Notes under the pieces: generated by a model
Database searches by the model: none
What the model was told of the DNA's origin: nothing
What the model saw: the letters and a program-made list of their open reading frames with translations, nothing else
Position numbers and translations under genes: made by a program
In this document: in pieces, positions 1-37,685 of the stretch
Layout of the letters: every line of letters begins with the position of its first letter
How positions within the stretch are numbered: the first letter of the stretch is position 1
Source: Acidimicrobiales bacterium
GTDB lineage: Bacteria; Actinomycetota; Acidimicrobiia; Acidimicrobiales; Acidimicrobilacustridaceae
Reading direction: 5' to 3'
Length of the DNA: 37,685 nucleotides
Assembly (NCBI GenBank): GCA_026419545.1
Contig: JANZZE010000007.1
Coordinates: 1-37,685 of the forward strand

Positions 1-2
1 AC

Positions 3-2204
3 CTAGCACCGTATCTGCGGCCTGGCCGGAATGTGCTGGCAGTTCTCGCCCGGTTCTACGGAGAGCCCACGCCGTGGTGGATGCCGGCACCATGTACTTA
101 TGGCCTCGGCGCTGGATGCTTCACGTTCGAGGCCGTTTTCCCCGACGGGTTGCTCGTCAGCGACCAGCAGTGGCGGGCGAAGCCAGGCGAGGCCTGGCTC
201 ACGGTTCCTCCGGCACCCGGACTGAGTTCCACTCGTCCTGAAGCAGTCGACGCCCGCCTGCTACCCGCCGCCTGGCACGACCTGGACTTCGATGATGAGC
301 ACTGGAAACCGGCGATCGAGCTGCAGGTGAATCACGTCGGTTTCTCAGGCGATCACCGCCCCCCGACGGCTCCATACGGACCCATGACGCCTCGACCGAT
401 CCCCCAACTGAGGGGACGTTCGCGACCAGCCGTGGTCACCGCAGCGGCGGTCGCCCTGAAAAGCGACAACCAGAGCGACCCTGTCGACCAGGTCAGTGCT
501 GACCTTACCGCGGCCCCGAAGATCGCTCGCCTCAAGGGACAATCGCTTCCGTTCACTGTCGAGCTGGCCGACGATTACGACGCAGGGGTATTGATCCTCG
601 ATTTCGGTGAGCAGACCGCCGGCCGGGTGGAAATCGAGATCGAGGCGGCTGAGGGCACACAGCTCGACGCCAAAGCGGCCGAGGCGCTCGACAACGAAGG
701 ACAGCTCCAAGCGCTTCAACAACACAGCGGGTTTCGTTACGTCGCACGGGGAAAGGCCGATCGATTCGAGACGTTCGACCCGATCGGGCTGCGCTATCTC
801 GGCATCTCGCTGCGGGGGCGTGGCTCGGTCACCATCAAGACGGCACAAGTGAACGAACGCCTCTTCCCGCGCAAGGGCGGCCCGTTCTTCGAATGCAGCG
901 ATCCGGAGCTCAACAAGATCTGGCACGCCGGCCGGCGCACAGTCGACCTCTGTTCTCAGGATGCCTATGTCGATTGCCCATCGCGTGAGCAACGGGCTTG
1001 GACGGGCGATGCCGTAGTCCACACGCTCGTCGATCTCGTTTCCAACCTTGACTGGAGCTTGGTCTCGGCCAACCTGCACCTTGCAGCGTCACCGCGAGCC
1101 GACGGTCTGCTTCCGATTGCAGCAGCCAGCGACTTTGCGTACGCGAATCAGACCTACAGCCCCGACTGGTCATTGCACTGGATCCACGCGTTGTGGAATT
1201 ACGCACGACACTCGGGCGGCACCGAGACCGTCCGGAGCTTGCTGCCGGTGGCCGAGCGGATCGTGCAGTGGTTCCTTCCGTTCCAATCCGACGGGCTGCT
1301 CACCGACGTGACGGGATGGCTGATCATCGACTGGAGTGCGGTCACGACAAAGGGGGCGTCCGGCGCGCTCAACGCATTGTGGGGACGAGCCCTGCGTGAC
1401 TTCAAACAACTCTCCGAGATGGTGGGCGATTCCGGTCGAGCGCTCTGGGCGGGCGAGCTCTGGGTTCAGCTCCGCAAGGATTTCCAACGGTTCTGGGATC
1501 CGGAGCGACGGCTGTACGTCGACAGCATCGTCGACGGCGACCAACAGCCACCGGTGTCACAGCACACGAACGCAGCCGCGATCGTTGCGCGGCTCACCAA
1601 AGGCGTCGATGACCGAGAACTCATCGAGACGGTGACCGACCCGGATCGGCTGGTCCAGGCATCGTGGCTCGTCCCGGGAGAGCCAGCCACCTTGCAAGGG
1701 GCTGGCGACATGTATCGCGGAATCAGTTTCCTCGTCGAGGGCCCGCCAGACCCATGGTGGGACACGGACAAGCACATCGTCGCTGCCCAGCCCTTCTTCC
1801 GCTACGTGGTCCACGACGCAGTGGCTGTAGCCGACCGGGCCGATTTGATTCCCCAGTTGTGCCGGGATTGGCAGCGCTTGCTGGCTCGCAGCGAAACAAC
1901 GTTCTCTGAAGTGTGGTTTGGCGGGAGTCATTGTCACGGCTGGTCGGCTACTCCTACAAGAGACCTGCTCTCCTACACAGTCGGCATTTCGCCTGCGACT
2001 CCGGGCTTCGGGCGGGCCAGAGTCGCGCCAGCACTCGGTGACCTCGAATGGGTGCGAGGAGCGGTGCCGACCCCTCACGGCATGATCCGGGTCGAAGCGT
2101 CTGCTGACACGCTCAAGATCGAATCGCCGGTCGAGGTCGACGTCATCTTCGGTGGGCTCGACACCAGAGTCGGCCCCGGAACCAACACGCTGTCCGCGCT
2201 CTAG
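3..2204 (+). CDS. GH78 alpha-L-rhamnosidase-like glycoside hydrolase, 5' truncated by window edge
   Basis: Glycoside hydrolase family 78, which removes terminal alpha-L-rhamnose from glycosides or polysaccharides. The frame is open to the window edge and the residues before the first GTG (33) already read like the family's N-terminal beta-sandwich (LAPYLRPG, then FYGEPTPWW), so the start lies outside. Numbering from position 33, the family signature DCPSREQRAWTGDA covers residues 314-327. D314, E319 and D326 match the conserved acidic residues of the (alpha/alpha)6 barrel. Near the C terminus a TTFSEVW...SHCHGWSA block matches the region holding the other catalytic Glu. About 733 residues are visible. 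No sugar transporter or regulator is in view, so the substrate is unknown. Confidence is high for the family and moderate for rhamnose specificity. Confidence 0.9.
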   Translation, partial: LAPYLRPGRNVLAVLARFYGEPTPWWMPAPCTYGLGAGCFTFEAVFPDGLLVSDQQWRAKPGEAWLTVPPAPGLSSTRPEAVDARLLPAAWHDLDFDDEHWKPAIELQVNHVGFSGDHRPPTAPYGPMTPRPIPQLRGRSRPAVVTAAAVALKSDNQSDPVDQVSADLTAAPKIARLKGQSLPFTVELADDYDAGVLILDFGEQTAGRVEIEIEAAEGTQLDAKAAEALDNEGQLQALQQHSGFRYVARGKADRFETFDPIGLRYLGISLRGRGSVTIKTAQVNERLFPRKGGPFFECSDPELNKIWHAGRRTVDLCSQDAYVDCPSREQRAWTGDAVVHTLVDLVSNLDWSLVSANLHLAASPRADGLLPIAAASDFAYANQTYSPDWSLHWIHALWNYARHSGGTETVRSLLPVAERIVQWFLPFQSDGLLTDVTGWLIIDWSAVTTKGASGALNALWGRALRDFKQLSEMVGDSGRALWAGELWVQLRKDFQRFWDPERRLYVDSIVDGDQQPPVSQHTNAAAIVARLTKGVDDRELIETVTDPDRLVQASWLVPGEPATLQGAGDMYRGISFLVEGPPDPWWDTDKHIVAAQPFFRYVVHDAVAVADRADLIPQLCRDWQRLLARSETTFSEVWFGGSHCHGWSATPTRDLLSYTVGISPATPGFGRARVAPALGDLEWVRGAVPTPHGMIRVEASADTLKIESPVEVDVIFGGLDTRVGPGTNTLSAL

Positions 2205-2351
2205 CAAGCAAACGAGTCATACCGGGACGATCACCACTCGCTGTCGGCCTTTAGCCGAAGCTTTACCGCTTCCTCACCCGCAGCTAGACGCATTCGCCGT
2301 ACGGTCGAGGTCAAAGACCGGTTCTCAACCACGTGACCGAAAGGACCACTG

Positions 2352-2912
2352 ATGGAACGCCGAACAGCCCTCGCGGTTGCAGTCTCGAGTGCACTCACAC
2401 TTGCCACTGCAGGTACTGCACTCGCCGCCAATCTCGGGCTTCTCTCGGGCCCCGGAGCAGGCCAACCCGGTGGCACCGAACTTGCTGAAGCCATCAGCGC
2501 GACATCGCCGCTCACACCTCGTGTGGAGATCGTCTACGACGACGAAGCAAGACCACCATCTGGATCCGACCCATCCGCAGGCGGTCCACCCGACGGCCCC
2601 GCCACGGTGACCCCCGTGGCCGCCGTGGCCTCAGACAGCGTCGATTCCGGGACGGCAGTTGTCGATCCAAGCGGATATGAAATTCAGGCCCCGGCTTCGA
2701 CCGACCCAACCTCGCACGCGTTGGCCCCCGTGTCGACGACCGTCCCCGGAGCGAGCCAGAAGCCCGCTGACTACCACAGGGACGACGATGACGATTGGGC
2801 ATGGCATGGCAACAAGGGAACGAAGAAGGAAAAGGAGAACGAGAAGGAGGAGGAAAAGAAAGAGCACGAGGACCACGAACACGAGCATGAGCAGGAGCAC
2901 GACGGTGATTGA
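2352..2912 (+). CDS. Exported low-complexity protein with acidic/His-rich tail
   Basis: 186 residues. Residues 1-25 form a clear Sec signal peptide (MERR, a hydrophobic core, then TALAAN). The middle is rich in Pro, Ser, Thr and Asp and has no recognisable fold. The last ~45 residues are extremely charged: a DDDDD run, an alternating Lys/Glu stretch, then a His/Glu tail (HEDHEHEHEQEHDGD) that could bind metal. It is the first gene of a run with the next secreted protein, ApbE and a ferric-reductase-like membrane protein, so a role in extracytoplasmic redox or metal handling is inferred from context only. The ATG at 2352 is chosen because it gives the intact signal peptide. No family was recognised. 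Confidence 0.75.
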   Translation: MERRTALAVAVSSALTLATAGTALAANLGLLSGPGAGQPGGTELAEAISATSPLTPRVEIVYDDEARPPSGSDPSAGGPPDGPATVTPVAAVASDSVDSGTAVVDPSGYEIQAPASTDPTSHALAPVSTTVPGASQKPADYHRDDDDDWAWHGNKGTKKEKENEKEEEKKEHEDHEHEHEQEHDGD

Positions 2913-3465
2913 CCTGCCTGTCGGCAACTCGGATTGCGATCCCGGCCCAACGACCAGCTCGGCCCGAGGGAAACGCGGTGGTGCATCAGGCAGACGAGCA
3001 CACGCAGCTGCAGCCAGCCGAATCCTGGCGGGCGGCCTCAGTCTGTCGGTGACCTTCGGCATGGTGAGCGCAATGGCCCTCACCAGCGAGCCCGAGTCCG
3101 CCGTCGCAGAAAACAGCACCTTTGAGTGGGCCGCTCCACCACCGACCGAGACCCCAACGATCACCGTCGTAGTCAGGCGAAAATCGCCGACACCTGCCGC
3201 AACAGGATCGGATCCAACGACGACTGCAGCCAGCGCAGCCCCCCTACCGACGTCCGACCCCGGAAATGCAACCCGTCCAGGCACTCCGCAAACAACCCCA
3301 ACCAGACCGTTGAGTCGGGGTGCTGCGCCAAGCCCTCAGCGCGCGACCTCATCCACATCACAGGCCGCGCCGAGCGAACCGTCAACCGCTTCCGGCGCGC
3401 CTGCAACGCCGAGCACGCCATCTGCACCCAAACCGAAACCCCTCACAAAGACCAAGGCGAGTTGA
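2905..3465 (+). CDS. Membrane-anchored Pro/Thr/Ser-rich protein of the ApbE operon
   Basis: 186 residues starting at GTG 2905, which overlaps the previous stop (2910-2912) and has an AGGAG ribosome binding site at 2893-2897. The reading frame is open much further upstream, but that part is the shadow of the previous gene. Residues ~37-60 form one hydrophobic segment (ILAGGLSLSVTFGMVSAMA) that should anchor it in the membrane. The rest is an unstructured Pro/Ala/Thr/Ser-rich tail ending in PKPKPLTKTKAS. Operons of this type usually carry an FMN-binding acceptor for ApbE. I see no convincing [ST]GA[ST] flavinylation motif here. Its stop is one base from the apbE start. Function unknown. Confidence 0.7.
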   Translation: MIDLPVGNSDCDPGPTTSSARGKRGGASGRRAHAAAASRILAGGLSLSVTFGMVSAMALTSEPESAVAENSTFEWAAPPPTETPTITVVVRRKSPTPAATGSDPTTTAASAAPLPTSDPGNATRPGTPQTTPTRPLSRGAAPSPQRATSSTSQAAPSEPSTASGAPATPSTPSAPKPKPLTKTKAS

Positions 3466-3466
3466 A

Positions 3467-4420
3467 ATGCAGACCGCACAGCTCGTCGAGCGAGCGTTCC
3501 ACGCCATGGGCTCCGAGGCTCATCTCCTCGTCCTGTCGACACAGGAGACAGCCGATGACCTGCTCGATCTGGCCCGAGAGGAGATTTCACGTCTCGAGCA
3601 GCGCTGGAGCCGCTTCCTGCCATTGAGCGAGGTGAGCCGAGCCAACGCTTCATCTGGCCGCCCAGTTGCCGTCTCTCCCGAAACCTTCGAACTCGTTTCT
3701 GTCGCTCTGGTCGCACGAAACCTCACTGCCGGGCGCTTCGATCCCCTCGTTCTTCCGGCCGTGGAGCAAGCCGGCTACGACCGCGACTTCGACCAGATCC
3801 AGATGCGGGGCGTCGACGGCTTGGGCGCCCGACCGCGTCGGTCCGCCCGAACAGTGACGGTCGACCCGCCCTTTGACTGCGCCCTAGATGCCCGGGAACG
3901 CACAATCACCGTTCCAATCGGGCGGGGACTTGACCTCGGAGGCATCGGCAAAGGCCGCGCGGCTGATCTCGTATCGAGCTCACTCATCGAGGCAGGGGCC
4001 GACGGCGTCTGCGTCAACCTCGGAGGTGATCTCCGTGTTCGCGGCCGCGGACCTGAACCCGACGGTTGGGTCATCGGAGTCGAGGATCCGTTCGACCCAG
4101 ATACCGACCTGACCGTACTGCGTCTCGACGGAGCAGCTTCGGCAACCTCGTCCCGGGTCAAGCGGTGTTGGCACGCCAACGGTGAACAACAACACCATCT
4201 CATCGACCCGCGCACCGGGCGGCCCGCCGACACCGATCTCGCCGCGGTCACAGTGATCGCCTCGTCGGCTACCTGGGCCGAGGTCATCGCGAAGGCCGCC
4301 TTGCTAGCCGGAAGCACCGGAGCGACTGTGGTCATCGACGAGTTCGGAGCCGCAGGACTTGCCGTCGACCTCGACGGCAAGGTGATGCGAGCAGGCACGA
4401 TCTGGGAGTACGAACTGTGA
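3467..4420 (+). CDS. apbE: FAD:protein FMN transferase (ApbE family)
   Basis: ApbE transfers FMN from FAD onto a Thr or Ser of partner proteins outside the cytoplasmic membrane. 317 residues from ATG 3467; the longer open frame upstream overlaps the preceding gene and is ignored. Family blocks in order: AFHAMGSEA (12-20), WSRFLPLSEVSRAN, GRFDPL, DLGGIGKGRAAD (nucleotide-binding core), NLGGDLRVRG, ATSSRVKR (normally SGDYxR or similar), HHLIDPRTGRPA, and AEVIAKAAL with a terminal Asp/Glu-rich strand. No signal peptide is visible, so it may act inside or be exported another way. It overlaps the next gene by GTGA and so is probably translated together with that membrane redox protein. Confidence in the family is high; the target protein is not identified. 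Confidence 0.92.
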   Translation: MQTAQLVERAFHAMGSEAHLLVLSTQETADDLLDLAREEISRLEQRWSRFLPLSEVSRANASSGRPVAVSPETFELVSVALVARNLTAGRFDPLVLPAVEQAGYDRDFDQIQMRGVDGLGARPRRSARTVTVDPPFDCALDARERTITVPIGRGLDLGGIGKGRAADLVSSSLIEAGADGVCVNLGGDLRVRGRGPEPDGWVIGVEDPFDPDTDLTVLRLDGAASATSSRVKRCWHANGEQQHHLIDPRTGRPADTDLAAVTVIASSATWAEVIAKAALLAGSTGATVVIDEFGAAGLAVDLDGKVMRAGTIWEYEL

Positions 4421-5040
4421 ACCAGCACTTCTGGTGGTACCTCGCCAGAGCAACCGGGATTGTGGCATGGGCCCTGGCGACCGGGTCAGTGCTGTGGGGA
4501 ATGGCGCTGTCCACACGTGCCCTCGGGTCCAGGCCACGGGCTCCCTGGCTCCTCGACCTCCATCGCTTCCTCGGAGGACTCACTGTCGCGTTCGTCGGCG
4601 TGCATCTGCTTTCACTCGCTGCTGACTCGTACGTCGAGTTCAGCTGGCGCGACCTGTTCGTACCCATGGCTTCCAACTGGAAACCGGGAGCGGTCGCTTG
4701 GGGAGTTGCCGCCTTCTACCTGCTCGTCGCGGTTGAGGTGACCTCGTTGCTCATGCAACGGTTGCCTCGCCGGATATGGCGTGCGATCCACCTCGCGAGT
4801 TACGTGACCTACGTCCTCGCAACTGTCCACTTCTTAACCGCTGGTACCGACAGCGGTCTGGTGATCGTTCGGCTCGCCGCGATCGTTTCCACTGCAGCAA
4901 TTGTCTTCTTCGTCGCCTACCTGCTCGTCGGGCCGGGAAGGGCAGCTTCGGCTCGTCCCAGCCGACCGGTTCCCCGATCAACGAACGGCGGGACTGCTGG
5001 CAGCCGCGTCACTCGATCACTCTCGAAAAGCCCCACCTGA
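4417..5040 (+). CDS. Ferric-reductase-like transmembrane protein
   Basis: 207 residues, six hydrophobic helices, matching the ferric reductase-like transmembrane domain (heme b cytochrome of the MsrQ/NOX type). Paired histidines sit in helices: LDLHRFLGG (about 49), VGVHLLSL (about 63), RAIHLASY and ATVHFLTA (about 125-140); the spacing suggests two b-hemes. The C-terminal ~40 residues are a Pro/Ser/Arg-rich tail without a flavin domain, so electrons must come from or go to a separate protein, plausibly an FMN protein matured by the adjacent ApbE. The GTG start at 4417 overlaps the apbE stop. The 3' end overlaps the convergent diguanylate cyclase gene by 24 bp. Confidence 0.85.
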   Translation: MNQHFWWYLARATGIVAWALATGSVLWGMALSTRALGSRPRAPWLLDLHRFLGGLTVAFVGVHLLSLAADSYVEFSWRDLFVPMASNWKPGAVAWGVAAFYLLVAVEVTSLLMQRLPRRIWRAIHLASYVTYVLATVHFLTAGTDSGLVIVRLAAIVSTAAIVFFVAYLLVGPGRAASARPSRPVPRSTNGGTAGSRVTRSLSKSPT

Positions 5041-7161
5041 TGGGTGGCGAAGGCCCCCGTTGGGAATCACGAGCTCGTAACGGCCCCGGCCTTTGGCTTT
5101 GGCCTCATACATGGCCGAATCGGCAAGGGCCATGAGCGCGTCGGCTTCGGCACAGTGCTCATTCGCAATGACGACGCCTATGGACACGCCCACTGAGGCG
5201 ATCAACTCGTCGACCTGGATCGGAGCCGAGATGGCTTCGATCAGGCGAGACGCCACCAACTCGAGGCTGCCTAGATCCTCGACCCCTTCGACGAGCACCG
5301 CGAACTCATCGCCACCGATACGAGCCGCCGTGTCAGTTTCCCGAATGATTGCATGGATCCGGTCCGAGATCTGACAGAGCACGGCATCGCCAACATGATG
5401 GCCGAATTCGTCGTTGACCGGCTTGAACCGATCGAGATCGAGATACATGAGCGCCACCGGGCGTTGATGACGGTGGAATCGGGCCAGCGCTTGTTCGAGC
5501 CGGTCGTAGAGAAGCACGCGGTTCGGGAGCCCAGTGAGGTAATCGTGGGTCGCGAGTTCCCGCATCCGGCGCTCCGCATCCTTCAGGTCAGTAATGTCGC
5601 GGGCCACGATTGAAATCGAGTCCACACGCCCAGCTTCGTTGGGCTGAGCCAGGATCAACGCCGACACCGGAATGAGGGAGCCACTCCGATCACGAAGGGT
5701 CAGCTCGCCTCGCCAGATCCCGGCTTCCACGAGCACGGGTTCAACGACCTCGTGGAAGAACTCGAACGAGTCAGCATCAAGAACATCCATCAGGAAATAC
5801 GGTGTCTCCCGGCCAGCCAACGAGTCGGCTGGCCGGACACCGAGAGTCTCCAGCGCAGCGTCATTGACGTAGGAAATCGCGCCGTTGCGCTCAGCAATCA
5901 GGAGGAAGTCACTACCGGCGTCAAGAACCCGAGCGAGACGATCCGCTCGCGTATCGGCTGCGACTTCGCTTGAGACATCGGTGAGTGTGGCCACGAAACC
6001 GTCATGGTTCCCGTCCTCGTCGAACACCGGGGCCACCCGGAGCTCCCCCCAGTACTGGCCCGAACCAAGGCCAGAGCTGTTCGGAGCCAACTTCATCGGA
6101 TCGACGGCGCGAACCCGCATGACGAACGGTTCGCCGGATTCGATGCTCTCCAACGAACGGCGGATGATCTCCTCAACGTGTTCTGGTACGAGGATCGACC
6201 GCCAGCTGGTCTCACGGAGACGTGCCTCGGGGTCGTCCAGGATGTCAGCCCAACGACCATTGGCATACGTGACGTTGCCGGCGGCATCGGTCCGCAAAAC
6301 CGCAATCGGCCCAGCATCGGTCACGCTCTGGAACAGTCGGCGGATCTCATCGAGTTCGCGGCGCATCTGCTCAGCGTCGGTTACGTCGAAACTCGCTCCG
6401 GCATAACCCTCGAATGAGCCATCCTCGCCTCGTATGGGCTCGGCTCGATGATGCAACCAGCGCCACTCGCCATCGGCGCGGCGTGATCGCGCCGTGAACT
6501 CGAACGCCTCCCTCCGCCGGATGTGCTCGATGAGTCCGGCACGGGCGGACTCGTAATCCTCGGGGTGAATCCGTTCGAACAGCGCCCTCCGGAGCTCACT
6601 CGAACTCGGGGGGAGTCCGAGGAACTCAAACGACTTCTTGTTGCCGCTGCGTGGAATCCCGTGTTCGTCGGTCACCCACAACATCACAGGCGTGTCGTTG
6701 GTCAGCCGGGAGGTCATGTCCTCCTCCGAGCCACGCCGACCGAAACTGAAGATATGAGATACGAGGTATTCCGGCTCTCCTCCCGGTCCATAGACAGGCG
6801 ACACGTAGGTCCGGACCCAATGTTCTCTCCCACTCGGTCGCGTACAACGGAAATCGCATTCGAAGTAATTGCGCGTCCCGAGCCACAGATCGCGGACCAG
6901 ATTGCGGATGCCCGCTGCCTCGTCGAGGCGAATGAATTCCTCGAAAAGACGACCGACCAACTCGCTGCGCGCACCAGCGAGGAGGTCGCATAGCACCGGA
7001 TTGGCATGCAGGAGCTCGCCATCCATCGACCAGACCCCGACACCGATCGGTGCCGCGTCGAAAATGGCAGCTACCCGGCTGATATGGCGCGTCACGGTAA
7101 ACGCGGTGGTTGGCCGCGCTTGGGTCCGTAGTTCACTCCATTTCGTTGGCTCGTCCGCCAT
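5017..7161 (-). CDS. Multi-PAS diguanylate cyclase (GGDEF)
   Basis: Makes the second messenger cyclic di-GMP from two GTP. 714 residues from ATG 7161, chosen because GGGGA lies just upstream; the open frame extends 51 codons further, without family similarity. There are four PAS-type sensor domains (roughly residues 20-150, 155-285, 285-410, 415-540), each preceded by a short helical linker, then a GGDEF domain (540-705) with DYLTGLPNR at its start. The active-site GGDEF is at 616-620. An intact inhibitory I-site (R607-E-T-D610) sits five residues before it, so product feedback inhibition is expected. There is no EAL or HD-GYP domain and no membrane segment, so it is a cytoplasmic sensor of unknown ligand (redox, heme or small molecule). 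Confidence 0.93.
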   Translation of the reverse strand: MADEPTKWSELRTQARPTTAFTVTRHISRVAAIFDAAPIGVGVWSMDGELLHANPVLCDLLAGARSELVGRLFEEFIRLDEAAGIRNLVRDLWLGTRNYFECDFRCTRPSGREHWVRTYVSPVYGPGGEPEYLVSHIFSFGRRGSEEDMTSRLTNDTPVMLWVTDEHGIPRSGNKKSFEFLGLPPSSSELRRALFERIHPEDYESARAGLIEHIRRREAFEFTARSRRADGEWRWLHHRAEPIRGEDGSFEGYAGASFDVTDAEQMRRELDEIRRLFQSVTDAGPIAVLRTDAAGNVTYANGRWADILDDPEARLRETSWRSILVPEHVEEIIRRSLESIESGEPFVMRVRAVDPMKLAPNSSGLGSGQYWGELRVAPVFDEDGNHDGFVATLTDVSSEVAADTRADRLARVLDAGSDFLLIAERNGAISYVNDAALETLGVRPADSLAGRETPYFLMDVLDADSFEFFHEVVEPVLVEAGIWRGELTLRDRSGSLIPVSALILAQPNEAGRVDSISIVARDITDLKDAERRMRELATHDYLTGLPNRVLLYDRLEQALARFHRHQRPVALMYLDLDRFKPVNDEFGHHVGDAVLCQISDRIHAIIRETDTAARIGGDEFAVLVEGVEDLGSLELVASRLIEAISAPIQVDELIASVGVSIGVVIANEHCAEADALMALADSAMYEAKAKGRGRYELVIPNGGLRHPSGGAFRE

Positions 7162-7553
7162 GAATTCCCCGTACTGCTCCCGCCAGCGTCGAACGCATGT
7201 CGCGCCCGCCCCCATCGCCATGGTCGGCACAGGCCACGAACCTGTCAAGGGTTCAATCACCGAATGAAGGTAGTCGGCGGTTCCCCAAGCATAGGACTGC
7301 ACGGACCGGCACACCGCATGAACTCGATGCGTCTTACAGCAACCGTGAGTGTCAATTGTCGATTCGTCAACAACTGGTCAAAGCGCTCGACTGGTCGAGC
7401 CATCGCGAACCATCGACAGTCGCGAACCCTCGGCAACAGACGACCACTAGACCTTGGGATTGTGCTCGGGGTCGCCATAGTGTGCGGCCGACGGACAACG
7501 CCGGTACCGGAACTTCGGCGTGGCTAGACCGGCACTAGCAATGAGGAGGAAGC
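7162..7553. other. Divergent intergenic region (no gene recognised)
   Basis: 392 bp between the divergent diguanylate cyclase and SDR genes. It must hold both promoters, but no convincing -35/-10 pair was picked out. It contains an inverted repeat at 7385-7400 (GCTCGA, CTGG, TCGAGC) and two TCGCGA hexamers at 7403 and 7420. These could be protein-binding sites. No coding sequence is supported. Confidence 0.4.
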
Positions 7554-8333
7554 ATGTCGATCCTGGACGAGCTGTTCTCGGTGGCCGGGAAGACCGCCGT
7601 GGTCACGGGTGGCAGCCGCGGAATCGGTCTCATGATCGCGCGGGGACTCGTGCAAGCCGGCGTCAAGGTCTACATCTCGTCTCGAAAGGCCGACGTCTGC
7701 GCCGAGGTCGCCGCAGAACTTTCCGAGATCGGCGAGTGTGTGGCAATCGCCGCCGATCTTTCGCTCCACGACGAGTGCAAGCGGCTCGCAACCGAGGTGA
7801 CCGAACGCGAGGGTCAGGTGCACATTCTCGTCAACAATGCCGGCGCGACCTGGGGTGCGCCACTCGCCGAGTTCCCGGACTCGGCGTGGGACCGCGTGCT
7901 CAACCTCAATGTACGAGGAGTCTTTCATCTCACCCGCTACCTAGTCCCGGCGTTGAAGGCTGCGGCGAAGCCCGGCGACCCCGCTCGCGTCATCAACATC
8001 GGCTCGATCGACGGCCTCCGAGTCCCCGAACTCGAGACGTACTCGTACTCGGCAAGTAAGGCAGCGGTCCACCACATGACCCGAGTCTTGGCGCGGCGCT
8101 TGGCGCGAGAGGGAGTCACGGTCAACGCCATCGCCCCCGGCCCGTTCGAGAGCAAAATGATGGCGGCGACGCTAGAAGCGTTCGGCGACGCGATCCGGGC
8201 AGCCAATCCGCTAGGTCGGATCGGCGAACCCGAAGACATTGTGGGCGCAACACTTTTCTTCGCCTCACGCGCCGGCGCCTACTGCACCGGCACCATCCTC
8301 CCCGTCGACGGCGGCATGTCCACCACCATCTGA
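7554..8333 (+). CDS. Short-chain dehydrogenase/reductase (FabG-like)
   Basis: 259-residue classical SDR, an NAD(P)(H)-dependent oxidoreductase. A very strong ribosome binding site (GAGGAGGAAGC) precedes ATG 7554. Rossmann motif TGGSRGIG is near residue 18, NNAGATWG near 95, the catalytic Ser in IGSIDGL, and Tyr/Lys in YSYSASK followed by AAVHH. NAIAPGPF and the terminal TGTILPVDGGMSTT match cofactor and tetramer elements of 3-oxoacyl-ACP-reductase-like SDRs. It stands alone between divergent and convergent neighbours, so the substrate cannot be inferred. Glucose dehydrogenase-like or acyl-reductase roles are equally possible. Confidence 0.9.
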   Translation: MSILDELFSVAGKTAVVTGGSRGIGLMIARGLVQAGVKVYISSRKADVCAEVAAELSEIGECVAIAADLSLHDECKRLATEVTEREGQVHILVNNAGATWGAPLAEFPDSAWDRVLNLNVRGVFHLTRYLVPALKAAAKPGDPARVINIGSIDGLRVPELETYSYSASKAAVHHMTRVLARRLAREGVTVNAIAPGPFESKMMAATLEAFGDAIRAANPLGRIGEPEDIVGATLFFASRAGAYCTGTILPVDGGMSTTI

Positions 8334-8426
8334 TCCCCTCCCTTAAGTGCTCAACGGGCTACGCAGGGTGCCGCGATGCCCGCGGCTCCATCGCTCAACG
8401 AGAACGATCGCCGGTCTCGTGTGTGG

Positions 8427-8705
8427 TCAAGCAGCGAAGATGATGAGACCGACCGCGGCCGCGATCAGCAACAGCACGATGCCCACCACGATGACCCAGT
8501 TGATAGGCCCACGCTTGGCGTGGGTCAGACCGAAATCCACGAGGTCCTCGCGGCTTCGCTTCAATCGGTAGGCGTCATCGGCCGGGGTCCCGACCTTCGG
8601 GAGGTGCTCGTGCTTCTCGGACTCCCGGCGCTTCTCGACCTGACGGCGATGCTGAGCCCGTTTCTGTGCCTGCGCTCGCTTCCTCTTCTTTCTAGATTGG
8701 GCCAT
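8427..8705 (-). CDS. Small basic tail-anchored membrane protein
   Basis: 92 residues. The first ~35 are strongly basic with many Arg, Lys and Gln (KKRKRAQAQKRAQ), compatible with nucleic-acid or ribosome association. A middle segment (DDAYRLKRSREDLVDFGLTHAKRG) may be helical. The last 24 residues are one hydrophobic helix (INWVIVVGIVLLLIAAAVG) ending at the C terminus. The overlapping plus-strand frame is longer but lacks protein-like composition. No strong ribosome binding site is seen, so leaderless translation is possible. Family not recognised. Confidence 0.65.
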   Translation of the reverse strand: MAQSRKKRKRAQAQKRAQHRRQVEKRRESEKHEHLPKVGTPADDAYRLKRSREDLVDFGLTHAKRGPINWVIVVGIVLLLIAAAVGLIIFAA

Positions 8706-8773
8706 CGCTGCGGCAGCCTACCGGTCACGGTCAGTCGCTCTCGGCGTCACAGGCCCCCGACCGAGCCTCCCAT

Positions 8774-10579
8774 TCATCGGCCGAGTTCTGTTCGCTCGTA
8801 GTCGACGATCTGGTCGATCTCGCTTGCCTCGAGCACCTTCTCGAACGGCGGCATCTGATTCCGGCCCTGTCGCACGACCCTCAAGTGGTCGTCGCGGCTC
8901 AGGCGATCAGCCACACCGATGAGCGTGGGGCCTGTCCCGCCCTGGCCGCTGCGCCCATGACACGATGCGCAGCTGGTCCGGAACAACCGTGCCCCCGGTG
9001 ATTCACCCTCGGAACCCGCACCTGCGGCTAGCGCTGAGTCCCCAGACGAACCCTCGGCCCCCTCGGCTGGCCGGAAGGCGTAGAGACCGCCGATACCGCT
9101 ACCCGAGCCGAACAACGAATATCCGTAACCCCAGTAGACCGTGCCGTCCACGATGGAGGCGCCTCCGCCGATCTGGTCCGGCGCCTTTGCCTGCCACAGC
9201 TCGTCACCGGTCGCGGCATCGAACGCGTGAAAGGTCGCTCCGGTGGTTGCCACGAACACCACGCCACGAACCGCGCTGACCGGGGCGAACACCGAGCCCG
9301 GCAATTCCGTCTCCCAAAGCTTTGCTCCGGTCACTGCGTCCAGGGCGACGACCTTGGATGCGGACGTGGGAGCGTTGTTCTCGGGATTTCCCACATTTGA
9401 AGCAACGAAAATCGTGCCCTCCGCAAAGGCCGATGAACCGATCACGCCACCGAGCACACTTCCCGGCGTGAGCGACGCCGTCCACACCACTTCGCCTGTC
9501 TCCCGATCCAAGGCGTGATAATCGCCCCGCTTGTCGCCAGCGCCGACCATCGCCCGCCCGTCGGCGACCCACAGGTTCGGCGCAGCACCCACATCTGCGT
9601 CGAGCCCAGCCCGATTCCCCATGCTGAACACATCCGGATAGGTGAACTGGCGAATCCAGGCGATCTCTCCCGTTCGGTAACGGATTGCGACGATACTGTC
9701 GGCCATGCGACTGGCTGGCGGCTCGTAGGTGTTACCGGTTCCGACATAGATCACCCCCCGTTCCCGATCGACAGCTGCGGTCGACCACACCCCCACACCC
9801 GCCCCGGAGGTGTCGTCGTCGTTGGTCAAAAAAATGCGCCAGACCTCCGAGCCGGTGGCGGCGTCGAATGCCGTGATCTGGCCGCGGAAGCTGTACTGGG
9901 TCGCATTGAACATCAACTCGCCGCTGGCCACAGCCTGGATCACCAAACCATCGGCGACGACCGGCGACGCTGGGGAGATCGCAATCGGGTGATCAGAGGT
10001 GGTGGCCTCCCACACCGTGGTGCTAGTCGCCTTGTCGAGACGTCGGAGCAACCGATTGCTGGAGGCGTACACCGCGTCGCCATCGACCGTCGGCGATGAC
10101 ATGATCGGAGCTCCCGAGCCCGTCGACCAGATCTCACGTCCAGTTGCCGCTTCGACTGCACGGACAGCACCGGTCCAGTCACCGAAATAGACGACTCCAT
10201 CAACGACGGAGGGCGTGCTACTTACGCCCTTGAGGCCTTCGAGATGCCACACCGGCTTCAAGGACGCAACCGAATTCGCGTTCACGATTCGCTCATCAGG
10301 GTTGTACCGCGAATTGGCCTCGTCATAGCCCGACATCGTCCATCTCCCTTCCAGAGTCCTGGAAGAGGACGAAGCCCCGTTGTTTTCCTGCGTCGACTCG
10401 TTGGTCGACGTCGAGCGGCTGCAACCCCCGAAAGCTACAAGCCCGAGCGCGACCACGAACAAGGCGGCCACGACGCACCGCCGCGGGCCGCACGCAGCGC
10501 GCTCGAAGCACCCTCGAAGAAAGGACCCATCACGCCGACTCCATCGACAGTTTCGAGCAGCGTGCGAGGAGCGATCCAT
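8774..10579 (-). CDS. Lipoprotein with PQQ-type beta-propeller and C-terminal cytochrome c domain
   Basis: About 601 residues from ATG 10579. The N terminus has a hydrophobic segment ending in a lipobox-like LVAFGGC with Cys53, so it is probably a lipoprotein on the outer face of the membrane. Residues ~75-510 are repeated propeller blades of the PQQ-enzyme type (repeats such as FDAATGSEVWR and LDRETGEVVW). Residues 537-541 are CASCH, a c-type heme site, with QMPPF supplying the likely axial Met. This is the layout of quinohemoprotein dehydrogenases, but the propeller may be non-catalytic; I did not place the PQQ- and calcium-binding acids. The frame stays open 66 codons upstream to 10777. 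I prefer 10579 because the upstream part crosses a direct repeat and lacks a signal sequence. Confidence 0.8.
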   Translation of the reverse strand: MDRSSHAARNCRWSRRDGSFLRGCFERAACGPRRCVVAALFVVALGLVAFGGCSRSTSTNESTQENNGASSSSRTLEGRWTMSGYDEANSRYNPDERIVNANSVASLKPVWHLEGLKGVSSTPSVVDGVVYFGDWTGAVRAVEAATGREIWSTGSGAPIMSSPTVDGDAVYASSNRLLRRLDKATSTTVWEATTSDHPIAISPASPVVADGLVIQAVASGELMFNATQYSFRGQITAFDAATGSEVWRIFLTNDDDTSGAGVGVWSTAAVDRERGVIYVGTGNTYEPPASRMADSIVAIRYRTGEIAWIRQFTYPDVFSMGNRAGLDADVGAAPNLWVADGRAMVGAGDKRGDYHALDRETGEVVWTASLTPGSVLGGVIGSSAFAEGTIFVASNVGNPENNAPTSASKVVALDAVTGAKLWETELPGSVFAPVSAVRGVVFVATTGATFHAFDAATGDELWQAKAPDQIGGGASIVDGTVYWGYGYSLFGSGSGIGGLYAFRPAEGAEGSSGDSALAAGAGSEGESPGARLFRTSCASCHGRSGQGGTGPTLIGVADRLSRDDHLRVVRQGRNQMPPFEKVLEASEIDQIVDYERTELGR

Positions 10580-10594
10580 AGGTCCGCCAAGAAG

Positions 10595-10707
10595 CCAGCA
10601 ACTCCAACGACTGAATCGGTGCGGCCACGACATAGCTGATTCGACCTTCGGAGAAGATTCCCTTCTGGACCAGCAACTCCAATAACTGAATGCGTACGGC
10701 CGCGACA
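10595..10707. repeat. Repeat-spacer-repeat unit, 38-37-38 bp
   Basis: Copies at 10595-10632 and 10670-10707, 32 of 38 positions identical, separated by a 37-bp spacer of unrelated sequence (offset 75). It sits 16 bp upstream of the preferred lipoprotein start. Read on the minus strand both copies encode an IQ-x-LELL-like peptide in the same frame, so an in-frame 25-codon duplication within a lost or unrecognised small gene is an alternative. Confidence 0.75.
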
Positions 10708-10907
10708 GGTCGGCCGCTAGAGCAGATCGATCCAAGCCGGGCCGTTCGACGTCATCCTGATGCATCACTTCGGCCACCTTGTTGCCACCGCGGTATCCCC
10801 CTCGTTTCGCCCATCAGGAGGCGGCGTGGGATCGCAAGCGAACCACACGGGTTGCGCCCCCTTTGGTGTCCCACTTGACTCGTCTATTGCCGCCCTCCTG
10901 CTGAACG

Positions 10908-11009
10908 TAACATCCGTTCTTGGTCAGACTGGGTTGTAGCCGCGCTAGCGCCAATCTTTAGACACGCAGTACAAAACCCACCGCCAGCATCCGCTCTTGG
11001 TCGGACTGG
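10908..11009. repeat. Direct repeat pair, 25 bp, offset 77
   Basis: Copies at 10908-10932 and 10985-11009 share 21 of 25 positions; all four differences are transitions. On the minus strand each copy has CCAAGA then an ATG (at 10913 and 10990), followed by short ORFs of about ten codons. On the plus strand the second copy ends 40 bp before the MBL-fold gene. Confidence 0.6.
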
Positions 11010-11048
11010 TCGATCACGATCACTGGCACCAGCACTAGCCTGCGAGCG

Positions 11049-11897
11049 GTGAACGCGCTGAACGACGGAGCCGCACTCCCCTTGGGCTCGCTGCACGAGC
11101 TAGGAGACGGTGTTTACACGTGGCTGGCTTCACCTGCCGGTCACGGCATGACGAACGCCGGGGTCGTGGTCGAAGACGACGGCATCACCCTCGTCGACAC
11201 GTTGCTGGTTCCCTCGCAAGCACAGCGACTCGCCGAATCGCTCGAGCCATTCGGCCGACCGATCAAACGAGTGGTCTATACGAGCAGCCACATCGAATGG
11301 GTGGGCGGGAGTGCGGTGTTCTGGATGGCCGCCCGCTATGGCCGGTCACAAACCAGTGCCCTGCTCGACCAACCGCCGAATCCAGAGGCTTTCAAACGCC
11401 TTCACCCCCTGTGGGCGGCTGAGCTTGAGGAGATCACAACCCGACCGGTGAGTCACACCGTCGACACTGCTGCCTGGTTGACGCCACGGCTTTGCGCCGT
11501 TCCCCAAAGCGGCCAGCAGCTCGAGAACCTGGTAGCCGTCGTGCCGGATAATGACGTGCTCTTCGCGGGCGCAATGTGTTGCTTCGGGGTGACGCCGAAC
11601 GCCTTCGACGGCGATCCGCACGTGTGGGCTGACTCCATCGGCGAGCTCGCTGAACTCGCCACCACGGTGGTACCGGGAATTGGCCCAATCGGGGGCGCCG
11701 ACGAACTGCTCATCCAGCAGGCTTACCTCTATGCTTGCGTGGAAGCGGCGTGCAACCAGACCCCGATCCCGGCCGGTCCTTGGGACACGTGGGTTGACCG
11801 ACACCTAGATGAGGTGAACATCGAACGTGCCGCCCGGCTTGCTGTTGCTGACCGCGGTGTCCCACAGTCGATGTTGCGGCTGTTGGGCTTGGTGTGA
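11049..11897 (+). CDS. Metallo-beta-lactamase-fold protein with degenerate metal site
   Basis: 282 residues. The start of the MBL fold is clear: LGDGVYTWLASPAGHGMTNAGVVVEDDGITLVDTLL, then RVVYTSSHIEWVGGSAVF, where catalytic members have T-H-x-H-x-D-H-x-x-G. Here that reads T-S-S-H-I-E-W-V-G-G, so the first His, the Asp and the following His are all replaced. The later strand that normally reads F-x-G-D has VLFAGAM, so the bridging Asp is lost as well. It is therefore probably not a metal-dependent hydrolase; a binding or structural role, or decay, is possible. The GTG start at 11049 is the only early candidate and has a weak ribosome binding site. The reading frame is intact, with ordinary composition. 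Confidence 0.75.
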   Translation: MNALNDGAALPLGSLHELGDGVYTWLASPAGHGMTNAGVVVEDDGITLVDTLLVPSQAQRLAESLEPFGRPIKRVVYTSSHIEWVGGSAVFWMAARYGRSQTSALLDQPPNPEAFKRLHPLWAAELEEITTRPVSHTVDTAAWLTPRLCAVPQSGQQLENLVAVVPDNDVLFAGAMCCFGVTPNAFDGDPHVWADSIGELAELATTVVPGIGPIGGADELLIQQAYLYACVEAACNQTPIPAGPWDTWVDRHLDEVNIERAARLAVADRGVPQSMLRLLGLV

Positions 11898-11933
11898 GAC
11901 GCGCCAGCCAATCCCCGACCCGATCCTCCAGCC

Positions 11934-12043
11934 GATGACGGTGCGCCCAGATCGCGGGAACGGACTCCGGAGCGCGACCCGCATCGGTAGCGATGCGAGA
12001 AGATGAGATGACGGTGCGCCCCAGATCGCGGGAACGGACTCCG
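11934..12043. repeat. Repeat-spacer-repeat unit, 36-37-37 bp
   Basis: Copies at 11934-11969 and 12007-12043 are identical except for one extra C in the second copy, with a 37-bp spacer (11970-12006). Each copy begins with GATGACGGTGCG, so each contains an ATG. The ORF from the first copy runs 23 codons and stops at TGA 12004-12006, three bases before the second ATG at 12008. Confidence 0.85.
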
Positions 12044-12554
12044 TATCCGATGATGCCATCGCCCTGGTGCTGGAATCCCACCCAAATGATGCAGTGCGTT
12101 CGCCCGGCAAACCGAGCTCCTCGCTGACAGTCATCCGATGCGCCAACCATCCATTCCCCACCTGTTTCGTCTGTGGACCGAGCTGTCGTCCACGCGATGG
12201 GCTGCGGATCTTCGCTGGGCCGATCGTTGGCGACCCCGCCGGGCCGCGGCAACGCTTCGCTGCAGCCTGGACTCCAGACGATTCGGTTCCCAACCACGGT
12301 GGGGTGGTTGCGAGCGAGATCGTATGGGCTGCACTGGATTGCCCAGGGGGACAAGCGGTGCTGGTCAGCACCGGCCAGGCCGCGGCAGTGGTGCTTGGTA
12401 CAATCACGACCCCGTCATCGTCGGTCGGACATACACCGTGACGAGCTGGCTCGTCGGCCACGAGGGACGCAAATTCAAAACCGGGACGATCCTGACCGAC
12501 CCCTACGGATCCGTCATCGGCCAGAGTCTCTCCACTTGGATTGGGCTCCGCTGA
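12007..12554 (+). pseudogene. Remnant of a hotdog-fold thioesterase-like gene
   Basis: Two frames together give recognisable protein. Frame 1 (open from 12007, GTG 12067) reads HPFPTCFVCGP, DGLRIFAGPI, AAWTP and EIVWAALDCPGG, a pattern I associate with actinobacterial thioesterase-like hotdog proteins. Around 12395-12415 the similarity jumps to another frame, reading HDPVIVGRTYTVTSWLVGHEGRKF and continuing to STWIGLR and a stop at 12552-12554. The switch equals loss of one base (or gain of two). The N-terminal ~90 residues expected before HPFP are missing too, replaced by the direct-repeat region. A sequencing error would explain the frameshift but not the missing N terminus. Confidence 0.65.
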
Positions 12555-12601
12555 GCCTGTCGGGTGCGCGCCACCATTCAATCCGGGGAGAAACGCTCCC
12601 G

Positions 12602-13483
12602 TCAGGGGGCTCGGGATGACGCGATCATGTCCTCGCTGAGCTGCCAAAGGCGACGAGCAGCGTCCGAGTCACGTGCGGCCCGGCTCGGCGGACGACGACG
12701 AACCCCGGGAAGGTAGCCACCAACCCAATATCCGCCCGTGACGCCGTCGAGCTCCGGCGCGGATGCGAGGTACACGATCGGCCGTGCACCCCAGCTCGGC
12801 GGGATCATGAAGGGTCGGCCGATTGTGATCAGCAATCGCTCGATGCCTTTTGTGTCCTCCCAACTCCCAAAGCCCGTCCTCACGGCGCCAGGATGGAAGC
12901 AGTTCACGGTCACCTCTGCCGGGTCGAGACGGGAGGCCAGCTCGCGCGTGAACAGCACGTTGGCGAGCTTTGACTGGTTGTAGGCCGCGGTTCCGTTGTA
13001 GCTGACCGTGTGCTGGATATCTGACCAACGCATGCTCCCCGCACGATGAGCGATCGATGACGCAACCACGATGCGTGCAGGCGCACTAGCCCTCAACCGA
13101 TCGAGGAGCAGCCCGGTGAGCAGGAAGTGACCGAGATGGTTTACCCCGAAGGTCGCTTCAAAGCCGTCTTCGGTGAACTGGAACTCCGACAACAATGCGC
13201 CCGCGTTGCAGACCAGGACATCGAGCCGGTCATAGTCCTCGAGAACTCTGGCCGCGAGGGCCTGAATGGACGAAAAGCTAGCCAAGTCAAGCGGCAAGAC
13301 CTGGACCCGTTCGGAATCCGAACTCAGCCCCGCCCTTCGCCGGACATACTCGAGCGCCTTCTCGCCCCTGCGTCCGTTCCTGGCCGTGAACAAAACCGTC
13401 GCACCCCATTGAGCAAGGCGCGCAGCGGCCGCACGCCCGATCCCAGTGTTTCCCCCGGTGATCAACACAACCTTGCCCGACAT
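12602..13483 (-). CDS. Short-chain dehydrogenase, retinol dehydrogenase-like
   Basis: SDR of about 293 residues from ATG 13483 (AGGG upstream). The open frame extends 89 codons further but that part has no fold similarity and overlaps the rsgA 5' end. Motifs: ITGGNTGIG at 8-16, LVCNAGALL, FGVNHLGHFLLT, VASSIAHR and the active-site YNQSK, then HPGAVRTGFG. The HPG-xx-T pattern and HLGHF are typical of the retinol dehydrogenase/WW-oxidoreductase-like branch acting on lipophilic alcohols or aldehydes. The C terminus is Arg-rich and lacks a membrane helix. It is transcribed away from rsgA. Confidence 0.85.
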   Translation of the reverse strand: MSGKVVLITGGNTGIGRAAAARLAQWGATVLFTARNGRRGEKALEYVRRRAGLSSDSERVQVLPLDLASFSSIQALAARVLEDYDRLDVLVCNAGALLSEFQFTEDGFEATFGVNHLGHFLLTGLLLDRLRASAPARIVVASSIAHRAGSMRWSDIQHTVSYNGTAAYNQSKLANVLFTRELASRLDPAEVTVNCFHPGAVRTGFGSWEDTKGIERLLITIGRPFMIPPSWGARPIVYLASAPELDGVTGGYWVGGYLPGVRRRPPSRAARDSDAARRLWQLSEDMIASSRAP

Positions 13484-13649
13484 CTCGACCCTGCGAACGA
13501 GTGGCACGGCTGCCAGTATGGCGTCGTTTGTGTCACGAACCGGACTCGGCGACTGTGGCTCCTGTAGGAACATGAACCGGGACGGTGGCCGACTCGGCGA
13601 ACGCACTAGCCGCGCAGGCTTCCACCAACACAACGCAGACGAAGCCCCG

Positions 13650-14921
13650 ATGACCCCTGAACACAGGCCCAACAACAGCGAGACCACCGAGAGCACCGAC
13701 GCCAGCTCGCCTCCCGGCGTCGGCATCCGTTCCCACAGTGTCCACGACAAAGCACCGACGACTTCAGCGCACCAGATAGACGCCGACGGACACGCTCACG
13801 CCGTTGGTCTCGCGTCCCTCGGCTGGAACGATCGCGTCGCCGCACTGCTCGCCGAACATGATGGCGAGGGTGAGCCAGCCCGAGTCGTACGGGTGGACAA
13901 CACCCACCTGTACGTGAACACCGGGTCACGCTCCTTGCAGATCCCGTTGGCACTCCTTCCCCGCAGGTGGCGCGACGCCGCCTCGGGACGCCCCACCACT
14001 GGGGACTGGCTCCTCGTCGACACAGCCAACGAACCAGCCACCATCGACTCGGTGCTACCCCGCTGGTCACTGCTCGCCCGCAGCGACGCATTGGGTCGTT
14101 CTGAACAGCTGCTCGCGGCAAACGTCGATGTGGTCTTGATCGTGCAGGGACTCGATCGCCCACTGAAACCTGGGCGCATCGAACGATCCATGGCGCTGGC
14201 CTGGGAGGCCGGAGCCACCCCCGTCATCGTGCTCACGAAAGCCGATCTCGACCCGACGTCCAAGCACGCGAAACGAGCAACCGCTGACCTCGCAACGATC
14301 GCCCCCAATGTCGAGGTGATCGTCACGTCCTCGGTTACGGGCAGCGGACTCGATTCACTACGAAGGCTCATCGCACCCGGTATCACTGCAGCCCTCGTGG
14401 GTGAATCAGGCGCAGGGAAATCAACGCTGGTGAACGCGCTGGTCGGCGCGCCGGTCCAAGCAACCGCCGACGTCCGAGAGGGTGACGCCAAGGGTCGTCA
14501 CACCACGACGGCCCGCGACCTGATCCCGCTGCCCGGGGGCGGAGTCGTCATCGACACGCCGGGTCTGCGATCGCTCGGGCTCTGGGACACACACGAAGGA
14601 GTCGCCTCGGTCTTCGCTGACCTTGAAGAGCTCGCCGACCGGTGCCGGTTCCCCGACTGTGAACACCGCACAGAGCCGGGCTGCGCAATCCTCGCCGCGG
14701 TGGAGGCAAGCACGGTCGATCCGGCTCGGGTCGAGCGCTGGCTTCGCTACATCGACGAGCTCGAAGAAGCAGAACAACGGCGCGCAGCGCGCGGTCACCT
14801 AGAGCAGCATGAGCACCGAGGAGTCACTCCTCAAGCCTCAACGCGCCCTCGGGGCAGTTCGCGACGGCCTGGTGGGCCCGGTCCTCGCTCCCGACGGGGA
14901 TCAGGCCGTCGTCGGTCTTGA
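13650..14921 (+). CDS. rsgA: Ribosome small subunit-dependent GTPase A
   Basis: RsgA is a circularly permuted GTPase that releases maturation factors from the late 30S subunit. Start taken at ATG 13650; the frame is open further upstream but only as the complement of the SDR. A ~70-residue low-complexity leader precedes the OB-like domain (ARVVRVDNTHLYVNT). G motifs occur in permuted order: TKAD (G4, ~195), GESGAGKST (G1, ~250), GRHTTT (G2), DTPG (G3, ~301). The zinc site is CRFPDCEHRTEPGC (~332-345). The family normally ends shortly after the YIDELEEAE helix. Here the frame runs on ~45 codons in Arg/Pro-rich sequence that is the antisense of the ferredoxin gene, a 98-bp convergent overlap, so the native stop may have been lost. 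Confidence 0.9.
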   Translation: MTPEHRPNNSETTESTDASSPPGVGIRSHSVHDKAPTTSAHQIDADGHAHAVGLASLGWNDRVAALLAEHDGEGEPARVVRVDNTHLYVNTGSRSLQIPLALLPRRWRDAASGRPTTGDWLLVDTANEPATIDSVLPRWSLLARSDALGRSEQLLAANVDVVLIVQGLDRPLKPGRIERSMALAWEAGATPVIVLTKADLDPTSKHAKRATADLATIAPNVEVIVTSSVTGSGLDSLRRLIAPGITAALVGESGAGKSTLVNALVGAPVQATADVREGDAKGRHTTTARDLIPLPGGGVVIDTPGLRSLGLWDTHEGVASVFADLEELADRCRFPDCEHRTEPGCAILAAVEASTVDPARVERWLRYIDELEEAEQRRAARGHLEQHEHRGVTPQASTRPRGSSRRPGGPGPRSRRGSGRRRS

Positions 14922-15030
14922 TCACACAATGACCCTGATCGTTCGCGCTGAAGATGTCCGGGGCCAAGGCATAACAGCGTCCATGGCCGACACAGGCTTC
15001 AGCATCGAGTGTGACTCGCATCGCGCTCAT
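14824..15030 (-). CDS. 3Fe-4S ferredoxin (P450 partner)
   Basis: 68 residues. Cys13, Cys19 and Cys59 (ACVGHGRC and NCPEGAL) form a three-cysteine set in which the usual second cysteine position is Gly/His, as in actinobacterial 3Fe-4S ferredoxins that donate electrons to cytochromes P450. Its ATG overlaps the P450 stop by ATGA (15027-15030), so the two should be co-translated. No ferredoxin reductase gene is in the window, so reducing power must come from elsewhere in the genome. Confidence 0.92.
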   Translation of the reverse strand: MSAMRVTLDAEACVGHGRCYALAPDIFSANDQGHCVIKTDDGLIPVGSEDRAHQAVANCPEGALRLEE

Positions 15031-16241
15031 ACCGCCACCGGCTCGAATACGAGAGGGAGGTGAGCGATCTCACGAATCCCTGGCGAGTAGTGCAACTCGG
15101 CTCCGTCGGTGAGTGCATAGTCCGGCAAACGGCGATGCAGTTCTTCGAGCGCTACCCGCAACTCGAGTCGGGCGAGATGCGATCCGAGACAGCGGTGCGG
15201 TCCACCGCCGAAGGCGAAATGACGGTTCACCGTACGATCGAGCGCGAAATCCTCCGCATCGACACCGAATTCTTCGGTGTCGGTGTCCGCTGCGCCGAGC
15301 ATCAGCATCACATGATCGCCCGGCTTCATCTTCACACCGTTCATCTCATACTCAGTCGCGACCACTCGCAGAACCTGCATGACCGGCGTGTGCAGACGCA
15401 GGAGCTCTTCGACCGCCGCTCCGACGAGCTCGGGGCGTTCGACAATTTGGCGCCGACGGTCGTGATGCTGTGCGAGATACGCGATCGAACAATCGAGCGT
15501 CGCTGTGACGGTGTCGAGACCGCCGAGAATGAACAAGTAACAGATATCCAGGATCTCTTCCCGGCTCAACGTACGGCCTTCGACTTCTCCGTGCACGAAG
15601 CGAGAAATGAGATCCTCGCCTGGATTCGCAAGGCGGTCATCGATCACGCCTCCGAAGTAGGCGTACATCGCCTGTCCAGTCTCCCGTCGCAGCTGTTGGG
15701 CCGCGTCGAGATCACCGGGATCGACATCGGGCCGGATGATGTTGTCCTTCCACCGCAAGAAGGTGCCCAACTCTTCGAGCGGTAATCCGGTCAGCTGGAG
15801 AAAGACCGTGCACGGATAGGGCACCGAGAACTCAGCGTGAAAATCACACGAGCCACGCGCGGCGAACGCATCGATGAGTTCGTTCGCGAGTTTGCGGGTC
15901 TCCTCGTCCAAATACGCAATTGCGCTCGGACCGAGGAACGGGTCCATCAAACGCCGATACTTGGCATGCTCAGGCGGGTCGATCTGGAGTGGGATCAACG
16001 GGCGATCCTGACCGATGTCAACGGCAACGAGGTCGGACGAGAAGATCTCCGGGTGCCTGAGTGCGAACTTCACATCCTCGTAGCGGGAGATGATGTGCGT
16101 GCCTTCCGCAAAGCCTTCCAAATTCGCGATCGGGCACTCAGCTCTGAGCCTCCGGTAGAAGGGAATCGGGTCGGCTGCTACTTCGGGCAGATACGGGTTG
16201 GCAGCCCGTTGCTCCGGATAAACGGCGGCTGCTGGGTCCAT
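15027..16241 (-). CDS. Cytochrome P450
   Basis: 404-residue soluble bacterial P450. Heme-thiolate loop FAFGGGPHRCLG with Cys351; ExxR in EELLRLHTPVMQVLR; I-helix ILGGLDTVTATLD with the conserved acid-alcohol replaced by Asp-Thr plus Val. Early text (PFYRRLRAECPIANLEGF, PEIFSSDLV) fits class I bacterial P450s. The gene overlaps the upstream amidohydrolase (TGATG at 16239-16243) and the downstream ferredoxin (ATGA). The operon suggests oxidation of a small molecule whose amide or ring is also cleaved by the amidohydrolases; the substrate is not known. Confidence 0.95.
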   Translation of the reverse strand: MDPAAAVYPEQRAANPYLPEVAADPIPFYRRLRAECPIANLEGFAEGTHIISRYEDVKFALRHPEIFSSDLVAVDIGQDRPLIPLQIDPPEHAKYRRLMDPFLGPSAIAYLDEETRKLANELIDAFAARGSCDFHAEFSVPYPCTVFLQLTGLPLEELGTFLRWKDNIIRPDVDPGDLDAAQQLRRETGQAMYAYFGGVIDDRLANPGEDLISRFVHGEVEGRTLSREEILDICYLFILGGLDTVTATLDCSIAYLAQHHDRRRQIVERPELVGAAVEELLRLHTPVMQVLRVVATEYEMNGVKMKPGDHVMLMLGAADTDTEEFGVDAEDFALDRTVNRHFAFGGGPHRCLGSHLARLELRVALEELHRRLPDYALTDGAELHYSPGIREIAHLPLVFEPVAV

Positions 16242-18013
16242 CAGGCCTCCTCATGGGTACGTGGTAGCGGAACCGCAGTGCGGACCGAGACAGTCTCGGT
16301 GTCACGGCCGGACCTCAGGACGATGCCCGGCGTCGCCCCAGTGAACTGGCCATCGCAGACGGTCTCTATTCCGTTGACCAATACGTGATTCACCCCGACG
16401 GCCGTCGCGTACAGGCGACTGGCCCCACCCGGCAGGTCGTCATGCGTTCGCTCATGGCCCGGTCCGACTACCTCCGGATCGAACACCACGAGGTCGGCCA
16501 CCCAGCCGGGTTCGATTCGACCGCGACCCCGAAGCCCGTAGAAACGAGCGGGGACGTCGGTGAGCAACCGGACGGCTTCCTCGAGCGGGAGTAATCCCAG
16601 ATCACGAACTGCGGGGCCAACGAGAAACGTCGAATACGTCGCGCCGCACATCATGTCGAGGTGAGCGCCGGCGTCAGAACCGCCGATGATGACACGCGGA
16701 TCAGCCCAGACCTCTCGGCGTTGGGCCCAGATCTCTGGCGATTCCGGTGGCATCTCAGGTGCGATCCCGGTACGCAACTCGTCAGCGACGACGATGTCGC
16801 AGAGTGCGTCGAACGGATCCACCCCCCGCTCCTGAGCAATCTCGCCGACAGTGCGGCCCTCGAAGCCCCCGCATTGGGGAGCGAACGTCTCGACAATCCG
16901 TAGCCGCTTCCAGTTGGCGAGCAGGCCGATGAGTCCCGCCTCCGGCGACTGTGCACCGTCGTCCAAACGGCGACGGACTGCTGGATCCCGCAGCGCAGCG
17001 ATGCGATCCGCCACGGAGAGCCCGAAGAACTCGGCCCAACCCGGGAACGCGTCGAGCACCATCCCCGAGAGGAAGGAAAGACGGATGCGCATACTTTGTG
17101 GAAGAGTGAGGGCAACAACGCGGCCACCATGGCGCAGCGCGACCTCGGATGCTTCGAGCTGACGCAGGTGACCTTCACCACCCGCCACACCTAACACGTT
17201 CCAGTTGAGTGGACGCTGTGCTGCCGTGGACATCGACGCCAGCAGCTGCATCTCGGCATGGGAGAACCCGTTGATGCAACCCGGGACAATCGCCTCGAGC
17301 TGGGTTCCAGGGAACTCGCCCACTGCCTTGCACAGTGCGAGAACCTCAGCATCGGAGGCTGCTCGGGACGGCACCGGCTGGCCGTCCCCGTCGTTGTGGG
17401 TGTGTGACCGTGACGTCGAAAAGCCCATCGCACCGGACGCAAGCATGGATCGCAGCTCCGCCACCATCGCCTCGATCTGTCCTGGTGTCGCCTCCGCTCC
17501 CACTGCGTCCGCCCCCATGACCTGTCGACGGACGGCCGAGTGGCCAGCGAGGAATCCAGCGTTGACCCCGATCCCCTGTCGCTCGATGCGAGCGATCCAC
17601 TCAGCGAACGATCTCCAGTCCCACGAGACACCGGCTTCGATGGCAGCGAGCGGGATTCCCTCCACGCGAGCCATCAGACGCGCCAGATAGTCGGCGTGTT
17701 CGTCGCCAGCCGGCGCGAGACCGAATCCGCAGTTCCCGCCGAACACTGTGGTGACACCGTGCAACGGCGACGGGCTTGCGGTGGGATCCCACATCAGTTG
17801 CGCGTCGTAGTGGGTGTGGAGATCCACGAAACCCGGAGCAACGACGAGACCGGTACCGTCGATGACCTTCGACGAGGTACCGGCCACCGCTGCCGCCGCT
17901 CCCGGCTCTGTCACCGCAACGATCCGCCCGGAGTCGATAGCAACGTCGCCGACCCTCGCTGGCGCACCGGTGCCATCGACGATGGTGACACCTTCGATCG
18001 TCACGTCGAGCAC
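16241..18013 (-). CDS. Amidohydrolase family protein (N-acyl-D-amino-acid deacylase-like)
   Basis: 590 residues, amidohydrolase superfamily. The N-terminal sandwich (VTIVDGTGAPARVGDVAIDSGRIVAV) leads into the metal-binding FVDLHTHYDAQLMWDP, then HGVTTVFGGNCGFGLAP, the pattern of D-aminoacylases. SDAGAHLDMMCG near residue 447 supplies the late Asp/His region. It is longer than typical D-aminoacylases (~480-530), as in many actinobacterial paralogues of uncertain substrate. GTG 18013 has GGAGG six bases upstream. It shares an operon with a second amidohydrolase, a P450 and a ferredoxin. Confidence 0.88.
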   Translation of the reverse strand: MLDVTIEGVTIVDGTGAPARVGDVAIDSGRIVAVTEPGAAAAVAGTSSKVIDGTGLVVAPGFVDLHTHYDAQLMWDPTASPSPLHGVTTVFGGNCGFGLAPAGDEHADYLARLMARVEGIPLAAIEAGVSWDWRSFAEWIARIERQGIGVNAGFLAGHSAVRRQVMGADAVGAEATPGQIEAMVAELRSMLASGAMGFSTSRSHTHNDGDGQPVPSRAASDAEVLALCKAVGEFPGTQLEAIVPGCINGFSHAEMQLLASMSTAAQRPLNWNVLGVAGGEGHLRQLEASEVALRHGGRVVALTLPQSMRIRLSFLSGMVLDAFPGWAEFFGLSVADRIAALRDPAVRRRLDDGAQSPEAGLIGLLANWKRLRIVETFAPQCGGFEGRTVGEIAQERGVDPFDALCDIVVADELRTGIAPEMPPESPEIWAQRREVWADPRVIIGGSDAGAHLDMMCGATYSTFLVGPAVRDLGLLPLEEAVRLLTDVPARFYGLRGRGRIEPGWVADLVVFDPEVVGPGHERTHDDLPGGASRLYATAVGVNHVLVNGIETVCDGQFTGATPGIVLRSGRDTETVSVRTAVPLPRTHEEA

Positions 18014-18075
18014 CTTGCACCTCCGAGCTTCGACCCTCTCATCTCTCTCGTTGTCGTGACGGTCGGACCGGTCAT
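18001..18075 (-). CDS. 24-codon leader ORF upstream of the amidohydrolase
   Basis: Starts with ATG 18075, one base after a TGA, and ends at 18001-18003, inside the first codons of the amidohydrolase gene (start 18013). It contains the GGAGG used by that gene. It may only be a by-product of the local duplication, but its stop/start geometry would allow coupled translation. Confidence 0.3.
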   Translation of the reverse strand: MTGPTVTTTREMRGSKLGGARCST

Positions 18076-18140
18076 CTCAGGGCACCTGCAACTGACCGGG
18101 GACGATCCGAGACATTTCACGGCACCTGCAACTCGTCGGG
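18073..18140. repeat. Direct repeat of a gene's last codons, offset 40
   Basis: 18113-18140 (last codons and stop of the upstream amidohydrolase) is repeated at 18073-18100. Both copies read, on the minus strand, TTGCAGGTGCC-TGA-n-ATG, so a stop codon and a following ATG are duplicated together. Between them lies a 12-codon ORF (18077-18115) ending in the same LQVP as the real protein. Confidence 0.7.
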
Positions 18141-19436
18141 AACAGGGTGTCCGAACAATTCGGCCGCATTCGCCCATGTGATCCGGCGGACCTCTTCGGG
18201 AGGCAGGTCGCGAAGACCGCGCTGCGCCATTTCCTGGGTGTCGGGCCACGTCGAATCGGCATGGGGGTAATCACTTTCGAGCACGATGTGGTCGACGCCG
18301 ATCTCCTGGCGCAATGCGATCACCGAGGTGATGTCGATCACCGAGAACCAGAAGTTGCGGCGCAGGACATCGGTCGGGCTGTGCTCACGATCAGGCCAAG
18401 CGTCAAACCCACTCGCGGAGTGATCGAGCACGTAGTCGGTCCGGTGTATCAACATCGGCACCCAATCAATGCCGCTTTCGGCCAGCAGGATCTTCAATGC
18501 CGGGAACCGCACTGGCACCCCAGACCACAACCAATCTGCACAGGTGACGAGCGCATTCACCGGGAATAGCGAGGTCAGAAGCTCGAGGGGCGCGCCTGGT
18601 GACCGCGAAGCAGACCAACCCGACGAAGCACAATGCAGGCACACCACCGTGCCGGTCTCTTCACATGCGGCCAAGAACGGATCCCAGTGGCCGGTGTGCA
18701 ACGACGGATACCCCAGATCCACCGGCTGTTCCAGGAAGCTGACCGCTTTGAAGCCGCGCTCGGCATTTCGGCGCACCTCTGCTGCTGCGAGCTCCGGATC
18801 GTTGAGCCAAGGAAGTTGCAGCGGGATCAGCCGATTCGATCGATCACCGACCCACTCCTCCAAATGCCACTCGTTCCATGCCCGGATGCAGTCCAAGCCG
18901 AGCGCCTGATCCCGACAACGAGCAAATACGGTGCCAGCAAAACCAGCAATCAGCGACGGGTAACACACCGACGCATAGACACCGTCGATGTCCATGTCCT
19001 TGATGCGTTCGACTGGGTCCCAGCACCCGGGTCGCATCTCGTCGAACCGGGCCGGTTCCATCGACCACTGGTCCTTCGGCCGCCCGACGACGGCGTTGAG
19101 CCCGATCTGACCGTACCGATTGCCGTCGAATTCCCAGAACTCCCGACCATCAGAATCGGTCACCAAGCGGGGCGCGCTATCGGCTCGCGACGCCGGGATC
19201 CTCCCCTCGAACACGTCGGGCGGTTCGACGAGGTGATCATCGACGGAGATGATCGTGAAGGTTCTTTCCCTGGGCGTTGGATCGGGGAGCAAGCCACTCG
19301 ATCGGTCGGAGGCATAGGTGGCCCGAGCGGCACGGGAGACCGATGAAGGCTCGACACGAACCTCAGTGTCGGTGTGCCCTGCCTCGCCCATGATCGACAA
19401 ATCGCGTCGAGCCGGGTCCATGCGCGCCGTTGTCAT
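18117..19436 (-). CDS. Amidohydrolase family 2 (TIM-barrel metal-dependent hydrolase)
   Basis: 439 residues, amidohydrolase_2 (ACMSD-like) family: hydrolases and decarboxylases acting on carboxylated or ring substrates. SVDDHLVEPPDVFEGRIP carries the first metal region (D-x-H rather than H-x-H), VVCLHCASSGW near 275 the middle His, and VLESDYPHADSTWPD the late Asp/His. FWEFDGNRYGQIGLNAVVGRP is typical of the actinobacterial subgroup. About 60 poorly conserved residues precede SVDDH, so the true start could be further in. However, ATG 19436 overlaps the tetR stop (ATGA, 19433-19436), which supports it. Confidence 0.9.
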   Translation of the reverse strand: MTTARMDPARRDLSIMGEAGHTDTEVRVEPSSVSRAARATYASDRSSGLLPDPTPRERTFTIISVDDHLVEPPDVFEGRIPASRADSAPRLVTDSDGREFWEFDGNRYGQIGLNAVVGRPKDQWSMEPARFDEMRPGCWDPVERIKDMDIDGVYASVCYPSLIAGFAGTVFARCRDQALGLDCIRAWNEWHLEEWVGDRSNRLIPLQLPWLNDPELAAAEVRRNAERGFKAVSFLEQPVDLGYPSLHTGHWDPFLAACEETGTVVCLHCASSGWSASRSPGAPLELLTSLFPVNALVTCADWLWSGVPVRFPALKILLAESGIDWVPMLIHRTDYVLDHSASGFDAWPDREHSPTDVLRRNFWFSVIDITSVIALRQEIGVDHIVLESDYPHADSTWPDTQEMAQRGLRDLPPEEVRRITWANAAELFGHPVPDELQVP

Positions 19437-20161
19437 TGCTTTCGCTCCCTGGGGGACGGGAACGAGACGTCAGTGGGGTTGTTCGGCAGGGCGTTCGCGT
19501 TCTCTGCGCCACGAAGCCCACCCCAACAAAAGCCCCAGACGTAGTTCGCGACCTCGTCGATCTGCTGTCGCGCCGGCGGTCTATCCGAATGGAGTACGAG
19601 ATCATGGATCTCGGCCAGCACGAGATCAAAGACGAAACGTGCGTCACGCTCTGGATCCCGATGGCAGATCACCTGTAAGCGCGCCGCGGCCGACAGTTCG
19701 TCAACGAGCAGATCCAAAAGGGGGCGCAAGGCCTTCGCCATGGCCGCAGGTCTGCTCTCAGCCAATCGGCGATGTTCGCGCACGAGAACCGCAACATGTC
19801 CGTGTTGGCCCGCAGCCATCAACGAGAACAAACCGAGAACCCACGCCCGTAACCGCTCCCGTGGCTCACGCTGAGCATCTACGAACTCGGAGAGGGCAAG
19901 CGCGCCGAGCGCGATGTCCTCTTCGAGCAAGGCGACGAGCAGGTCGTCCTTGCCAGCAAACAGTCCGTAGAAGGACTTGAGGCTCAACCCCGAACGGCTG
20001 ACAACCTGCTGTACGGTGAAGGCGGAACTGCCGGTCTCGGTGGCGAGTTCACGCGCAGCGTGTACGAAGCGGGTGCGCCGCTCGATGGCGGTTCGCTGCT
20101 CGGCCCGCCCGATGGTCTCGACCGCTGGCGACCGTCCCAGGCCTTCTTGGGAGAATGCCAT
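19433..20161 (-). CDS. TetR-family transcriptional regulator
   Basis: 242 residues. Residues ~25-75 form the TetR DNA-binding domain: RTRFVHAARELATETGSSAFTVQQVVSRSGLSLKSFYGLFAGKDDLL, with the helix-turn-helix in VQQVVSRSGLSLKSFY. The remaining helices form a ligand domain of unknown specificity. It is the first gene of the run that continues through two amidohydrolases, P450 and ferredoxin, so it probably controls that operon and itself in response to a pathway substrate. Its start codon lies inside a perfect palindrome listed separately. Confidence 0.92.
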   Translation of the reverse strand: MAFSQEGLGRSPAVETIGRAEQRTAIERRTRFVHAARELATETGSSAFTVQQVVSRSGLSLKSFYGLFAGKDDLLVALLEEDIALGALALSEFVDAQREPRERLRAWVLGLFSLMAAGQHGHVAVLVREHRRLAESRPAAMAKALRPLLDLLVDELSAAARLQVICHRDPERDARFVFDLVLAEIHDLVLHSDRPPARQQIDEVANYVWGFCWGGLRGAENANALPNNPTDVSFPSPRERKQ

Positions 20162-20167
20162 TCTCCC
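20149..20167. promoter_or_regulatory. Perfect 9-1-9 palindrome over the tetR start codon (candidate operator)
   Basis: GGGAGAATG-C-CATTCTCCC, no mismatch. The tetR ATG is at 20161-20159, inside the palindrome. Size and symmetry suit a TetR dimer, so autorepression is likely. The RNA could also fold and hide the start codon. A second weaker inverted repeat (TGAC-N6-GTCA, 20174-20187) lies just upstream. Confidence 0.6.
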
Positions 20168-20228
20168 GAATCATGACATTTGCGTCAGGTGTTGTAAAGG
20201 ACGACCAGCATCGTTTCGAGATTCGCGC

Positions 20229-22226
20229 TCAGGCTGCGGTGAAGACGTTGGCGATGATCCACTCGTTGACGAGCTCCGCCCCCTTGCCGTCGTAGTGGAT
20301 GCCATCCGGTCGGAGGTTCACCCCGTTGATCCTCGTCTGGCATCTTCGTTCCGGTGGAGGGCAGACCCATTCATCGAGGCGCAGCAGTCGCGCAGCGGGA
20401 TGATCGGCCACGACATCAAGGTATGCCTCGGTCATGCAGTCGGTATTGCGCCTCATCTCCTGTTGGTCAAGGAGGGGCGAGGTCGGATACGCGGCTGGTG
20501 CGATGAACACCGTCGCCCCGGTCGAACTCAAGGTCTCGATCGCCCACGCGACCTCGCCCCGATACCACTCCCTGAAGCGGTCACTACAAATCGGCGCTGG
20601 CGTGCCATCCAGCTCGCGCTCATCGATCGGCGCCCCACCGAAATGCACGACGACGACATCAGGACGGAACCGGTTGACGCCTTCGACCCATAGTTGGGGT
20701 ATCGACCGGCAGAGCGCCCGATCCTGCCCCCCGTTCGCCGGGTCATAGCGATTGGATTCGCGGCCGAGAGGACAGGCGAACATGGCTTGGTTACCCACGA
20801 TGATGCCGAGCTCTGAATGGCGCTCCTCCATCTTGAGCCCGAGATCCCACGCGACCGAATCGCCCACGATCATCAGCCGCGGCGACCGCCCCACTGGCCG
20901 GGCTACTGGCCCCGACCCAGGCTCGCCGCCAGTAGCTCGCCGGTCAACGACACTGACAGGGCTTTGCTCGTCGGAGAAATCCGGCAGCTCGCGCAACTCG
21001 TCACTCGCACCTAGGGCCGGTCCGCGGTCAGAAGTACTGGCCAGATCCGTCGCCAGCCGAGGACGCTCCTGGCCTCCCGCAGTCGCCACGAGAACGAGGA
21101 GAACCGCCGTTGCTGCCCCAACGGGCGCCAGCGCCGGGCGGCGAAGCGCTCTCAGGCCGCGGCGCCGGATCGGTTGTTCGACGAGCCGGTATGAGCCGAA
21201 CGCCACGGCGATGCTCAGCGGCGCGCCAACTGCAAGCAGGGTCCAGCGCTGGAGTCCCCACTGCTTCTGCAGTGCGAGATACACGGGGACGTGCCAAAGG
21301 TAGAGGCCGTAGCTGATGAGACCAAGACCTCGAATCGGCTGGAACTCCAGCACACGTGCGACGAGCGAGCGCTGGGGATGGGCCGCAGCGGCGATGACGA
21401 GGATTGCCGCAATGCCACAAGCAAAAAAGCCGTACTGATACAGCAACGCTGCCGTGTATGGCACCGTTGCCCAGGCCCAACCGAGTCCGCAGGCAGCGAC
21501 GACCGCCAATCCCTCCAGGACGCGGCGCGACCGCACGGTTCGGAGGGGACCGCGTAGCGACAGCAGGATGGCGAATGCCGATCCGAGCAGTACAGCAGCA
21601 GCCCGCGTGTCGGTCCCCAGGTACAGCCGTGACCACGACGCCGGCCCGGCATCCGGCTTGAAGAGCATGGCCATGACTGAGGCCGACGCCGCTGCGAACG
21701 CCACCGCGATCGCGAGCAGCGCGGTCTTGCACCCCCGGGTGAGCTTAAGCACACCGAACAGCAGCAGTGGCCAGAGAAGGTAGAACTGTTCCTCGATCGC
21801 CAGACTCCAGGTGTGTTCGAGCGGTGAACGGTCGAACCGATCCCAGTAACCGTTGCCGGCAAGAATCTGGCCCCAATTGGCGACGTAGAACAGCGTCGTG
21901 AGTGTCGCGACTCGTATACGCGGCAGCTCGTAGGGACCAGCGACGACGGCGGCGAAAGCCGCGATGCCAATGAGCAGGAGGAACAGAGCGGGCAGGAGCC
22001 GGCGCGCGCGGCGCCTCCAGAACTCAGCCAGGTTGATCATGCCGGTGAGATCCCATTCCCGCAGCAACAGCGAAGTGATGAGGAACCCCGACAGAACGAA
22101 GAACAAGTCGACGCCGAGGTACCCACCCGTCAACAGTCCTGCGTGAAAGCACAACACGGCGGCCACTGCCAGGCCGCGCAAACCGTCCAAGGCAGGAATG
22201 TGCTCGAGATCCGTCCTGCGGCGCAC
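20229..22226 (-). CDS. Acyltransferase-3 membrane protein with SGNH hydrolase domain (OafA/YrhL type)
   Basis: 665 residues. Residues ~1-370 form about ten membrane helices of acyltransferase family 3: LDGLRGLAVAAVLCFH at the start, GVDLFFVLSGFLITSLLL, and LEHTWSLAIEEQFYLLWP. The C-terminal ~250 residues are extracellular and contain SGNH elements: IVGDSVAWD near 450 (nucleophile Ser) and DGIHYDGKGAELV (Asp-x-x-His pair). Such fusions O-acetylate cell-surface polysaccharides or peptidoglycan. The GTG start at 22226 is preceded by AGGGTGAG, and this initiation region is one copy of a direct repeat. Confidence 0.93.
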   Translation of the reverse strand: MRRRTDLEHIPALDGLRGLAVAAVLCFHAGLLTGGYLGVDLFFVLSGFLITSLLLREWDLTGMINLAEFWRRRARRLLPALFLLLIGIAAFAAVVAGPYELPRIRVATLTTLFYVANWGQILAGNGYWDRFDRSPLEHTWSLAIEEQFYLLWPLLLFGVLKLTRGCKTALLAIAVAFAAASASVMAMLFKPDAGPASWSRLYLGTDTRAAAVLLGSAFAILLSLRGPLRTVRSRRVLEGLAVVAACGLGWAWATVPYTAALLYQYGFFACGIAAILVIAAAAHPQRSLVARVLEFQPIRGLGLISYGLYLWHVPVYLALQKQWGLQRWTLLAVGAPLSIAVAFGSYRLVEQPIRRRGLRALRRPALAPVGAATAVLLVLVATAGGQERPRLATDLASTSDRGPALGASDELRELPDFSDEQSPVSVVDRRATGGEPGSGPVARPVGRSPRLMIVGDSVAWDLGLKMEERHSELGIIVGNQAMFACPLGRESNRYDPANGGQDRALCRSIPQLWVEGVNRFRPDVVVVHFGGAPIDERELDGTPAPICSDRFREWYRGEVAWAIETLSSTGATVFIAPAAYPTSPLLDQQEMRRNTDCMTEAYLDVVADHPAARLLRLDEWVCPPPERRCQTRINGVNLRPDGIHYDGKGAELVNEWIIANVFTAA

Positions 22227-22332
22227 TGTCTGCTCACCCTAGAGCTTCCGGTCACCCGCGGCAGCGTCGCACAGCATCAGCGCCGCTGACTCGGGGCACA
22301 CTGTCTACTCACCCTAGAGCTTCCGGTCACCC
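22220..22332. repeat. Repeat-spacer-repeat unit, 38-37-38 bp, carrying a ribosome binding site and GTG start
   Basis: Copies at 22220-22257 and 22295-22332, 36 of 38 identical (both changes transitions), 37-bp spacer 22258-22294. The proximal copy holds the acyltransferase start, its ribosome binding site and a TAG in the same frame. Confidence 0.9.
22239..22301 (-). CDS. Upstream 20-codon ORF from the duplicated initiation site
   Basis: The distal repeat copy has the same ribosome binding site and GTG (22301). Its ORF runs 20 codons to the TAG at 22239-22241, 13 bp before the acyltransferase start. If transcribed it should be translated as well as the main gene. Function unknown; probably a consequence of the duplication. 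Confidence 0.35.
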   Translation of the reverse strand: MCPESAALMLCDAAAGDRKL

Positions 22333-22470
22333 AAGCAATAGCCACCACGGTCAGGGAATCCGGAAAGGTCTGACCTGGCGTACGCTTTCGGCATCAATCC
22401 GCCGTCGAGCCTGCGAGCCATCCCCCCCGACGCTTCCGAGACTCTCAGAAGGGGTGTCCGACTTGGTATC

Positions 22471-22581
22471 GAGGAACCAACAATGACCGAACCAATCTCC
22501 GTCGCAAGCTACGTCATCTGCGACAGTTCACGGATTTGACGGCGAAAGAACCGACAGTGACCGAACCGATCCCCGCCGCGA
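22471..22581. repeat. Repeat-spacer-repeat unit, 37-37-37 bp, spanning a start codon
   Basis: Copies at 22471-22507 and 22545-22581, 29 of 37 identical, all eight differences transitions, 37-bp spacer. Both copies contain a start codon followed by ACC GAA CCN ATC, so both encode M-T-E-P-I. Confidence 0.85.
22483..22539 (+). CDS. Upstream 18-codon ORF mimicking the Nudix N terminus
   Basis: ATG 22483 with GAGG upstream encodes MTEPISVASYVICDSSRI and stops at 22537-22539. The first five residues equal those of the Nudix protein (GTG 22557). Its stop overlaps TTG 22536, an alternative start for the Nudix gene, so the two could be translationally coupled. Confidence 0.4.
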   Translation: MTEPISVASYVICDSSRI

Positions 22582-23228
22582 CGGTTGTGGCCATGAAAGA
22601 CGGACCATCGGGACCGGAAGTCCTCATGGTCCGGCGGAATTCGAAACTCGATTTCGCCGGCGGCATGTGGGTCTTCCCAGGAGGTCGTATCGACCAGCGC
22701 GATCGACGTCCTGGTGAACCACTCGAGATCGCAGCCCGGCGAGCAGCTGTCCGAGAAGCGGCCGAGGAGACAGGTCTGGTGATCGACCCGGACGAGCTGG
22801 TGTGGTTCTCACATTGGATGCCGCCACCTTCGGCACCAAAGCGATTTGCCACCTACTTCTTCCTGGTAAGGCTGCATGGGAACAACGATCAGATCGTGGT
22901 CGACGGCTCCGAGATCCAGGATCACGAGTGGCTGACCCCAGTTGATGCGCTGCGACGCCGCAATGCCAAAGAGATCGAGCTTGCCCCGCCCACGTGGATC
23001 ACGCTCGAACACTTGGTTCCGTTCTCGACGACAGCAGCAGCGTTGCGTCACTTCGCTTCACGCGAGGTCGAATACTTCGAGACAAGGATCGCCAGCCTCG
23101 ACGGAACCATCGTTGCGCTCTACCACGGCGACGCTGGCTACGAATCGGCTGATGCTGCCGCGGAGGGCCCAAGACACCGTCTGTGGATGTCCCCCGACGG
23201 TTGGCATTACGAACGCCTCCCCTCGTGA
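22557..23228 (+). CDS. Nudix hydrolase
   Basis: About 223 residues from GTG 22557 (TTG 22536 would add seven). Nudix enzymes cleave nucleoside diphosphates linked to another group. FPGGRIDQRD and AAVREAAEETGLV carry the Nudix helix; the REAAEETGL core is intact, but the preceding Gly-x5-Glu part is irregular (GEPLEIAARRAAV). VPFSTTAAALRHFASREVEYFETR downstream resembles the long-insertion NUDT19/CoA-type branch, so a CoA or acyl-CoA substrate is possible. Gene start and ribosome binding site lie in a duplicated segment. Confidence 0.85.
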   Translation: MTEPIPAATVVAMKDGPSGPEVLMVRRNSKLDFAGGMWVFPGGRIDQRDRRPGEPLEIAARRAAVREAAEETGLVIDPDELVWFSHWMPPPSAPKRFATYFFLVRLHGNNDQIVVDGSEIQDHEWLTPVDALRRRNAKEIELAPPTWITLEHLVPFSTTAAALRHFASREVEYFETRIASLDGTIVALYHGDAGYESADAAAEGPRHRLWMSPDGWHYERLPS

Positions 23229-23392
23229 GTGATGTTCCAGCGAAGCAACTCGGAGAGCCAGTGGGGCCAGCACGCCGGGCCGTCAAAGGGAGCGAACAAA
23301 CAAGCACCGGAGCCGACCGGCACCAACGAACCACGAGGCCGCACCTCAGCGACTTCGCGCGCAGACAGAAGACTACGGTCCTCGATCCATGC

Positions 23393-24193
23393 TCAAAGCT
23401 CAAGCCGGGAACCTTGCGCCACCGTGCGAACCGCGTTGGTGAGTTGGAGGAAACCCGGTAGCCGCGGATCGAGCTGTGAGGTGGTGTTCGCACACCCACC
23501 CTCGCTCACACGTTGATAATTCACCCGCACAATTCGGACGTCAAACGCCTCACCGCCTGGGTTGGACGCGCGAAGGCCGCTCCAGCGAACAGTTACACTC
23601 GGGTCATCGCAATCAGCGAACACCTCGGACCACACCATCAATCCGTCGAGCCGATTGCCGCGGGAAAAAAGGTCGCGCACAACGGTGGTCGTGCCGGTTT
23701 CAACATCTGTCACTGACCCGCGCCAGGCCGTGCCCAGCGGTTGGCCTGGTGCTGGCTCGATGCGCAACCTGTACGGCCTGCCTGCTTCCCAGCGATAGTC
23801 ACGGGTGTTGGGGTTCCCGGTTGCACTAGGCAATGACGACACCGTGCCGTCCAGCTCTCGGCCGTCCGGCCCATAGCCACCCCAGTTGACGGCGGTCCCT
23901 CCCGGATGCGCAGGATGCCACTGCAGCCCGAGATGAGCGCCGCCTCCACCAAGACCGCGTCTGGTGAAGGACACTTGGAGCGCCCAGAAATACAGTTTCG
24001 GCACGGCAGGTGGCACGAGGATTTCCAGCGTCGCCTCGCATGCTGTCCAGGCGCCGCGCCCGAGCTCCCAAACCAGATGGAGAGACGACGCACCGTTCGC
24101 TGATCGCGGCGGTCCCGCAGTTCCGTCCCACGGACGAACCCGTCGGCGCAGACGTTCGAGAAAGCTCACCTCTTCCGGCGCCACCTGCTCCAC
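23393..24193 (-). CDS. Conserved hypothetical protein (WGGYGPDG-containing)
   Basis: 266 residues, no signal peptide or membrane helix. Conserved-looking blocks are FYFWALQVSF-like text (here LYFWALQVSFTRRGLGGGGAHLGLQ), HPGGTAVNWGGYG, NPNTRDYRWEAGRPYRLRI, GSVTDVETG and VWSEVFADCDDPSVTVRWS. The pattern suggests a beta-sandwich like those in DUF3472-type proteins, but I cannot name a function. It overlaps the upstream gene by 28 bp and is likely co-transcribed with it. The unusual cysteine in a GGCANT motif near 240 is notable. Confidence 0.7.
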   Translation of the reverse strand: MEQVAPEEVSFLERLRRRVRPWDGTAGPPRSANGASSLHLVWELGRGAWTACEATLEILVPPAVPKLYFWALQVSFTRRGLGGGGAHLGLQWHPAHPGGTAVNWGGYGPDGRELDGTVSSLPSATGNPNTRDYRWEAGRPYRLRIEPAPGQPLGTAWRGSVTDVETGTTTVVRDLFSRGNRLDGLMVWSEVFADCDDPSVTVRWSGLRASNPGGEAFDVRIVRVNYQRVSEGGCANTTSQLDPRLPGFLQLTNAVRTVAQGSRLEL

Positions 24194-24636
24194 CAGCGTC
24201 GCGCGTCACCTGGGAGCGGGCCGACCTCGACGCCGAGCGCAACTGCGTACTGGACGATGCCATCGCGCCGACCGTTGACAATTCGCCTCATGACCTGCTG
24301 CACCGGCCACGTGCGCGTGCCATCAGGAAACTGGATGGCAGCGCTCACCTCAGGATGGTCATCGAGTTCGTCAACGATCCACTCGCCAGCCAGGTCCCTC
24401 CTGACAACCTCACCGAGATAGCTACCCAAAGCGAACACGCGTTTGCCAGTATCCACTGCGAGAAGTCCCCCGGGTCTCGGCGCCCCTTCGGCGACGTGTT
24501 CGCAGAAGAAGCGCTCGAGATCCCACAGGCTTGCTGGACTCCAATCGGCCCGATAACCACTCACGCGTAGCGCATGAGCAACAAAGTCCGCAGCGAGTCG
24601 CAGCTCATCGAGCAGTGGGCGAGATTCCTCGGTCAA
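24166..24636 (-). CDS. Conserved hypothetical protein (~156 aa)
   Basis: Start set provisionally at TTG 24636, because the open frame beyond 24674 lies entirely over the nrdJ 3' end and has no protein-like composition. Text such as RPLLDELRLAADFVAHALRV, RPGGLLAVDTGKRVFALGSYLGEVVRRDLAGEWIVDE, IQFPDGTRTWPVQQVMRRIVNGRRDGIVQYAVAL looks like a compact alpha/beta protein of the kind found next to DUF-type actinobacterial genes. No catalytic motif was recognised. It ends WWSRWRRKR. Confident that it is coding, unsure of the start. Confidence 0.6.
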   Translation of the reverse strand: MTEESRPLLDELRLAADFVAHALRVSGYRADWSPASLWDLERFFCEHVAEGAPRPGGLLAVDTGKRVFALGSYLGEVVRRDLAGEWIVDELDDHPEVSAAIQFPDGTRTWPVQQVMRRIVNGRRDGIVQYAVALGVEVGPLPGDARRWWSRWRRKR

Positions 24637-24673
24637 CGTCCCGTCCGCAACATCACCCCCTGCCCACGAGCGG

Positions 24674-27493
24674 TCAGCTGCAGCCGCTGGTATTACCGCA
24701 GCTCGGACAGGCGTGGCAACTCCCGGCTCGCTGCATCTGGACGCCGCATTGCATACAGATAGGGGCATCGACGGCACGGATCACCCGAGTCGTTGCCTTC
24801 TTCGCCCCCTGTCGCTCGATACGGGCCGCGAGCTGGGACGCCGACTCGATCGACGGTGGATCCGGCGGGACGTCGTGACCCTGCACCGTCTCAACCACGG
24901 TCTCCTCTACGCCGGGCAGCGTCGGCTGCATGCGTTCGGCCGTCGTGAAGATGTTGAGCTCGGCTCGCTCTTCCGGCGACAAATACATCAGCGCCAAGCG
25001 CCGGAACAGGTAATCCATCAGGCTGTTGGCGATGCGGATGTCAGGGTCGTCGGTCATACCGGCGGGCTCAAACCGCATGCCCGTGAAGGCTTCGACGTAA
25101 CTGCGCAGTGGAACGCCGTACTGCAACCCGTGGCTGATGGCAATCGCGAAAGCGTCCATGATCCCGGCGAGGGTTGATCCCTGCTTGGACACCTTGACGA
25201 AGATCTCACCGGGACGACCGTCTTCATATTCGCCCACAGTGACAAATCCCTTGCAATCAGCGACCCGGAACTCAAAGGTCCGCGAGGTTCGTGTCCGGGG
25301 AAGCTTCTCCCGAACTGGCACCTCGACAACCTTCTCGACGATCTTTTCGACCACCCGTACCTGTTCGGCAGCGGCGCTGGACAATGCAGGCTGCGCACCG
25401 TCGGCCTCCTTCTTGGCCGTCGCCAGTGGTTGAGCCACCTTGCAGTTGTCCCGATAGATGGCAACGGCCTTGAGGCCCATCCTCCATGCGTCGATGTGCA
25501 GTTGCTCGACTTCCTCGACAGTGACCTCCTCCGGGAGGTTCACGGTCTTCGAGATAGCGCCGGAGATGAACGGCTGGACCGCAGCCATCATCTTGACGTG
25601 ACCCAGGTAGTGGATGGTGTTGTCGCCCATCGAGCAGGCGAACACCGGAAGATGTTCGGGCAGCAGGTGGGGCGCCCCCATGATCGACTTGTGCTCGTCG
25701 ATGTAGGCAACAATGGCATCGATCTGCTCGTCGGTGTAGCCGAGGCGGCGCAGCGCACGGGGCACGGTCTGGTTGACGATCGACATCGTCCCGCCGCCGA
25801 CCAGCTTCTTGATCTTCACCAACCCGAGGTCGGGTTCAATGCCGGTCGTGTCACAGTCCATCAGTAAACCGATCGTTCCCGTCGGTGCGAGAACCGAAGC
25901 CTGTGAGTTGCGCACCCCATAGAGCTGCGCGATCTCGCAGGCCTCATCCCAGACCCGCTGTGCCTCTGAGAGCAGTTCATGAGGTACAGCTTCCTCGTCG
26001 ATCTGTGCCGCGGCCTCGCGGTGCTGTTGGAGGACACGCAGCATGTGTTCCTGGTTGTCTGCGTAGCCAGCAAACGGACCCATGCGGGCGGCGGTCCGCG
26101 CCGAGGTGGCATAGGCGTGACCGGTCATCAGCGCAGTGATCGCGGCGGCCCAAGCTCGGCCCTCGTCGGAGTCGTACGGTAGACCAAGCGCCATGAGCAT
26201 CGCGCCAAGGTTCGCATAACCCAGGCCAAGCTGTCGGAAACGGCGGGAGGTCTCACCGATGCGCTTGGTCGGGTAATCAGCATTGCCGACGAGGATCTCT
26301 TGGCCTGTGAACACCACCTCGACGGCGTGCTTGAACGCCTCGACATCGAAGTGTCCGTCTTCGTCGAGGAACTTCAGCAAGTTAAGACTCGCCAGGTTGC
26401 ACGCTGAGTTGTCGAGGTGCATGTACTCCGAGCAAGGATTCGATCCGTTGATGCGGCCGGTGTTGGCTGCGGTGTGCCAGCGGTTGATGGTGGTATCGAA
26501 CTGCATGCCCGGGTCGGCACACTCCCACGCTGCTTGGGCGATCTGCCGCATCAGGTCTCGGGCACGGACGGTCTTCACGATTTCTCCAGTCGTGACCGCA
26601 CGCAGATGCCAGTCGGCGTCATCGACGACCGCTTGCATGAATTCGTCAGTCACCCGCACGGAGTTGTTGGCGTTCTGGTACTGGATCGAGTGCGCATCTC
26701 GCCCGTCGAGATCCATGTCGAATCCAGCGTCACGCAGGACACGGGCTTTGCGCTCCTCATAGGCCTTGCACCAGATGAACTCCTCGATGTCGGGGTGGTC
26801 GACATTAAGGATGACCATCTTCGCGGCGCGGCGGGTCTTGCCTCCTGACTTAATGGTGCCGGCCGAGGCATCGGCCCCCCGCATGAAGCTCACTGGACCA
26901 GAGGCGGTGCCACCACCCTTCAGCGGTTCGAACGAGGAGCGGATTCGGGAGAGATTGACACCCGCCCCTGATCCTCCTTTGAAGATCGTTCCTTCCTCGA
27001 CGTACCAGTTGAGGATGGAGTCCATGGTGTCGTCGACCGAGAGAATGAAGCAGGCTGACGCTTGCTGGGGAACACCCTTGACCCCAATGTTGAACCAAAC
27101 CGGCGAGTTGAACGCCGCTCGTTGGGTAATGATCAGGTACTTGAGCTCCGAGCGAAATGCTTCGGCTTCCTCGTCGTCGACGAAGTAGCCGTCACGTCGC
27201 CCCCAATCGGTGATCGTGTCCACCACTCGATCGACCACTTGTCGCACGGAGTGCTCCCGCTCGGGAGACCCGATGGGGCCGCGGAAATACTTCTGGGCGA
27301 CGATGTTCGTGGCATTGAGCGACCAGCTGGCCGGCACTTCCACGCCGAGTTGCTCGAACGCCACTGAGCCGTCGCGGTAGTTGGTGATACGCGCGTCGCG
27401 TACCTCCCAGTCGACCATGTCGTAGGGGTCGACACCTGGCTGGGTGAAAAACCGACGAATTCCGATTCCTGCTTGCTCCGGCGCCAGAGCCAT
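24674..27493 (-). CDS. nrdJ: Adenosylcobalamin-dependent ribonucleotide reductase (class II)
   Basis: Reduces ribonucleotides to deoxyribonucleotides using coenzyme B12; works with or without oxygen. 939 residues, full family length. GAGGAGGAGC precedes ATG 27493. Blocks: SPVWFNIGV, GGSGAGVNLSRIRSS, NPCSEYMHLDNSACNLASLNL near 350 (active-site Cys/Glu region), LAPTGTIGLLMDCDTTGIEP, and a C-terminal cysteine-rich tail CMQCGVQMQRAG...CPSCGNTSGC that shuttles reducing equivalents. It is transcribed alone. Two NrdR boxes and a -35/-10 pair lie upstream, and nrdR itself is 3 kb away. Confidence 0.97.
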   Translation of the reverse strand: MALAPEQAGIGIRRFFTQPGVDPYDMVDWEVRDARITNYRDGSVAFEQLGVEVPASWSLNATNIVAQKYFRGPIGSPEREHSVRQVVDRVVDTITDWGRRDGYFVDDEEAEAFRSELKYLIITQRAAFNSPVWFNIGVKGVPQQASACFILSVDDTMDSILNWYVEEGTIFKGGSGAGVNLSRIRSSFEPLKGGGTASGPVSFMRGADASAGTIKSGGKTRRAAKMVILNVDHPDIEEFIWCKAYEERKARVLRDAGFDMDLDGRDAHSIQYQNANNSVRVTDEFMQAVVDDADWHLRAVTTGEIVKTVRARDLMRQIAQAAWECADPGMQFDTTINRWHTAANTGRINGSNPCSEYMHLDNSACNLASLNLLKFLDEDGHFDVEAFKHAVEVVFTGQEILVGNADYPTKRIGETSRRFRQLGLGYANLGAMLMALGLPYDSDEGRAWAAAITALMTGHAYATSARTAARMGPFAGYADNQEHMLRVLQQHREAAAQIDEEAVPHELLSEAQRVWDEACEIAQLYGVRNSQASVLAPTGTIGLLMDCDTTGIEPDLGLVKIKKLVGGGTMSIVNQTVPRALRRLGYTDEQIDAIVAYIDEHKSIMGAPHLLPEHLPVFACSMGDNTIHYLGHVKMMAAVQPFISGAISKTVNLPEEVTVEEVEQLHIDAWRMGLKAVAIYRDNCKVAQPLATAKKEADGAQPALSSAAAEQVRVVEKIVEKVVEVPVREKLPRTRTSRTFEFRVADCKGFVTVGEYEDGRPGEIFVKVSKQGSTLAGIMDAFAIAISHGLQYGVPLRSYVEAFTGMRFEPAGMTDDPDIRIANSLMDYLFRRLALMYLSPEERAELNIFTTAERMQPTLPGVEETVVETVQGHDVPPDPPSIESASQLAARIERQGAKKATTRVIRAVDAPICMQCGVQMQRAGSCHACPSCGNTSGCS

Positions 27494-27547
27494 GAGCTCC
27501 TCCTCCCAGTGGGCGTGCGGTCTGTCGATCCCCCTCGAGCCTCGGGC

Positions 27548-27571
27548 GCCGCGCCAACGATATGGCGCGGC
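27548..27571 (-). other. Perfect 8-bp GC-rich hairpin in the nrdJ leader
   Basis: GCCGCGCC, 8-nt loop, GGCGCGGC, located 55 nt upstream of the nrdJ ATG. It is stable enough to affect leader folding. It lacks a U-tract, so it is not a typical intrinsic terminator. Confidence 0.5.
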
Positions 27572-27654
27572 AGCGCAACCTCCACGAGCCCGTGATGGGC
27601 GTCATCCGTGCCACTTCAGCAAACTGAACCGCTTCGGAGGGCAACGTTGCCCAG

Positions 27655-27670
27655 GCACAAGATGTTGTGG
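27655..27670. promoter_or_regulatory. NrdR box A upstream of nrdJ
   Basis: On the minus strand CCACAACATCTTGTGC, close to the NrdR consensus (ACAC-W-A-Y-A-T-N-T-W-GTGT). It starts 42 bp from box B, i.e. four helical turns, as expected for cooperative NrdR binding. Confidence 0.75.
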
Positions 27671-27696
27671 TTGTGGCGCCCCCCTCGTCCCCAGGG

Positions 27697-27712
27697 CCAC
27701 AAGATATACGGT
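27697..27712. promoter_or_regulatory. NrdR box B upstream of nrdJ
   Basis: On the minus strand ACCGTATATCTTGTGG; the right half fits the NrdR consensus, the left half is weaker. It lies just downstream of the proposed -10, where a repressor would block initiation. Confidence 0.65.
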
Positions 27713-27714
27713 AT

Positions 27715-27744
27715 ATCACATCACTGTAATTACGGCGGTGTCAA
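27715..27744 (-). promoter_or_regulatory. Probable nrdJ promoter
   Basis: Minus strand: TTGACA (27744-27739), 18-bp spacer, TGTGAT (27720-27715). Position relative to the two NrdR boxes supports it. Confidence 0.5.
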
Positions 27745-28025
27745 TACCTCAGTACAGGTTTTCGCGTCCGGCACCAGAGGAGATCGGCCACCTCGACGGA
27801 ATCAACGGGTGCTGCAGCGCGAACGCCCAGGTCAGAGGGCGGCAACGACGAGGTACCTCGCCGCCGGAAGCGCCAAATGGGTTGCGCGTCCGCCCCCAAG
27901 GAGTCGTCCTGCCAGCAAGAACTTTCAGACGCCAACCACCATCCGTGCGCTCGCGCTGCAGCCGTTGACCAAGTACAGACCCTACGAAGAACTCCCTGTG
28001 GGACAAAAGAGGAAGAACCTGTGAA

Positions 28026-28289
28026 TTAGGCGGAAAATGCGGTGGAAATCCCAGTGGACAGATGATGGACAAAAAAGCGAGCCATCATTTCAGCGAGCGA
28101 TTCATGGTCGTAGCGGCTGAGGTCGCTGGTGCGGTCGTCTGCTAACGCGAACGCTTGGGCGGTTGCTTCGTCGTCGTTTTCGAACACGACAGCGACCAGG
28201 TCCCATCCGAGTCCAATGGCGGCGACGTGCACGTGATGCCCGGCGGTGATCGTGCCGTCCGCCAGACCCGACCGTCTCGAACTCAACAC
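28026..28289 (-). pseudogene. Fragment of a ParB-like nuclease domain
   Basis: 87 residues from GTG 28289. DGTITAGHHVHVAAIGLGWDLVAVVFENDDEATAQAFALADDRTSDLSRYDHESLAEMM matches the middle of the ParB/Srx domain (compare family text ILAGNHTWQAAKELGW and LADNRTSDL). The N-terminal half with the first conserved motif is absent and the reading stops soon after the domain, so this is most likely a decayed or truncated copy left by an element that moved away. No start or ribosome binding site is convincing. Confidence 0.55.
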
Positions 28290-28514
28290 ACCGCCAGAGC
28301 TGCCCGCACATGCCGCAACTCGTCAGCCGTGTGATACTTCGTCACCATCAATCAGTCGCGATCGACGAGAACACCGTCGCAGGTTCAGGACCAGGCAACC
28401 GCAGATCATCGTCACGGAACCGTGAATTCCGTTTCCCCCGGCCTGGTTCACGCGCACCTACGGCGGGCACGCAGCACGCACGGGACTCGGGCGAGCTGGC
28501 CAGCGACGGGACGG

Positions 28515-29411
28515 TCAACCGGCCGGCATGCTCGCCCGTGTCGTTGAGACCGCCAATCCCGCACCCTTAGCCGTCCCGAGCGCGCGCACCGGGCTACCAT
28601 AACCAGCAAGACCTTCCTCGGCACCGAGCTGATCGACGACAGACGCGGAGAGCCGCCTCGAAAGCATGATCGACAAGTGACCGTGGTCCTTGACCAGGAT
28701 GTTGGTGGCCTTTAGTTCGGGCTCGAGGATCATCGCCCGTCGGGCAGGAACGACTAGGTCAAGGTTCGAGTAGTACGCCACAAAACGCGTGGGCAATGAC
28801 CGGACCGTCGAACGCAGTTCCCTCATGACCGAGGAGTCGGGACGCAGCTGCAGGCCCGCTGCGAGCGGGCTCAGGCGCGACAACGGTGAACCATACCGAG
28901 CCAGTCGGACTCCTCCATGGGGTGAGGCGATCGTGACGCACACACCAACCGCTCGTAACCCCAAGACCTGAATCGCGTACCGTGCGACCACTCCACCAAG
29001 CGAATGACCGATGATATGGATGCGATCGGTCCCGAAATGCGACCGGAGATCCTCGGCCCGCTCGGCGCATAGCTCAGCGAGCCTGGGGATGTCTGCAGTG
29101 AGAGGGTTGTAGTTGATCGCGTGGAGCCTACTGAAGCCCGCTTGCTCGAGATACCGGCTCACAAACAACCAGTTGGACTTGTTCGCACCAAACCCGTGCA
29201 CGAGAAGGACCGGCGTCGGAACGGGCGCGGGGTCCGCTGGATCGGGGAAATCGGCCCGGCCACGATAACCAAACCCCAGGGGCCACATGCCGACGGTGAT
29301 CATGGTGGCGGTCAGTTCACGGAGGTGTCCCGTGTAGGTCCCCGGCCGTCGGGCGGCATGCATCACTGCGCTGGCTGGTGCCACTACCCGCTCAACTGCG
29401 CCCATGTGCAT
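28515..29411 (-). CDS. Alpha/beta-hydrolase lipase/esterase
   Basis: 298 residues; GGAGGGC precedes ATG 29411. VLLVHGFGANKSNW (oxyanion region, ~70), IIGHSLGGVVARYA (nucleophile elbow, Ser in GHSLG), YYSNLDLVVP (acid) and DHGHLSIM (His) give a complete catalytic triad in order. The length and VVARYAI text match the lipase/PGAP1-like group rather than peptidases. There is no clear signal peptide, although residues ~36-50 are moderately hydrophobic. Transcribed divergently from the RibD-type reductase. Confidence 0.88.
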   Translation of the reverse strand: MHMGAVERVVAPASAVMHAARRPGTYTGHLRELTATMITVGMWPLGFGYRGRADFPDPADPAPVPTPVLLVHGFGANKSNWLFVSRYLEQAGFSRLHAINYNPLTADIPRLAELCAERAEDLRSHFGTDRIHIIGHSLGGVVARYAIQVLGLRAVGVCVTIASPHGGVRLARYGSPLSRLSPLAAGLQLRPDSSVMRELRSTVRSLPTRFVAYYSNLDLVVPARRAMILEPELKATNILVKDHGHLSIMLSRRLSASVVDQLGAEEGLAGYGSPVRALGTAKGAGLAVSTTRASMPAG

Positions 29412-29460
29412 GCCCTCCGTCGGTTGGTCGCCTGTCCCCCCACACCGTCTCGCCGCACAT

Positions 29461-29496
29461 CACTAAACGCCCTTTGATTCGAATGGCGTTCTAGTG
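29461..29496. promoter_or_regulatory. Inverted repeat in the divergent region
   Basis: CACTAAACGCC (29461-29471) pairs with GGCGTTCTAGTG (29485-29496) with one bulged base, around a loop containing ATTCGAAT. A shorter GGACTC-ctg-GAGTCC palindrome lies at 29529-29543. Both are candidate operators between the lipase and the reductase gene. Confidence 0.4.
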
Positions 29497-29656
29497 CGTG
29501 TTGTAGCTGTTCATCGGCCACCGGTGGTGGACTCCTGGAGTCCTGCAACACAACTGAAATAATCCAAGAACAGGCGCATCGGTACAGCGCGACCAACACG
29601 GTGTCTAGCTGCGTGAGGGGTGCGCACCTGAAACGACCCGCCAGCGGAACGCATCT

Positions 29657-30433
29657 GTGCTCTACGCCGGACAGACTGACCCGGTGCTCAGGCTTCGAGG
29701 AAACGGTTCAGAGCAGCTCCAACCCGTGGAGGCGGTTGCGGCCGAGTTGCGGCGGCCACACCGCGAGCGTCCATGGGTGTTGGTGAACATGATCGGCAGC
29801 GTGGATGGTGCCACCGACATCGACGGCCATTCCGGTGGGCTTGGCAGCGCTGCGGACAGAGAATTGTTCCGGGCATTGCGAGCTGTAGCCGACCTCATCG
29901 TGGTCGGTGCAGGCACCGTCCGAGCGGAGGACTATGGGCCACCATCGACCACCGATTCGATTCGTTCCCAACGTCTTGATCGTGGCCAAGCACCGGACCC
30001 TCGATTGGTAATCGTAAGCAGCCGTCTCGACTTGTCACCACAGGCGCGGGTGTTCTCGGATCCGGACCATCGCCCGTTGATCGCAACCCACCAGGGCGCG
30101 CCCTCTAGCCGCCGCAGCATCCTCGATGCCGTGGCAGACGTCATCGACGTCGGGCGCGATGCAGTCGATCTCGGCGCGATGCTGGCACATCTGCACGCTG
30201 ATGGCGCAAGGGTCGTGGTCTGCGAAGGCGGGCCGACACTCAACGCCAGCCTGTTCGGTGCGGACCTCGTGGACGAGCTTTGCTTGACCGTGGCACCCAT
30301 CGTTGTCGGCGGCTCGTCGCCCCGGGTCGTGGATGGAGCCGGTGTTATCCAGCTTCCTTTTCGGCTTGACCGGGTATTTGAAGAGGACAGTTACCTGTTT
30401 CTCCGGTACCTCCGCGACCGGTCAGCCGCCTAA
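29657..30433 (+). CDS. RibD C-terminal-like reductase (dihydrofolate reductase fold)
   Basis: 258 residues, GTG start. RPWVLVNMIGSVDGATDIDGHSGGLGSAADRELFRALRAVADLIVVGAGTVRAEDYGPP is the standard start of the RibD C-terminal domain (NADPH-dependent 5-amino-6-ribosylaminouracil reductase). VVVCEGGPTLNASLFGADLVDELCLTVAPIVVGG supplies the second half. There is no deaminase domain, so it could act in riboflavin biosynthesis with a separate deaminase or be one of the many RibD_C paralogues with other substrates. No rib genes are nearby. Confidence 0.88.
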   Translation: MLYAGQTDPVLRLRGNGSEQLQPVEAVAAELRRPHRERPWVLVNMIGSVDGATDIDGHSGGLGSAADRELFRALRAVADLIVVGAGTVRAEDYGPPSTTDSIRSQRLDRGQAPDPRLVIVSSRLDLSPQARVFSDPDHRPLIATHQGAPSSRRSILDAVADVIDVGRDAVDLGAMLAHLHADGARVVVCEGGPTLNASLFGADLVDELCLTVAPIVVGGSSPRVVDGAGVIQLPFRLDRVFEEDSYLFLRYLRDRSAA

Positions 30434-30517
30434 CTGCCCGGCCGGGGAACCGACCAGAGTGCGGACACCCAAAAGGTGCGCTGCGTTCAGGTGATGCTCC
30501 CGATTGCGACTGGCTGT

Positions 30518-30991
30518 TTATTCCTGATGCCGCTTGGGTTCGGTGGTCTTCTTGAGCAGCCGGACTTCTCTCTGGAAGTCATCTGGATCATCGAATCCCT
30601 TGTACACACTGGCAAAGCGGAGGTAGGTGACAGGGTCAAGGTCTTGAAGGCGTTCAAGAACAGCAAGACCTATCTTTTCGCTGGTCACTTCGCCGCCGAG
30701 CAAACGGAACTGCTCCTCGATCTCGGTAGCGACTGCTGCGATCAGGTCAGCCGTGAGCGGACGCCCCTTCGCAGCAGCGATGATCCCGGTCTCGATCTTT
30801 GTCCGCTCGAAGGGAACCTTGTCACCAGACCGCTTCACCACGACGAGGGGGGCCTCTTCCATGCGTTCAAAGGTGGTGAACCGGTGCCCGCAGGCCAGGC
30901 ACTCGCGCCGGCGACGGATAGCGGACCCATCGTCTGCAAGTCGTGAGTCAACCACCTTGTCATCAAGGCCAGAACAGGCAGGGCACCGCAC
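30518..30991 (-). CDS. nrdR: Transcriptional repressor NrdR
   Basis: Zinc-ribbon plus ATP-cone repressor of ribonucleotide reductase genes; ATP/dATP status controls DNA binding. 157 residues from GTG 30991, chosen since the family starts M-R-C-P-x-C; the frame extends to 31243 but that part has no similarity. Zinc ligands: CPAC at 3-6 and CLACGHRF. ATP-cone: VVKRSGDKVPFERTKIETGI... ending TYLRFASVYKGFDDPDDF. The likely target nrdJ with two NrdR boxes is in this window. Confidence 0.96.
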   Translation of the reverse strand: MRCPACSGLDDKVVDSRLADDGSAIRRRRECLACGHRFTTFERMEEAPLVVVKRSGDKVPFERTKIETGIIAAAKGRPLTADLIAAVATEIEEQFRLLGGEVTSEKIGLAVLERLQDLDPVTYLRFASVYKGFDDPDDFQREVRLLKKTTEPKRHQE

Positions 30992-31207
30992 GTGATCGAC
31001 GCTAGTGCCATGCGTACCAACTACGCCTCTCGTCGCCGTTCCACCGACAGCGATCAAACGCCGAGTCGGCTTGTGCCCTTCAGACGATTCTCCAATTCTT
31101 GGCTGTCGTCTCACGCGGCCAGCCCAACCATCACCACGACGGTCCGGATGCACTGCCCACCCTGAGGGATGTCCAGCCGACAATGAACCCAGATCACGCA
31201 TGGGCCC

Positions 31208-31320
31208 TCCAATCACTGGTCGACACCATCGAGAACGATGCACTCGAGCACGACTTGAACAGGCGGCGTCGTCTGCTGGCGGGTTCTCTCAGTCGTCGAG
31301 ACCATCGAGAACGATGCGCT
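31208..31320. repeat. Direct repeat of the LysM gene's 3' end, offset 76
   Basis: 31284-31320 (last codons and stop of the LysM gene) is repeated at 31208-31244; the best 32 bp (31213-31244) match at 28 positions. Both copies read IVLDG(L/V)D(D/Q)-stop on the minus strand. The extra copy is followed by TTGGAGGGCCCATG. Confidence 0.7.
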
Positions 31321-31801
31321 GTCCCGGTTGAAGCGGTCCACCGCCGGTACGGCTAGCCAGTTCGTCGACAATCGGTCGGAGGTCACCACTAGGTCGAACG
31401 CGTTTCGCGATACTCCAGAGCGTGTCACCGGGCCGGACGAGATAACTCGTGCCCTGGGCCGACGTTCCGTCCGCCACCCCTAGCTGGCGCGGGCGAGCGG
31501 ACGACGACGCACGAGCTATTGCAGGATGCGTCGTCGATCCAGGCGCTGATGTGTCAGTGGTGACCATCGACGAGCTCATGCTGGCCGGCGTCGACAAGCC
31601 CAGGAATCGAATGGCAGCGGGAAGAACCACCCCGATCGTCAACCACGCGAGCGCAACAGCCAGGACGGCCACACCGACGCGACGGCGCCAATAGCAACCA
31701 GCCGATTGCGTTCCGCCTACTTCCGGCCCCTCAATTGCTTTCAGCACGGGGCGCAAGTGAGCCAGAGTCGACTGCTGTGGAGAGAAGACCAGAGCTGCCA
31801 T
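31289..31801 (-). CDS. LysM-domain membrane protein divergent from lexA (YneA/ChiZ/DivS-like)
   Basis: 170 residues from ATG 31801 (GAGGAG upstream); ten more residues are possible at 31831. One membrane helix at ~40-63 (VGVAVLAVALAWLTIGVVLPA), a Ser/Thr-rich linker, and a C-terminal LysM domain (SYLVRPGDTLWSIAKRV...LQPGQRIVL) that binds peptidoglycan. A small LysM membrane protein divergent from lexA is the arrangement of the SOS-induced cell-division inhibitors YneA (Bacillus), ChiZ (Mycobacterium) and DivS (Corynebacterium). The shared SOS boxes support induction after DNA damage. Function is inferred from position and layout. Confidence 0.8.
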   Translation of the reverse strand: MAALVFSPQQSTLAHLRPVLKAIEGPEVGGTQSAGCYWRRRVGVAVLAVALAWLTIGVVLPAAIRFLGLSTPASMSSSMVTTDTSAPGSTTHPAIARASSSARPRQLGVADGTSAQGTSYLVRPGDTLWSIAKRVRPSGDLRPIVDELASRTGGGPLQPGQRIVLDGLDD

Positions 31802-31890
31802 GGGATCGATTCTCCTCGGGTGGTGTGACACTCGGCGTGCAGCAGCTGACTTCGTGCCGGGGAACCACCAGTGACGCGGCTGCCCGTGCT

Positions 31891-31904
31891 AGAACTTTCG
31901 TTCG
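31891..31904. promoter_or_regulatory. SOS box 1 (AGAAC-TTTC-GTTCG)
   Basis: One mismatch to the actinobacterial LexA site CGAAC-N4-GTTCG. Nearest box to the LysM gene. Confidence 0.6.
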
Positions 31905-31905
31905 T

Positions 31906-31919
31906 CGAACGACAGTTCG
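31906..31919. promoter_or_regulatory. SOS box 2 (CGAAC-GACA-GTTCG)
   Basis: Perfect LexA half-sites; starts 15 bp after box 1. Confidence 0.8.
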
Positions 31920-31940
31920 CTGCGCCTCACAACAGTGACA

Positions 31941-31954
31941 CGAACATGTGTTCG
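31941..31954. promoter_or_regulatory. SOS box 3 (CGAAC-ATGT-GTTCG)
   Basis: Perfect half-sites with a near-symmetrical centre; likely the strongest operator of the set. Confidence 0.9.
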
Positions 31955-31980
31955 AAGTCAAGATCCTGGCCGTGATTTAT

Positions 31981-31994
31981 CGAACATACGTTTG
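31981..31994. promoter_or_regulatory. SOS box 4 (CGAAC-ATAC-GTTTG)
   Basis: One mismatch in the right half-site; 40 bp after box 3. Confidence 0.75.
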
Positions 31995-32021
31995 CTAGCG
32001 TTTCGCCGAGCAGTAAACTGA

Positions 32022-32035
32022 CAAACAAACGTTCG
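32022..32035. promoter_or_regulatory. SOS box 5 (CAAAC-AAAC-GTTCG)
   Basis: One mismatch in the left half-site; 41 bp after box 4 and 61 bp before the lexA start. Confidence 0.7.
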
Positions 32036-32095
32036 TAGCAGTGGGCTGGGCGGCCATCATTGGAACCACCCATGACAATAGGAAGGACGACAGCC

Positions 32096-32755
32096 ATGCC
32101 TCCCGCAGCAAAGACTCGAAGATCAAAGCCACAAAGGCTGACAGAGCGCCAGACCCAGGTGCTCGACTTCATCGAATCGCAGATGCGCGAGCGCGGTTAC
32201 CCGCCCTCAGTCCGCGAGATCGGAGAGGCCGTCGGTTTGACCTCCCCGTCAACGGTCCACTCCCACCTCAACACCCTTGAACGCCTCGGATACATCCGAC
32301 GTGATCCGACTAAGCCCCGAGCAATCGAGGTCCGCTACGACCCCAATTCCGGAGCCGCGCTCGAACGTCGCCCGGCTCGCCACGTTCCACTGCTTGGCGA
32401 TGTCGCAGCCGGCACCGACGTACTTGCGCAGGAGAACGTCGAGGAGCTGCTACCCGTCCCGGCTGATTTCACTGGCGAGGGCGAGCTCTTCATGCTCCGG
32501 GTCCGAGGGGATTCGATGATCGACGCGGGCATCCTCGACGGCGACTACGTCGTAGTCCGCTCGCAACCCATCGCAAACAACGGCGACATCGTCGTCGCTG
32601 GGATTCCCGGCGACGAAGCAACGGTCAAGATTCTTCGGACGACGCCGACCTCCGTCATCCTCGAGCCGGCCAACAGCTCAATGAGTCCAATGGAGTTCAG
32701 CCCCGCCGACGTCATCCTGTACGGCCGAGTCGTTACCGTGCTTCGCCGTCTTTGA
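32096..32755 (+). CDS. lexA: SOS response repressor LexA
   Basis: Represses DNA-damage genes and cleaves itself when RecA is activated. 219 residues from ATG 32096, chosen for the AGGAAGG ribosome binding site; ATG 32072 is possible. Winged helix-turn-helix in residues ~15-75 (LTERQTQVLDFIESQ, PPSVREIGEAVGLTSPSTVHSHLNTLERLGYIRR). The peptidase part has the cleavage site Ala105-Gly106, nucleophile Ser140 (RGDSMIDAG) and base Lys178 (ATVKIL), all intact. It should control itself and the divergent LysM gene through the five boxes upstream. Confidence 0.97.
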   Translation: MPPAAKTRRSKPQRLTERQTQVLDFIESQMRERGYPPSVREIGEAVGLTSPSTVHSHLNTLERLGYIRRDPTKPRAIEVRYDPNSGAALERRPARHVPLLGDVAAGTDVLAQENVEELLPVPADFTGEGELFMLRVRGDSMIDAGILDGDYVVVRSQPIANNGDIVVAGIPGDEATVKILRTTPTSVILEPANSSMSPMEFSPADVILYGRVVTVLRRL

Positions 32756-32770
32756 AGGTCTTTGAAGGTC
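32751..32770. repeat. 10-bp tandem duplication at the lexA stop
   Basis: TTTGAAGGTC occurs twice head to tail; the first copy contains the lexA TGA (32753-32755). Confidence 0.8.
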
Positions 32771-32904
32771 AGAACGGCGCCCATGACTCGGCCGGTCAGG
32801 TTCTGGATCCAGGCCAGCTAGACGGCCGTAATAACCAAACACAACGGCACCGATGATGAGCTCGGCCTGTCAGGCACCATCTCGGGTCGCACCTTCGACC
32901 ATCA

Positions 32905-33369
32905 TCAGCTGAGCTTGGCAAGCGCCTCGTCGTAGCGTTCAGCTTCCCGAGGCGTGCCGAGTTCGGCACTTGCAAAAGTGTCGACCACGATGCCGTCCTT
33001 CCCGATGAGAAAGCTGGCCCGGTTTGCACACCCAAGCGCTTCATTGAACACGCCGTAAGCCTTGGCAACAGCTCCGTGGGGCCAGAAATCAGACAACACC
33101 GGGAACTGGAAACCCTGCTGCTCAGCCCAGACCCGCTGGGTATGGCGGGAATCACACGACACGGCAATCACCTGTACGCCAGCGTCGGTGAACTTCGAGT
33201 AATCGTCCCGCAACCGACACAGCTCCCCTTCGCACACGTTGGTGAAGGTAAACGGGTAAAAAACGAGCAACACCGGTCTGTCGCCACGAAACGACGACAG
33301 CTTCACCACCTCATTCTGCTGATCTTTCAGCTCGAAATCCGGGGCTTCCTGTCCGACCTCAACCGCCAC
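32905..33369 (-). CDS. AhpE-type peroxiredoxin
   Basis: 154 residues; reduces peroxides in the cytoplasm. The sequence follows the actinobacterial AhpE group closely: DFWPHGAVAKAYGVFNEALGCANRASFLI. Active-site motif PFTFTNVC with Thr43 and peroxidatic Cys46. A second cysteine follows at position 51 (VCEGELC), where AhpE proteins known to me are described as one-cysteine enzymes, so a local disulfide is possible. The start at 33369 fits the family. It stands alone in transcription direction with dapE downstream of nothing shared. Confidence 0.93.
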   Translation of the reverse strand: MAVEVGQEAPDFELKDQQNEVVKLSSFRGDRPVLLVFYPFTFTNVCEGELCRLRDDYSKFTDAGVQVIAVSCDSRHTQRVWAEQQGFQFPVLSDFWPHGAVAKAYGVFNEALGCANRASFLIGKDGIVVDTFASAELGTPREAERYDEALAKLS

Positions 33370-33429
33370 TGGTGACCTCCACTTCGACGCGATCCGGTAT
33401 CGGGGCCGACACTCTAACGATGTCGTTGC

Positions 33430-34500
33430 TCAAGTGACACCGTTGAGAAGAAGATCACGCAGTACGTTGAACACCCGCTCTATCGGCGCTCGGTTTACGT
33501 ATTCGCCCGCAGTATGGGCAACGGTCGCGTCACCCGGGCCGAAGTTGGCCGCAGGAACACCGAGCGCAGCGAACCGGGCCACGTCCGTCCACCCCAGCTT
33601 CGCTCTGACCTCGAGGTGGTTGCGAGCTATGAGCCGCGCCAGCAGGGGATGATCAAGCCCTGGCAGCGCACCCTCAGCTCGGTCGACCACCTCTATGCTG
33701 TCATCTTCCTCTAGTGCCGGTGCCAGCACCCTACGAATGTGGGCTTCAGCGTCCTCGGAGCTCTGATCTGGCGCGAAGCGATGATTGACCAAGAGCTCAG
33801 CGCGATCTGGGACCACGTTGCCGGAAACTCCTCCGCTGACGGTGACCGCTTGAAGAGCTTCCCGGAACTCACACCCGTCGATCACCACGCGCCGCGGTTC
33901 ATACGCTTCGATGAGGGCGAGCACCCTGCCGAGCCGGTGGATCGCGTTGCGCCCCAGCCAGGGACGAGCAGTGTGGGCCCGCTCGCCTCGCAACACCACC
34001 CTGAGCCGCATCGTGCCTTGGCATCCAGCCTCTAGGGCGGCATCCGTCGGCTCACCAAGCAATGCAACATCCCCTCGAAGAAGGTCAGGACGCCGCTCGG
34101 CCAACTCCCCCAGGCCATTCTCGACAGCGGCGATCTCTTCTCGCGCATAAAAGACGTAACTGACGTCCACCGCGGGCGTGAGCACCGTCCGGGCCAGCTC
34201 CAACATGACCGCGATTCCCGATTTCATGTCCGCGGCGCCCACGCCCCGGACCCGGTCGCCGTCGAGCACCGGCGCGGCATCGTCGTCATGCGATGGAACC
34301 GTGTCGGTATGACCGGCGAGCACCACTCGGTGCTCGCGGCCCAAATCTGTGCGAGCCACCAGGTTGTCACCCACTCGCGTGACTTCAAGTCCCGGGACAG
34401 CGGTGAGTTGGGTCTCGAGATAGTCCGTAATCGCCGCTTCGTGCCTGCTGACGGACGGAATCGCAACCAGATCGCGCGTCAGCACCAGTAGATCCGTCAT
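33430..34500 (-). CDS. dapE: Succinyl-diaminopimelate desuccinylase
   Basis: Hydrolyses N-succinyl-LL-diaminopimelate in the lysine/peptidoglycan pathway. 356 residues from ATG 34500, which has GAGG eight bases upstream; 34527 would add nine. Two-metal M20 peptidase ligands in order: His64 (AGHTDTVP), Asp91 (GAADMKSG), catalytic Glu121-Glu122 (AREEIA), Glu150 (LLGEPTD) and a late His in VAHTAGEY. dapD lies upstream in the same direction, 306 bp away. Its initiation region is exactly duplicated 74 bp upstream. Confidence 0.94.
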   Translation of the reverse strand: MTDLLVLTRDLVAIPSVSRHEAAITDYLETQLTAVPGLEVTRVGDNLVARTDLGREHRVVLAGHTDTVPSHDDDAAPVLDGDRVRGVGAADMKSGIAVMLELARTVLTPAVDVSYVFYAREEIAAVENGLGELAERRPDLLRGDVALLGEPTDAALEAGCQGTMRLRVVLRGERAHTARPWLGRNAIHRLGRVLALIEAYEPRRVVIDGCEFREALQAVTVSGGVSGNVVPDRAELLVNHRFAPDQSSEDAEAHIRRVLAPALEEDDSIEVVDRAEGALPGLDHPLLARLIARNHLEVRAKLGWTDVARFAALGVPAANFGPGDATVAHTAGEYVNRAPIERVFNVLRDLLLNGVT

Positions 34501-34606
34501 GGCGACGACCTCGACCGCAAGGACCACAGATCATGTTCTGCCGCGCCGAGGCGAGGTCTTCCAGTGGTGGTCATGGCGACGACCTCGACCGCAAGGACCA
34601 CAGATC
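34496..34606. repeat. Perfect repeat-spacer-repeat unit, 37-37-37 bp, carrying the dapE start
   Basis: 34496-34532 and 34570-34606 are identical over all 37 bp; the spacer is 34533-34569. On the minus strand the repeat contains GAGGTCGTCGCCATGAC, the dapE ribosome binding site and ATG. Confidence 0.97.
34497..34574 (-). CDS. 25-codon leader ORF coupled to dapE
   Basis: The distal repeat copy supplies the same ribosome binding site and ATG (34574). The ORF begins MTTTGRPRL, ends LWSLRSRSSP and stops at TGA 34499-34497, overlapping the dapE ATG as ATGA. Another frame ends with the same LWSLRSRSSP-TGA over the leader's own ATG, so the stop/start junction itself was duplicated. Probably translated; function unknown. 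Confidence 0.4.
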   Translation of the reverse strand: MTTTGRPRLGAAEHDLWSLRSRSSP

Positions 34607-34806
34607 GCTCGTGAGCGCTGGTCGGCTCCGCCGTCTCGCCGCATCTCCTGCTACTCCCGGCATCATCGCTCCTGGAGTTCGCTGCTGTCGATGACTGACC
34701 GACCCCGAAAACAGGGAACGATCCACGGTCGGCTCGAGCAGCAACGCCGTGTTCTCACAGCACTGGTGTGCTTCAAAAGAACAGGAATGCACATTTCGTC
34801 GGTCAC
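34501..34806. other. dapD-dapE intergenic region
   Basis: 306 bp with two independent duplications, one of the dapE start and one of the dapD end. Apart from the leader ORF no gene or terminator is supported. Confidence 0.5.
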
Positions 34807-34838
34807 TCAGGAAGCAACGCCGTGTTCTCGCAGCACCG
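34730..34838. repeat. Direct repeat of the dapD 3' end, offset 73
   Basis: The dapD end (34803-34838, including its TGA) is matched by 34730-34765, with a 37-bp spacer. The best 31 bp (34733-34763) agree at 27 positions; the core GCAACGCCGTGTTCTC is exact. Confidence 0.8.
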
Positions 34839-35631
34839 CATTCAGAGCCGTCTTGTCGTGACGTTCTCCCTCGGTCAGTCGCTTGATCACCAGCACACAC
34901 GGCAAACCGAACTCACCGCCGGCGAACGATCGTGGCCGAGTGGCCGACACTGCCACCGACCACGGCGGGACCTCACCTCGCCCTAGCTCTTCGCCGGTGG
35001 TGGCGTCGATCACCGGAATAGATCCACTGAGGATGCAGCCGGCGCCGAGGACTGCTCCCTGCCCCACGCGGGCCCCTTCGATCACCATGCATCGACTGCC
35101 GATGAATGCGTCGTCACCCACCATGACCGGCGCCGCTTGCGGCGGCTCGAGCACCCCACCGATACCAACGCCGCCCGAGAGATGGACATTCGCGCCGATC
35201 TGTGCACATGAGCCCACCGTCGCCCACGTATCGACCATCGTGTTGGCTCCGACCCGAGCCCCGATGTTCACGTAGCTCGGCATCATCACCACGCCGCGGT
35301 CCAGGAACGACCCGAACCGTGCCGACGCTCCGGGCACCACCCGGACTCCTGCCTTCTCGAATCCCCGTTTCAGCGGGATCTTGTCAGCGAACTCGAACGG
35401 ACCAAGTTCGATGACCTGCATCTGCGACTGCTTGAAATACAGAAGGATCGCTTGCTTGAGCCATTCATGCACGACAACCGAACCGTCGGGGTGCCACTCC
35501 GCGACCCTTGCTTGACCGGAGTCCAACAAGGAGATCGCCCCAAGAATGGCCTCGTTTGCCTCCGCATCGCCGGGCTCGAGTTCGGCTCGGCGTTCCCACA
35601 GCTCTTCAATCGTGGCGCTCAGGTCAGCCAT
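34807..35631 (-). CDS. dapD: 2,3,4,5-tetrahydrodipicolinate N-succinyltransferase
   Basis: Succinylates tetrahydrodipicolinate for the succinylase branch of lysine/diaminopimelate synthesis; trimeric left-handed beta-helix enzyme. 274 residues, the length of the proteobacterial-type DapD. An N-terminal helical part (EELWERRAELEPG) precedes VVHEWLKQAILLYFK, then hexapeptide repeats (MMPSYVNIGARVGANTMVDTWATVGSCAQIGANVHLSGGVGIGGV, IEGARVGQGAVLGAGC). The C terminus ends VLREHGVAS. It is followed by dapE, so pathway partners are together. Confidence 0.96.
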   Translation of the reverse strand: MADLSATIEELWERRAELEPGDAEANEAILGAISLLDSGQARVAEWHPDGSVVVHEWLKQAILLYFKQSQMQVIELGPFEFADKIPLKRGFEKAGVRVVPGASARFGSFLDRGVVMMPSYVNIGARVGANTMVDTWATVGSCAQIGANVHLSGGVGIGGVLEPPQAAPVMVGDDAFIGSRCMVIEGARVGQGAVLGAGCILSGSIPVIDATTGEELGRGEVPPWSVAVSATRPRSFAGGEFGLPCVLVIKRLTEGERHDKTALNAVLREHGVAS

Positions 35632-35778
35632 GAGTGGGCAGGCTACCGGTACTCGCTCGCCAACGTGGTACCCGAGACCGCAGACCGGCCGGCAAGCGAG
35701 CGATACAAAACGAGATCCGTCTCAACCAATGGCGGGCTTTGGATCTCGACCGGTTCCGTGCTCAGGCCTCACCAGCGG

Positions 35779-36417
35779 TCACTTGGTCGGGGCTAACTCG
35801 GCAGCACGCCGTTGCTGTCGACTGACCGAAGCTGCGATGACACTCATCGAGGCCGGCAAGACGGCGACAATGAGCAAACCGGCGTACGAACCAACCCAGG
35901 TCGTCGTGATCTCCCGGCCGAGGGCGTAGTCACCCCGGGGCGGCTCTGAGTACTGACCGGGCGGAATGAGGTCGGCCGGCAGGGTCTCAATCCGCACCAG
36001 GTACTCACCCGGCCGACGGATGTGAAATCGGGCGAACGCCCGACCTTCGTATGGGCCGACGCGATACGTCGGTGTCGGCGACGAATCGCCCGGCCACGCA
36101 TAAGGCTCGACCCGCACTTCGGCGCCACCGAGACCAACAACGGTGACCACGACCGGCGGCGGCAGTCGACGCTGCCCTGCGCCGGCGCTTTCCTCGAAGA
36201 GCACATATGTCCCACCTTGGGGGAAGGTGACAATCCGGCTTGCCTCCTCCACCGCGAAACGCCGCAATCGCAACGGCGAGAAAACCGCCACCCACCCGAT
36301 CGCACCGAGCACGCCGGTCGCGGCCAGCGCCAGGGCTACCCAGCGTGCCGCCCGACCCGGGTGGGCAGGGCGTGACCTGCCCCGTTCCAGGGGCTCAGTC
36401 AGGGGACCAGGGATCAC
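35779..36417 (-). CDS. Two-helix membrane protein with extracellular domain (operon gene 3)
   Basis: 212 residues, GTG 36417. Helix ~27-47 (WVALALAATGVLGAIGWVAVF), an extracellular stretch ~50-175 with beta-like sequence (GGTYVLFEES, YRVGPYEGRAFARFHIRRPGEYLVRIE), and a second helix ~180-200 (YAGLLIVAVLPASMSVIA). The layout resembles the first gene of this operon (36764-37576), where an AGTYEVSTVSSSGE segment occupies the place of RPGEYLVRIET. The start overlaps the preceding stop by GTGA. Family not recognised; a cell-envelope role is only an inference. Confidence 0.75.
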   Translation of the reverse strand: MIPGPLTEPLERGRSRPAHPGRAARWVALALAATGVLGAIGWVAVFSPLRLRRFAVEEASRIVTFPQGGTYVLFEESAGAGQRRLPPPVVVTVVGLGGAEVRVEPYAWPGDSSPTPTYRVGPYEGRAFARFHIRRPGEYLVRIETLPADLIPPGQYSEPPRGDYALGREITTTWVGSYAGLLIVAVLPASMSVIAASVSRQQRRAAELAPTK

Positions 36418-36767
36418 GGTCTCCCCTGACCCCCTGGCAATGCCCAGTCTTCAACACCCTGCGAGCAGGCCCCCTGCACGTCAACATCGGTCCTGCGTCC
36501 CAAAGATCGTTCGGGGCGTAGGACTTCGGCGCCCAGTGACCGGGCCACCTGCACGTCAGCATCGGTCCTGCGTCCCAAAGCTCGTTCGGGGCGTAGGACT
36601 TCGGCACCCAGTGACCGGGCCGCCTGCACGGCAACCCGTCCCCTCGGCGAGGCAAGACCCACGACGGCCACAGCTGCGTTCACAAACGAGCGCAACAGCC
36701 GGTGGGTACTGAGCACCGCCCAGCAGTTGACGCGGCCAGGTCGCGACAGCAGCACTGACCTGCTCAC
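36414..36767 (-). CDS. Small protein with a 25-residue tandem repeat (operon gene 2)
   Basis: 117 residues, GTG 36767, joined to both neighbours by GTGA overlaps, which is the main reason to accept it. N-terminal ~40 residues contain a moderately hydrophobic part (SFVNAAVAVVGLA). Residues ~48-100 hold two copies of a 25-residue unit (ARSLGAEVLRPER-LGRRTD) from a 75-bp DNA tandem repeat. No fold recognised. Since the repeat is recent (few differences), the protein may have been extended lately, or the frame may be open by chance. Confidence 0.5.
   Translation of the reverse strand: MSRSVLLSRPGRVNCWAVLSTHRLLRSFVNAAVAVVGLASPRGRVAVQAARSLGAEVLRPERALGRRTDADVQVARSLGAEVLRPERSLGRRTDVDVQGACSQGVEDWALPGGQGRP
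36469..36630. repeat. 75-bp tandem repeat, about 2.2 copies
   Basis: 87 bp from 36469 to 36555 match 36544-36630 at offset 75 with few differences. Unlike the other pairs, the whole unit is repeated head to tail. The unit length is 25 codons, so the frame of the small protein is kept. Confidence 0.9.
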
Positions 36768-37576
36768 CGATCAGCCCAAGGGTCTCGGGGTGGAAGCGAC
36801 CAAGGATCGGTTGGTTGAGACTGCGCGACGCCAGGCGCGCCCGTTCCGGGACCTACTTGATTCCCAGGACTTTCGTCGGGGGCCTCTGCACTGTTTCCCG
36901 GCGAGGACACCCATCGACCTGACGAGAGATCCTGAGCAGATGCGGACTGCGAACGGTGGAAGTTACTTCGCCGCGCGAGCGTCACCACCAACAGCCCCAT
37001 GCCGGCAGCAAACACGATGAACGCGACGGCACCGCCAATGAGGATTCGCGCGGTCAGATCGGTCTCGAAAGCCTCGATTGGATCGGCGAAGACGACTCGG
37101 ATGTCCGCGCTCTCACCGGACGAGGACACGGTTGACACCTCGTACGTTCCAGCCTCATCGATCCTCACATCGCCTAGCGGTCGAAACGTCGGCTGGTTCG
37201 ACAGGGCCGAAGCCGCCGGGGGCGGCGGCGACAGCGCAACCTGTTCACCCGACTCAGAGGTGATGCTCAACGCAAGATCCGCTTCCGGCACCCTCGAGTT
37301 GTCGAGCGCTACGACCCAGACACCGTAGGCGCGCGCACTGAGTTGCACCTGACCCGTGGAACCAACTGGGACGTGAGGACCGTTGACGAATTGGCCGACC
37401 AGACCAACCGCCGCCACCAAAACCCAGAGGAAGCCGCCCACGACAGAGAGAACGATGAGCGCCGAACCCACCCACAAACCAGTGGTGCTCGGACCCCGCG
37501 GTGTGGAGCCTGGCGGCGACATGCCCGAACTCGGGCCGGGGTTCAACGGTCCGACCACCTGATCATTCTTGCGCAA
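36764..37576 (-). CDS. Two-helix membrane protein with extracellular domain (operon gene 1)
   Basis: About 270 residues; the TTG at 37576 is the furthest start, and a GTG some six codons in is also possible. A Pro/Gly/Ser-rich N terminus (~35) is followed by helix ~35-60 (GSALIVLSVVGGFLWVLVAAVG), an extracellular domain ~65-175 (GSTGQVQLSARAYGVWVVALDN, DEAGTYEVSTVSSSG), helix ~180-205 (ARILIGGAVAFIVFAAGMGLLVV) and a long Pro/Ser/Gly-rich cytoplasmic tail ending DPWSLPPRDPWADR. It overlaps the next gene by GTGA. Not a recognised family; similar in plan to gene 3. Confidence 0.75.
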   Translation of the reverse strand: MRKNDQVVGPLNPGPSSGMSPPGSTPRGPSTTGLWVGSALIVLSVVGGFLWVLVAAVGLVGQFVNGPHVPVGSTGQVQLSARAYGVWVVALDNSRVPEADLALSITSESGEQVALSPPPPAASALSNQPTFRPLGDVRIDEAGTYEVSTVSSSGESADIRVVFADPIEAFETDLTARILIGGAVAFIVFAAGMGLLVVTLARRSNFHRSQSASAQDLSSGRWVSSPGNSAEAPDESPGNQVGPGTGAPGVAQSQPTDPWSLPPRDPWADR

Positions 37577-37589
37577 CGCGGCAAGCCGA

Positions 37590-37685
37590 CCCGCTCACGA
37601 GGACCACACCGAGCCGTTCGTGCGGGCATGCCGAGCAGCGCAGCCACCTGCAACAACGGCTCCCTCCCGCTCACGAGGACCACAC
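37590..37685. repeat. Direct repeat pair, offset 76, cut by window edge
   Basis: CCCGCTCACGAGGACCACAC at 37590-37609 recurs exactly at 37666-37685, the last base of the window, so the repeat may be longer. On the minus strand it contains GTGAGCGGG, a stop/start-like GTGA, just upstream of the first gene of the small membrane-protein operon. Confidence 0.75.

Follow-up and report, generated by a model that had tools for sequence, protein, structure and literature searches.

The DNA between lexA and a divergent LysM-domain gene of an uncultured actinobacterium is a DNA-damage control region, and it very probably works as a LexA-controlled divergent regulatory region with an additional P1/PafBC-type promoter for the LysM gene. 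The region lies in a stretch of 37,685 nt, referred to here as the window (Acidimicrobiales bacterium, assembly GCA_026419545.1, contig JANZZE010000007.1, positions 1-37,685, forward strand). It carries five SOS boxes, and the boxes, the gene order, their conservation in relatives and a near-fixed geometry of the promoter-like elements around them are described below.

Genes and SOS boxes of the region

The gene on the right of the boxes encodes LexA, in agreement with the preliminary description. The protein scored 227.9 bits with the equivalog model TIGR00498 (cut-off 110.95) and exhibited a winged-helix DNA-binding domain (PF01726) and a S24 peptidase domain (PF00717). It presents GDSM and EATVK motifs, and VAAG at residues 103-106, S140 and K178, which we take, from their roles in E. 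coli LexA, to be the Ala-Gly cleavage site and the Ser/Lys dyad. The divergent ORF, for which ATG 31801 is likely the start rather than GTG 31831, ends in a LysM domain (PF01476, 26.3 bits versus a cut-off of 20.9) and holds a single hydrophobic segment, read by eye. With a membrane segment, an outer LysM domain and an orientation divergent from lexA as for ChiZ, the gene appears to have the ChiZ/YneA-like layout, and the resemblance to SOS-induced division inhibitors that had been proposed for it is upheld, at the level of sequence, by the domain and the locus type. Downstream of it nrdR, which we take to be Rv2718c at the M. tuberculosis locus, probably starts at 31000, a start chosen by eye. 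The order lexA, divergent LysM gene, nrdR is that of the actinobacterial lexA-chiZ (Rv2719c) locus type.

Table 1. Features of the lexA-LysM region (window positions)
Feature	Position	Strand	Description
nrdR	30518..31000	-	TIGR00244; downstream of LysM gene; listed ORF reaches 31243
LysM protein gene	31289..31801	-	170 aa from ATG 31801; C-terminal LysM domain
P1/PafBC-type element	31809..31830	-	TGTCACACC-N8-A-N3-T, 7 nt before LysM ATG
SOS box 1	31891..31904		AGAACTTTCGTTCG, 1 mismatch; 1 bp from box 2; leader of distal LysM transcript (predicted)
SOS box 2	31906..31919		CGAACGACAGTTCG, 0 mismatches; downstream of distal LysM promoter (predicted)
Weak predicted distal LysM -10	31932..31937	-	CACTGT, 18-nt spacer; placed by comparison with relatives
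SOS box 3	31941..31954		CGAACATGTGTTCG, 0 mismatches; between predicted -35 and -10 of distal LysM promoter
Predicted distal LysM -35	31956..31961	-	TTGACT beside box 3
SOS box 4	31981..31994		CGAACATACGTTTG, 1 mismatch; right half-site overlaps predicted lexA -35
Predicted lexA -35	31991..31996	+	TTTGCT, overlapping box 4
Predicted lexA -10	32014..32019	+	TAAACT, 17 nt after -35
SOS box 5	32022..32035		CAAACAAACGTTCG, 1 mismatch; at predicted lexA transcription start
lexA	32096..32755	+	219 aa, ATG 32096, AGGAAGGA 8 nt before

The Gram-positive and actinobacterial SOS box has the palindromic consensus CGAAC-N4-GTTCG. Five such boxes, each with 0-1 mismatch, begin where they had been proposed to begin (31891, 31906, 31941, 31981 and 32022), boxes 1-2 on the LysM side and boxes 4-5 on the lexA side as had also been claimed. 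When the 294-base stretch 31802-32095 was shuffled 20,000 times with dinucleotides preserved and searched at 0-1 mismatch, 19,543 shuffles contained no box, 454 one and 3 two, and five were never obtained. By this count the palindrome is far commoner at the locus than expected by chance, the criterion by which the sites are assigned to the SOS boxes. The sole other 0-1 mismatch site in the 37,685-base window, at 24432, is a lone box with 1 mismatch (24432-24445, CGAACACGCGTTTG). A scan of the window at up to 2 mismatches gave 43 matches versus a shuffle mean of 30.9, and 4 of 100 shuffles reached 43; since this is close to background, weaker boxes are not to be counted, and the counting of 2-mismatch boxes was dropped. 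In the own genome of the window, the exact pattern GAAC-N4-GTTYG was found 80 times on both strands versus 47 times for the reversed pattern, and among these matches five boxes stood together at no second place. The five are, on sequence grounds, real LexA-type sites.

We compared the locus with 203 further lexA loci. Fifty-three came from the family/order, where lexA was found in 54 of 61 genomes, one being the window's own; 80 were top LexA matches in named genomes, chosen by similarity to the window LexA; 30 had the highest LexA scores in the phylum among the matches listed; and 40 were picked among the phylum matches listed (29 mostly one per family, 11 from the same class/order). After removal of 12 of the 204 loci including the window (8 duplicates and 4 with fewer than 260 bases upstream), 192 remained, in sets that are non-random because B was picked by LexA similarity and C by model score (Table 2).

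Table 2. Numbers of loci with given box counts, neighbouring genes and promoter-like elements in the 192 loci. LysM (tblastn match) and nrdR are counted upstream on the other strand; a few loci end short of the neighbours, and LysM misses are not absences, since the LysM protein diverges fast and some loci are cut short
Set	Loci	0 boxes	1	2	3	4	5	6	LysM	nrdR	TTGAC-box	P1-type
A, family/order	53		2	3	11	34	3		45	47	46	39
B, named genomes	75		1	4	15	30	24	1	70	66	42	19
C, distant top hits	28		18	5	5				1	18	0	0
D, same class/order	7		1	2	2	2			6	4	4	2
E, others	28	2	16	1	6	2	1		6	11	9	1
Window	1						1				1	1

All 53 loci of set A have at least 1 box, and 37 of the 53 have 4 or 5. In the 128 related loci of sets A and B the commonest count is 4 boxes (64 loci), with at least 5 in 28. 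A control stretch of 330 bases within the lexA gene was free of boxes in 154 loci and held a single one in 3, the rest being too short. Close relatives thus usually have three to five boxes, five being a high though not a rare count. The preliminary description had implied a rarity of five operators, one or two being given as common for lexA; this does not stand, as 4-5 boxes are usual in close relatives and M. tuberculosis has four according to an excerpt of PMC8151990.

The same counts bear on whether box 1, and possibly box 2, could be by-products of local duplication with little function, a reading that we regard as rather unlikely. It would agree with the deviation of box 1 at its first base, with the single base pair between it and box 2, and with set A, where 34 of 53 loci carry 4 boxes but five-box loci number only 3; against it, the 15-bp pair with TAGAAC recurs in two loci, L036 and, from another family, L053, and pairs at 14-16 bp occur 59 times in the 192 loci, many of them in related lineages.

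Nine LysM-like ORFs, hand-picked from 21 loci and thus not a sample, all have a LysM domain (9/9); the ORFs at L187, L188, L191, L221 and L230 are not LysM-like by appearance. The best LexA matches in named genomes are mostly from metagenome genomes titled Ilumatobacter, Ilumatobacteraceae, Acidimicrobiales, Acidimicrobiia or Actinomycetota. Five loci (L126, L153, L134, L148 and L151) carry the titles Bifidobacterium breve, Acidimicrobium ferrooxidans and Ferrithrix; their LexA proteins are 67-69% identical to that of the window, and their box spacings (30-31, 15, 24) match loci of uncultured Acidimicrobiia. The Bifidobacterium label looks wrong.

Promoter layout and box spacing

In 163 of the 192 loci one box has the half-site GTTTG in place of GTTCG, and 161 have exactly one such box; its absence in the other 29 counts against a general lexA promoter layout. 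A TA follows TTTG after 23-25 nt in 157 of the 163 loci. Counted by box, offset 24 occurs in 139 of 165 GTTTG boxes, any other offset up to 58 in at most 17, and the window has the minority value of 23. This conserved geometry would give a -35 of the TTTGCC/TTGCCT type that shares bases with the operator, together with a -10 of the TANNNT type. A scan of 31780-32110 for sigma-70 promoters and terminators yielded none at its threshold. In the subgroup L106, L109, L114 and L119 a box lies 15 bp before the GTTTG box and another 24 bp after it, unlike the window.

In the window, box 5 begins 3 bases after the lexA -10 hexamer. With TTTGCT, 17 nt, TAAACT and box 5 close behind, the 41-bp offset between boxes 4 and 5 can be read as the interval between a promoter's -35 and its start site. 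Boxes placed on these two lexA elements would account for this offset better than helical facing, which had been put forward for the last three boxes. Their spacings of 40 and 41 bp had been given correctly. With 10.5 bp per turn, distances of 15, 35, 40, 41 and 81 bp come to 1.43, 3.33, 3.81, 3.90 and 7.71 turns; boxes 3 and 5, separated by 81 bp, would lie about 100 degrees apart and off one face, and boxes 1 and 2, at 15 bp, about 154 degrees apart.

The conservation of box spacing, which had been suggested as a check, was examined in the relatives, and the spacings differ widely. Neighbours of the GTTTG box peak at 15 and 29-30 bp upstream and at 24 and 40-41 bp downstream, with many other values between. 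Over all loci, a period of 10.5 gave a vector strength of 0.19 for the 122 upstream values and of 0.40 for the 97 downstream ones, no higher than other periods (period 8 gave 0.56 and 0.65); with distinct spacings only it was 0.05 and 0.12, in a test of helical phase that is weak because the loci are related and the distinct spacings few. Given this wide variation, one-face binding of LexA is not supported: the angles in the window fail to add up and the relatives do not favour 10.5.

It is very improbable that the boxes form a cooperative array, in which LexA dimers at about four-turn spacing would sit on one face in a looped or stacked complex. In favour of such an array are the window's own spacings of 40 and 41 bp and, in relatives, the frequency of downstream neighbours at 40-41 bp from the GTTTG box (22 of 97), but the roughly 100 degrees between boxes 3 and 5 and the varied spacings of relatives without preference for 10.5, weak as that test is, speak against it.

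On the LysM strand, 102 of the 192 loci have TTGAC 1-3 nt ahead of a box (Table 2). In L145 the arrangement is TTGACA-box-TATACAAT, the box filling the promoter spacer, as in some relatives. Box 3 of the window, whose link to LysM the preliminary description had missed, is predicted to belong with this distal LysM promoter, boxes 1-2 lying in its leader. The window's -10 hexamer, CACTGT, is poor, and its gap from the TTGAC element to box 4 is 18 bases versus 7-8 in 56 of 87 loci, a single case from which nothing follows. A classic TTGTCRGTG motif was also sought by eye beside box 3 on the LysM strand; TGTCACTG is present, with no TA-N3-T at the right distance, and this candidate was rejected.

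A P1/PafBC-type element before the LysM gene

A PafBC-type element, also overlooked previously, adjoins the LysM start codon as judged from its motif. It matches the spacing TGTC-N12-TA-N3-T exactly, with the hexamer GAGAAT versus TANNNT; alternatively, GAGGAG before the ATG may be a Shine-Dalgarno sequence. The pattern TGTYAYACC-N8-A-N3-T, pointing toward the LysM gene and no more than 520 bases from lexA, was found in 62 of the 192 loci, and on the opposite strand in 0. An ATG follows the hexamer after 6-7 nt, at the would-be transcription start, in 44 of these 62. The 28 distant top-scoring loci of set C contain neither TTGAC nor the strict P1-type pattern, and the TGTC core in 2.

The own genome has 14 copies of TGTCAYACC-N8-A-N3-T, versus 0 and 0 for the reversed pattern. 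The copy at recA, TGTCATACC-N7-TAGGGT, fits the PafBC geometry fully, and in 20 of the 29 recA loci of relatives examined, 39 other genomes having had a match, the element lies on the recA strand about 60-180 bases upstream. Taking the first ORF of at least 80 codons, a crude rule, the followers in the own genome include recA, the LysM gene, dnaB, ribosomal protein S6 and a Cas3-HD protein, the dnaB element having a SOS box 23 bases on. Since a thiolase (by eye) and several ORFs without clear family are also among the followers, and one site has no ORF, an enrichment before repair genes is only suggestive. Written as TGTCAYACC-N7-NANNNT, the element stands before the LysM gene (31809-31830, minus strand), recA and dnaB (L250; L240). 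A perfect SOS box (CGAACGTCAGTTCG, 2167-2180 of L195) lies about 240 bases upstream of the own-genome recA.

A search for WYL (PafB/PafC-type) proteins gave 0 matches in the own genome, whose assembly is 90.9% complete. Of the 41 genomes in the relatives search, the own one included, 39 have a match. The other genome without a match, G048 (L256), has, like the window's own, a P1-type element at recA. The lack may reflect either incomplete assemblies or another activator.

Taken together, the geometry near the LysM ATG and the copy before recA suggest leaderless, dual LexA/PafBC-type control of the LysM gene. From this layout we infer LexA occupancy, promoter activity, induction, division inhibition and PafBC as activator, in the following way. 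LexA dimers on boxes 4 and 5 would cover the lexA -35 and start, giving autorepression, and LexA on box 3 would block the LysM-directed promoter between its -35 and -10, boxes 2 and 1 adding repression within the leader. Upon DNA damage, RecA would promote self-cleavage of LexA, so that lexA and the LysM gene would both rise, and the LysM membrane protein would then probably delay division, as ChiZ/Rv2719c does. The P1/PafBC-type promoter, independent of RecA and directly ahead of the LysM ATG, would probably give a leaderless LysM mRNA.

Another distribution of roles, to which we assign a low probability, would leave only boxes 4-5 active with LexA and have the LysM gene expressed mainly from the leaderless P1/PafBC-type promoter, boxes 1-3 being redundant or used for fine-tuning. 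The ATG 6-7 nt from the P1-type element is consistent with it, as are the PafBC motif directed at the M. tuberculosis Rv2719c operon (excerpt of PMC8151990) and the title of a paper that terms Rv2719c inducible independently of RecA; on the other side, relatives conserve box 3 together with the TTGAC that flanks it, and the same excerpt has the other three M. tuberculosis boxes acting in control of the divergent operon.

Comparison with known systems

The locus is a known kind of SOS system with its anatomy refined, and otherwise an ordinary SOS locus. In M. tuberculosis, following the part of PMC8151990 considered here, four clustered SOS boxes lie between lexA and the divergent Rv2719c operon; one box serves lexA, and three boxes with a PafBC motif serve the operon (printed Rv2019c-Rv2017c in the text, rv2719c operon in the figure title). 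The two loci share, as far as that excerpt goes, a lexA beside a divergent operon, clustered boxes and a PafBC motif directed away from lexA. They differ in that the window has five boxes, the P1 hexamer GAGAAT and no regulator protein found in the assembly, and in that its promoter geometry comes from comparison of relatives, the M. tuberculosis locus being known by description.

In Corynebacterium glutamicum the DivS gene lies beside lexA. Its product is an SOS-inducible division suppressor that an excerpt of PMC3989709 calls an unrelated protein. ChiZ is a LysM-domain membrane protein in excerpts of PMC3989709 and PMC13396833, where its topology is said to be similar to that of YneA. The latter, from Bacillus subtilis and so from another phylum, is a bitopic membrane protein that is induced in the SOS response and carries a LysM domain (excerpt of PMC13396833).

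The PafBC motif is given for mycobacteria as TGTCGG, TGTCAG or TGTCAC, N10, TA-N3-T (PMC8151990), elsewhere as tTGTCRgtg-N8-TannnT (PMC5656591), and is named RecA-NDp in PMC6789036, each in the excerpt available. The window element shares with the mycobacterial recA P1/PafBC promoters TGTC and the 16-bp step from the first T of that motif to TA-N3-T, and differs in its TGTCAYACC type and relaxed first hexamer base. In the open-licence literature searched, titles and opening lines of abstracts gave no paper on SOS/LexA control in Acidimicrobiia, and no paper was found there on PafBC in this class. A -35 sharing an operator half-site and a P1-type leaderless element are without match in the literature compared, as far as its excerpts go.

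We consider it evenly balanced whether a class of RecA-independent damage promoters (TGTCAYACC-N7-NANNNT) in the Acidimicrobiia drives a leaderless, lexA-linked LysM mRNA and precedes recA, dnaB and rpsF. If so, the mycobacterial double wiring of recA and a chiZ-like gene by LexA and a PafBC-type activator would predate the split of the two actinobacterial classes. The analysis turns a count of boxes into a testable layout, namely which box serves which promoter and why one half-site is often GTTTG, and it suggests an origin before the mycobacteria for the control of a division inhibitor by both LexA and a pathway independent of RecA.
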